From: Deltaproteobacteria bacterium CG03_land_8_20_14_0_80_45_14
GTDB taxonomy: Bacteria > Desulfobacterota > BSN033 > UBA1163
Reading direction: 5' to 3'
NCBI GenBank assembly: GCA_002780715.1
Contig: PEUO01000179.1
Span: 1 to 37,103 of the forward strand
DNA: 37,103 nucleotides
Part shown: positions 1 to 37,103 of the stretch, piece after piece
Numbering within the stretch: the stretch's first letter is position 1
How the letters are laid out: the number at the start of each line of letters is the position of its first letter
Position numbers and translations under genes: made by a program
The notes under the pieces: model-generated
The model's input: only the letters and a program-made list of their open reading frames with translations
What the model was told of the DNA's origin: nothing
Database searches by the model: none

Positions 1-30
1 ATAGTGTGGCCTGATTACGACGTTTTGTTA

Positions 31-204
31 CCCTTTTTCTCTCAAATGATCCGCAATTGTAAAACTTTGAAGATATCCCTGCCCGACCTTCTCCTGAATT
101 TTTTCACACCTTCTGAGGGAAAAAGCGAGGATGATGTCCTTCTCAATCTTGATCCCCCAAAATTTAGGGACAACCGTATTGATTTCAAAGGAGAAAGTGG
201 CTTC
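31..204 (-). pseudogene. open frame without a start codon, downstream of the MFS gene
   Basis: Directly after the TAG stop of the MFS gene (205-207) the same frame stays open for 58 sense codons to a TAA at 28-30. The translation has a protein-like composition, with a stretch reading FWGIKIEKDIILAFSLRRCE, but no ATG or GTG lies in frame and the only TTG is near the end. It may be the 3' remnant of a gene that lost its start, or an extension reached by amber readthrough. I do not recognise the family. Nothing else is visible in 1-204. Confidence 0.25.
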
Positions 205-1344
205 CTACCCATCTCTTAAAAACCTGACCATCAACGAAGATAAGGTTGTTAATATCCCGAGCCCCAGAATCCCTGCTTGAAAACTAAAATGGTCCGCAAT
301 CACGCCCAGGAGAAAAGGAGTAAACCCCAACCCAAAGATCACCCCGATAGAGATTATCATTCCGGTCGCCATTGCCCGTTCCGAAAGGGGGGTCAATTTT
401 GAGATGGAAGCCAGTCCAATAGGAAAGAAGGCAAGGGAGAGGGTGGCTTGCAGGATAAGTGTAATCACAATCAAAGGGAAGGTGGAGGCAAGGGAAAGGC
501 CTATCGTACTGAGTCCCGTCGTGATGATGCCAAACACAAGCATTTTTCGGTATCCATAACGATCTAATAAAAAACCGGTAAGGATGGAGACAAAGACACC
601 GCCCACACGCGAAATTCCAAACAGGTTGTTGGCGAAATGAAAGTCAATCCCACGTTCTTTGACCAGAAAGAGCGGGAGGATGGAATAGAGTCCTAAGCAG
701 GAGCCAGCGGCAAATATCCAGAGGAAACCTATGATCCAGACTGTTTTCCTTTTAAGTAATAAAAGAATACTGCCCTTTTGCTCAGACATTTCCCTTTTCG
801 GTTCAACAGAGATCTTCCAAAAATAGATGGGTAGGAGCAAAGAGACGATTCCCAAGATCAAGAGGAGGTTTTTCCAAGAGAGATAGTTCAGGCCGAAGGC
901 AACGAGAATAGGGATGGAAAAGATAGAAAAGCTGGCCGCAGAGTCATGAGATCCTATCGCCTTTCCCCAATGTTTGTAATCATAGGTTTCCGTGATAATA
1001 GGAATGATGGAAGGAAGATAGGTTCCAGTGGCAATGCCGAGAAGGAAAAAAAGGATGTGGAAAGCCTTGTAGCTCTCCACCCACTGAAATCCAAGGAGGG
1101 CAAGGCCCGTCCCCATAAACCCAAAGACCACTGTCCTCTTATATCCCCAAATGGAAGCAAACCGTCCTGCGATCAAAAGGGTAAGGCTATAACCTATGGA
1201 GAGGGAGGTGAAAAGTCCGCCGGCTGCTCCATGGGAAAGGGAAAGGCTGTCCTCGATCAAGGGGAGGATGGGGGAGAATATGGTGCGTGTGGAAAAGTTG
1301 AGAAACCAGAGACACCAGAAGATGAAAAGGGGGAGAAGTTTCAT
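205..1344 (-). CDS. MFS transporter, 379 aa
   Basis: Major facilitator superfamily permease of the inner membrane. About twelve hydrophobic segments run through the protein. The first half carries the usual loop 2-3 signature (GRFASIWGYKR, about residues 61-71) and its degenerate repeat occurs after the central loop (GFLLDRYGYRK). The central charged loop (VEPKREMSEQKG) separates the two six-helix halves. Length is normal for the superfamily. The ATG follows the TAG stop of the upstream small gene without any gap, so the two are probably translationally coupled. The substrate cannot be told from sequence. Its TAG stop is followed by a further open frame (see 31-204). Confidence 0.9.
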   Translation of the reverse strand: MKLLPLFIFWCLWFLNFSTRTIFSPILPLIEDSLSLSHGAAGGLFTSLSIGYSLTLLIAGRFASIWGYKRTVVFGFMGTGLALLGFQWVESYKAFHILFFLLGIATGTYLPSIIPIITETYDYKHWGKAIGSHDSAASFSIFSIPILVAFGLNYLSWKNLLLILGIVSLLLPIYFWKISVEPKREMSEQKGSILLLLKRKTVWIIGFLWIFAAGSCLGLYSILPLFLVKERGIDFHFANNLFGISRVGGVFVSILTGFLLDRYGYRKMLVFGIITTGLSTIGLSLASTFPLIVITLILQATLSLAFFPIGLASISKLTPLSERAMATGMIISIGVIFGLGFTPFLLGVIADHFSFQAGILGLGILTTLSSLMVRFLRDG

Positions 1345-1605
1345 CTACTTCACCCGTTTTAGACTGGGATGGCCTTTCGAGGGTTTTCCCTCCCTCTCTT
1401 TCTTCCTCTTCAGAACATTTTCATTAAAAAAGGTGTTCTTCAAACTGACGGCATTGATGATGCAGTAGATGATTACTGACTTCTCCCAATCCTTTGTTCC
1501 ATCAAAATGCTCGATCTTCAAACGATACTTCTCCCTCAGGTTGGCCAGGGAGGCTTCGTCAAAGGAAAGAATCTGTTCAGCCAATCTCTCGAGAGCCTTT
1601 TCCAT
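1345..1605 (-). CDS. conserved hypothetical small protein, 86 aa
   Basis: Small, soluble, charged protein that I cannot assign to a named family. The start chosen is the ATG at 1605 (MEKALERLAEQIL), preceded by a GAGGG ribosome-binding site seven bases upstream; the longer frame to 1644 would begin inside a hairpin repeat. The N-terminal half is predicted helical (LERLAEQILSFDEASLANLR). The C-terminus is lysine-rich. The stop codon abuts the ATG of the MFS gene, so both are probably cotranscribed. Function unknown. Confidence 0.7.
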   Translation of the reverse strand: MEKALERLAEQILSFDEASLANLREKYRLKIEHFDGTKDWEKSVIIYCIINAVSLKNTFFNENVLKRKKEREGKPSKGHPSLKRVK

Positions 1606-1624
1606 TAACAAACCCTCGCTATGC

Positions 1625-1660
1625 GCCCTGTGGAGTGGCGTCAAGCCTACTCCACAGGGC
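1625..1660. repeat. 12-bp inverted repeat between two small genes
   Basis: Perfect arms GCCCTGTGGAGT (1625-1636) and ACTCCACAGGGC (1649-1660) with a 12-base loop. It lies between the zinc-ribbon gene stop (1668) and the next start (1605) on the minus strand. No T-run follows on that strand, so it looks like an intergenic palindromic repeat or mRNA-processing hairpin rather than an intrinsic terminator. Confidence 0.75.
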
Positions 1661-1667
1661 TAAGTGC

Positions 1668-1937
1668 TTAGCGTTTTTCTTGACATCCCTCACAAATGTG
1701 ATTCTTAAGTGGAAAACAGCCTTCTCTTGTCCTGTATTGGCCGCAGTTTCTGCAAAGAAACAGATCATCCAGACAAGTGGGACAATAATAATACCCAATA
1801 TGACCGGGATGAGATTTTGCGCAGGCATTTTCTTTTCCGGTGAGATCGAAACAGAGATATTTTCTGCATTGTTGACAGAATTCAAAAAAGTGCTGATCCA
1901 GAACCCCACCACAGACCTCACAATAACGAGTCTCCAT
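1668..1937 (-). CDS. small zinc-ribbon protein, 89 aa
   Basis: Cysteine-rich small protein with successive Cys pairs: CEVC, CQQC, then a Cys and His region (CAKSHPGHIGYYYCPTC), CRNC and CEGC. This pattern fits two or three treble-clef or zinc-ribbon knuckles, so a zinc-binding adaptor or nucleic-acid contact role is plausible but unproven. I favour the ATG at 1937 (METRYCEVCGG) over the one two codons upstream. A longer overlapping frame (1619-1963) lacks this Cys pattern and was rejected. It is encoded downstream of the ACT-protein gene and upstream of the 86-aa gene on the same strand. Confidence 0.7.
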   Translation of the reverse strand: METRYCEVCGGVLDQHFFEFCQQCRKYLCFDLTGKENACAKSHPGHIGYYYCPTCLDDLFLCRNCGQYRTREGCFPLKNHICEGCQEKR

Positions 1938-1955
1938 AGCCATTTAAAAAACCAA

Positions 1956-2049
1956 GAGTTCAAGGAGTCAAGGGTTCATGGGTTCAAATCTTTTTACAAT
2001 CCCTATCACTTGAACCCTTGAACCCTAAAACCCTTGACCCCTTTGAATT
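1956..2049. repeat. long imperfect palindrome (TTGAACCC/GGGTTCAA type)
   Basis: The left arm (1956-1987) and right arm (2010-2049) are near-complementary and built from repeats of GGGTTCAAGGGTTCAAG and its complement, separated by about 22 bases. It fills the gap between the ACT-protein stop and the zinc-ribbon gene. It could fold into a long hairpin. It resembles non-autonomous MITE or REP-like repeats; no coding capacity. Confidence 0.75.
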
Positions 2050-2051
2050 AA

Positions 2052-2522
2052 TTACGGTGCAAACTTCGTGATCTGATGGGGAGCTTCGAAGGTTTCGTGA
2101 AGAGCCCTCATGGCATCCTCTATCTGATCGGCTTGAATCACGCAGGAGCAACTGGAGATGGAAGTGCTGATGGCCAGGACATTGATTCCTGCCGTTCCGA
2201 GGGCATTAAACATTAAACCAGAGATCATGGGCCTTTCTCTGAAGTGAGGACCGAAGACGCTGATGGTCGCCACATTGGGATGATAAGAAATCCCTTTTGC
2301 CTCAATCAAGGGTTTGACTCCCTCTAAAACTTCTAAGGCTGCTTCTAAATGCTTCTGATCGATACAAAAGGTCATATTCCCGCTGCCTTCGATATCAATT
2401 TCGTGAACAACAAATTCGATATTGATATTCTGCTTCCCCATCGCATGGAGAATCATCCCTGGTATATCTGGTCGGTCTGGGAATGAAAGGATACTGACTA
2501 TAGCTAAGCCACCGTTTGCCAT
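2052..2522 (-). CDS. tandem ACT-domain protein, 156 aa
   Basis: Two ACT-type ligand-binding modules fill the protein, about residues 5-75 and 80-150, resembling the regulatory half of aspartate kinase (for example FPDRPDIPGMILHAMGKQNI and the second module containing RPMISGLMFNALGTAGINV). No catalytic domain is present. The ATG at 2522 (MANGGLAIVS) is chosen because AGGTGG lies five bases upstream; the frame is open to 2558. The gene sits about 40 bases after the CoA-ligase gene on the same strand. Such ligase plus ACT-protein pairs recur in anaerobic bacteria and archaea, so the protein may sense an amino acid and modulate the partner enzyme (inference). Confidence 0.8.
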   Translation of the reverse strand: MANGGLAIVSILSFPDRPDIPGMILHAMGKQNINIEFVVHEIDIEGSGNMTFCIDQKHLEAALEVLEGVKPLIEAKGISYHPNVATISVFGPHFRERPMISGLMFNALGTAGINVLAISTSISSCSCVIQADQIEDAMRALHETFEAPHQITKFAP

Positions 2523-2563
2523 GATCCCACCTACCTTGATCTTTCCTTCGCTTCCCATTCCTC

Positions 2564-3841
2564 CTACTCCCAGATCCTCCGATCATCGATCTTTTTGGCT
2601 CGATCCGGAATGCCCCCTCTCTGGACAAACTCGACTTGGCCCTTTACCTTAAGAACTTCCTCCATCTCCTTCTCCACTCTTCTTTTCAAACCCGCCTGTT
2701 CAGCACCCTCCTCTTTCAATTCGATATAAACTGTCATCTGATCACGATATTCTTTTCTGGTGACGACGATCTGATAATTGGCCACCATTGGAAATTTCGA
2801 CATCAATTCATCCACCTGCCAGGGATGGATAAAGATTCCCCAAACCTTGGTCACTTGATCTGTACGACCCAGAATCTTTCCGAGACGCATCGAAGTTCGA
2901 CTGCAGGGACACGGATCTTCGATCAGATAGGAGAGGTCTCCCGTGGCGAAACGGATCAGCGGAAAGACTTTGCTGAAGGTGGTGGCCACAATCTCTCCTG
3001 TGGCACCGATCTCTAATTGCCTTCCTGTCTCCGTGTCAACGATCTCAACCATCACGTCTTCAGGAATGTGCATTCCGTTCTTCTCCGGACATTCATATCC
3101 CAGACAACCGGCATCCACAGTGCCATAAGCCTGCCGGATGAAGATCTCAAGTTTCCCTTCCAACTTTTGCCGGAGCGACTCCGGAAACATTTCTGCACCA
3201 ACAAAGGCGGCCTTCAGAAAAAGATCCTTTTTTAGGTCAAGGGACATCCCTTCGGCGGCCTCTATCAAAGACATAAGGAAACTGGGCATTCCCAGGAATC
3301 CTGTGACATGGAGCTGTCGAATTAGTTGTATTTGCATGGAGAGATTTCCTGGACCAACGGGGATGATAGTTGCCCCCAGCATCTTTAGTGACTCATCGAG
3401 CATGAAAGCCAGAGGGGTAAGGTGGTAGTTAAAGGTATTTAAAACGACATCCCCCTTTCTTATCCCGCATGCAAAAAGCGCCTGAGCCCATCGGGTATCT
3501 TTATAATCCCACTCCCCCGGTTCAAACACCGGTCCGGGTGAGATATAAATTCTCCTCATCCCCTTCTTAGAGACCACCTCAAACCCTCCAAAAGGAGGAA
3601 TCTGTTTTTGAGCGGTGACTAAATCTGTTTTTTTGGTGATGGGCAGTTTCTCCAGGTCCTTCAGATCCTTTATTCTCTCAGGTCTAATCCCTATTGCATC
3701 AAACCTTGACCGAATGGCTTTTGAATAGCGATATCCATAACGAAGAATCTCAGAGAGCTTTTCCTTTTGATAAGCCTCTCGTTTTCTCTTCGACATCGTC
3801 TCCTTTTCTCTCTGAAAATAACCATGCGCCCGGTCGATCAT
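2564..3841 (-). CDS. phenylacetate-CoA ligase family (AMP-binding) protein, 425 aa
   Basis: PaaK-like acyl-adenylate/CoA-ligase of normal family length. It shows the YGTVDAGCLGYECPE segment after the core, the FATGDLSYL motif that holds the ribose-binding Asp, the LGRTDQVTKVWG hinge, and a C-terminal AMP-ligase lid ending in PDRAKKIDDRR with the candidate catalytic Lys. The N-terminal phosphate-binding loop is atypical: the usual SSGTTG-type motif is replaced by YISPGPVFEPGEWD. The ATG at 3841 has AGGAG six bases upstream. It is probably cotranscribed with the ACT-domain gene. The family activates an aromatic or aliphatic carboxylate with ATP and CoA; the real substrate here is unknown. Confidence 0.85.
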   Translation of the reverse strand: MIDRAHGYFQREKETMSKRKREAYQKEKLSEILRYGYRYSKAIRSRFDAIGIRPERIKDLKDLEKLPITKKTDLVTAQKQIPPFGGFEVVSKKGMRRIYISPGPVFEPGEWDYKDTRWAQALFACGIRKGDVVLNTFNYHLTPLAFMLDESLKMLGATIIPVGPGNLSMQIQLIRQLHVTGFLGMPSFLMSLIEAAEGMSLDLKKDLFLKAAFVGAEMFPESLRQKLEGKLEIFIRQAYGTVDAGCLGYECPEKNGMHIPEDVMVEIVDTETGRQLEIGATGEIVATTFSKVFPLIRFATGDLSYLIEDPCPCSRTSMRLGKILGRTDQVTKVWGIFIHPWQVDELMSKFPMVANYQIVVTRKEYRDQMTVYIELKEEGAEQAGLKRRVEKEMEEVLKVKGQVEFVQRGGIPDRAKKIDDRRIWE

Positions 3842-3876
3842 AGTGATCTCCTAAATTAATTGGAATAATGAAATGT

Positions 3877-3997
3877 TGGGTTTCATAATCGTCATTGCAA
3901 AATTAGCAGTGCAAAATTAGCAATGATCAGTTCTTCTTTTTAATTGTTAACTTTGCATTGTTAACTTTTCATTATGCAATGATCCTTTTGAAACCCA
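3877..3997. repeat. 121-bp palindromic element with 9-bp terminal repeats
   Basis: Termini TGGGTTTCA (3877-3885) and TGAAACCCA (3989-3997) are perfect inverted repeats. The interior holds two direct copies of TGCAAAATTAGCA-like sequence on the left and two copies of a GTTAACTTT-type unit on the right, which partly pair across the centre. The element fills the gap between the CoA-ligase start region and the last codon of priA, abutting the priA stop exactly. A MITE-like insertion is likely. Confidence 0.65.
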
Positions 3998-6421
3998 TTA
4001 TAGGATGGAAATGGGGTCTACATCAATATCCAGATTGACCCCTTTCCCTTTCAATGGAGCCTCCATTCTGGAGGCTATTTCCTTAGCAAATTGATGAAGC
4101 AACTGGGGGCTCTTCCCTTTTGCCAGCATCTGCCACCTAAATTTCCCTCTCATCTTGGCAAAAGGCGCCATGCTTGGACCTAAGATCTCAATCCCTTTTC
4201 CGTACCCCTTTTTCAATAGGGATTGTCCAATCCTCCCTATCTCTTCTGCCATCCCCTTCGTCCTCTTCTCACTGTTCCCAACCAATCTAAAATTGATGAA
4301 TCGTGAGAAGGGAGGATATTCCAGGGCTTTTCGGAATTGAATCTCTTCCTGATAGAATCCAATATAGTCATGATCTTTTGCCCTGAGAATACTATAATGG
4401 TCTGGGTTAAACGTCTGAATCACCACCTCTCCAAAGAATTCCCCTCTTCCCGCCCTTCCCGCCACCTGGGTGAGAAGTTGAAAGGTTCTCTCACTGGATC
4501 GAAAGTCTGGAAAGTGAAGGGAGGTATCCGCAGAGACGACCCCTACGAAGGTCACATTGGGAAAGTCATGGCCTTTAACGATCATTTGTGTTCCCACTAA
4601 GATGTCAATACTTCCGGATTCGAGTCTTTTTAGAATCTGCAGATGAGATCTTCGTCGCGATGTGGTATCGCGATCCATTCTTTCAACATGTGCCCCCGGG
4701 AATAATGATTTAATCTCCTGCTCCAGGCGTTCGGTCCCAATCCCCATTCCCTGAAGTCGGTGGCCTTGACACTTCGGACAGTCTCCTGGAGCCTGGATTC
4801 GATAATCACAATAATGGCATCGGAGGGAACGGTCCCGGAGATGGTAGGTGAGCGTCACACTGCAGTTCGGGCATTTGAAGGTGAGACCGCAATCCGGGCA
4901 GAGGATAAAATTGGCAAACCCTCTGCGATTGAGAAAGAGTAAACTCTGTTTTTTATCTTCGATATTTTTTTGAAGCGCTGCCCTTAATTTTTCTGAGAGG
5001 AGGCCCCCTTCTTTCTTCACATCTACCACCTCTACTCTTGGAAGGGGTCTTCCTTCAATCCTCTCCGGAAGATTGAGGAGATGAAACTTCCCTTTCTCGG
5101 CGTTATAAAACGATTCTAAAGAGGGGGTGGCAGATCCTAAAAGGAGTGTCGCCTCAGCCTGCTTGGCCCGGACCACAGCCACATCCCTGGCATGATATTT
5201 TAACTTCTCCTCCTGTTTGTAAGATGGATCATGCTCTTCATCCACGATAATGATTCCTACGTTTTTAAAGGGGGCAAAGATGGCAGAGCGAGCCCCTATG
5301 GCTATCTTCACCTCTCCCTTCCAGATTCTCCTCCATTGATCATAACGCTCTCCCCTTCCAAGCCCGCTGTGAAGGAGAGCAAGGTTCTCTCCGAATCGAT
5401 CTATAAATCGTGAGAGAAGTTGTGGGGTCAAAGATATCTCGGGAACAAGGACAATTGCTTCTTGTCCTTGGATCAACACCTCTTCAATGGCTCGAAGGTA
5501 AATCTCCGTCTTCCCGCTCCCTGTGACACCGTAAATCAGAAATGGAGAAAACCGCTTCGATCGGATCCCCTTTAGGATCTCGCCGAGAATGGCTTCTTGA
5601 TTTAAAGTGGGTTCAGGTTTTGGATAAGGTTTTAGTTCCGATCGAACAGAGAGATCACGACATACCTCTCTTCTGGAGAGTGAGAGGAATCCTTTGGCTT
5701 GAAGGGATTGGATGGGTTTTGAAGGAGATTTAAATCTTTTACTCAGCTCAGAATATGAAATCTCTCCTCTCTCTTTTACCCACTTCAGAATCTCTGCCTG
5801 CTTTTTTGAAATAGGTTGGGGAGACTCACCTCCTTGATATTGGACCACCTTCTCAAATTTCGGCTTGACCTCTTTTCCTTCTATTTCTGCATCAATATTG
5901 AGAAGACCCTTTCTCTTCCAGGAGAAGAGCTGAGACCTCGACACCTCCTTGAGGAAGCGTTTCAATACCTTCTTTAAAGAGACTCTCCCGCATCTTCCAA
6001 TTTCTTTAAAGACCTTTTCCTGAATCGGTTCCAAACCTCCTTGGGCGAGAAACTCCAACCCATTTTGAGTGAGGCTCAGGGTCAGTTCGCTCTTCAGTTG
6101 AAGCCCTGGCGGAAGGCCGGTCTTGATCACTTCTCCCAATGGATAGAGGTAGTAATCGGAAATCCAGCGATAAAAGCGGAGCATCTGAGGATCGATCAGG
6201 GGGGCCTCGTCAAGGAGATCTTCCACCTCCCGTAACCTCTCCTCTACGCCTTTTGGAGGTTGTTCCAGAAGATTGATTGAAAAACCCGTGACTTTTCTCC
6301 CTTTGAAAGGGACGAGCACCCTCATCCCAACCCCGAGAGAGTCTTTCATTTTTTCTGGAATGCGATAGTGGAATGTCTTAAAGATAGGAAGGCCGACAGC
6401 CACTTCAACAATCTCTTTCAT
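3998..6421 (-). CDS. priA: primosomal protein N' (replication restart helicase PriA), 807 aa
   Basis: 3'-to-5' superfamily 2 helicase that recognises stalled forks and loads the replisome. The order of domains is standard: N-terminal 3' DNA-binding domain (about 1-100), winged helix, Walker A GVTGSGKT at 298-305, DEEH box at 394-397, GSATPSLE motif near 429-436, and a helicase C-terminal lobe ending with a PriA-type CTD. The eight zinc-binding cysteines are all present at about 508, 511, 517, 520, 535, 538, 548 and 551. Length is slightly above the E. coli protein. The ATG follows a GGGGGA ribosome-binding site. No defect seen. Confidence 0.97.
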   Translation of the reverse strand: MKEIVEVAVGLPIFKTFHYRIPEKMKDSLGVGMRVLVPFKGRKVTGFSINLLEQPPKGVEERLREVEDLLDEAPLIDPQMLRFYRWISDYYLYPLGEVIKTGLPPGLQLKSELTLSLTQNGLEFLAQGGLEPIQEKVFKEIGRCGRVSLKKVLKRFLKEVSRSQLFSWKRKGLLNIDAEIEGKEVKPKFEKVVQYQGGESPQPISKKQAEILKWVKERGEISYSELSKRFKSPSKPIQSLQAKGFLSLSRREVCRDLSVRSELKPYPKPEPTLNQEAILGEILKGIRSKRFSPFLIYGVTGSGKTEIYLRAIEEVLIQGQEAIVLVPEISLTPQLLSRFIDRFGENLALLHSGLGRGERYDQWRRIWKGEVKIAIGARSAIFAPFKNVGIIIVDEEHDPSYKQEEKLKYHARDVAVVRAKQAEATLLLGSATPSLESFYNAEKGKFHLLNLPERIEGRPLPRVEVVDVKKEGGLLSEKLRAALQKNIEDKKQSLLFLNRRGFANFILCPDCGLTFKCPNCSVTLTYHLRDRSLRCHYCDYRIQAPGDCPKCQGHRLQGMGIGTERLEQEIKSLFPGAHVERMDRDTTSRRRSHLQILKRLESGSIDILVGTQMIVKGHDFPNVTFVGVVSADTSLHFPDFRSSERTFQLLTQVAGRAGRGEFFGEVVIQTFNPDHYSILRAKDHDYIGFYQEEIQFRKALEYPPFSRFINFRLVGNSEKRTKGMAEEIGRIGQSLLKKGYGKGIEILGPSMAPFAKMRGKFRWQMLAKGKSPQLLHQFAKEIASRMEAPLKGKGVNLDIDVDPISIL

Positions 6422-6490
6422 CGTCCCCCAATTATCCCCTTTTGGATTGCTTTGTCAAATCTTCTACCAGATCCCTTTCTTGACAACCTC

Positions 6491-6528
6491 TCTCCTTCCC
6501 TCCTTGCGGGGGAAGGTTGGGATGGGGG
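6491..6528. repeat. half-palindromic repeat, C-rich then G-rich
   Basis: A C-rich run (CTTCCCTCCTTGCGGGGGAAG at its core) followed by GGTTGGGATGGGGGG resembles one half of the widespread CCCTCCC...GGGAGGG palindromes, another copy of which lies at 33224-33300. It sits in the gap between priA and the truncated methyltransferase gene, upstream of its likely ATG, and probably does not code. Confidence 0.4.
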
Positions 6529-7867
6529 GTAATACTATCTTTACACTTTCCTACCAAAAAACTATAATAGGCTCAAATCCTCCCATGAAAGAAGCCCTAA
6601 AACAAATATCTAATCTTGTTGAGCGCTTCGAACGAAACATCGAGGCCTACCATAGTCCTGCCTATAACGAGACCCAACTCCGTAGAGAATTCATTGATCC
6701 CCTCTTTGAAGCATTGGGTTGGGATGTGGCCAATAAGGCAGGATATGCCGAACAATATAAGGATGTAATCCATGAGGATGCGATTAAGATTGCCGGAGCT
6801 ACGAAAGCGCCGGATTACTGCTTTCGCGTCGGTGGTGTGCGAAAATTCTTCCTCGAAACCAAGAAACCATCCGTTGATATCAAAGGCCAGACCAGCCCCG
6901 CTTACCAATTGAGGCGATATGCCTGGAGCGCCAAACTTCCCCTCTCCATTCTCACTGACTTTGAAGAGATGGCCTTTTACGATTGCCGCCTCCGACCGAA
7001 GCCAAGTGACAAACCGAGTGTTGGACGAATTCGGTTTTACACATACACCCAGTACCTCGACTCTTTTGAAGAGATTTACAATCTCCTTTCAAAGGAATCT
7101 GTTCTTAAAGGTTCATTTGATAAATTTGCAGAATCTGAGAGACAGAAGCGCGGAACAGCAGAGGTAGATGCGGAATTTTTGAAAGAGATAGAGTCATGGC
7201 GTGAGGCCTTAGCTAAAGACATCGCCTTCAGGAATCCAAACCTCTCCGTCCGTGAACTAAATTTTGCTGTTCAACTCACCATTGACCGTGTCATCTTTCT
7301 TCGGATGTGTGAGGATCGGGGGATTGAGCATTATGGTCAGATCCAAAATCTCCTAAATGGTACTAACACCTACCGGCGTCTGCGAGAAATATTCTATCAT
7401 GCCGATGATAAGTATAACTCCGGTCTTTTCGACTTCAAAACAGACCTACTCACCCCAGAACTCAAAGTAGATGATAAACCACTGAAGGATATCTTTAAGA
7501 ACTTCTATTATCCGGAATCGCCCTATGAATTCTCAGTCCTCGGCGCTGAAATTTTAGGCCATGTCTATGAACAGTTTCTGGGTAAGGTTATCCGGCTCAC
7601 CGAAGGCCATCGGGCGAAGGTCGAAGAAAAACCCGAAGTGAGAAAGGCCGGTGGCGTCTATTACACCCCAACCTATATTGTGGACTATATTGTTAAGAAT
7701 ACTGTTGGAAAAATCTGCGATGGCAAAACTCCGAGACAGATTAGTCCCCTTCACATCCTTGACCCTGCCTGTGGTTCAGGTTCCTTTCTTCTGGGTGCCT
7801 ACCAATATCTCCTGGATTATCACCTGAATTGGTATCTCATGCATCACTCAAAAAAGGGAAATGTAGC

Positions 7868-7885
7868 GCAGGGCTTTAGCCCTGC
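7868..7885. repeat. palindrome inserted in frame within the methyltransferase gene
   Basis: GCAGGGC/GCCCTGC perfect 7-bp arms around a TTTA loop, encoding AQGFSPA in the reading frame between the motif I region and the following conserved block. The encoded stretch GNVAQGFSPAPKE looks unlike its surroundings and fits a short repeat that inserted without breaking the frame. Confidence 0.55.
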
Positions 7886-8138
7886 ACCAAAGGAGATGTA
7901 TCGCGGTCGGGGCGGTCAATGGTATCTGACGATTCAAGAGAAGAAAAGAATTCTCTTGAACAATATCTACGGAGTTGACATTTACCCACAGGCCGTTGAG
8001 GTGACCAAACTGAGTTTACTCCTCAAAGTACTCGAAGGCGAAAATCAGGATACCCTTGAGAAACAGATGAAATTATTCAGAGAACGGGCCTTGCCTGATT
8101 TAGGAAGCAATATCAATGGAAATTCCCTCATCGGCCCC

Positions 8139-8178
8139 GAAAAGACATATAGGGGACGGAAAAGACATATAGGGGACG
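8139..8178. repeat. perfect 20-bp tandem duplication at the left edge of the RAYT element
   Basis: The unit GAAAAGACATATAGGGGACG occurs at 8139-8158 and again at 8159-8178. The second copy runs into the left inverted repeat of the transposase element. It marks the junction where the methyltransferase homology ends. Confidence 0.85.
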
Positions 8179-9254
8179 TTCGTGTAGAGCGTGCTTGACG
8201 TCCATAAGGATTCGGAGTAAATTAGTTCCATGCCTCGATCAGCGCGCTTAGATGCTCCGGGTGTTCTTCATCATGTCATGGGTCGAGGCATCGAGAAACG
8301 GCCCATCTTCCTGACCGATGAAGACCGAAACGATTTCCTTTCCAGGCTTGGGCTCCTCGCTGAAGAGGGATATCTTAAGGTTTACGCTTGGTCCCTTTTA
8401 CCAAATCACTTTCATCTGCTCTGCAAAACAGGAAAGGTGCCTTTAGCTCGCAGCATGAGACGCCTACTGACCGGGTATGTGGTGAAATTCAATAGGCGTC
8501 ACAATCGGTACGGCCATCTCTTCCAAAATCGGTATAAGTCCATCGTCTGTCAGGAGAATTCGTATTTGATGGAATTGGTACGATATATCCATTTGAATTT
8601 AATCAGAGCAGGGGTAGTGAAGAACTTGGGAGAGTTGAACAGATCTCAGTGGTCGGGCCATTCAGCTTTAATGGGATACCAGAAACGGGAGTGGCAGGAC
8701 ACGGCGTATGTGCTGGCGTATTTTGGGAGGGGAGTTAGAAAGAGAAGAAAATATTTGAAGTTTGTGGAAGAGGGGATTAAGAGGGGGCGGAGGCCGGAGT
8801 TAGTGGGTGGGGGATTGATACGGAGTATGGGTGGATGGTCGGACGTATTAGCATTAAGGAGGAGGGGAGAAAAGACGGCGTCAGATGAGAGGATATTGGG
8901 GGATACTGAGTTCGTAGAGAGAGTGTTAGAGGAATGGGATGAGGTTGGGAAGGTGAATCTTCGGTTAAATCGGGTTCGGATGAATCTTTCACTGTTGGCC
9001 CAGCAGGCGTGTGCGAGCTGGGGAGCGACGGTGGAAGAATTGAGGTCAGGGAGCCGAAGACAATTGATCTTGAAGGTACGGGAGGAATTCGCCCAGGTGG
9101 CAGTGAAAGGGTTAGGATATTCGGGAGCAGAGGTGGCGCGGTACCTTGGCGTGACTGGTTCTTGTGTGACGAGGATTGTCGGCGGTCGAGAGTTGCCGGA
9201 GGAGATTAGGCTAAAATATCAGATTCGCTAGGCACGTTCTGCACGGACGTCCCC
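8172..9254 (+). mobile_element. RAYT/IS200-like element bounded by imperfect inverted repeats
   Basis: The left end (8172-8194, beginning GGGGACGTTCGTG) and the right end (9232-9254, ending CGGACGTCCCC) are inverted copies matching at 20 of 23 positions. They enclose one gene for a Y1/HUH transposase. The ends have REP-like short self-complementarity, such as GGACGTCC, as expected for REP-associated tyrosine transposases, which act on hairpins rather than on classical IS termini. Both flanks are truncated genes, so the element sits at a deletion or rearrangement breakpoint. Confidence 0.75.
8230..9231 (+). CDS. REP-associated Y1 (HUH) transposase, 333 aa
   Basis: IS200/TnpA-REP type single-strand transposase. 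The N-terminal domain starts with the family hallmark PRSARLDAPGVLHHVMGRGIE. The metal-binding HUH motif is PNHFHLL with His60 and His62, and the candidate nucleophile Tyr119 lies in RYIHLNLIRAG. The C-terminal third, about residues 250-325, resembles a DnaA-like or helix-turn-helix DNA-binding domain (GYSGAEVARYLGVTGSCVTRIV). The length fits long RAYT proteins, and the frame is complete. The purine-rich middle section (about 8750-8990) differs in base use from neighbours. It is likely a domesticated or mobile repeat-processing enzyme. Confidence 0.9.
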   Translation: MPRSARLDAPGVLHHVMGRGIEKRPIFLTDEDRNDFLSRLGLLAEEGYLKVYAWSLLPNHFHLLCKTGKVPLARSMRRLLTGYVVKFNRRHNRYGHLFQNRYKSIVCQENSYLMELVRYIHLNLIRAGVVKNLGELNRSQWSGHSALMGYQKREWQDTAYVLAYFGRGVRKRRKYLKFVEEGIKRGRRPELVGGGLIRSMGGWSDVLALRRRGEKTASDERILGDTEFVERVLEEWDEVGKVNLRLNRVRMNLSLLAQQACASWGATVEELRSGSRRQLILKVREEFAQVAVKGLGYSGAEVARYLGVTGSCVTRIVGGRELPEEIRLKYQIR

Positions 9255-10023
9255 TTCGTCCTGTTTCGTAAAAGGTGAGGATGAGGCCCAGGATATCGGG
9301 GGCGTTGTAGATTTTGGCCAGATCGACGGTCGGTTGTCCGGGTTCGGCATGGGTAAGCTCATGGGGTTGGTAGTGGTATTGCCGGTACTGGTAGGAGAGC
9401 TTAAACTGGGAACTACGTTTCTTGGCCAATGTCTTTTCCCTCTCGTTGAGTTTATTCATCTTCTGTAGCCGATGGGGACAGGTATCGTTGCAGCACTTGT
9501 AGATCGTCACTTCTTTCTTCTGTTTCCAAGTAAATAAGGCATGGTGGCAGTAAGGGCAGTAGTACCTGGTCTTTTTTCCCTTTTGGAATCTCTTATTGGC
9601 TTGAAAAAGGGCGTGACAGACCTTGCATCGAAGTTGAGTCCTTTTGATCCCATCGTTGTAGTAGAGATAGCGATGGGGAGCATTACAACAGGCACAGACA
9701 ATCTGTTGAGGCACACGGGGAGAGGTAGCGCGATACTTCACGGGAGATAAAGGCTTGCCATGGGTCAATTTATAGGCTGCAAGGATCTGCTTGTAGTCCT
9801 TCAAGGGGAGAGGTTCTTTTGGCTGTGGAGGTTCAGTTAATGGCGCTAAGGGATCAACCGAGAAGTCTCGATAATGGGGGTGCTTCTCTTTGAAATCGTC
9901 TTTTGGCTTAACTTCTGGATTGCGGTCTTCGAGAACATCGAGAAGGCCGGCAATAATCTGCTCTATTTCGTTCTTGGTGAACTTGGAGCATATCCAGATG
10001 ATGAAACGGGCTATTTTTGACAT
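9211..10023 (-). pseudogene. 3'-truncated zinc-ribbon transposase (ISNCY-like)
   Basis: The N-terminal part of a transposase type I recall from deltaproteobacterial genomes, starting MSKIARFIIWICSKFTKNEIE. It carries a series of Cys pairs (CACC, CKVC, CPYC, and CC...C with a His) forming zinc ribbons, then the conserved segment QFKLSYQYRQYHYQPHEL and ILGLILTF. Family members as I recall them continue into a DDE-type catalytic region; here the frame instead runs into the right inverted repeat of the RAYT element (9232-9254), giving a foreign tail of about 18 residues. The ATG at 10023 is chosen; it directly follows a hairpin. The product should lack catalytic residues. Confidence 0.75.
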
Positions 10024-10025
10024 AT

Positions 10026-10090
10026 GGGCTTGCCTCCAGTGGTCCGTACAAACTACATTCAACCCTATCTCAATGGGGGGAGGCAAGCCC
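10026..10090. repeat. 12-bp inverted repeat just upstream of the truncated transposase
   Basis: Perfect arms GGGCTTGCCTCC (10026-10037) and GGAGGCAAGCCC (10079-10090) with a 41-base spacer. On the minus strand the promoter-proximal arm is followed by the distal arm immediately before the ATG at 10023, covering the GGAGG ribosome-binding site. It could sequester that site and limit transposase translation, or be an end of the original insertion sequence. Confidence 0.6.
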
Positions 10091-10105
10091 TTTTCAAATA
10101 ACCTT

Positions 10106-10135
10106 TTGAGAATAAAGGGAATTGAGCATTATAAG
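10106..10135 (+). promoter_or_regulatory. candidate sigma70-type promoter for the 58-aa gene
   Basis: TTGAGA (10106-10111) and TATAAG (10130-10135) are each one base from consensus and are separated by 18 bases. The -10 box lies about 45 bases before the ATG at 10180. No other plausible promoter is evident in this gap. Confidence 0.4.
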
Positions 10136-10179
10136 TAAGAAACTTTTGACAATACGAGAATTATAGGGAGGAGGTTGCT

Positions 10180-10356
10180 ATGGAAAAGATAGATTATTTC
10201 GACTATAAGCGGTTGGCCAGAAAGATGAAAGTGCCTGATACCGTCTTGAAGAAAATTGAAAGGGAGGTTAAGAAGGAATTTCCTTCTGACAAGATGTTGT
10301 ACGAACTCCATGTATTAAGAGCGGTCAGAAGTAAATATTGGCAAAAGGACAAATAA
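10180..10356 (+). CDS. small charged hypothetical protein, 58 aa
   Basis: A short but convincing gene: ATG at 10180 with a strong GGGAGGAGG ribosome-binding site seven bases upstream, 58 codons and two in-phase stop codons (TAATAA). The protein begins MEKIDYFDYKRLARKMKVPD and is lysine-rich and probably helical, with no cysteine and no membrane segment. I do not recognise a family. It lies between two mobile or accessory genes and is transcribed away from the truncated transposase. A DNA-binding or antitoxin-like role is possible but unsupported. Confidence 0.65.
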   Translation: MEKIDYFDYKRLARKMKVPDTVLKKIEREVKKEFPSDKMLYELHVLRAVRSKYWQKDK

Positions 10357-10408
10357 TAAAAATGGGAAGAAAGGGGAAATTCAATTTTAAGAGAATTACC
10401 CCTATGGT

Positions 10409-10891
10409 TCAACGTTTTGCACGACGATAGATACTCTCCATTTCCTTATGAGTGCATTCTTCGCATAAGTATTTGTCTCCTTTACTTGAATAGCCGTCAT
10501 ATCCTAGAGATATTACTGCGCCGCATCTCGCACATTTAGTCGGCAAGTACGCAGGTGGATTTTCAAGTTTTTCGAAATTGAATTCATTTGTCCCATAAAA
10601 GACATACATCTCCGTTTCAAAGGAGTCCCTGCATTTCGGACAGTCCTTCCATTCGCCCGGGTGTTCTTCAGTATGATGGTATCCGCAGAGAGTATAACGT
10701 CTGTGATTTCTGTAGCAGCTATTCATTGCATAGGAGAACAGAACATATTTGTCTTCATCATCGCAAATCCACTGACCACAACATTCTGTCTTGGTCAGTT
10801 TCTTTGTTTTCCCGCATAGTCCGCACTTTGGCTTTCCATCAGATTTTTTCTTTTTCAGTGTCTTGGATTTTGCTTTAGTAGCCATATCCAT
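10409..10891 (-). CDS. multi-zinc-finger-like Cys/His-rich protein, 160 aa
   Basis: A basic N-terminus (KAKSKTLKKKKSDGKPK) is followed by many metal-ligand pairs: CGLC, CC..WIC, CGYHH, CPKC, CARC and CEEC. The pattern suggests three zinc sites and possible nucleic-acid binding. I recall close relatives annotated only as hypothetical proteins in diverse bacteria. The start may be 10891 or two codons later (MATKAKSK); AGGAG lies five bases before the first ATG. A promoter candidate is present upstream at 10940-10969. It stands alone, convergent with the 58-aa gene, in the accessory zone. Confidence 0.75.
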   Translation of the reverse strand: MDMATKAKSKTLKKKKSDGKPKCGLCGKTKKLTKTECCGQWICDDEDKYVLFSYAMNSCYRNHRRYTLCGYHHTEEHPGEWKDCPKCRDSFETEMYVFYGTNEFNFEKLENPPAYLPTKCARCGAVISLGYDGYSSKGDKYLCEECTHKEMESIYRRAKR

Positions 10892-10939
10892 CCTTTCTCC
10901 TCAACATAATTCTTTCTTGCATAGTTATGAGGTAAAAAG

Positions 10940-10969
10940 AATATATATCGCACGTAGCACAGTTGTCAA
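10940..10969 (-). promoter_or_regulatory. candidate sigma70-type promoter for the Cys-rich gene
   Basis: On the minus strand, a perfect TTGACA (10964-10969) is followed after 18 bases by TATATT (10940-10945), or after 16 bases by TATATA. It lies about 50 bases upstream of the ATG at 10891. Confidence 0.5.
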
Positions 10970-11044
10970 TTTGAGGGATTGAAGAGAAAAAAGCAATACC
11001 ATGAACTTGATTTGTTCGCCAATATATGGTATCAATAGACCAAT

Positions 11045-11137
11045 ATGAGGGCAAGTCTCATTTACCGCGAGAAGAGGTATTTTGAAGATGGTTCCTTTCA
11101 GGAAATAAAGATAGGGAGGACTACCTATGAGAGTTAG
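11045..11137 (+). pseudogene. TumE/DUF6516-type toxin stub, 30 aa
   Basis: The frame encodes MRASLIYREKRYFEDGSF and then a few residues before a TAG. The opening matches the N-terminus typical of TumE (DUF6516) toxins, as I know them, which are about 100 residues or more. After the EDGSF segment the frame goes straight into the ribosome-binding site and start of the antitoxin gene, so nearly the whole toxin has been deleted. It overlaps the antitoxin start by 11 bases. Confidence 0.65.
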
Positions 11138-11501
11138 AGATATAAGAATATCCATAAAGACCAAAGAGGGTCTCTTTAATGAGGTTGAAGAGGTATGGGG
11201 AAAGCTTGAAAAGGGGGAGAAGGTTAAGAGACACGAAGGAATTTCTTTTGAAAACATTGAAGCCATGAGGAAGATACTTTCAGAAGAAAGATTGAGAATA
11301 TTAAAAGCGATCAAAAAGGAGCATCCAACATCGATCTACGAACTCGCAAAGTTTCTCAAGAGAGACATCAAAAATACTTTCGACGACGTCCAGTTCCTTG
11401 CCCGAATAGGGCTAATTGAACTTGAGAAGACAAAGGAAGGGAGGGAGAAGACAGTCCCAAAAGTAAATTACGATAGAATTCTTCTTGAGATACCTGTTTA
11501 A
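11127..11501 (+). CDS. TumA-type HTH antitoxin / HVO_A0114-like DNA-binding protein, 124 aa
   Basis: The N-terminal part (MRVRDIRISIKTKEGLFNEVEEVWGKLEKG) resembles the dimerisation region of TumA-type antitoxins; a winged helix-turn-helix covers about residues 48-110, with LSEERLRILKAIKKEHPTSI, ELAKFLKRDIKNTFDDVQFL and a wing ending in LIELEK. GGAGG lies seven bases before the ATG. In intact modules the toxin gene precedes and overlaps this gene; only its stub remains, so this is an orphan antitoxin that may still bind its old operator. The length is normal for the family. Confidence 0.75.
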   Translation: MRVRDIRISIKTKEGLFNEVEEVWGKLEKGEKVKRHEGISFENIEAMRKILSEERLRILKAIKKEHPTSIYELAKFLKRDIKNTFDDVQFLARIGLIELEKTKEGREKTVPKVNYDRILLEIPV

Positions 11502-11558
11502 ATCCACTTTCCACTCCTACCGTTTGAAGAATTAGTCAAAGGCAGGAAATCCAAACTC

Positions 11559-11852
11559 TTACCTCAACACCTTAATCCGTGTCACGGCATTTCTTCCGAG
11601 TTTATCCTTTACATATTCAATTCTCACCCTATCTCCAAAGAAAGGCACCCTTGATTCAAAATGTGTGCGATGCCCCATCCAGAACCAGGAGATTCTCCCA
11701 TGATCATCCCTTACCTGAATCACATTGAACTCTGTGCCCACGACCTTTCCATAGTAAATTTTAGAATCAGCCCATAGGGGATTGACTAAAAGAGTTAAGA
11801 TTGTCAGAGTTGCAAAAACCCCGATCATCATAAACCTTTTCTTATTTTGCAT
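11559..11852 (-). CDS. secreted small beta-rich hypothetical protein, 97 aa
   Basis: Begins with a clear Sec signal peptide: basic MQNKKR, a hydrophobic core of about 18 residues, and a likely cleavage after LWA near residue 28. The mature part, about 69 residues, is rich in beta-type sequence (YYGKVVGTEFNVIQVRDD, DRVRIEYVKDKLGR) and could be a small barrel, though no family is recognised. An AAGGTG ribosome-binding site precedes the ATG. It is probably periplasmic. Function unknown. Confidence 0.7.
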   Translation of the reverse strand: MQNKKRFMMIGVFATLTILTLLVNPLWADSKIYYGKVVGTEFNVIQVRDDHGRISWFWMGHRTHFESRVPFFGDRVRIEYVKDKLGRNAVTRIKVLR

Positions 11853-11946
11853 GGATCATCACCTTCTCTCTCCTGCCTTTTCCTTTTTCAAAATAATAAC
11901 CTAAAGTAAAATTTTGTCGAGGTTTTACTGGGAGGACACATGAGTA

Positions 11947-13155
11947 TTAAACAGGACGGTCACAGACATTCCAGGAACCCATCTCTTCTTCGGAGATGCC
12001 TAAGATGTAGAGAATATTTTTAAGGCGGGCTCGGCCCAGGCTCATATTGGCCGCTCGCTCAAGTTTTTCTTTGGCATTATAAGCAATTCCCAAGCCGGCT
12101 TGGCCTAACATCAAAACATCATTGGCCCCATCGCCAATGGCGACGGTCTGATCTAAGAGCACTCCCTCCTCGCTCGAGACCATGTTGACGATCTTTGCCT
12201 TGTAAGTATTGTCCACAATCTTTCCTAATACTTTACCGGTCAGGGCTCCGTTCTTGATTTCCAGTTGATTGGCAAAGGAAAAATCTAAACCTAATCTTTC
12301 CTTCAGAAAGTTGGCAAAGTAATCGAATCCTCCGCTTACCAAACCCAGCTTATAGCCCAATCCCTTGAGCGTCTCTACTAAATCTTCAGCGCCCGCAGAG
12401 AGTTTCATCTTATTGCGAATCCTCTCTAACTCTTCCACCTTCAATCCCTTAAGAAGCGCCACACGCTGGATCAAGGCTTCTTCAAAATCGATATCCCCTC
12501 TCCTCGCCTTCTCCGTAATTCTTGAAACCTCTTTAAAGACCCCGGCCCTATGGGCCATCTCGTCAATGAGCTCCATATCCACCAGAGTGCTGTCCATGTC
12601 GAAAAAGACGAGACGTTTGTTTTTACGATAAGCCTCCATCTTCTGGAGGGCAAGATCGATATTGAGTTCATGGCTTTTGGCGAGCACCCGTTCCTTCAGA
12701 TGGCTGAGGTTCTTCACTCCGTTCACATCGATGGTCAGTTCCACACAACTCGCGCAGTGACGAGTGAGATTGCTGATCATTTCGATATTGGCGTTCTCTT
12801 CGGCCAGGATATTTGAAATCTCCAACAGGGCCCGGGTATCCCCAAAATAAGTTAGGACAAAAAGGTTCTTGTTATTTCTGGCCTTCATCTCTTTCTCGGA
12901 GAAGAGCCGGAAATTGAGCGTCAAGCGAAGTCGGCTGGCTTCAAAGAGAAGGTCTTTCAGAACGCCATCCTTGGATTGCTTGGCTCCGCTCATATCCAAC
13001 AGGAATGAAAGACCAAGGAAATCTTGGAGGGAGGCCTGTTCGATATCTACAATCTCCACCTGATTATCCACCAGAATTTTGCTGAAAGCAGAGGTGATTC
13101 CCGGCTGGTCCGGGCCAGACACGGTCACCATCACAAAGTCTCTTTTCTCATCCAT
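11947..13155 (-). CDS. serB: phosphoserine phosphatase with two N-terminal ACT domains, 402 aa
   Basis: HAD-family hydrolase for the last step of serine biosynthesis (phosphoserine to serine). The catalytic part starts at RLVFFDMDSTLVD with nucleophile Asp186 and acid/base Asp188; motif II is VSGGF (273-277), the motif III Lys is around 319, and motif IV is GDGANDVLML (341-350). Two ACT modules precede it (about 5-80 and 95-165), the first with SGPDQPGITSAFSKIL, as in long SerB proteins, which suggests feedback by serine. A GAGGGATG ribosome-binding sequence precedes the ATG. No operon partner on this side. Confidence 0.95.
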   Translation of the reverse strand: MDEKRDFVMVTVSGPDQPGITSAFSKILVDNQVEIVDIEQASLQDFLGLSFLLDMSGAKQSKDGVLKDLLFEASRLRLTLNFRLFSEKEMKARNNKNLFVLTYFGDTRALLEISNILAEENANIEMISNLTRHCASCVELTIDVNGVKNLSHLKERVLAKSHELNIDLALQKMEAYRKNKRLVFFDMDSTLVDMELIDEMAHRAGVFKEVSRITEKARRGDIDFEEALIQRVALLKGLKVEELERIRNKMKLSAGAEDLVETLKGLGYKLGLVSGGFDYFANFLKERLGLDFSFANQLEIKNGALTGKVLGKIVDNTYKAKIVNMVSSEEGVLLDQTVAIGDGANDVLMLGQAGLGIAYNAKEKLERAANMSLGRARLKNILYILGISEEEMGSWNVCDRPV

Positions 13156-13315
13156 TCACTCATCCCTCTAAGGTAGGTGAAAACCTTCTTTCCACTATTC
13201 TATCTGGGAACCTGGACTCTGTCAATCTGAGCAGAGCTAAAGTGTCAAGGGTTTTTGACCGGTAGCTGATGGGTTGAAAGAACCACATACCGTTTAATTG
13301 GATCGGATCGCTCTC

Positions 13316-14953
13316 TCATTGGCGATATCCAAATCGCTCTTCGAAAATGGGCGCAATCAAATTGTCCACGGGCACATAATCATCCGTGAGGATCACAGAG
13401 TAACGCTCCTTTAAAAATTCCTGCAATTGGTCTTGAGGCATGACATGGGAGGTCATTTCTCCCCTCTTTCCTTTTACTTTCCTGACGAAATCATCCATGT
13501 TTAACCTCTGTGGACTCGCCACCACTACGCAAGTGCTAACCCCGATTTTGTCATAATCCGAACTGAGAGTCATGAGGTGGACATTTCCTTTTCCAAATAC
13601 CTCTTCTAACGTTCGAATATAAGAGGGCATGAAGGCTCCTTTTTTAAAACTATCGATCACATTGGCCATAAGCAATCCATCCGGCTTGAGAAGATTTTTT
13701 AATTGCATGGCAAATTCTTTGGTGGTCAGGTGATAAGGAATCGAAAGGTCATTGAAGGCATCTCCAAAGATAAAGTCATAGGTCTCCTTCTCCTTACAAT
13801 TCATCACAAACCAGCGGCCGTCCTCATTGAAGGAACGGATTTTGGAATTCTCTGAAACGCCCAGATATTTTTTCACCACTCGAGTGATCTCCGGATCGAT
13901 CTCCACCACATGGATCTCCGCCTCGGGATACTTTGCCTCGATAAAACGAGGGAAGGTATATCCTCCTCCCCCCAGAAAGAGGGTTTTAAAAGATTTCCGC
14001 TTCCTCGCCTGCCATCTCACCATCTCTTCATACATCCGAATGTATTCATATTCGAGATAGAGGGGATCCTTTAAGTCGGTATAAGAATGAACCAGATGAT
14101 CAAGGATTAAAGATTCTAAAGAATTCCCATTGTTCCCTTTAATACTCTTCTTTAATTTAAGCGTATAGTAACCGCTCTCCTTAAAAAAATAGGTCTCCTC
14201 TTCTAAAGGAGCCTTGAAGGCATAGCCAACCATTCTCTTAATGGATTCGACGGGAGAGGTGGGAAAGGAAAATTCTTCTGGTTTGGTCTTGGCATATACG
14301 TGCAATCCTACGAGGGGTAGGAGAGCGAAAAGAAAAAGGAAAAGGAAAAAGAGGGCAAGGATTTTTTTACTCCTGAAAAAACCTCCAAAGATTAAGGCAG
14401 AAATGATAAGAATGACCCCCATTGTCAAAAGGATGTAACGAGTTCCCATCCAAGAGATGAGATAGAATCCCGTGGCAAATGTCCCGAGAATGGAGCCGAG
14501 GGTAGAAAAGGCATAGATCTTTCCAACGACATTGCCTGTTTTCTCAAGATTGTTGAGGGTCAGTTTGACCACGACAGGCGAGATCATTCCGAGGAGACAG
14601 GAAGGGATAAAAAAGATGATGGTGGTGATCAGCAGAATCCGTGTCATCAGACTTGTGTGAAATTGGGCCCCGCCAATCAAATTGGTCAGTGGCGAAATGG
14701 AAAATGCCCCTAAGCCGGAAAGAAAGAGGAGCCAGCCGAGTGTGGAGGAGCGAGGATATCGGTCGGCCATCCGGCCTCCCAGATAGGCTCCGATGCTAAT
14801 GCCCGCAAGCACCACACCAATGATGCTTGTCCAGGTATAGAGGGAAACTCCGACATAGGGGGCCATGATTCTTCCTGCCACGAGTTCAATGACCAGCGTG
14901 CAGAAACTGGCAATAAAGACGACGATATTGGCTTTGATCACTTCTCGTTGCAT
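13316..14953 (-). CDS. membrane protein with C-terminal spermidine-synthase-like domain, 545 aa
   Basis: The N-terminal 210 residues form about seven hydrophobic helices, starting FIASFCTLVIELVAGRIMAP, as in fused MFS/spermidine synthase proteins. The C-terminal half is a Rossmann methyltransferase-like domain: glycine-rich LFLGGGGYTFPRF, then VVEIDPEITRVVKKYLG, DGRWFV and DFIFGDAFNDLSIPYHL. The motif order matches SpeE-type aminopropyltransferases, but such fused proteins are largely uncharacterised, and true polyamine activity is not implied. Its 5' region is occupied by a palindromic element at 14976-15080. The ATG and length are typical of the fused family. Confidence 0.85.
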   Translation of the reverse strand: MQREVIKANIVVFIASFCTLVIELVAGRIMAPYVGVSLYTWTSIIGVVLAGISIGAYLGGRMADRYPRSSTLGWLLFLSGLGAFSISPLTNLIGGAQFHTSLMTRILLITTIIFFIPSCLLGMISPVVVKLTLNNLEKTGNVVGKIYAFSTLGSILGTFATGFYLISWMGTRYILLTMGVILIISALIFGGFFRSKKILALFFLFLFLFALLPLVGLHVYAKTKPEEFSFPTSPVESIKRMVGYAFKAPLEEETYFFKESGYYTLKLKKSIKGNNGNSLESLILDHLVHSYTDLKDPLYLEYEYIRMYEEMVRWQARKRKSFKTLFLGGGGYTFPRFIEAKYPEAEIHVVEIDPEITRVVKKYLGVSENSKIRSFNEDGRWFVMNCKEKETYDFIFGDAFNDLSIPYHLTTKEFAMQLKNLLKPDGLLMANVIDSFKKGAFMPSYIRTLEEVFGKGNVHLMTLSSDYDKIGVSTCVVVASPQRLNMDDFVRKVKGKRGEMTSHVMPQDQLQEFLKERYSVILTDDYVPVDNLIAPIFEERFGYRQ

Positions 14954-14975
14954 GAATTAACCTCTCTCCTGGAAG

Positions 14976-15080
14976 GTTTACCCTGTTAGAAATTCCAGCG
15001 GGGGATCAAACTCAGCCGGAATTATTCTGGGACCTGAACCCGCTGCAAAGCAGTGGCGCATCATTTCTAACAGGGTAAAC
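14976..15080. repeat. 105-bp element with 18-bp perfect terminal inverted repeats
   Basis: Termini GTTTACCCTGTTAGAAAT (14976-14993) and ATTTCTAACAGGGTAAAC (15063-15080) are exact complements. A nested pair CAGCGGG (14996-15002) and CCCGCTG (15039-15045) lies inside. There is no coding capacity. It begins about 22 bases upstream of the ATG of the spermidine-synthase-like gene, so it must overlap that gene's leader or promoter. It resembles a MITE. Confidence 0.85.
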
Positions 15081-15119
15081 GCTTTATAAAAGATACCCAA
15101 AAGAAGTTCAAGGGACTTT

Positions 15120-15216
15120 GGTTAATTGGTCTTTTGAGTTCATTGGGTTTATTGTGTTCATTCCTGGGTGAATGAAGAAAACACAATAAACTCAAGAAAC
15201 CATCTAACCCAAGTAA
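15120..15216. repeat. imperfect palindrome with TTTATTGTGTT/AACACAATAAA arms
   Basis: The left arm around 15145-15163 (GGGTTTATTGTGTTCATTC) and right arm around 15170-15193 (containing AACACAATAAACTC) pair closely with a short spacer; weaker pairing extends outward to GGTTAATT and its counterpart. It lies just downstream of the enoyl-CoA hydratase stop and may act as a transcript-end hairpin. The family differs from the element at 14976-15080. Confidence 0.6.
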
Positions 15217-15218
15217 CT

Positions 15219-16013
15219 CTATTGTCCTTTGTACTTCGCTGGACGTTTTTCGAGGAAAGCTGTGATCCCCTCACGAGCATCTGCGGTGCGCGCGCTATTG
15301 GCAATCGCCTGGCTTTCGTTCTCCATCTGGGTCTCCAATGTTTCAGTCCAGCCGCTATGCAATAACCGCTTCGATACCCCGTAGGCTCGCGTCGGGCCAG
15401 TGGCAAGCTGGACAGCAATGGCCCTCGCCTGCGCAAGTAATTCATTGTCTGGCACTACGCGGGTGATGAGGCCCCACTGCAGCGCCTCTTGGGCAGAGAA
15501 CATGCGATTGGTAAGCGTCAACTCCAACGCGCGCTTGAGACCAATGATGCGGGGCAGAAAATAGGTTGCAGAGCCATCCGGCGTCAAACCGGCTCGCGTA
15601 TACGCTACCATGAACCGGGCTGTCTCAGCCGCAACGACAATATCACAGGCAATGGCGATGCTCATTCCAGCCCCTGCCACGGCTCCTTGGACCGCTGCCA
15701 CCACCGGCGCGTCCATCCGTGTCAACCGAGAAATAGCGGCATGGAGGTAGGTGGTGATCTCCTTAACGTAATACGGTAATTGATTGCCCTTGGCAGAGAA
15801 GTCCTTTAAGTCTCCACCGCCAGAGAACATCCTACCCGCTCCAGTGATCAACACCGCCCGAATCTCAGGATCTTCATCACAACGCAACGCGGCGTGCATC
15901 AGATCCTTGCCCATTTCTTCGTTGATCGAGTTGGCTGCCTCTGGACGGTTAAGCATGATGTGAGCTACGTTGTCGCGAACGTCGAACAGAAGGGTTTTAA
16001 ATTCCATCTTCAT
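15219..16013 (-). CDS. enoyl-CoA hydratase/isomerase family protein, 264 aa
   Basis: Crotonase fold with the usual oxyanion-hole segments: GRMFSGGGDLKDFS and VQGAVAGAGMSIAIACDI. At the position of the second catalytic Glu of classical hydratases it has GLTPDGSATYFLPRIIG, with Asp and Ser in the pocket, which is closer to PaaG-type isomerases than to crotonase. Length is typical. AGGAGG lies five bases before the ATG at 16013. The gene is visibly GC-richer in third positions than its neighbours (frequent GCG, CGC and CTG), a sign of a different origin. Substrate unknown; aromatic or fatty acyl-CoA metabolism is likely. Confidence 0.9.
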   Translation of the reverse strand: MKMEFKTLLFDVRDNVAHIMLNRPEAANSINEEMGKDLMHAALRCDEDPEIRAVLITGAGRMFSGGGDLKDFSAKGNQLPYYVKEITTYLHAAISRLTRMDAPVVAAVQGAVAGAGMSIAIACDIVVAAETARFMVAYTRAGLTPDGSATYFLPRIIGLKRALELTLTNRMFSAQEALQWGLITRVVPDNELLAQARAIAVQLATGPTRAYGVSKRLLHSGWTETLETQMENESQAIANSARTADAREGITAFLEKRPAKYKGQ

Positions 16014-16045
16014 GAATCCTCCTTATAATTTTGGAACAGTTTAAG

Positions 16046-16104
16046 AGAGTTCTGAAAAACCGCCACAAGCTCTCGAAGAGATTTCTGGGCTTTTTCAGAA
16101 ATCT
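16046..16104. repeat. dispersed hairpin repeat, copy 1 (TTCTGAAAAA...TTTTTCAGAA)
   Basis: Arms TTCTGAAAAA and TTTTTCAGAA enclose a nested CTCTCGAAGAG palindrome and ATTTCTG. A second copy at 30964-31020 shares the blocks TCTGAAAAA, CTCTCGAAGAGATTTCTG and CTTTTTCAGAA. This copy lies between the enoyl-CoA hydratase start and the stop of the TIGR04076 gene. Confidence 0.75.
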
Positions 16105-16116
16105 CTTTTAAATACC

Positions 16117-16404
16117 CTACTCTTTTATCCTTCGGAGTTCCATCACCACGGGATTAAATGGATCGGGGCAGACAATGGTGGTTTTATTTCGATCTTCTTC
16201 CCAAGGGTATTCTCCTCCATGCCGGAGCACCCGCCATGAAGGAAAGATGACATGAAAAGCAGCGGGACAAATGGCCCGAGGGTCCCCGGACAGCCCTAAC
16301 AGAAAGTCCTTACTCAGATCAAATTCCTGTCCCACATAATGGCCAGCCGCACAGGTCCCTTTCACGGAAACAATCTTTAAGATCACCCTCTCTGGATTTG
16401 CCAT
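16117..16404 (-). CDS. TIGR04076 family protein, 95 aa
   Basis: A small protein with the family hallmarks: KIVSVKGTCAAGHYVGQEF near the N-terminus, ICPAAFHVIFPSWRVLRHGG, and YPWEEDRNKTTIVCPDPFNP near the C-terminus. Three conserved cysteines (in TCAAGH, ICPAA and VCPDP) suggest a metal or redox role, but the family has no established function that I know. The start is moved to the ATG at 16404 (MANPERVIL), which has GGAGG seven bases upstream. It is on the same strand as the hydratase, separated by a hairpin repeat. Confidence 0.8.
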   Translation of the reverse strand: MANPERVILKIVSVKGTCAAGHYVGQEFDLSKDFLLGLSGDPRAICPAAFHVIFPSWRVLRHGGEYPWEEDRNKTTIVCPDPFNPVVMELRRIKE

Positions 16405-16726
16405 GAATGAGCCTCCTTCCAATCCGTTATTTTCTTCTGTCTACAATGGATTATTAATAGAAATTGAGCCACTGTCAACCCTTCGACTCACTCAGGGTTG
16501 ACCCTGCACTTCGATAAACTCAGTGTCCTGAACCTGTCGAAGGAAGCTGCATGATTGAGTCCGTCGAGAGCCTCCGGATCGAGCGATTTGTCAAAGTCTC
16601 CGCTAAGAAGTTAGTGCGGTCGAATGGGTCAATCCGAATTTGGAATCATGACGGTTTCGAGAGTGAGGCATTTCAAAACCCTTTACAAAGAAGGGTCAAT
16701 AAAATTAAAATAGATTGAGACGAGAT
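16405..16726. other. intergenic stretch holding an inverted repeat, no gene seen
   Basis: A 322-base gap between divergent genes. It contains a CTTCGAC/GTCGAAG inverted repeat (16481-16542) with a nested CAGGGTTGACCCTG palindrome, of the type common in bacterial intergenic repeats. Promoters for the two flanking genes must lie here, but none is convincing. No coding frame with a ribosome-binding site was found. Confidence 0.5.
16481..16542. repeat. CTTCGAC/GTCGAAG palindromic repeat
   Basis: Outer arms CTTCGAC (16481-16487) and GTCGAAG (16536-16542), an inner CTCAGG/CCTGA pairing, and a small CAGGGTTGACCCTG hairpin (16493-16506). A REP-like intergenic repeat. Confidence 0.6.
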
Positions 16727-17911
16727 ATGGCGACGCAGAAGATATTAACCCGAGATTTTGTTCTCAGTTTCTTCGCTCAATTTGCCTTCTCATCTGTGTT
16801 CTCCATTCTGATACCAACCATTCCAATCTACCTTTCAAAAATGGGAGCCAGGGAGGCAGAGATTGGTGTTCTGGTCGGAGCGCTCAGTGTCTCCTCTTTA
16901 GTCCTCAGGCCTCTTATTGGAAGAGCCCTTCTAAAAATCCCTGAAAAAAACTTCATGATCGCTGGAGCCATCTTCTATGCCTTATCCTCCATCGCCTATC
17001 TCTTTGCCCCTCCTTTCTGGCCCCTTTTGGCCGTAAGGGTCTTTCAAGGGATCGGATTGGCCCTCTTCTCAACCGCCTCTTTCACATTGGTTGCCAATAT
17101 TACTCCTGAAACCCATCGTGGCCAAATCATCAGTTACTTTTATTTATCTATCAATTTCGCTTTTGCTCTGGCCCCCTACTTCGGAATGGTCCTCATAAAC
17201 CAGTTTAATTTCCCCTTTAACTTTAAGGTCCTTTTCCTAATCTGCACCGGTTTGTCTTTATGCTGCCTATTCATCACTCTCAAATTGAAGAAAATGCCAG
17301 GCCTTCCATTGGCAAATCTATCTTCGCAGAAACAACCCTTCTTGAGTCGGGAAGCGCTTCCCCCAGCCATCATTGCTTTCTTAATCACCATTACCTGGGG
17401 GGCTCTGACAGCCTTTTTCCCTCTGTACGCCCTGAGTCAGGGAGTTGACAACCCCGGCCTTTTCTTCGCTGCCTTTGCTATCACGCTCATTTTAGTCCGT
17501 AGTTTGGGTGGAAAGATATTGGATATCTATGCCAGAGAAAAGGTGATTTTACCCTGTCTCTTCAATCTTATTATTTCAACGGCCATTCTCGCCTTCTCCA
17601 CCACCTTAACGATGTTTATTCTTGTTGCAGTCATATGGGGAATGGGAACTGCCTTTCTCTATCCTGCCTTGGTGGCTTATACTATTGACCGTGCGGGTTC
17701 CTCTCGAGGACCAGCTATGGGAACCTTTACAGCGCTTACTGACTTAGGGGCAGGCATGGGATCCGTGATTATGGGCATTATCCTTCAGTTGACCAACTAT
17801 CCCTTCATGTTTTTCTGCTTAGCTCTCACGGGCGTCATCAATCTCTTGTATTTCTATTTTGCTGTTAGAAAAAAACCTCAAGGCCTCCTCTCCCCGGCGG
17901 GGAGGAGATAA
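16727..17911 (+). CDS. MFS transporter, 394 aa
   Basis: Twelve-helix major facilitator protein. The helix 2-3 loop is RPLIGRALLKIPEK, a degenerate form of the family signature, and the helix-5 region carries the GIGLALFSTASFTLVANITP motif typical of drug/H+ antiporter-like MFS members. A central loop (KLKKMPGLPLANLSSQKQP) joins the halves. The ATG at 16727 (MATQKILTRD) is chosen over an in-frame TTG four codons earlier; neither has a strong ribosome-binding site. The last codons lie in a C/G-rich hairpin (CTCCTCTCCCC...GGGGAGGAG, 17885-17909). The zinc-ribbon gene follows at once on the same strand. Substrate unknown. Confidence 0.88.
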   Translation: MATQKILTRDFVLSFFAQFAFSSVFSILIPTIPIYLSKMGAREAEIGVLVGALSVSSLVLRPLIGRALLKIPEKNFMIAGAIFYALSSIAYLFAPPFWPLLAVRVFQGIGLALFSTASFTLVANITPETHRGQIISYFYLSINFAFALAPYFGMVLINQFNFPFNFKVLFLICTGLSLCCLFITLKLKKMPGLPLANLSSQKQPFLSREALPPAIIAFLITITWGALTAFFPLYALSQGVDNPGLFFAAFAITLILVRSLGGKILDIYAREKVILPCLFNLIISTAILAFSTTLTMFILVAVIWGMGTAFLYPALVAYTIDRAGSSRGPAMGTFTALTDLGAGMGSVIMGIILQLTNYPFMFFCLALTGVINLLYFYFAVRKKPQGLLSPAGRR

Positions 17912-17927
17912 AGGAGGAGGGAACGAT

Positions 17928-18278
17928 ATGCCAATCTACGAGTATCGTTGTGATGATTGTGGGAAGATCTCTGAATTTCTTTTGATCAAAACCGATGAGA
18001 CCTTTACCCCACAATGCAAACGATGTAAAAGTAAAAAGATGTCCCGCGTCCTCTCGAGGGTGAGGGTGATCCTTTCGGAAGAAAGCAGAATGGAAAGCTT
18101 GGCTGACCCATCGAAATGGGGCGGATTGGACGAGAAGGATCCGAAGAGCATGGCCAAATGGATGAAACGGATGGGCAAGGAACTTGGGGAAGATATGGGT
18201 GAAGATGTAGACCAGATGGTGGATGAGGCCGTGGAAGAAGAGAGGGCCTCGAAGTCAGACGAAACCTTGGAAGATTAG
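17928..18278 (+). CDS. FmdB-type zinc-ribbon regulatory protein, 116 aa
   Basis: Begins MPIYEYRCDDCGK, the hallmark of the FmdB/CxxC_CxxC_SSSS family, with the second pair CKRC at about residue 36. This N-terminal zinc ribbon covers about 45 residues; the rest is acidic and helical (GKELGEDMGEDVDQMVDEAV). AAGGAGGAGG lies a few bases before the ATG at 17928; upstream codons belong to the MFS gene end. It overlaps the convergent M20 gene by four bases. Members are proposed transcription-related regulators; the target is unknown. Confidence 0.85.
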   Translation: MPIYEYRCDDCGKISEFLLIKTDETFTPQCKRCKSKKMSRVLSRVRVILSEESRMESLADPSKWGGLDEKDPKSMAKWMKRMGKELGEDMGEDVDQMVDEAVEEERASKSDETLED

Positions 18279-19555
18279 AAATTCAAAAATTCGAGGGCGC
18301 TGGCGGCATAGATTTTTGCCGTCAGCTCAAGGTCCTCAACAGAAACCCATTCGTCCTTTTGATGGGGAATCATCCATTCCCCCGCACCGATAGTCACAAT
18401 AGGAATTCCCGCCCAGGCAGATAAAAAGGTGCCGTCTGTCGCGCCGAGGACACCCCCGTAAGCAGGTCCCTTTCCTGTCATGGATCGAATCGCTTTCGAG
18501 ACAGCTTGGACAATCCGCTCCTCTTGAGAGGTTTTGGTCCAAGGCCGATCTTCAAACACATCGAGTGTTGACTGAAACGATATTCCTTTAGAGAGACCCT
18601 TTTCAAGCGTCTCTCTCATTTCTTTTAAAGGACCGGAATCGAGACTGGCATTGACCGATCTCTCTTCCTCCTTGACAATATCCTCTATCTGCTTCTTCAA
18701 AGCTTCATGAGACTGACCTGGAACTGTTCGGATGTCGAGTAATGCCCTGCACTGATAAGGGACGACATTGAGTTGGGGTTCCCCTTTCACGGGCGCCTGA
18801 AGCACAGTGGGAGTGATGCTCGGATATCCCAAAAAGGTGTTCTTTCCCAATCTTTCAATCTCTTCTTCCTCCAATTGCCTAAGTTTTTCCAGGATCGATA
18901 TCATGGGAGGGATGGGATTGAGACCGGCTAAAGGCATGGCCCCATGGCTCATCTTTCCGCTCGTGATCAATTCAGCCCGGAGGGCTCCTTTCTGCGTAAT
19001 GCAGAGATGATTATCCACGGGCTCACAGATAATCGCCGCATTGACATCATTGGCCCATCCCTGACGGATGAAATGTTTTACCCCGCTCATCATCCCTTCT
19101 TCATCAACCAGGATGCCTAAAAGAATCCTCCCCTTGAAAGGAATGCCTGATTGACTAATCGTCTGGACAGCTTTTATGGCAGCGGCTAAATTTCCCTTGG
19201 TGTCACAGGCCCCTCTTCCATAAATTCGATTCCCCACTAACTTTCCTTCATAGGGGCCATATTTCCATTCGGAGGCATCGCCTTCAGTGACCACATCGGT
19301 ATGGCATTCAAACATCAGGCAGGGCCCATTACTTTCGCCCTGAAGTACCGCGATGATATTTGGAGAACCAGGTTCCACTTCCTCGATGACCACATCGAGT
19401 CCCATCTCCTCCAGAAGATGGGAGAGGAAATAGGCTACCTTCTCCTCATTATTCCCATCCTTTTGGCTTCTGACGCTTGGAATTCGGATCAAATCCTGTG
19501 TAAGTTTGATCAATTCATCTTTCTTAACTTCTCTCAATGATCGTTCGATCTTCAA
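18275..19555 (-). CDS. M20-family deacylase (ArgE/DapE-like), 426 aa
   Basis: Zinc-dependent amidohydrolase of the acetylornithine deacetylase/succinyl-diaminopimelate desuccinylase group. Metal-site motifs occur in order: MFECHTDVV, YGRGACDTKGNLAA, VDEEGMMSG with the catalytic Glu, a Glu in ICEPVDNH, and a C-terminal GATDGTFLS block; the final metal His is in MIPHQKDEW. A dimerisation or lid domain covers about residues 190-310. The start is a TTG at 19555 with AAGGA seven bases upstream, as no ATG fits better. It follows the class III aminotransferase on the same strand, so both may serve amino-acid turnover. Substrate not determined. Confidence 0.88.
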   Translation of the reverse strand: MKIERSLREVKKDELIKLTQDLIRIPSVRSQKDGNNEEKVAYFLSHLLEEMGLDVVIEEVEPGSPNIIAVLQGESNGPCLMFECHTDVVTEGDASEWKYGPYEGKLVGNRIYGRGACDTKGNLAAAIKAVQTISQSGIPFKGRILLGILVDEEGMMSGVKHFIRQGWANDVNAAIICEPVDNHLCITQKGALRAELITSGKMSHGAMPLAGLNPIPPMISILEKLRQLEEEEIERLGKNTFLGYPSITPTVLQAPVKGEPQLNVVPYQCRALLDIRTVPGQSHEALKKQIEDIVKEEERSVNASLDSGPLKEMRETLEKGLSKGISFQSTLDVFEDRPWTKTSQEERIVQAVSKAIRSMTGKGPAYGGVLGATDGTFLSAWAGIPIVTIGAGEWMIPHQKDEWVSVEDLELTAKIYAASALEFLNF

Positions 19556-19652
19556 TTTTTTTCCTTAATATTTATACTCCGCAATCCGAAATCCACATTC
19601 TACAATGACCTAATGATTGGCTTTGAGAGCCTACCTAAATCCTTATGAATTG

Positions 19653-20948
19653 TCAAACTGCGCGAGAGGCCTGAATTTTTTCAAAGGCTCGATCCATGAT
19701 TTGAATGGCTTGATCAATCTCCCCCTTCTCAACAGTTAACGGAGGTGTGATCCGGATGACATTTCCATAGAGGCCGCCCTTTCCAATGAGGAGCCCCTGT
19801 TCTTTTGTGCTTTCGAAGATCTCAGCGACGAAATCTGGCGCGGGTTCCTTCTTCACCTTCACAATCTCCATGCCTTGGATCAAACCCATCCCGCGAACTT
19901 CACCGATCGCTCGATATTTTTCCTTCAACCCGTTTAACCGCTCTCTTAAATACATACCCATCTTCTCGGCATTCTGGACAAGTTTCCTTTTCTCGATGAC
20001 TTCGATAGTCGCAAGGATAGCCGTGGCAGTGACTGGATTTCCACCAAAGGTGGAGAGGTGTGATCCTTTGAGGGAATCTCCTACCTCAGGGGTGGCAATC
20101 GTGATACCGAGAGGAGCGCCGTTGGCTGCTCCTTTAGCCATCACCATGATGTCGGGCTCCACTTCCCAGTGTTCGATCCCGAACATCTTTCCTCCTGTCC
20201 TTCCCCAACCTGTTTGAACCTCATCACAGATGAAGAGCCCTCCATATTTTTTTACGATGGAGACGACTTCTTTGAAGTACTCCTTCGGCGGGGTAATAAA
20301 TCCTCCAACGCCCTGGATGGGTTCAGCGATAAAGGCAGCGGGATGTCCGGAAGTGGTGGTCTCGATCAATTCTTTCACATCCTTCGCGCAATCGAGATCG
20401 CAGTGTGGATACTCCTTTCCAAAGGCACATCGAAAGCAGTAGGCGTTGTGAGCGTGTTTGATACCAGGGACGAGGCTTTCGGCAAGACGATAATTACCGT
20501 GACCCGTGATATTCATAGTCAGAAGAGTTCCTCCGCTATAACAATAACGAAGGGCGATGATCTCATGGCTTTTTGTATAAAGTTGTGCCAAGAGAATGGC
20601 TGTCTCGATAGCTTCTGATCCACTATTAGTGAAGAAGGATTTTTGTAACTTGCCAGGGGTGATCTGGGCCATTTTTTCAGCAAGGGAAACCATTGGGATA
20701 TTGGGGTAGAGGGTTGAAGTATGCTGTAACCTTCTCATCTGTTCACATGTCTTGTTAGTGATCTCATCATCGCAATGACCGACACTGATGGTGACAATGC
20801 CTCCAAAAAAATCGAGATATTCCTTCCCATCAATGTCGTAGACATACTTCCCTTTTCCCCGATCCAGGACAAGGGGCTCTTTGTAATAGGTGGCCACACA
20901 GGGCACTAAATATTTTTTATGTTTCTCATAAACTTCTTTCTTGTCCAT
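19653..20948 (-). CDS. class III PLP aminotransferase (AGXT2-like), 431 aa
   Basis: Fold type I aminotransferase. Visible motifs: FTNSGSEAIETA for phosphate contact, the FICDEVQTGWGRTG block with the PLP-ring Asp, VMAKGAANGAPLG with the Schiff-base Lys, and HLSTFGGNPVTATA. It also carries a Cys-rich insert, YCFRCAFGKEYPHCDLDC, four cysteines that could bind a metal; the paralogue at 31723 has the same insert. The start is the ATG at 20948 (MDKKEVYEK), with GGAGG eight bases upstream. Alanine-glyoxylate or beta-amino-acid transaminase activity is the best guess. It lies upstream of the M20 gene. Confidence 0.9.
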   Translation of the reverse strand: MDKKEVYEKHKKYLVPCVATYYKEPLVLDRGKGKYVYDIDGKEYLDFFGGIVTISVGHCDDEITNKTCEQMRRLQHTSTLYPNIPMVSLAEKMAQITPGKLQKSFFTNSGSEAIETAILLAQLYTKSHEIIALRYCYSGGTLLTMNITGHGNYRLAESLVPGIKHAHNAYCFRCAFGKEYPHCDLDCAKDVKELIETTTSGHPAAFIAEPIQGVGGFITPPKEYFKEVVSIVKKYGGLFICDEVQTGWGRTGGKMFGIEHWEVEPDIMVMAKGAANGAPLGITIATPEVGDSLKGSHLSTFGGNPVTATAILATIEVIEKRKLVQNAEKMGMYLRERLNGLKEKYRAIGEVRGMGLIQGMEIVKVKKEPAPDFVAEIFESTKEQGLLIGKGGLYGNVIRITPPLTVEKGEIDQAIQIMDRAFEKIQASRAV

Positions 20949-20990
20949 GGAAATTGCCTCCGATAATAATTGGTGCGCCCTCATTTATTG

Positions 20991-21009
20991 CCTGCCTGCG
21001 GTAGGCAGG
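20991..21009. repeat. CCTGCCTGCGGTAGGCAGG hairpin
   Basis: A short near-perfect stem-loop upstream of the aminotransferase gene, of the GCCTGCC...GGCAGG type that is common as an intergenic repeat. Too short to assign further. Confidence 0.6.
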
Positions 21010-21148
21010 GGGGCGATAAAAGATCGTCATTAGTAAATGCCAACGCCACCTCTGACCCGCTTGGGTGCGATGAAGATTATAGTCGATAACTCTTGTTTAA
21101 TAAAGGGCCTTTCCCCCTACAATATTCCTTGCTCCTTTTCTCCATTCT

Positions 21149-21224
21149 GTCATTCCCGTGGAAACGGGAATCCAGATATAGGTTTCACATAAACATATAG
21201 ATTCCTGCTTCCGCAGGAATGAAA
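21149..21224. repeat. paired stem-loops ATTCCCG...CGGGAAT and ATTCCTG...CAGGAAT
   Basis: Two hairpins, ATTCCCGTGGAAACGGGAAT (21152-21171) and ATTCCTGCTTCCGCAGGAAT (21201-21220), are arranged as in widespread TCATTCCCG-type bacterial repeats; a related hairpin lies at 30690-30709. It lies just downstream of the DUF1445 gene on the minus strand. Confidence 0.75.
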
Positions 21225-21251
21225 AAGATGGGTGTTTCCTCTAAGAATGAA

Positions 21252-22043
21252 TCAGAGAACAGCTAGCTCTTCATTCAGTAGATCTGAGATAAACATATGG
21301 CCGGGTGCATGAGTGATACAGAGGTCAGGTCTGGCCTTCGTCACAACAGCCTGCGGAGTCACGCCGCAAGCCCAGAATACCGGGGTCTCTCCCTTCTTAA
21401 TCGTCACCGGATCTCCGAAATCAGGCTTTCTGAGATCTTTAATTCCAATCGTTGTGGGATCACCGATATGAATGGGCGCTCCATGAACAAAAGCATAGCG
21501 AGAGGTTATCTGAACAGTTCGAGTAACTTGTTCTGACGGAATGGGTCTCATGGTGACAACCATTGGTCCATGAAAGATTCCAGCGGGTTTGCAGGAAATG
21601 GAGGTAATGAACATCGGAACATTTTTATTCTCTTCGATATGGCGGATAGGAATGTTTGCCCGAAGTAAAGCCTCTTCAAAAGAAAAACTGCAACCTAAAA
21701 GAAAGCTGACGAAGTTTTTTTCCCAGAGGCTCCTGATCTCTTTTACAGCCCTTCCTAACTTCCCCTTTCGGTAAATGTTATAAAGCGGAATATCCGTTCT
21801 CATATCGGCATCCAAAGACAAAAACTTCGTCCCGAATTCCCCTGGTTCTAATACTTCAAGCAGAGGACAGGGTTTTGGATTTCTCTGACAGAAGAGGAGA
21901 AAATCAAAAGCGTATTTCTGAGGGAGGATGACCAGATTGGCCTGAGCATAACCCATAGCCAACCCTGCCGTGGGTTTATCCCATTTCCTTCTTCGAATGA
22001 TGGCTCGGATTTCTCCGGGATTGAGTTGATGGATGTCTTTCAT
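21252..22043 (-). CDS. DUF1445 putative hydro-lyase / D-glutamate cyclase-like, 263 aa
   Basis: Matches the DUF1445 family: MGYAQANLVILPQKYAFDFLLFCQRNP near the start, DIPLYNIYRKG, FLLGCSFSFEEALL, GPMVVTMRPIP and the C-terminal FWACGVTPQAVV with ITHAPGHMFISDL. Length is the usual 260-270 residues. The family includes mitochondrial D-glutamate cyclase and bacterial proteins of unknown substrate. No clear ribosome-binding site precedes the ATG. The GNAT gene lies upstream, 69 bases away, on the same strand. Confidence 0.85.
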   Translation of the reverse strand: MKDIHQLNPGEIRAIIRRRKWDKPTAGLAMGYAQANLVILPQKYAFDFLLFCQRNPKPCPLLEVLEPGEFGTKFLSLDADMRTDIPLYNIYRKGKLGRAVKEIRSLWEKNFVSFLLGCSFSFEEALLRANIPIRHIEENKNVPMFITSISCKPAGIFHGPMVVTMRPIPSEQVTRTVQITSRYAFVHGAPIHIGDPTTIGIKDLRKPDFGDPVTIKKGETPVFWACGVTPQAVVTKARPDLCITHAPGHMFISDLLNEELAVL

Positions 22044-22112
22044 GATAGTTTTAATAATCTATTTTATGCCCAGTCGCAATCTTTCGTGACGTTATTTTTT
22101 CCGAGAGGATCG

Positions 22113-22607
22113 TCAGAGGATAAGCTCGAACCTTTGCTCAGTGACGGTTCTTCCCCATTGGTTGCCTTCACGTTCCTCGCAAAGTTTGAACCCACATTCT
22201 TCATAAAGATGGCGCGCTGGATCGAGACCCGTAAAAGTCCAAAGATATACTCGGCCAAACTTCTTCTTTCGGCAAAATTCGACGGCTTCTTCAAGCAACA
22301 TCTTTCCAACGCCATGTCCTTGGCTCTGCGGCGCCACAATGAACCATCTCAGGTGGGCCCCTTGGCTATCGTGATTGACCCCATCGATGGCAATCGAGCC
22401 TACAATTTTTTCTTCTACATTGGCTACCCAAAACCCGTCATGCTCTTCGTTAAAGCGTCGCAGAAACTCTGAAAGCTCAGTGGCCACTTTGGATTCGAAG
22501 AAAAGATGAAAACCCCAATGCTGGTAGTAATACCTCGCATGAAGTTCAGCAATTCGACCGATGGCGCCAGGAATATATCCGGACAGCTTTAAGTCATTCA
22601 TGGTCAT
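22113..22607 (-). CDS. GNAT-family N-acetyltransferase, 164 aa
   Basis: Acetyl-CoA-dependent acyltransferase. The core shows strand beta4 (HLRWFIVAPQSQGHGVGKML), where Q-x-x-G-x-G/K is the acetyl-CoA pyrophosphate loop, followed by LLEEAVEFCRKKKFGRVYLWTF and the LYEECGFKLCEE end motif. The frame is complete and of standard length. The start could be either of two near ATGs (22607 or 22601); no ribosome-binding site helps. Substrate unknown. Confidence 0.85.
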   Translation of the reverse strand: MTMNDLKLSGYIPGAIGRIAELHARYYYQHWGFHLFFESKVATELSEFLRRFNEEHDGFWVANVEEKIVGSIAIDGVNHDSQGAHLRWFIVAPQSQGHGVGKMLLEEAVEFCRKKKFGRVYLWTFTGLDPARHLYEECGFKLCEEREGNQWGRTVTEQRFELIL

Positions 22608-22670
22608 TAAAAACTTTCGTGAGCTAATTAGCCAGGGATATGGATATCAACAATCTTGCCTGTTTCTAAC

Positions 22671-23729
22671 TTATTCTGGAAGCAGTTTCTTTCCGTTCAA
22701 CGGTTCAATTTGTACCAGCCGAATGCGGGCGTGCTGAATGGCCTCATGCAGTTTCTTCTGCAATAATTTGCGCGGCAATACCTTAGTCCAGTAAGAAGCT
22801 ACCCGAATAGCTCCTTTTTCAAGCTCCATGAGTTCAATGGTTTCACGTTTCTTTCCAGCACAAAGAATCAGGCCGATGGGTGATTCCTCTTCCGGCTGTT
22901 TTTCGTATCTCGCCAGCCAGCGCAGATAGAACTCCATCTGGCCCTTGTCGCCGGGCTGAAAGTCTCTCAACTTCAGATCTATCGCTACCAACCGACGGAG
23001 ACCTCGATGGTAGAACAGCAGGTCAAGGTAATAATCATCGTTGTCTATCTGGATACGCTTCTGTCGGGCCACAAAGGTGAAGCCGACACCCAACTCCAGA
23101 ATAAAGTTTTCCATTTCCCGCATGATCGCATCCTCTACGTCCTTTTCAATGTAGCGATCTTTTAATCCGAGAAAATCGAGGAAATACGGATCACGGAAGA
23201 CCAGGTCGGGCGTAAGTTTGTCTTCGGTGCGAAGGGTATCAAGTTCTTCACGTATCACTTTCTCCGGCTTCTTGGACAGCGCTGTGCGTTCAAACAGCAT
23301 ACCGCCGATTTTCTTTTCGAGGGTGCGAGTGCTCCACCGTTCAATACGGCACATCTCGGCATAGAAGTCACGCTTGAGGGGGTCGTCGAGGTAGATGATC
23401 TGTTTGAAATGGGTCCAACTCAATTCTCTCCGCAGTGCGGAGACAATCTCTTCGTTGGGGAAAACCTCTACAAAACGAATCATGTGCCAGAGATTCTTTT
23501 CTGAGAATCCTTGACCAAACTCAGCAGCCAATTCTCTACTCGCTGCGGAGACAATCTGCTCCCCATATTCCGCTCGCTTCTCTTTCAGGACATCCTGCCG
23601 GATGCGTTTACCCACTCGCCAGTAAAGCAGCACCAGGGCGGAGTTGACCTGGCGAGCCACGTCTTGCCGCGCCGCTGCAATTAATTCTCGGAGATCCTTT
23701 AGCAGATCTTTAGAAGTGATTGGTTTCAT
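22671..23729 (-). CDS. DUF1016/YhcG-type PD-(D/E)xK nuclease protein B, 352 aa
   Basis: An N-terminal DUF1016 domain (about 1-170; ALVLLYWRVGKRIRQDVL, FSEKNLWHMIRFVEVFP, LSWTHFKQIIYLDDP) is joined to a C-terminal nuclease-like domain with DDYYLDLLFYHRGLRRLVAI followed by DLK, where Asp and Asp-x-Lys form the likely metal site. The protein is intact. It is the last gene in a run with RadC and a second DUF1016 protein (24483), whose N-terminal sequences differ clearly. Such proteins often sit inside type I restriction loci. Biochemical role unknown; nuclease activity is inferred. Confidence 0.88.
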   Translation of the reverse strand: MKPITSKDLLKDLRELIAAARQDVARQVNSALVLLYWRVGKRIRQDVLKEKRAEYGEQIVSAASRELAAEFGQGFSEKNLWHMIRFVEVFPNEEIVSALRRELSWTHFKQIIYLDDPLKRDFYAEMCRIERWSTRTLEKKIGGMLFERTALSKKPEKVIREELDTLRTEDKLTPDLVFRDPYFLDFLGLKDRYIEKDVEDAIMREMENFILELGVGFTFVARQKRIQIDNDDYYLDLLFYHRGLRRLVAIDLKLRDFQPGDKGQMEFYLRWLARYEKQPEEESPIGLILCAGKKRETIELMELEKGAIRVASYWTKVLPRKLLQKKLHEAIQHARIRLVQIEPLNGKKLLPE

Positions 23730-23803
23730 TCTTTTCTGTTCTGTGCCTGTTACATCTTTCTTACCATAGTTTATTCAACCCCATCCTTCAATTTGATCAT
23801 CAA

Positions 23804-24475
23804 TCAAGTTGGTTGAACTAATAAACCTGCTTCCCGGAAGCTATAGTAGCCTTTTCGGGTAACGATGACATGGTCAAGAACTTGAATACCAAGAATCTTG
23901 CCTGCTTCGGTAAGCTGGCGATGGATGTTCAAGTCGAATTCACTCGGTTGAAGTTCTCCCGATGGGTGGTTATGTACAAAAAACACGGCCGCCGCACGGT
24001 CAGCAATGACATCGGCAAAGACCTCTCGGGGATGGACTGGACTTTTGTTGAGAAGACCAATGGTAACAACGCGCTTTTCGATAACCTCATTCGCCCCGTT
24101 CAGTGAAATACAAACAAAGTGTTCCTGTTGTTTTCCGGCAATGTCACTAACAGGTGGCAGGATGTCCCGTGCACATATAATCTTCACTATATCTTTAAAC
24201 AGGTGACGTCGTGCAAGTTCAAAGGCCGATAGAATCTGCGCTGCCTTGGCCAATCCCATACCGGGGACCTCAAGTAGGTGGTCCAGCGATAGTCCCTCTT
24301 TGTGCTCCCGGATCAGACTCACAACCTGCTTGGCCATTGTTCTCACATCAACGCCAGTTGTTCCCATACCGAGAATGGCTGTGACAAGTTCTTCATCCGT
24401 GAGGGCTTTCGGCCCCTTCTCCCGCAATTTCTCACGTGGCCGGGCATGTTCCGGCATGTCTTTGATAGTCTTCAT
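23804..24475 (-). CDS. radC: RadC family JAB/MPN-domain protein, 223 aa
   Basis: The N-terminal helix-hairpin-helix region (HLLEVPGMGLAKAAQILSAFEL) and the JAMM-type motif VHNHPSGELQPSEFD, with His-x-His and the distal Ser/Asp ligands, identify RadC. The role of RadC is not settled despite its name; the link to recombination repair is disputed. The ATG at 24475 (MKTIKDMPEHARP) is favoured; a longer start at 24520 would overlap the upstream gene. A GGAGGG-like signal lies inside the preceding gene's end. It lies between two DUF1016 genes, which suggests it travels with this defence-type cassette rather than being housekeeping radC. Confidence 0.88.
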   Translation of the reverse strand: MKTIKDMPEHARPREKLREKGPKALTDEELVTAILGMGTTGVDVRTMAKQVVSLIREHKEGLSLDHLLEVPGMGLAKAAQILSAFELARRHLFKDIVKIICARDILPPVSDIAGKQQEHFVCISLNGANEVIEKRVVTIGLLNKSPVHPREVFADVIADRAAAVFFVHNHPSGELQPSEFDLNIHRQLTEAGKILGIQVLDHVIVTRKGYYSFREAGLLVQPT

Positions 24476-24482
24476 AGGGCTA

Positions 24483-25559
24483 TTAGCCGTTCCCTCCGAG
24501 TTCTCTCTCAATTTGTTCAATCGTCGGCAACTTGCCTTGCAACTGTTTCGGCAGGGACTCGACCAGTCGTGTTCGCCATTCTGCCACGCCTATTGGTTTC
24601 TTCACATCGCGTAAGGCGTACTCAACGGTCAGCCTGTCCTTTTCCTTGCACAACAAAAGTCCAATGGAGGGATGATCATCCAAATGGCGCATCTGATCGT
24701 CTACGGCGGAAAGGTAGAAGTTCATTTTACCGGAGTATTCCGGTTTGAACTCGCCTGTCTTAAGATCGATAACCACAAAACAGCGTAATTTGAGATGGTA
24801 AAAGAGCAGATCAAGGTAATAATCCTGGCCGCCTACTTCAAGGTGAACCTGCCGCCCCACAAAGGCGAACCCCATACCCATTTCGAGCATGAATCTCTGG
24901 AGGTGGTCGAGCAATCCCTGTTCCAGCTCGCGCTCGCGTGCCTCGGCAGCGAGGGTGAGGAAGTCGAAGACGTATGGGTCCTTGAGGACTTGTTGAGCGA
25001 GGTCTGACTGTGGAGAAGGCAGCGCAGCGGCAAAATTGGTGATCGCCGCGCCCTCGCGTTTGTGCAGGCGGGACTCGATCTGCGCCATAAGGATAGCCCG
25101 GCTCCAACCGTATTCGAGGGTCTTCCGGGCGTACCAGACGCGAGTCACAGGGTCACGGACCTTGTGAATGAGCACAATATTATGGCCCCATGGAATTTCT
25201 GTCACAAGGTGTGACAGTTCCTCGATCTCCGAATCTGTCACAGGCTGTGACAGATTCTTGAGGTCTGCAGTCCAGGCCAGGTAGAAGGCGCGCATCCGCC
25301 ACACGTTCAGAGAGGAGAATCCCGTTATGCCGGGAAATTCCTTCTGGAGGTCTTTTGCCAGCCGCTCCACCACGGCCTTGCCCCAGCCCTCGGCGCGCTG
25401 GCGTTCGATGATGCCCTTGCCGATATCCCAATACAGAGCGATCAATTCCCTGCTTGCTGAAAGCGTCGCCCGCACCTGTGCTGCACGAACGCGCTGTTTA
25501 ATGTCCTCCAGAAATTTACCGTATCCCGCCGGAAGTAAGGATGCTCTGTTCTTTGCCAT
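24483..25559 (-). CDS. DUF1016/YhcG-type PD-(D/E)xK nuclease protein A, 358 aa
   Basis: Same two-domain layout as the other copy: an N-terminal DUF1016 domain (SRELIALYWDIGKGIIERQR, FSSLNVWRMRAFYLAW, IPWGHNIVLIHKVRDP) and a C-terminal nuclease domain (QDYYLDLLFYHLKLRCFVVI and then DLK). The ATG at 25559 (MAKNRAS) is favoured over a GTG two codons earlier. It has clearly higher GC than the surrounding core genes. The stop lies seven bases before the RadC ATG, so the two are probably cotranscribed. The two DUF1016 proteins are related but far from identical, so they are not a recent duplication. Confidence 0.88.
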   Translation of the reverse strand: MAKNRASLLPAGYGKFLEDIKQRVRAAQVRATLSASRELIALYWDIGKGIIERQRAEGWGKAVVERLAKDLQKEFPGITGFSSLNVWRMRAFYLAWTADLKNLSQPVTDSEIEELSHLVTEIPWGHNIVLIHKVRDPVTRVWYARKTLEYGWSRAILMAQIESRLHKREGAAITNFAAALPSPQSDLAQQVLKDPYVFDFLTLAAEARERELEQGLLDHLQRFMLEMGMGFAFVGRQVHLEVGGQDYYLDLLFYHLKLRCFVVIDLKTGEFKPEYSGKMNFYLSAVDDQMRHLDDHPSIGLLLCKEKDRLTVEYALRDVKKPIGVAEWRTRLVESLPKQLQGKLPTIEQIERELGGNG

Positions 25560-25561
25560 GC

Positions 25562-25606
25562 TCACTTCGCTCCCGAATTAATAATGATCGATTCAAAATT
25601 AGTCAT
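25562..25606 (-). pseudogene. 14-codon frame at the old type I restriction gene border
   Basis: An ATG at 25606 with a strong GGAGGAGG ribosome-binding site overlaps the end of the preceding remnant, as hsdM/hsdS starts often do. The frame encodes only MTNFESIIINSGAK before TGA, ending beside the DUF1016 start. It may be a gene stump or a leader for translational coupling. Confidence 0.35.
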
Positions 25607-25805
25607 TCTTTCCTCCTCCCCAAATCTCCGCCGGCTTGGCCTGAATCTTTCGTTTGTAAATTTCGATCAACTTCCGGTTCGCCTCTACCATCTCCCGTTC
25701 CGCATCAATCTCGTCCACTATCAGCCTCTGGAATTCGCCATCCCGACCTTTATAGATAATCGTTAATTCGGATTCTGGCCTTGGCTTCTTTAGCCATAAC
25801 GATCC
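25599..25805 (-). pseudogene. C-terminal scrap of a type I restriction-modification subunit
   Basis: The last open frame before the DUF1016 cassette ends EREMVEANRKLIEIYKRKIQ and then AKPAEIWGG before the stop. This resembles the C-terminus of type I HsdM/HsdS-like proteins as I know them (a coiled segment ending in a VWGE-like motif). In another frame at the upstream end, an ATG with AAGGA gives MAKEAKARIRINDYL, which resembles the N-terminus of HsdR subunits but stops at once (25750-25797). I read this as a deletion scar of an hsd operon. The similarity rests on memory and needs a search to confirm. Confidence 0.5.
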
Positions 25806-25901
25806 TTAAGGCGAATTTTTCATGCGGGATTTGGGGATATTATATGTTTGGAACGATTAAGGGTCAAGTATTTTGGACGATGATTGTTGATCATCTAATG
25901 C

Positions 25902-26606
25902 TTACAACCCCAGGAAGGCTTTTTTGACGATCTCTGACTCTAATAACTCGGTTCCCTGGCCTGAGGAGATGGTTCGACCGGTCTGCAAAATATATCCCCG
26001 GTCAGCGAGCTCCAGGGCTTCTCGAACATTCTGCTCCACCAGAAGAATGGTGCGCCCCTCCTCTTTCAGTAAAGAGATGGCTTTAAACATCTCCGTGACA
26101 AGTTTCGGCATCAATCCCAGGGAGGGTTCATCGAGCATGAGGAGTTTAGGATTCGACATCAATCCCCTGCCAATAGCCAGCATCTGCTGTTCTCCTCCGC
26201 TCAAAGTCTCTCCCTTTTGTGTGCGCCGTTCGTTCAGTTTGGGGAAAAGTTGATACACGTGGTCTAAGCGTTCTTCGATATCGTGCTTTGAGTCTAAGGT
26301 AAAGGCACCTAAAAGTAGGTTCTCCTCCACGGTTAAGGGTCCGAAGATATGTCTTGCCTCCGGTACATAGGTAATCCCGAGTCGAACAATTTTTGCCGAA
26401 TTCTTTCCGGTGATGTCTATTCCGTTAAATTCGATGTTCCCGGATACTGGGCGAAGGGCTCCAACGATTGCTTTTAGAGTGGTGCTCTTACCGGCCCCAT
26501 TGGCACCCACCATTGCAACCAGTTCCCCTTCCTTCACCTCAAACGACACCTCGTGGAGGGCGGGAATCCTCCCATAATGAACTTTAATCTGATTTACCTT
26601 TAGCAT
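25902..26606 (-). CDS. livF: branched-chain amino-acid ABC transporter ATPase LivF, 234 aa
   Basis: ABC ATPase with Walker A GANGAGKST, signature LSGGEQQMLAIGRGL, Walker B LLMLDEPS and H-loop-region VEQNVREAL. It ends ESEIVKKAFLGL, the usual LivF tail. The ATG at 26606 (MLKVNQIKVHYG) with GGGGAAAG is preferred over an earlier in-frame TTG at 26618. The gene overlaps the end of livG, the usual arrangement. It is the last gene of the liv cassette. Cytoplasmic; energises uptake with LivG. Confidence 0.95.
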   Translation of the reverse strand: MLKVNQIKVHYGRIPALHEVSFEVKEGELVAMVGANGAGKSTTLKAIVGALRPVSGNIEFNGIDITGKNSAKIVRLGITYVPEARHIFGPLTVEENLLLGAFTLDSKHDIEERLDHVYQLFPKLNERRTQKGETLSGGEQQMLAIGRGLMSNPKLLMLDEPSLGLMPKLVTEMFKAISLLKEEGRTILLVEQNVREALELADRGYILQTGRTISSGQGTELLESEIVKKAFLGL

Positions 26607-27318
26607 ATCTTTCCCCAAGGTAGGCCTCGACGACCTTTTCTTCCCTTGCCACCTCCTCCGGAGAGCCTTCGGCGATCTTTCTCCCCGCGGCCATCACCGT
26701 TACGACTTCCGAGATGGTCATGATAAATTCCATCACATGTTCTGTTAAGAAAAGGGTCAACCCCCTCTCCTCTTTTATCCTTAGCAAGGTTTGCACAATC
26801 TCTTTGATTTCCAGAGGATTGAGGCCGGCTGCAATCTCATCCAGCATTAAAAGTTTGGGTCTCGTGGCCAGGGCCCGAGCCAGTTCAATCCTTTTCTGAG
26901 TGGCAATGGGAAGCTCCGTGGGAAGGACATTTGCTTCCTCTGCGAGATTTAATAACTTCAATATCTCCTGGGCATCCCTTCTGGCCACCAGTCGATTACT
27001 GATCCGGCAGAATGCCCCAACCATTACATTCTCTTCAACGGTCAGATTTGGCATGATCTTCATACTCTGGAAAGTCCTGGCTATTCCCACTTTTGTGACA
27101 CGGTGGGCTGGCCAGCCGGTAATGTCTTTCCCTTCGAAAAAGATGTTTCCACGAGTGGGTTTATAGTAGCCGGCAATGCAATTGAACAGAGTGGTCTTAC
27201 CCGCTCCATTTGGACCGATCAGGCCAAAAATCTTTCCTCGCTCCAGCCCTAAAGAGATATCGGCGTTGGCAACCACCCCACCGAATTCCTTCACCAGATT
27301 CTTTACTTCCAGTAACAT
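26584..27318 (-). CDS. livG: branched-chain amino-acid ABC transporter ATPase LivG, 244 aa
   Basis: ABC ATPase: Walker A GPNGAGKTT, the LivG-specific FEGKDITGWPAHRVTKVGIARTFQ region (Q-loop near the end), and Walker B LLMLDEIAAGLN with Glu as catalytic base. The ABC signature is replaced by TELPIATQKRIELARAL, a departure from LSGGQ often seen in LivG relatives. The ATG at 27318 sits nine bases after the livM stop, with AAAGG before it. Partner of LivF in the cytoplasmic ATPase pair. Confidence 0.95.
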   Translation of the reverse strand: MLLEVKNLVKEFGGVVANADISLGLERGKIFGLIGPNGAGKTTLFNCIAGYYKPTRGNIFFEGKDITGWPAHRVTKVGIARTFQSMKIMPNLTVEENVMVGAFCRISNRLVARRDAQEILKLLNLAEEANVLPTELPIATQKRIELARALATRPKLLMLDEIAAGLNPLEIKEIVQTLLRIKEERGLTLFLTEHVMEFIMTISEVVTVMAAGRKIAEGSPEEVAREEKVVEAYLGERYAKGKSD

Positions 27319-27326
27319 CCTTTACT

Positions 27327-28322
27327 TCATCCTTTTTTTCTAAGCCTTTCAATAATCCCCCAAATTCCTCTCGGCTCACGGGCGGCAATGACCATCATGA
27401 TAACAGCGTAAACCATGAAATCGATGCCCAAACGTTTCCCTGCCCCCAGCCAAGCACCGAGATACATATCCAGGGGGATAAGTATTGCGGCACCAATGAT
27501 AGGCCCCCAGAGAGAACCCGCTCCTCCGACCATTACGGTCATGGCAATCAGGATGGATAGATCCAGAGGCATCACAAAGTCGGGATCAATATATAGATAA
27601 TAGACGGTCATAAAGCTGCCCCCTACTGCACCTAAACCGCCTGTAATGGTATAAGTTATGACTTTTGTACGATAAACATTAATTCCCAGACTTGCAGCCG
27701 CATCTTCATTATCTCTGACCGCTTGGAGCTCATAACCCAATTTCGACTTCCTGAACCAGTTCATAAATAAGAGCTGTGTGATAAAAAGGAGGAAGATAAA
27801 GTAGTGATAATAAATGGGTGATCCGAACTGCATATAGGTAAAGTCAGGGGTTGGTCTTATCGTTAATTCTACCCCTCGAGCCCCCCCTGTCCAGTCCCAG
27901 AAAACGAAAAGCTCCTTCCAGACCAAGGCGACGCAGAGTGTGGCAATAGCGAAGTAATGGCCTTTAAGGCGGAACATGGGATAGGCGACCCCAAAAGACT
28001 CTGCTGCCGCGACGATCATACCTATCGGAACCGTTACCCAAAATGGCGTATTCCACCAGAACATCATCAGGGCGGTAGCATAAGCTCCAAACCCCACATT
28101 TTTGGCCTGTCCAAGGTCCACCTGCCCCCCGTACCCACCGATGAGGTTCCAGCCCAAACCAAACAGGGCGAAGAGGAGGAATTTAATCATCACTACCCTG
28201 CCATAGGCTGAGTGGACCATCCAGGGGAAAACGAGGATGATCAAAATAAAAACAACAAAACCGATCCGTTCAAAACGAGGGCGGTCTTCAAATGAGAAGA
28301 TATCTTTCAGCACCTGCCGCAT
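27327..28322 (-). CDS. livM: branched-chain amino-acid ABC permease LivM, 331 aa
   Basis: Inner-membrane permease with about ten hydrophobic helices. Family motifs: FALFGLGWNLIGGYGGQVDLGQA near the N-terminus, GLGAVGGSFMTVYYLYIDPD and VGGAGSLWGPIIGAAILIPL in the C-terminal half, and the cytoplasmic coupling segment RDNEDAAASLGINVYRTK. The ATG follows the livH stop by one base. It pairs with LivH to form the channel. Intact and of normal length. Confidence 0.95.
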   Translation of the reverse strand: MRQVLKDIFSFEDRPRFERIGFVVFILIILVFPWMVHSAYGRVVMIKFLLFALFGLGWNLIGGYGGQVDLGQAKNVGFGAYATALMMFWWNTPFWVTVPIGMIVAAAESFGVAYPMFRLKGHYFAIATLCVALVWKELFVFWDWTGGARGVELTIRPTPDFTYMQFGSPIYYHYFIFLLFITQLLFMNWFRKSKLGYELQAVRDNEDAAASLGINVYRTKVITYTITGGLGAVGGSFMTVYYLYIDPDFVMPLDLSILIAMTVMVGGAGSLWGPIIGAAILIPLDMYLGAWLGAGKRLGIDFMVYAVIMMVIAAREPRGIWGIIERLRKKG

Positions 28323-28323
28323 C

Positions 28324-29181
28324 TTACCACCCGAATAGGCCTCGAGGTCTAAATACGACTACCAGGAAATACAAAATATAAATGAAGGTAAACTTCAGCT
28401 CGCTCACATATTGCCCGCTCAAGACCATGATGAGACCGATCATGAGACCGGCAAGAAAAGCCCCTACAATACTTCCAAATCCACCCAAAGCCACAGTGGC
28501 AAACGCAATGATAGTAAAAAGCATTCCGATCGTAGGCGTGATATAATAGTAATGGGCCAGGAGTGCGCCAGCGAGGGCTACCGTAGCGCCACCAATCCCC
28601 CAGGCCAGAGCATTCATCTTCTTGGTGTCTATCCCCATATACCGAGCTGCCTCTGCATCGATGGAGGTAGCCCTCAAAGCCCTTCCCAGCTTTGTTCGAT
28701 GGATGATCCAATAGACTAACGCAAACGAAAGCAGACAAAGCCCGCCGGATACCCCTTTGCTGACATCAATCGTAAGCCACCCGATGGAAAGTGTTTTTCC
28801 GACCAGAATCCCCTGTTTGATGGAACGAACATCTGGAGTAAAAATGAACATGGCCAGATAGCGAAGAAAGAGCATTAACCCGAATGTCCCGAAGAGCTGA
28901 GCTACCATAGGCCCCCGAAGAATATGATGAATAAGGAAATGGTAACTCACCACCCCCAGTAAATATCCTATTGCGGCGGCAAAGGGCAGGGAAATCAGTG
29001 GGTCGAGATGAAAATAAGATGAAATGATGAAAGCGACATACATTCCCACCATCATGAATTCCCCATGGGCGAAATTAACGATATTCATGACCCCAAAGAT
29101 CAGGGATAGGCCCAGGGCAATCAGAGCAAAGACCAATCCCATCAATATGCCGTAAGCGATTAATTGGGTTGCTAATTCCAT
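28324..29181 (-). CDS. livH: branched-chain amino-acid ABC permease LivH, 285 aa
   Basis: Eight-helix inner-membrane permease of normal length. Motifs include GLSLIFGVMNIVNFAHGEFM near residue 30, the coupling helix RATSIDAEAARYMGIDTKKMN, and ALGGFGSIVGAFLAGLMIGL near the C-terminus. The next gene, livM, starts one base after its stop. The preceding gap to the binding-protein gene holds a hairpin, which should lower its expression relative to that protein. Confidence 0.95.
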   Translation of the reverse strand: MELATQLIAYGILMGLVFALIALGLSLIFGVMNIVNFAHGEFMMVGMYVAFIISSYFHLDPLISLPFAAAIGYLLGVVSYHFLIHHILRGPMVAQLFGTFGLMLFLRYLAMFIFTPDVRSIKQGILVGKTLSIGWLTIDVSKGVSGGLCLLSFALVYWIIHRTKLGRALRATSIDAEAARYMGIDTKKMNALAWGIGGATVALAGALLAHYYYITPTIGMLFTIIAFATVALGGFGSIVGAFLAGLMIGLIMVLSGQYVSELKFTFIYILYFLVVVFRPRGLFGW

Positions 29182-29208
29182 CTCTACCTTAACCGCTCAA
29201 AATGATAC

Positions 29209-29249
29209 AAACGGCAGCATAGCCCCGCAATGGAGCGATGCTGCCGTTT
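29209..29249 (-). promoter_or_regulatory. intercistronic hairpin between livK-like gene and livH
   Basis: Perfect 12-bp arms AAACGGCAGCAT (29209-29220) and ATGCTGCCGTTT (29238-29249) with a 17-base loop that has some GC pairing. No strong T-run follows on the minus strand. It fits a partial terminator or mRNA-stabilising stem, which would leave the binding-protein mRNA in excess over the permease mRNA. Confidence 0.75.
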
Positions 29250-29287
29250 CCTTACAACAAGGCTATAAGAGATTAACCTTCTAAATC

Positions 29288-30601
29288 TTACTTCCAGCCC
29301 GGAAAGGGATAGATCAATTTGGAGGTCGCGAATTCAAAAGGATAGATGATATGCAATTTTCCGTCTGGATATCCTTGATACTGATTAATGACCCCTGAGC
29401 CAAGCTCATTCTGTTGGGTATCATTAGGGAAAGGGGATCCAAACTTTACACCCTTCCAGGGCATAACGAGTTCTTTTCCGGGGATATGAAGTTCATTGAG
29501 GGCCTTTCGAATGGCCTCCGGGCTGGTAGATTTAGCATTGTTTAGAACATGGGCCCAGACTTGGACACCAACAAAATCCCTTGCAGAACTACCGGAGAAG
29601 TCATAACCGGTCATTTTCTTATACATCTCGTTAAGTTTGCCCGCCACTGGTTTAACCTTACCCATCTCCGCAGAAAAAAGGTCTCGAGTTAAAATACCAT
29701 TCACATCGGCACCCAGGGTCTTGTAAAAATCAGCTTCTACAAATCCGGCATCCTGTCCCCAGATGAGGCGTGGTTTAGCCTTCATCTCCTTCATCGTCTT
29801 AACAAATAGGATAGCATCTGCCACATAGGGAGCAAATAGAAAGGTAGGAGCCTTGGAGGCAATCATCTTTCTTGTCTCACTCGTCAAATCGGCAGCCGTA
29901 TGTGGGTACTTGAAACCCTCGGCAATCTTCCATCCTCGTTCTTTAGCGAATTTCTCAATCTCTGCCAACGAAGCCGCCCCCCACTCCGTATTCTCTGCAG
30001 CCACAGCTAAGGGTTCGAGTTTACTTTTAGGGACAGCCTTTACACCGGGGGCTTTCCCTTTGGTCAGGCCATCTAAGAGGTCAAACAGATCTTTTGTAAA
30101 CCAGGTTTCGTGGGGCGTTACCCTCCAAAACCATTTAAACCCCCTCTTGCTCAGTGCTGGAGAGGTTGAATCTGGGTTAATAAAAGGAATACCTGCTCGT
30201 TCGGCTTCCACAGAGGCTGTTTTCGTCACTGCGCTCTGATAGGCGCCTAAAAGACCCACCACTTTCTCATCTTCTATGAGCCTTTTCGCCTGTTCAGACC
30301 CCCAACCTGGATCTCCTCTCGAGTCGGCAAAAATGAGTTTGATCTTGGCTCCACCTAAATTTGGAATTCCTTCCCATTTAGCGATCGAGATGTCCAGCTC
30401 AGGATATTTATTGTTAACGATATCCGCAGCCAGCTCAGCCCCTTCCTTTAAGCTTTTCCCGATAGGAGCCAGAGGGCCAGACAGTGGAAGAATAACCCCA
30501 ATCTTGACTTCCTTAACTTGGGCAAAAAGGGTGGGAGAAACAATCAGAATAGATAAGACCGAAACAAACAAAAAAAGGAAAATTCTTTTACTTGCTTTCA
30601 T
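29288..30601 (-). CDS. branched-chain amino-acid ABC substrate-binding protein, 437 aa
   Basis: Periplasmic type I binding protein (LivJ/LivK superfamily). A signal peptide of about 27 residues (MKASKRIFLFLFVSVLSILI, ending LFA) precedes KEVKIGVILPLSGPLAPIGK, the typical start of the mature domain. Other landmarks are VVGLLGAYQSAVTKTASVEA and IPFINPDSTSPALSKRGFKW. The protein is larger than classical LivK. The ATG at 30601 follows AAGGAGGA by five bases; the longer frame to 30646 is rejected. First gene of the liv cassette. The ligand may be an amino acid or another small carboxylate; this family's specificity cannot be read from sequence. Confidence 0.92.
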   Translation of the reverse strand: MKASKRIFLFLFVSVLSILIVSPTLFAQVKEVKIGVILPLSGPLAPIGKSLKEGAELAADIVNNKYPELDISIAKWEGIPNLGGAKIKLIFADSRGDPGWGSEQAKRLIEDEKVVGLLGAYQSAVTKTASVEAERAGIPFINPDSTSPALSKRGFKWFWRVTPHETWFTKDLFDLLDGLTKGKAPGVKAVPKSKLEPLAVAAENTEWGAASLAEIEKFAKERGWKIAEGFKYPHTAADLTSETRKMIASKAPTFLFAPYVADAILFVKTMKEMKAKPRLIWGQDAGFVEADFYKTLGADVNGILTRDLFSAEMGKVKPVAGKLNEMYKKMTGYDFSGSSARDFVGVQVWAHVLNNAKSTSPEAIRKALNELHIPGKELVMPWKGVKFGSPFPNDTQQNELGSGVINQYQGYPDGKLHIIYPFEFATSKLIYPFPGWK

Positions 30602-30650
30602 ACCGTCCTCCTTCATAACAAAATAAAAAAATTGTGAATTTACCAACTAT

Positions 30651-30838
30651 GATGGATTCGTAAAAAGTCCGATTCAGCCCATTATCGTCATTCCCGTTAA
30701 AACGGGAATCCAGTGAATTCAAATACTTCCCTCCGGGCCATAGGCCCTATGGGCCGGCGGCTGGACTCCTGGTGGAGTTTACCCCGTACTTGATACGGGG
30801 CAGGAGTGACAGATTGATAGACTTTTTACGAGACCATC
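30651..30838. mobile_element. 188-bp MITE-like element with 19-bp terminal inverted repeats
   Basis: The left end GATGGATTCGTAAAAAGTC (30651-30669) and right end GACTTTTTACGAGACCATC (30820-30838) are inverted repeats matching at 17 of 19 bases. Inside are three nested palindromes: ATTCCCG...CGGGAAT (30690-30709), a GGGCCATAGG/CCTATGGG-type one near 30736-30755, and CCCCGTACTTGATACGGGG (30782-30800). No coding capacity. It lies directly upstream of the liv cassette start. Confidence 0.8.
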
Positions 30839-30963
30839 AACTTTTAACTAAAAGGGGTTTCTCCTTCACCTCCTTCTTGTTTGATTTCCTTCATCTTCTC
30901 AACAGGCCGTCATTTTATCCATTCACACCAAGGATGTCAATAGTTCAATTTGAGTTTAATTTG

Positions 30964-31020
30964 AGAGCTCTGAAAAAATACTTCACACTCTCTCGAAGAG
31001 ATTTCTGAACTTTTTCAGAA
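30964..31020. repeat. dispersed hairpin repeat, copy 2
   Basis: Same family as 16046-16104: TCTGAAAAA, then CTCTCGAAGAGATTTCTG, then CTTTTTCAGAA. It forms a stem with nested palindrome and lies 55 bases upstream of the isochorismatase start. Confidence 0.75.
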
Positions 31021-31074
31021 TCCTCACAATTTGGGGTTGCCTTTGTTCCCTCTTTCTTTGTAAGATGGAACATT

Positions 31075-31683
31075 ATGAAGGTCGATCTTGAAAAAATCTT
31101 GAAGGAATTGGGACCCTATCGGGAGAGGAAAGCGATGGTCGATCCGACACATGCTGCCCTCCTCGTCATCGATATCCAGAACTTTTTTCAGCGAATTGTC
31201 CAACCCATCTTGAAAAATCTTTTGGGGGTAATTCAATCCTGTCGGCAAAAGGATGTTCCGATCATCTTCACACAGCATGGACACACCGATCCTCCCTCGG
31301 ATGGGGGAGTCCTTGGGCAGTGGTGGGGCGAGGTTATCCTTCACGGGACAAAGAATTGGAAATTTCTTCCAGAGATTAAGATCGAGTCAAAAGATAAGGT
31401 TCTCCCTAAGAAACGTTACAGCGCCTTCTATGAGACTGATCTCGACTCGATCCTTCGATCGAGAGGAATTCAAGACCTGATCATCTCAGGGGTGATGACG
31501 AACCTCTGCTGTGAGACCACGGCGCGGGATGCCTTTATGAGGGATTACAGAGTTTTTTTCCTGATCGACGGGACAGCCACTGGAAAGGATGATCACCACC
31601 TTGCCACCTTAAAGAATTTAGGCTTCGGCTTCGCCTATCTACTCACCTGTGACGAGTTAATCCAAAATTTAAAATCTAAATGA
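31075..31683 (+). CDS. isochorismatase-family cysteine hydrolase, 202 aa
   Basis: All three catalytic positions are visible: Asp33 in VIDIQNFF, a Lys at 112 or 113 in LPKKRYSAF, and Cys145 in GVMTNLCCETTARDAF, where the doubled Cys is slightly unusual. Length and the C-terminal FLIDGTATGKDDHHLATLKNL segment fit the family. Members hydrolyse isochorismate, nicotinamide, N-carbamoyl compounds or biuret; no evidence points to one of these. The ATG at 31075 has only a weak ribosome-binding site. It is convergent with the aminotransferase at 31723. Confidence 0.88.
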   Translation: MKVDLEKILKELGPYRERKAMVDPTHAALLVIDIQNFFQRIVQPILKNLLGVIQSCRQKDVPIIFTQHGHTDPPSDGGVLGQWWGEVILHGTKNWKFLPEIKIESKDKVLPKKRYSAFYETDLDSILRSRGIQDLIISGVMTNLCCETTARDAFMRDYRVFFLIDGTATGKDDHHLATLKNLGFGFAYLLTCDELIQNLKSK

Positions 31684-31722
31684 GAGTTTCTTCCTTCCAA
31701 TCGCAACTTACACTACCCCTCA

Positions 31723-33102
31723 TCATTTTCTCTTGGGAACAACGATACGATTTTTTAATGTCTTTTCCACCTTCCTCAAAACTTCCTCAAAGATGGCGAG
31801 AGCAGTATCCGCCTCTCTCTGAGTGATGATCAGAGGCGGGATGAAACGAACCACATTCTCCCCGCATCCTAAAATAAGAAGCCCTTTTTCAAAACAGGCC
31901 TGAATGACCTTACTCCTTTCTTCGATCGCCTTCTCCTTCGTCTGCCGGTCTTTCACCAATTCTATCCCGATCATCAATCCCTTTCCCCTCACATCGCCGA
32001 TCAAATGGAATTGCTTCTGGAGTCCCTTCAGTTTTTCGAGGATGTAGGCCCCCATGCGTTCAGCATTTTCAATGAATCCTTCCTCAAGGAGTTCAATGGT
32101 GGTCAGGGCAGCTCGGCAACTGATGGGGTTTCCGCCAAAGGTGCTGGCATGAGAACCAGGGACCCAATCCATCACTTCGCTCTGGGAGACAGTCGCTCCC
32201 AAGGGCATCCCTGAAGCAATTCCCTTTGCTAAGGCGATGATATCGGGGACGACCCCCCAGTGCTCAATCGCCATCATCTTTCCTGTCCTTCCCATTCCGC
32301 TCTGAACCTCATCATCCACAAAGAGAATCCCAAACTCCTTTGCCAGCTTATAAAGCTTCTGATGAAATTCTGGCGGAGGCACCACATAGCCCCCTTCGCC
32401 CTGAATGGGTTCAACGAAGATGGCCGCCACTTCCTCAGGGGGAATGCTCCGTTTGAAGAGGTCTTCACGAATCCAATCGACACAGGCAGTGCTGCAACCA
32501 GGATATTGCTGATGATGATAAGGACAGCGGTAACAATAGGCATAAGGAACATGGGTCACCCCAGGGACAAGCGGGGAGAACCCTTTTTCATGAATCACTT
32601 TGCTGGCTGTCAAAGAGAGGGCCCCCATGGTCCGTCCATGAAAAGCCCCAAGGAAAGCCAAAATTCGGGGCCGCTTGGTATGATATCGCGCCAGTTTGAG
32701 AGCCGCCTCAATGGCTTCAGCGCCTGAATTACCGAAAAAGACTCTCTTTTCTTTTGATCCAGGGGTGATCTCAGAGAGCTTGGCAGCAAGGCTCGATTGG
32801 AGAGCGTAATAAAAATCGCTGCCAGACATATGGATGAGTTGTTCTGCCTGGCGATGAATGGCCTCCACTACTCTCGGATGGCAATGGCCAGTGTTGCAGA
32901 CAGCAATCCCTGAAGTAAAATCGAGGAACCGATTCCCATCCACATCCTCCACCCAAATCCCACTGGCTCTCTTGACGACAAGAGGGTAGACACGGGTGTA
33001 AGATTGGGAGACGAATTTTTGATCCTTCCTCAAGACCTTCTTGGCTTCAGGCCCTGGAAGTTCAGTGATAATAGAAGGAGATGAAAATTTTTTCTTTCCC
33101 AT
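31723..33102 (-). CDS. class III PLP aminotransferase (acetylornithine/GABA type), 459 aa
   Basis: Fold type I enzyme with FFGNSGAEAIEAALKLAR, FLGAFHGRTMGALSLTASK, FVDDEVQSGMGRTGKM with the PLP-ring Asp, IIALAKGIASGMPLGA with the Schiff-base Lys, and HASTFGGNPISCRAAL. It carries the Cys-rich insert YCYRCPYHHQQYPGCSTAC shared with the paralogue at 19653. Family members include 4-aminobutyrate, ornithine and lysine aminotransferases. The ATG at 33102 follows a purine-rich leader with AGAAAGAGAAAAT. It lies downstream of rex, past a terminator. Confidence 0.9.
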   Translation of the reverse strand: MGKKKFSSPSIITELPGPEAKKVLRKDQKFVSQSYTRVYPLVVKRASGIWVEDVDGNRFLDFTSGIAVCNTGHCHPRVVEAIHRQAEQLIHMSGSDFYYALQSSLAAKLSEITPGSKEKRVFFGNSGAEAIEAALKLARYHTKRPRILAFLGAFHGRTMGALSLTASKVIHEKGFSPLVPGVTHVPYAYCYRCPYHHQQYPGCSTACVDWIREDLFKRSIPPEEVAAIFVEPIQGEGGYVVPPPEFHQKLYKLAKEFGILFVDDEVQSGMGRTGKMMAIEHWGVVPDIIALAKGIASGMPLGATVSQSEVMDWVPGSHASTFGGNPISCRAALTTIELLEEGFIENAERMGAYILEKLKGLQKQFHLIGDVRGKGLMIGIELVKDRQTKEKAIEERSKVIQACFEKGLLILGCGENVVRFIPPLIITQREADTALAIFEEVLRKVEKTLKNRIVVPKRK

Positions 33103-33223
33103 ATTTTCTCTTTCTGAATCTTTTTATGACACAAAATGGAAAGAGGTTCTTAAAATATAGGTAGTTTTTCTCATCGAGTCAATTAAATTCCCTGTAAGGC
33201 AAAAATTGTAATCATGAAAAAAT

Positions 33224-33300
33224 AATCCCCTTCTATCCCCCTTTATAAAAGGGGGAGTCCTTTGTCTCCTCCCTTTCTTAAAGGGAGGTTGGGAGGGATT
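33224..33300 (-). terminator. rex transcription terminator built from nested palindromic repeats
   Basis: Reading from the rex stop, the minus strand gives an AATCCC arm, the hairpin CCTCCCTTTAAGAAAGGGAGG (reverse of 33268-33288), then a second hairpin CCCCCTTTTATAAAGGGGG (reverse of about 33237-33255), the closing GGGGATT arm and a run TTATTTTTT. The G/C stem plus T-run is typical of an intrinsic terminator. The repeat type is a common intergenic palindrome. Confidence 0.75.
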
Positions 33301-33317
33301 AAAAAATGAACTTTATC

Positions 33318-33956
33318 TCAGTTTGATAAAAGGTAAGCCAAATTATCTAAGATGATGGTAAAAAAAACATCCTTCACCACAAAACCCTCGGGGACTGTAA
33401 TCTGGGCTGGGGCAAAATTAAGAATCCCTCTCACTTCTGCCTCCACTAAAAGATTGGCTACGCTCTGAGCCTCTGAAGGAGGGGTCGCGATGAGTCCGAT
33501 CTCGATCTTCCTTTCTTTCGTTACTTCTTTGATCCGATTGATATGAAAGACCTCCACCGGCTTGCCCAGTTTTTCCGAGACCCTTCCAATCACTTTTGGA
33601 GGATCAATATCAAATGCAGCAACAATCGTATAATTCTGCTTCAAAAAATCCTTATAAGCGAGGAGGGAGGAGCCCAAATTTCCTACACCGATGAGAGCCA
33701 TCCTCCACTCCTTGTTAGATCCTAATATCTTCTTGATATTATTAAGCAAATCTCTTACATAATAGCCTACCCCTCGAATCCCAAACTCACCGAAATAGGC
33801 CAAATCCTTCCTCACCTGAGCGGCATTCACGATGCACTTATTGGCCAGTTGGGCAGAGGAAACCACCTTTTCTCCTTTTTCCTCCATCTCTTCCAGACAC
33901 CTCGAATATCTTGATAATCTCCTAATGGTTGCCTCAGGGATTTTTTGATACTTCAA
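33318..33956 (-). CDS. rex: redox-sensing transcriptional repressor Rex, 212 aa
   Basis: NADH-responsive winged-helix repressor. The N-terminus KYQKIPEATIRRLSRYSRCLEEM is the Rex winged-helix start, with NAAQVRKDLAYFGEFGIRGVGY as the DNA-contacting part; the Rossmann domain begins MALIGVGNLGSSLLAY (GxGxxG) and later shows IGLIATPPSEAQSVANLL and GILNFAP. I place the start at the TTG at 33956: AAGGAG lies eight bases upstream, and the protein then has normal Rex length. Frames open to 34016 would give an atypical N-terminal extension. The gene is followed by a strong terminator, so it is probably monocistronic. Confidence 0.93.
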   Translation of the reverse strand: MKYQKIPEATIRRLSRYSRCLEEMEEKGEKVVSSAQLANKCIVNAAQVRKDLAYFGEFGIRGVGYYVRDLLNNIKKILGSNKEWRMALIGVGNLGSSLLAYKDFLKQNYTIVAAFDIDPPKVIGRVSEKLGKPVEVFHINRIKEVTKERKIEIGLIATPPSEAQSVANLLVEAEVRGILNFAPAQITVPEGFVVKDVFFTIILDNLAYLLSN

Positions 33957-33958
33957 TT

Positions 33959-33976
33959 TTGTGACTCCTTTCACAA
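33959..33976 (-). promoter_or_regulatory. Rex operator overlapping the rex ribosome-binding site
   Basis: The site reads TTGTGAAAGGAGTCACAA, a perfect TTGTGA-N6-TCACAA inverted repeat that fits the published Rex consensus. The six-base centre carries most of the AAGGAG ribosome-binding site of rex. Binding here would block transcription through the leader, so rex is probably autorepressed when NADH is low. Confidence 0.85.
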
Positions 33977-33997
33977 ATTTTGATAAAAATTTATTAT

Positions 33998-34012
33998 ATT
34001 CTAAGGGGGTTG
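33998..34012 (-). promoter_or_regulatory. candidate rex promoter region
   Basis: On the minus strand TTGACA (about 34009-34014) lies upstream of TATAAT and TAAATT-like sequences; TATAAT is only 12 bases away, while TAAATT is 17 bases away. The exact -10 is unclear. Either way transcription would start just upstream of the Rex operator. Confidence 0.3.
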
Positions 34013-34040
34013 TCAAGTCTGTAATAACTGATTGATTTTA

Positions 34041-34092
34041 TGAAATGCTGAAACAAGCCTGCCTCGAAGAAATTCTGAACCGAGTTCAGGCG
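34041..34092. repeat. degenerate hairpin repeat, possible third copy of the TCTGAA family
   Basis: TGCTGAAAC and GAGTTCAGG arms surround CTCGAAGAAATTCTGAAC, which resembles CTCGAAGAGATTTCTGAAC in the copies at 16046 and 30964. Pairing is weaker than in those copies. It lies between the cytochrome operon end and rex. Confidence 0.4.
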
Positions 34093-34100
34093 TGGTCAAA

Positions 34101-34122
34101 GCCCCGTCCTTTCTAACGGGGT
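34101..34122 (-). terminator. hairpin at the end of the cytochrome operon
   Basis: GCCCCGT (34101-34107) pairs with ACGGGGT (34116-34122) across an 8-base loop; on the minus strand it starts right after the cytochrome stop codon and is followed by CTTTGACC, a weak T-tract. The TTCTAACGGGGTTTAC edge resembles the terminal repeats of the element at 14976-15080. Confidence 0.55.
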
Positions 34123-36219
34123 TTACTTCTTCTTGGCCAACTGTTTGATCGCTTCATCCAGCCGATTATTGGCAAATTCTAATAATTCTTCTGTATACTC
34201 CAGGTTGTGGATCCCATTCCCCTTTCTCGCTAAATTATAATTAAATTCTGCCTCTCCAAATAATTTCCGATAGACAAAGGTATGGCCTCTACGGAGTTCA
34301 ATCCTCCCGATCTCTTCCCTGACCTTATCTAATTTGGGAACCACTTTCTTCAACAACCCTTCAGAGGTCGTCTTCCATCGGACAGCCACCTCCCCGTAAC
34401 TCTGATCATGGCATTCGATGCAACGTTTTTTAATTACATCGAAGGTTTCCTTCCTTTTTGCTAATACCCCACGATGGCAATCAATACATTCAACCACATC
34501 CAACTTACTGCTTGGCCTCTCCTTAATCCCGATGCCCCATTTCCCTTGAGTGAGTCTATTGACCGAGACATGGCAGTCTTCACATTTGACCTTTTTCATC
34601 TCCTTTCCGTGATGACAGTCTGCACAATTCTTCTGAAAAGTTTTCCCGTGATTTTCACGAGGAGAGTGACAGTCAGAACACTTCAGACTTTTCCCGCCCA
34701 CATGAGTTTCATGAGAAAATTTAATATCATTAAAGGGAACAGTCCGTTTCTCCATCCCAACATGGCAGAGGGTCGTACAGGTCATCCGGGTTTGAAATTC
34801 CTGTGGTTTATAATTTTTATTGATGGCCGCGAGAGCTTGTTCGGTCTTATTGTTCGCTACGTTGAGGAGTTTGAAGGAATATTCGATATTGTGAACGCCC
34901 TTGCCAAGAAGGATAAAACTGTAATTGTGTCGAGCTTCGCTAAGGAGATTTTGAGCCTTCTTAAAAACTGGGGTGTTTCCATTGGTCTTTTCAAACTCAT
35001 ATAATACTTTTTGAACATTGAAAACCCTCTGATTCGTCTCATTTTCCCCCTTGGAAAGAAGGGTTTTCCATTGTTTCAAGGTATCATCGAATCCTTCCCC
35101 GTGGCAGTCCACACAGGCTTCGCCGATCACCCTTTCCGCATATTTAGTTGTATGAAGCGCAGCCTGGCTCTCTTCGCCTCTTCGATGGCAGGCGATGCAG
35201 TCAACATTGGTCGTAAACATGAGGCTGGGAGAGTCTGGAACACCGATCCCTCCGGTCCCCCGGTAAAAATCTCGGGGTCCTAAATGTATCTCCTTATTAT
35301 GACACTTATCACAATTGGATGGAGCATGGGTGATCGTGGGGATCTGTCCAATCTCATGCCGGAGAGGAGTATGGCAATTAGAGCATTCGATCTTATGGTC
35401 GGTGACATGTTTCTTATGCATGAATTGGGGGGTATACTTCGTGCCCAGGATAACAGGCTCATGATGGCATTCAGCACATTTTCCTTCAGGGACATGACCA
35501 TTCCCCTGCACAACACTTATATGGCATTTCTCACAAGCCACCCCTCTGGCGATATATTTCCGATGATTAAAATTCCAACCTTTGACTTTAATATCCCCTT
35601 TGGGTTCGATATGACAAGAAGTACAACCTCCAACGGCACATGAAATACATTCCTCCTCCCCTCTTGGACCAGCCCGGTAAAAGTGGCAAATAAAACAGTT
35701 GGTTTCGTGAACGGTGAGATGCAATCCCTGAACGAGCTGGGCATGGCAAGAGGTGCACCGAAGGTTTATCCCTCTTCTCAACTCACCCAGATGCCTTCCA
35801 TGGGGAAAGCTTACATTCTTAAATATCATATCCCCTTTCAGGTCGTCTTTTTTGTGACATCCATTTTGCAAACAATTACCATCATCAATTTCATAATGGA
35901 GTTTCTTGATGCCTCTCCCAATAATGATATAAGTCAATGCAAGTTGGAGATCTTCCCTTTTCCCTTTCAAATGATTCCAAATGCCTGGTTTGCGGTGACA
36001 ACTCAGGCAAATCACTTTGTTATGCGAGGAGGTTTTCCAAGAGTCGACATATTCCTTCATATTGTGACAGAGGCCACAAAATGAAGGGCTTTCTGAATAT
36101 CTAAACCCTCCTAAAAATAAGACGATGACAAGAAAAAAAAGAAGGCTGTAGATAACCTTCTTTTTCCTTTTAGAAAAAAATTTAATGATCCTTGAAAAAA
36201 GCTCAAAGAAGTAATTCAT
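34123..36219 (-). CDS. membrane-anchored multihaem cytochrome c, 698 aa, up to 18 haem sites
   Basis: A single N-terminal membrane helix (about 22-39) anchors a large periplasmic part. The first two sites (CGLCH, residue 48; CLSCH, residue 71) resemble the start of NapC/NirT quinol-dehydrogenase cytochromes. I count 16 CXXCH motifs, plus one CX4CH (C116-H122) and one CX3CH (C481-H486). Spare His residues between sites can serve as axial ligands. Two haem-free helical segments, about 384-466 and 615-693, share a NY...GxGxHNxEY...LL..ANN pattern and look like an internal duplication. It is cotranscribed with the hexahaem gene, 18 bases upstream. Likely moves electrons from the quinone pool to a periplasmic or extracellular acceptor; terminal acceptor unknown. 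Confidence 0.9.
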   Translation of the reverse strand: MNYFFELFSRIIKFFSKRKKKVIYSLLFFLVIVLFLGGFRYSESPSFCGLCHNMKEYVDSWKTSSHNKVICLSCHRKPGIWNHLKGKREDLQLALTYIIIGRGIKKLHYEIDDGNCLQNGCHKKDDLKGDMIFKNVSFPHGRHLGELRRGINLRCTSCHAQLVQGLHLTVHETNCFICHFYRAGPRGEEECISCAVGGCTSCHIEPKGDIKVKGWNFNHRKYIARGVACEKCHISVVQGNGHVPEGKCAECHHEPVILGTKYTPQFMHKKHVTDHKIECSNCHTPLRHEIGQIPTITHAPSNCDKCHNKEIHLGPRDFYRGTGGIGVPDSPSLMFTTNVDCIACHRRGEESQAALHTTKYAERVIGEACVDCHGEGFDDTLKQWKTLLSKGENETNQRVFNVQKVLYEFEKTNGNTPVFKKAQNLLSEARHNYSFILLGKGVHNIEYSFKLLNVANNKTEQALAAINKNYKPQEFQTRMTCTTLCHVGMEKRTVPFNDIKFSHETHVGGKSLKCSDCHSPRENHGKTFQKNCADCHHGKEMKKVKCEDCHVSVNRLTQGKWGIGIKERPSSKLDVVECIDCHRGVLAKRKETFDVIKKRCIECHDQSYGEVAVRWKTTSEGLLKKVVPKLDKVREEIGRIELRRGHTFVYRKLFGEAEFNYNLARKGNGIHNLEYTEELLEFANNRLDEAIKQLAKKK

Positions 36220-36237
36220 ATTGATCTACTTCTATGA

Positions 36238-36819
36238 TTACGAGGGGGATTTCACTGGAATCTTCGTATGGCATTTCATGCAGGATTCAGGTCCTCCTGT
36301 TAATGCCTCTTCATGGCACTCCATACATGTTAACCTGCGGGGCCGGTTCGTTCTGGCCTCCATTTTTTCATGAGCAATATTTCTGTGACAATCGATGCAC
36401 TTCAACTTCGACTCCTCGATATGAAGCTTGTGAGCAATTTTCATGTGATGAGCTTCTTCCTTCTCCTTCTCAGCCACATGCTTGTGGCAAAATAGGCAGT
36501 TTTCATTCACCCGCTCATCAGCGAAAAAATCACGGGGAAACAATTGACCGACTTTCGCATGACAATTCGCACAGGTGACACGGGCAGGATGAATCATCGA
36601 AGATGACCACATGGAAATACTGGTCTGTCTTGCATGACACGAAAGACAGATCAGCGGATGGGCGGTCAACGTGTGCCCCACCCAGATCACTAACACGACG
36701 CCTATTAAGGTGAGGATGGGGCCGACCCCAAAAATAACCCATTTTGATTTCAATAAGATCTTAAGGTTTTTAATTTTTATCGTCGACATCAAAAACCTAA
36801 TCATGCTCAATACCTTCAT
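36238..36819 (-). CDS. hexahaem NapC/NirT-like membrane cytochrome c, 193 aa
   Basis: One transmembrane helix (about 27-49, WVIFGVGPILTLIGVVLVIW) precedes six CXXCH motifs at about residues 58, 83, 108, 141, 165 and 180. The first four (CLSCH, CANCH, CLFCH, CIDCH) match the tetrahaem NapC/NrfH layout, with MWSSSMIHP and HKLHIEE supplying possible axial residues; the last two (CMECH, CMKCH) are an extra C-terminal dihaem piece. The ATG at 36819 has GGAAGGG upstream. It is first in the operon with the 698-aa cytochrome, so it probably oxidises menaquinol and passes electrons to that protein (inference from family). Confidence 0.88.
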   Translation of the reverse strand: MKVLSMIRFLMSTIKIKNLKILLKSKWVIFGVGPILTLIGVVLVIWVGHTLTAHPLICLSCHARQTSISMWSSSMIHPARVTCANCHAKVGQLFPRDFFADERVNENCLFCHKHVAEKEKEEAHHMKIAHKLHIEESKLKCIDCHRNIAHEKMEARTNRPRRLTCMECHEEALTGGPESCMKCHTKIPVKSPS

Positions 36820-36929
36820 CGATCCCTTCCTTTATGTCTCCCCCTCACCCTTCCCCTCTCCCTCGAAAGACTGTGTCATAATAAATAGTAGGCAGGAAAG
36901 AAAGGCCTATTCCTCGGCGGTCTGCAAAT

Positions 36930-37103
36930 TGGACAGGGGACAGAGGGGCGGTTGAGGGAGCTTTAGAGCGTAACCTTTTGGTGAATAAAATCATACGCTT
37001 GTTTACCATGCAACCACCACTTTCAACGTTCAGGATGGTTGCCCATAACCTTAAAATAACCGCAATTCTAAAGCTCCCGAAGCTGGCTCTCTGTCCCCTG
37101 TCC
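36930..37103. mobile_element. 174-bp MITE-like palindrome with 15-bp perfect termini, at the window end
   Basis: Terminal repeats GGACAGGGGACAGAG (36930-36944) and CTCTGTCCCCTGTCC (37089-37103) are exact complements, and the inner arms GGGAGCTTTAGA (36955-36966) and TCTAAAGCTCCC (37067-37078) pair as well. The 100-base core has no reading frame of note. The right terminus is the last base of the window. GGGGAC-type ends also occur on the RAYT element at 8172, so mobilisation by a related HUH transposase is possible. Confidence 0.85.

Follow-up and report, generated by a model that had tools for sequence, protein, structure and literature searches.

A DUF1016-RadC-DUF1016 gene trio that is probably the accessory residue of a type I restriction-modification operon

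Introduction

Two different DUF1016 genes with a radC gene between them, on one strand of a contig of Deltaproteobacteria bacterium CG03_land_8_20_14_0_80_45_14, raise the question of whether the three proteins form a dedicated defence system or came together in some other way. An earlier note on this DNA favoured a symmetrical, undescribed unit of two nucleases with different specificity and a JAB-domain metalloprotein. Here we examine the locus within the window, that is, the whole stretch of 37,103 nucleotides that was analysed (contig PEUO01000179.1), and compare it with loci in related genomes.

Results

Three intact genes beside the ends of a restriction operon

The genes, which we call DUF_A, RadC and DUF_B (Table 1), are three intact minus-strand open reading frames that keep their signature motifs. 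Both DUF1016 proteins combine DUF1016_N with a YhcG_C PD-(D/E)XK domain (Pfam, E 1e-39 to 1e-68) and are about 33% identical to each other, and thus belong to different subfamilies and do not stem from a recent duplication; the description of two distinct DUF1016 proteins flanking RadC on one strand was therefore accurate. The acidic residue and the D/E-x-K motif of the nuclease site are preserved, D250 and K267 being invariant among 27 sequences that include DUF_A and DUF_B. The AlphaFold model of DUF_A is of moderate confidence (pLDDT 68) and supports a nuclease fold for the C-terminal domain only, which resembles restriction-endonuclease-like folds such as 2vld, 5gke and 3ijm (Foldseek). 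RadC carries UPF0758_N and RadC JAB domains above curated cut-offs (Pfam, NCBIfam), the domains of the RadC/UPF0758 family, and has a solved homologue, 2qlc; its translation contains the JAMM metal-site motif H-x-H-P-S-G ... S-x-x-D, here HNHPSGELQPSEFD. A third DUF1016 copy, broken, is present in the same genome (G000:C6:58-551, L152).

The spacing is tight, as had been noted: 7 nt separate the DUF_A stop codon from the RadC ATG, with GGAGGG ahead of the RadC start inside the end of DUF_A, and 74 nt separate RadC from DUF_B. The block was also said to be GC-rich, which holds weakly at best, its 48-52% comparing with about 45-50% around it and being matched elsewhere in the window, at 15-16 kb and at 32-33 kb. 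Nor is DUF1016 undescribed in defence, since PADLOC already holds a single-gene phage-defence candidate, PDC-S02 (DUF1016/YhcG), whose models match both DUF_A (E 2e-149) and DUF_B (E 3e-128) over their full length. That class has candidate status only and consists of one protein family that does not include RadC; the window RadC had no match among the PDC-S02 models.

The restriction scraps reported next to the trio can be identified by comparison with G010, which belongs to the same family, as the start of hsdR and the tail of an HsdM-HsdS fusion gene. Window positions 25874-25735 match the G010 promoter, leader and first hsdR codons (76% DNA identity), and the window hsdR stub aligns to the start of the intact G010 hsdR, which begins MAKEARARIRINEHLQRAGW.... 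Positions 25718-25616 match the tail of G010 hsdMS (84% DNA identity), and the C-terminal ~43 residues of the frame at 25599-25805 match the C-terminus of the 850-aa G010 HsdMS protein (phmmer E 4e-15). These matches indicate that the window retains both ends of an hsdR-hsdMS core, joined directly to each other (Table 1). HsdR, HsdM and HsdS of a functional type I restriction-modification (R-M) system are otherwise absent from the locus, the remainder being the first 15-18 hsdR codons, with a nonsense codon inside, and the last ~43 hsdMS codons. Upstream of the intact hsdR of G010, as well as in G011, G001 and G014, the promoter and leader are conserved. The family genomes are draft assemblies of many contigs, and the junctions are read from the assembled sequence.

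A search for a plasmid origin of the hsdMS tail found no match. When the 700 bp preceding the collected DUF1016 and RadC genes were scanned with a profile of this tail, clear tails emerged only in the window and in G014, and the idea that many solitary DUF1016 genes follow hsdMS tails was rejected.

Table 1. Positions of the trio, the operon remnants, the flanking genes and further RadC-bearing operons of the same genome (window coordinates unless a contig is given)
Feature	Position	Strand	Remark
DUF_A	24483-25559	minus	DUF1016_N + YhcG_C PD-(D/E)XK protein (Pfam)
DUF_A alternative start	25565	minus	in-frame GTG
RadC	23804-24475	minus	RadC/UPF0758 JAB-domain protein (Pfam, NCBIfam)
DUF_B	22671-23729	minus	second DUF1016 protein, other subfamily than DUF_A (Pfam)
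Sigma-70-like promoter of the putative former hsd operon	25839..25867	minus	TTGACC-17 nt-TATAAT, 11/12 consensus matches
hsdR start remnant	25750..25797	minus	MAKEAKARIRINDYL*, with nonsense codon; aligns to G010 hsdR start
Approximate deletion junction, hsdR codon about 18 to hsdMS tail	25711..25735	minus	G010 hsdR homology stops, G010 hsdMS-tail homology starts
HsdM-HsdS fusion gene tail, last ~43 codons	about 25599..25730, upstream edge approximate	minus	phmmer and DNA identity
livF-like ABC transporter gene, outside the insertion	25902..26618	minus	closely similar, syntenic livF in 11/15 relatives examined
GNAT acetyltransferase gene, outside the insertion	22113..22607	minus	adjoins livF in G007
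Further RadC + type I operon, L244	G000:C132, 4591-13720
Further RadC + type I operon, L245	G000:C110, 3892-12033
Further RadC + type I operon, L246	G000:C144, 5664-9734

The block has a recognizable insertion site. In G007 livF and the GNAT gene lie about 170 bp apart with nothing between them, and this empty site marks the 3.3-kb block of the window as an insertion into a housekeeping neighbourhood. The window also holds a second broken restriction gene, at 6447-9231 on the plus strand: a truncated R-M gene (HSDR_N plus the start of an MmeI/N6 methylase) with an IS200-like transposase gene 31 bp further on.

Counterparts in the same family

The operon of G010 runs promoter, hsdR (HSDR_N + ResIII), hsdMS (N6_Mtase + Methylase_S), an AlbA_2 gene and RadC. 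Its RadC is the closest to that of the window that we found (86% amino acid identity; 82% DNA identity over window 24474-23803). DUF_A was not found in this operon; AlbA_2 stands in its place, which suggests that accessory genes have also been swapped. In G014 the same promoter and an ATG are fused to the hsdMS tail at a different junction, followed by DUF_B and RadC, the latter 84% identical to the window protein over 176 residues; the DUF_B copies of G011 and G014 are 87-88% identical in amino acid sequence to that of the window (87% for G014). In G011 (L222, G011:C95, 6497-13900) the promoter and hsdR start precede genes for a DUF3800 protein, a 674-aa reverse transcriptase, a DNA methylase and RhuM and a RadC fragment, possibly a reverse-transcriptase-containing defence set. 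An SDR gene adjoins the locus in all three genomes, and flavodoxin and transporter genes on the opposite side are common to G011 and G014. The shared SDR and flavodoxin flanks indicate a single site that has been occupied by a complete R-M operon in G010, by a remnant in G014 and by a replacement in G011. In G001 the promoter and hsdR start are followed by a RadC gene that is unrelated according to the tree, and by hsdM-hsdS. Lone copies of DUF_B lie next to an ACT-domain gene in G011 and G016, and in view of them DUF_B may have joined the window locus separately.

At another RadC locus, L104 (G123:C52), the initial 62 bp of the gene are present in two copies (129-190 and 275-336, offset by 146 bp), which may be a trace of recombination at the RadC start.

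DUF1016 and RadC as type I passengers

That DUF1016 and RadC genes travel in type I loci, as the earlier note stated, is borne out by the closest relatives of the window RadC and DUF_B, which are part of type I operons, either intact or reduced to remnants. All hsd genes are present in hsdM-DUF_B-hsdS-hsdR-RadC (G377:C2) and hsdM-DUF1016-hsdS-hsdR-RadC (G067:C198), and RadC immediately follows hsdR in five further loci (L119, L195, L196, L197 and L201). The RadC tree places the window in a six-member clade (support 100/100) in which three genes belong to intact type I operons, two to remnants and the last lies where its contig ends. This R-M- and defence-associated clade is separate from the remaining RadC genes of the phylum included in the comparison. 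With hsd genes called by custom profiles from two annotated plasmid operons, 12/41 close RadC loci had an hsd gene within 6 kb, as against 0/20 more distant RadC loci, the latter picked by similarity, not randomly. A scan of viral contigs for a source of RadC found no relative, and plasmid matches were all below 39% identity among the matches listed.

Three more RadC genes of the same genome are each the first gene of a type I R-M operon (Table 1), and RadC relatives in the wider clade (L190, L198 and L121) directly adjoin AbiEii-type toxin genes and an RloA-RloB pair.

Plasmid pMC64A of Aeromonas media carries the same families in the order hsdM-DUF1016-hsdS-rhuM-hsdR. In that operon and in those of G377 and G067 the DUF1016 gene sits between hsdM and hsdS, and in the latter two RadC stands at the operon end; unlike these passenger-carrying operons, the window locus lacks hsdM, hsdS and hsdR save for the hsdR start and the hsdMS tail. 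DarTG2, embedded between hsdS and hsdR of an E. coli type I R-M locus (PMC12255303), likewise shows accessory genes living within an R-M operon and using its promoter, although there the core is intact and the embedded gene pair is a different one.

Joint system, swapped cassettes or orphan genes

A dedicated system in which the three proteins act jointly would fit the tight one-strand layout, the intact motifs and the purifying selection on RadC and DUF_B described below. We nevertheless consider it very improbable. The same gene order without hsd genes was sought in 80 DUF_A loci (one scan of the genome collection), 41 close RadC loci (drawn from overlapping sets of 148 and 395 genomes within the phylum) and the DUF_B relatives examined, and a second trio did not turn up; not one of the 80 DUF_A relatives has RadC within 3 kb. 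Order and partners shift even within the family, from DUF_B-RadC in G014 to AlbA_2-RadC in G010, and because related remnants have other orders the symmetry of the trio appears to be a coincidence. The open literature searched gave no account of a DUF1016-RadC unit. The reading as an undescribed three-gene system is thus not supported. Another explanation takes the promoter with the hsdR start, and RadC at the opposite end, as homology arms between which defence genes are swapped. It would account for the four different gene sets that follow one promoter in G010, G011, G014 and the window, and for the neighbours that the first three share. However, only five loci bear on it, the RadC of G001 is unrelated, and a series of insertions and deletions at a single inherited locus would give the same picture, so that we regard exchange between conserved ends as unlikely.

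The third alternative concerns present function and is compatible with an origin from an R-M operon: the promoter-accessory layout may have been kept since DUF1016, RadC or both protect on their own. Pairwise dN/dS is 0.077 (against G010) and 0.049 (against G014) for RadC, and 0.085 (against G011) and 0.054 (against G014) for DUF_B, with dS near saturation for some pairs; DUF_A has no relative close enough for the comparison. By these values RadC and DUF_B have long been under strong purifying selection, as an average that also covers time before the core deletion. Together with the intact genes, they suggest that the trio may still matter to the cell. Both the window and G014 keep the promoter, have lost the core and retain DUF1016 and RadC genes, and solitary DUF1016 genes are common: no hsd gene was found within 3 kb of 61/80 DUF_A relatives, or of 39 of the 50 with complete flanks. 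On the other hand, the two cases come from one family, RadC is broken at the same locus in G011, and the low ratios cannot be dated to after the deletion. The open literature searched yielded no experimental description of a function of DUF1016 and RadC apart from an R-M core. A functional orphan module thus seems possible, if rather doubtful.

Discussion

The most economical reading of the locus is that its DUF1016 nucleases and RadC are optional R-M helpers now without a targeting subunit. Comparison of the assembled sequences establishes that the remnants are fused, that a related genome has an intact counterpart, that the insertion site also exists empty and that the nearest relatives of RadC and DUF_B occur in an R-M context, and on these grounds the trio very probably originated as the residue of an R-M operon. 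The ancestral operon would have had the form promoter, hsdR, hsdMS, accessory genes and RadC. An internal deletion would then have removed almost the whole of hsdR and hsdMS, which amounts to about 5 kb in the G010 counterpart, thereby joining the promoter, hsdR start and hsdMS tail directly to DUF_A and RadC, with DUF_B adjoining.

All three proteins would still be made from the old R-M promoter. Both DUF1016 proteins are predicted PD-(D/E)XK DNases that would have added to the DNA cleavage of the R-M system, and DUF1016 is listed among the PD-(D/E)XK nuclease families (PMC1913061). RadC may be an HhH-JAB accessory that processes nucleic acids, the activity proposed for its JAB domain in place of peptide processing (PMC5512222). 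Without HsdS, R-M targeting would be lost and the genes, should they act, would do so as single-gene factors independent of one another, not as a three-part machine. We offer this division of labour tentatively, and it is somewhat more likely to need revision than to stand. For the account as a whole, namely accessory genes left after deletion of the core from a type I R-M operon, our confidence is high.

The locus is ordinary in kind, an R-M operon without its core made of known protein families, and is unusually well resolved. It provides a clear case of type I loci exchanging and shedding accessory genes while the promoter is kept. It also illustrates how searches for defence systems that rely on guilt by association can be misled, as a seemingly symmetrical gene trio can arise by deletion of an R-M core. 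More speculatively, type I operons could be nurseries of autonomous DUF1016 and RadC defence operons, with recurrent and selected loss of the core and this locus as one case midway; we think this improbable. If the orphaned genes do still protect the cell, the locus would be a natural experiment in which the function of these two families stands apart from that of the R-M core.
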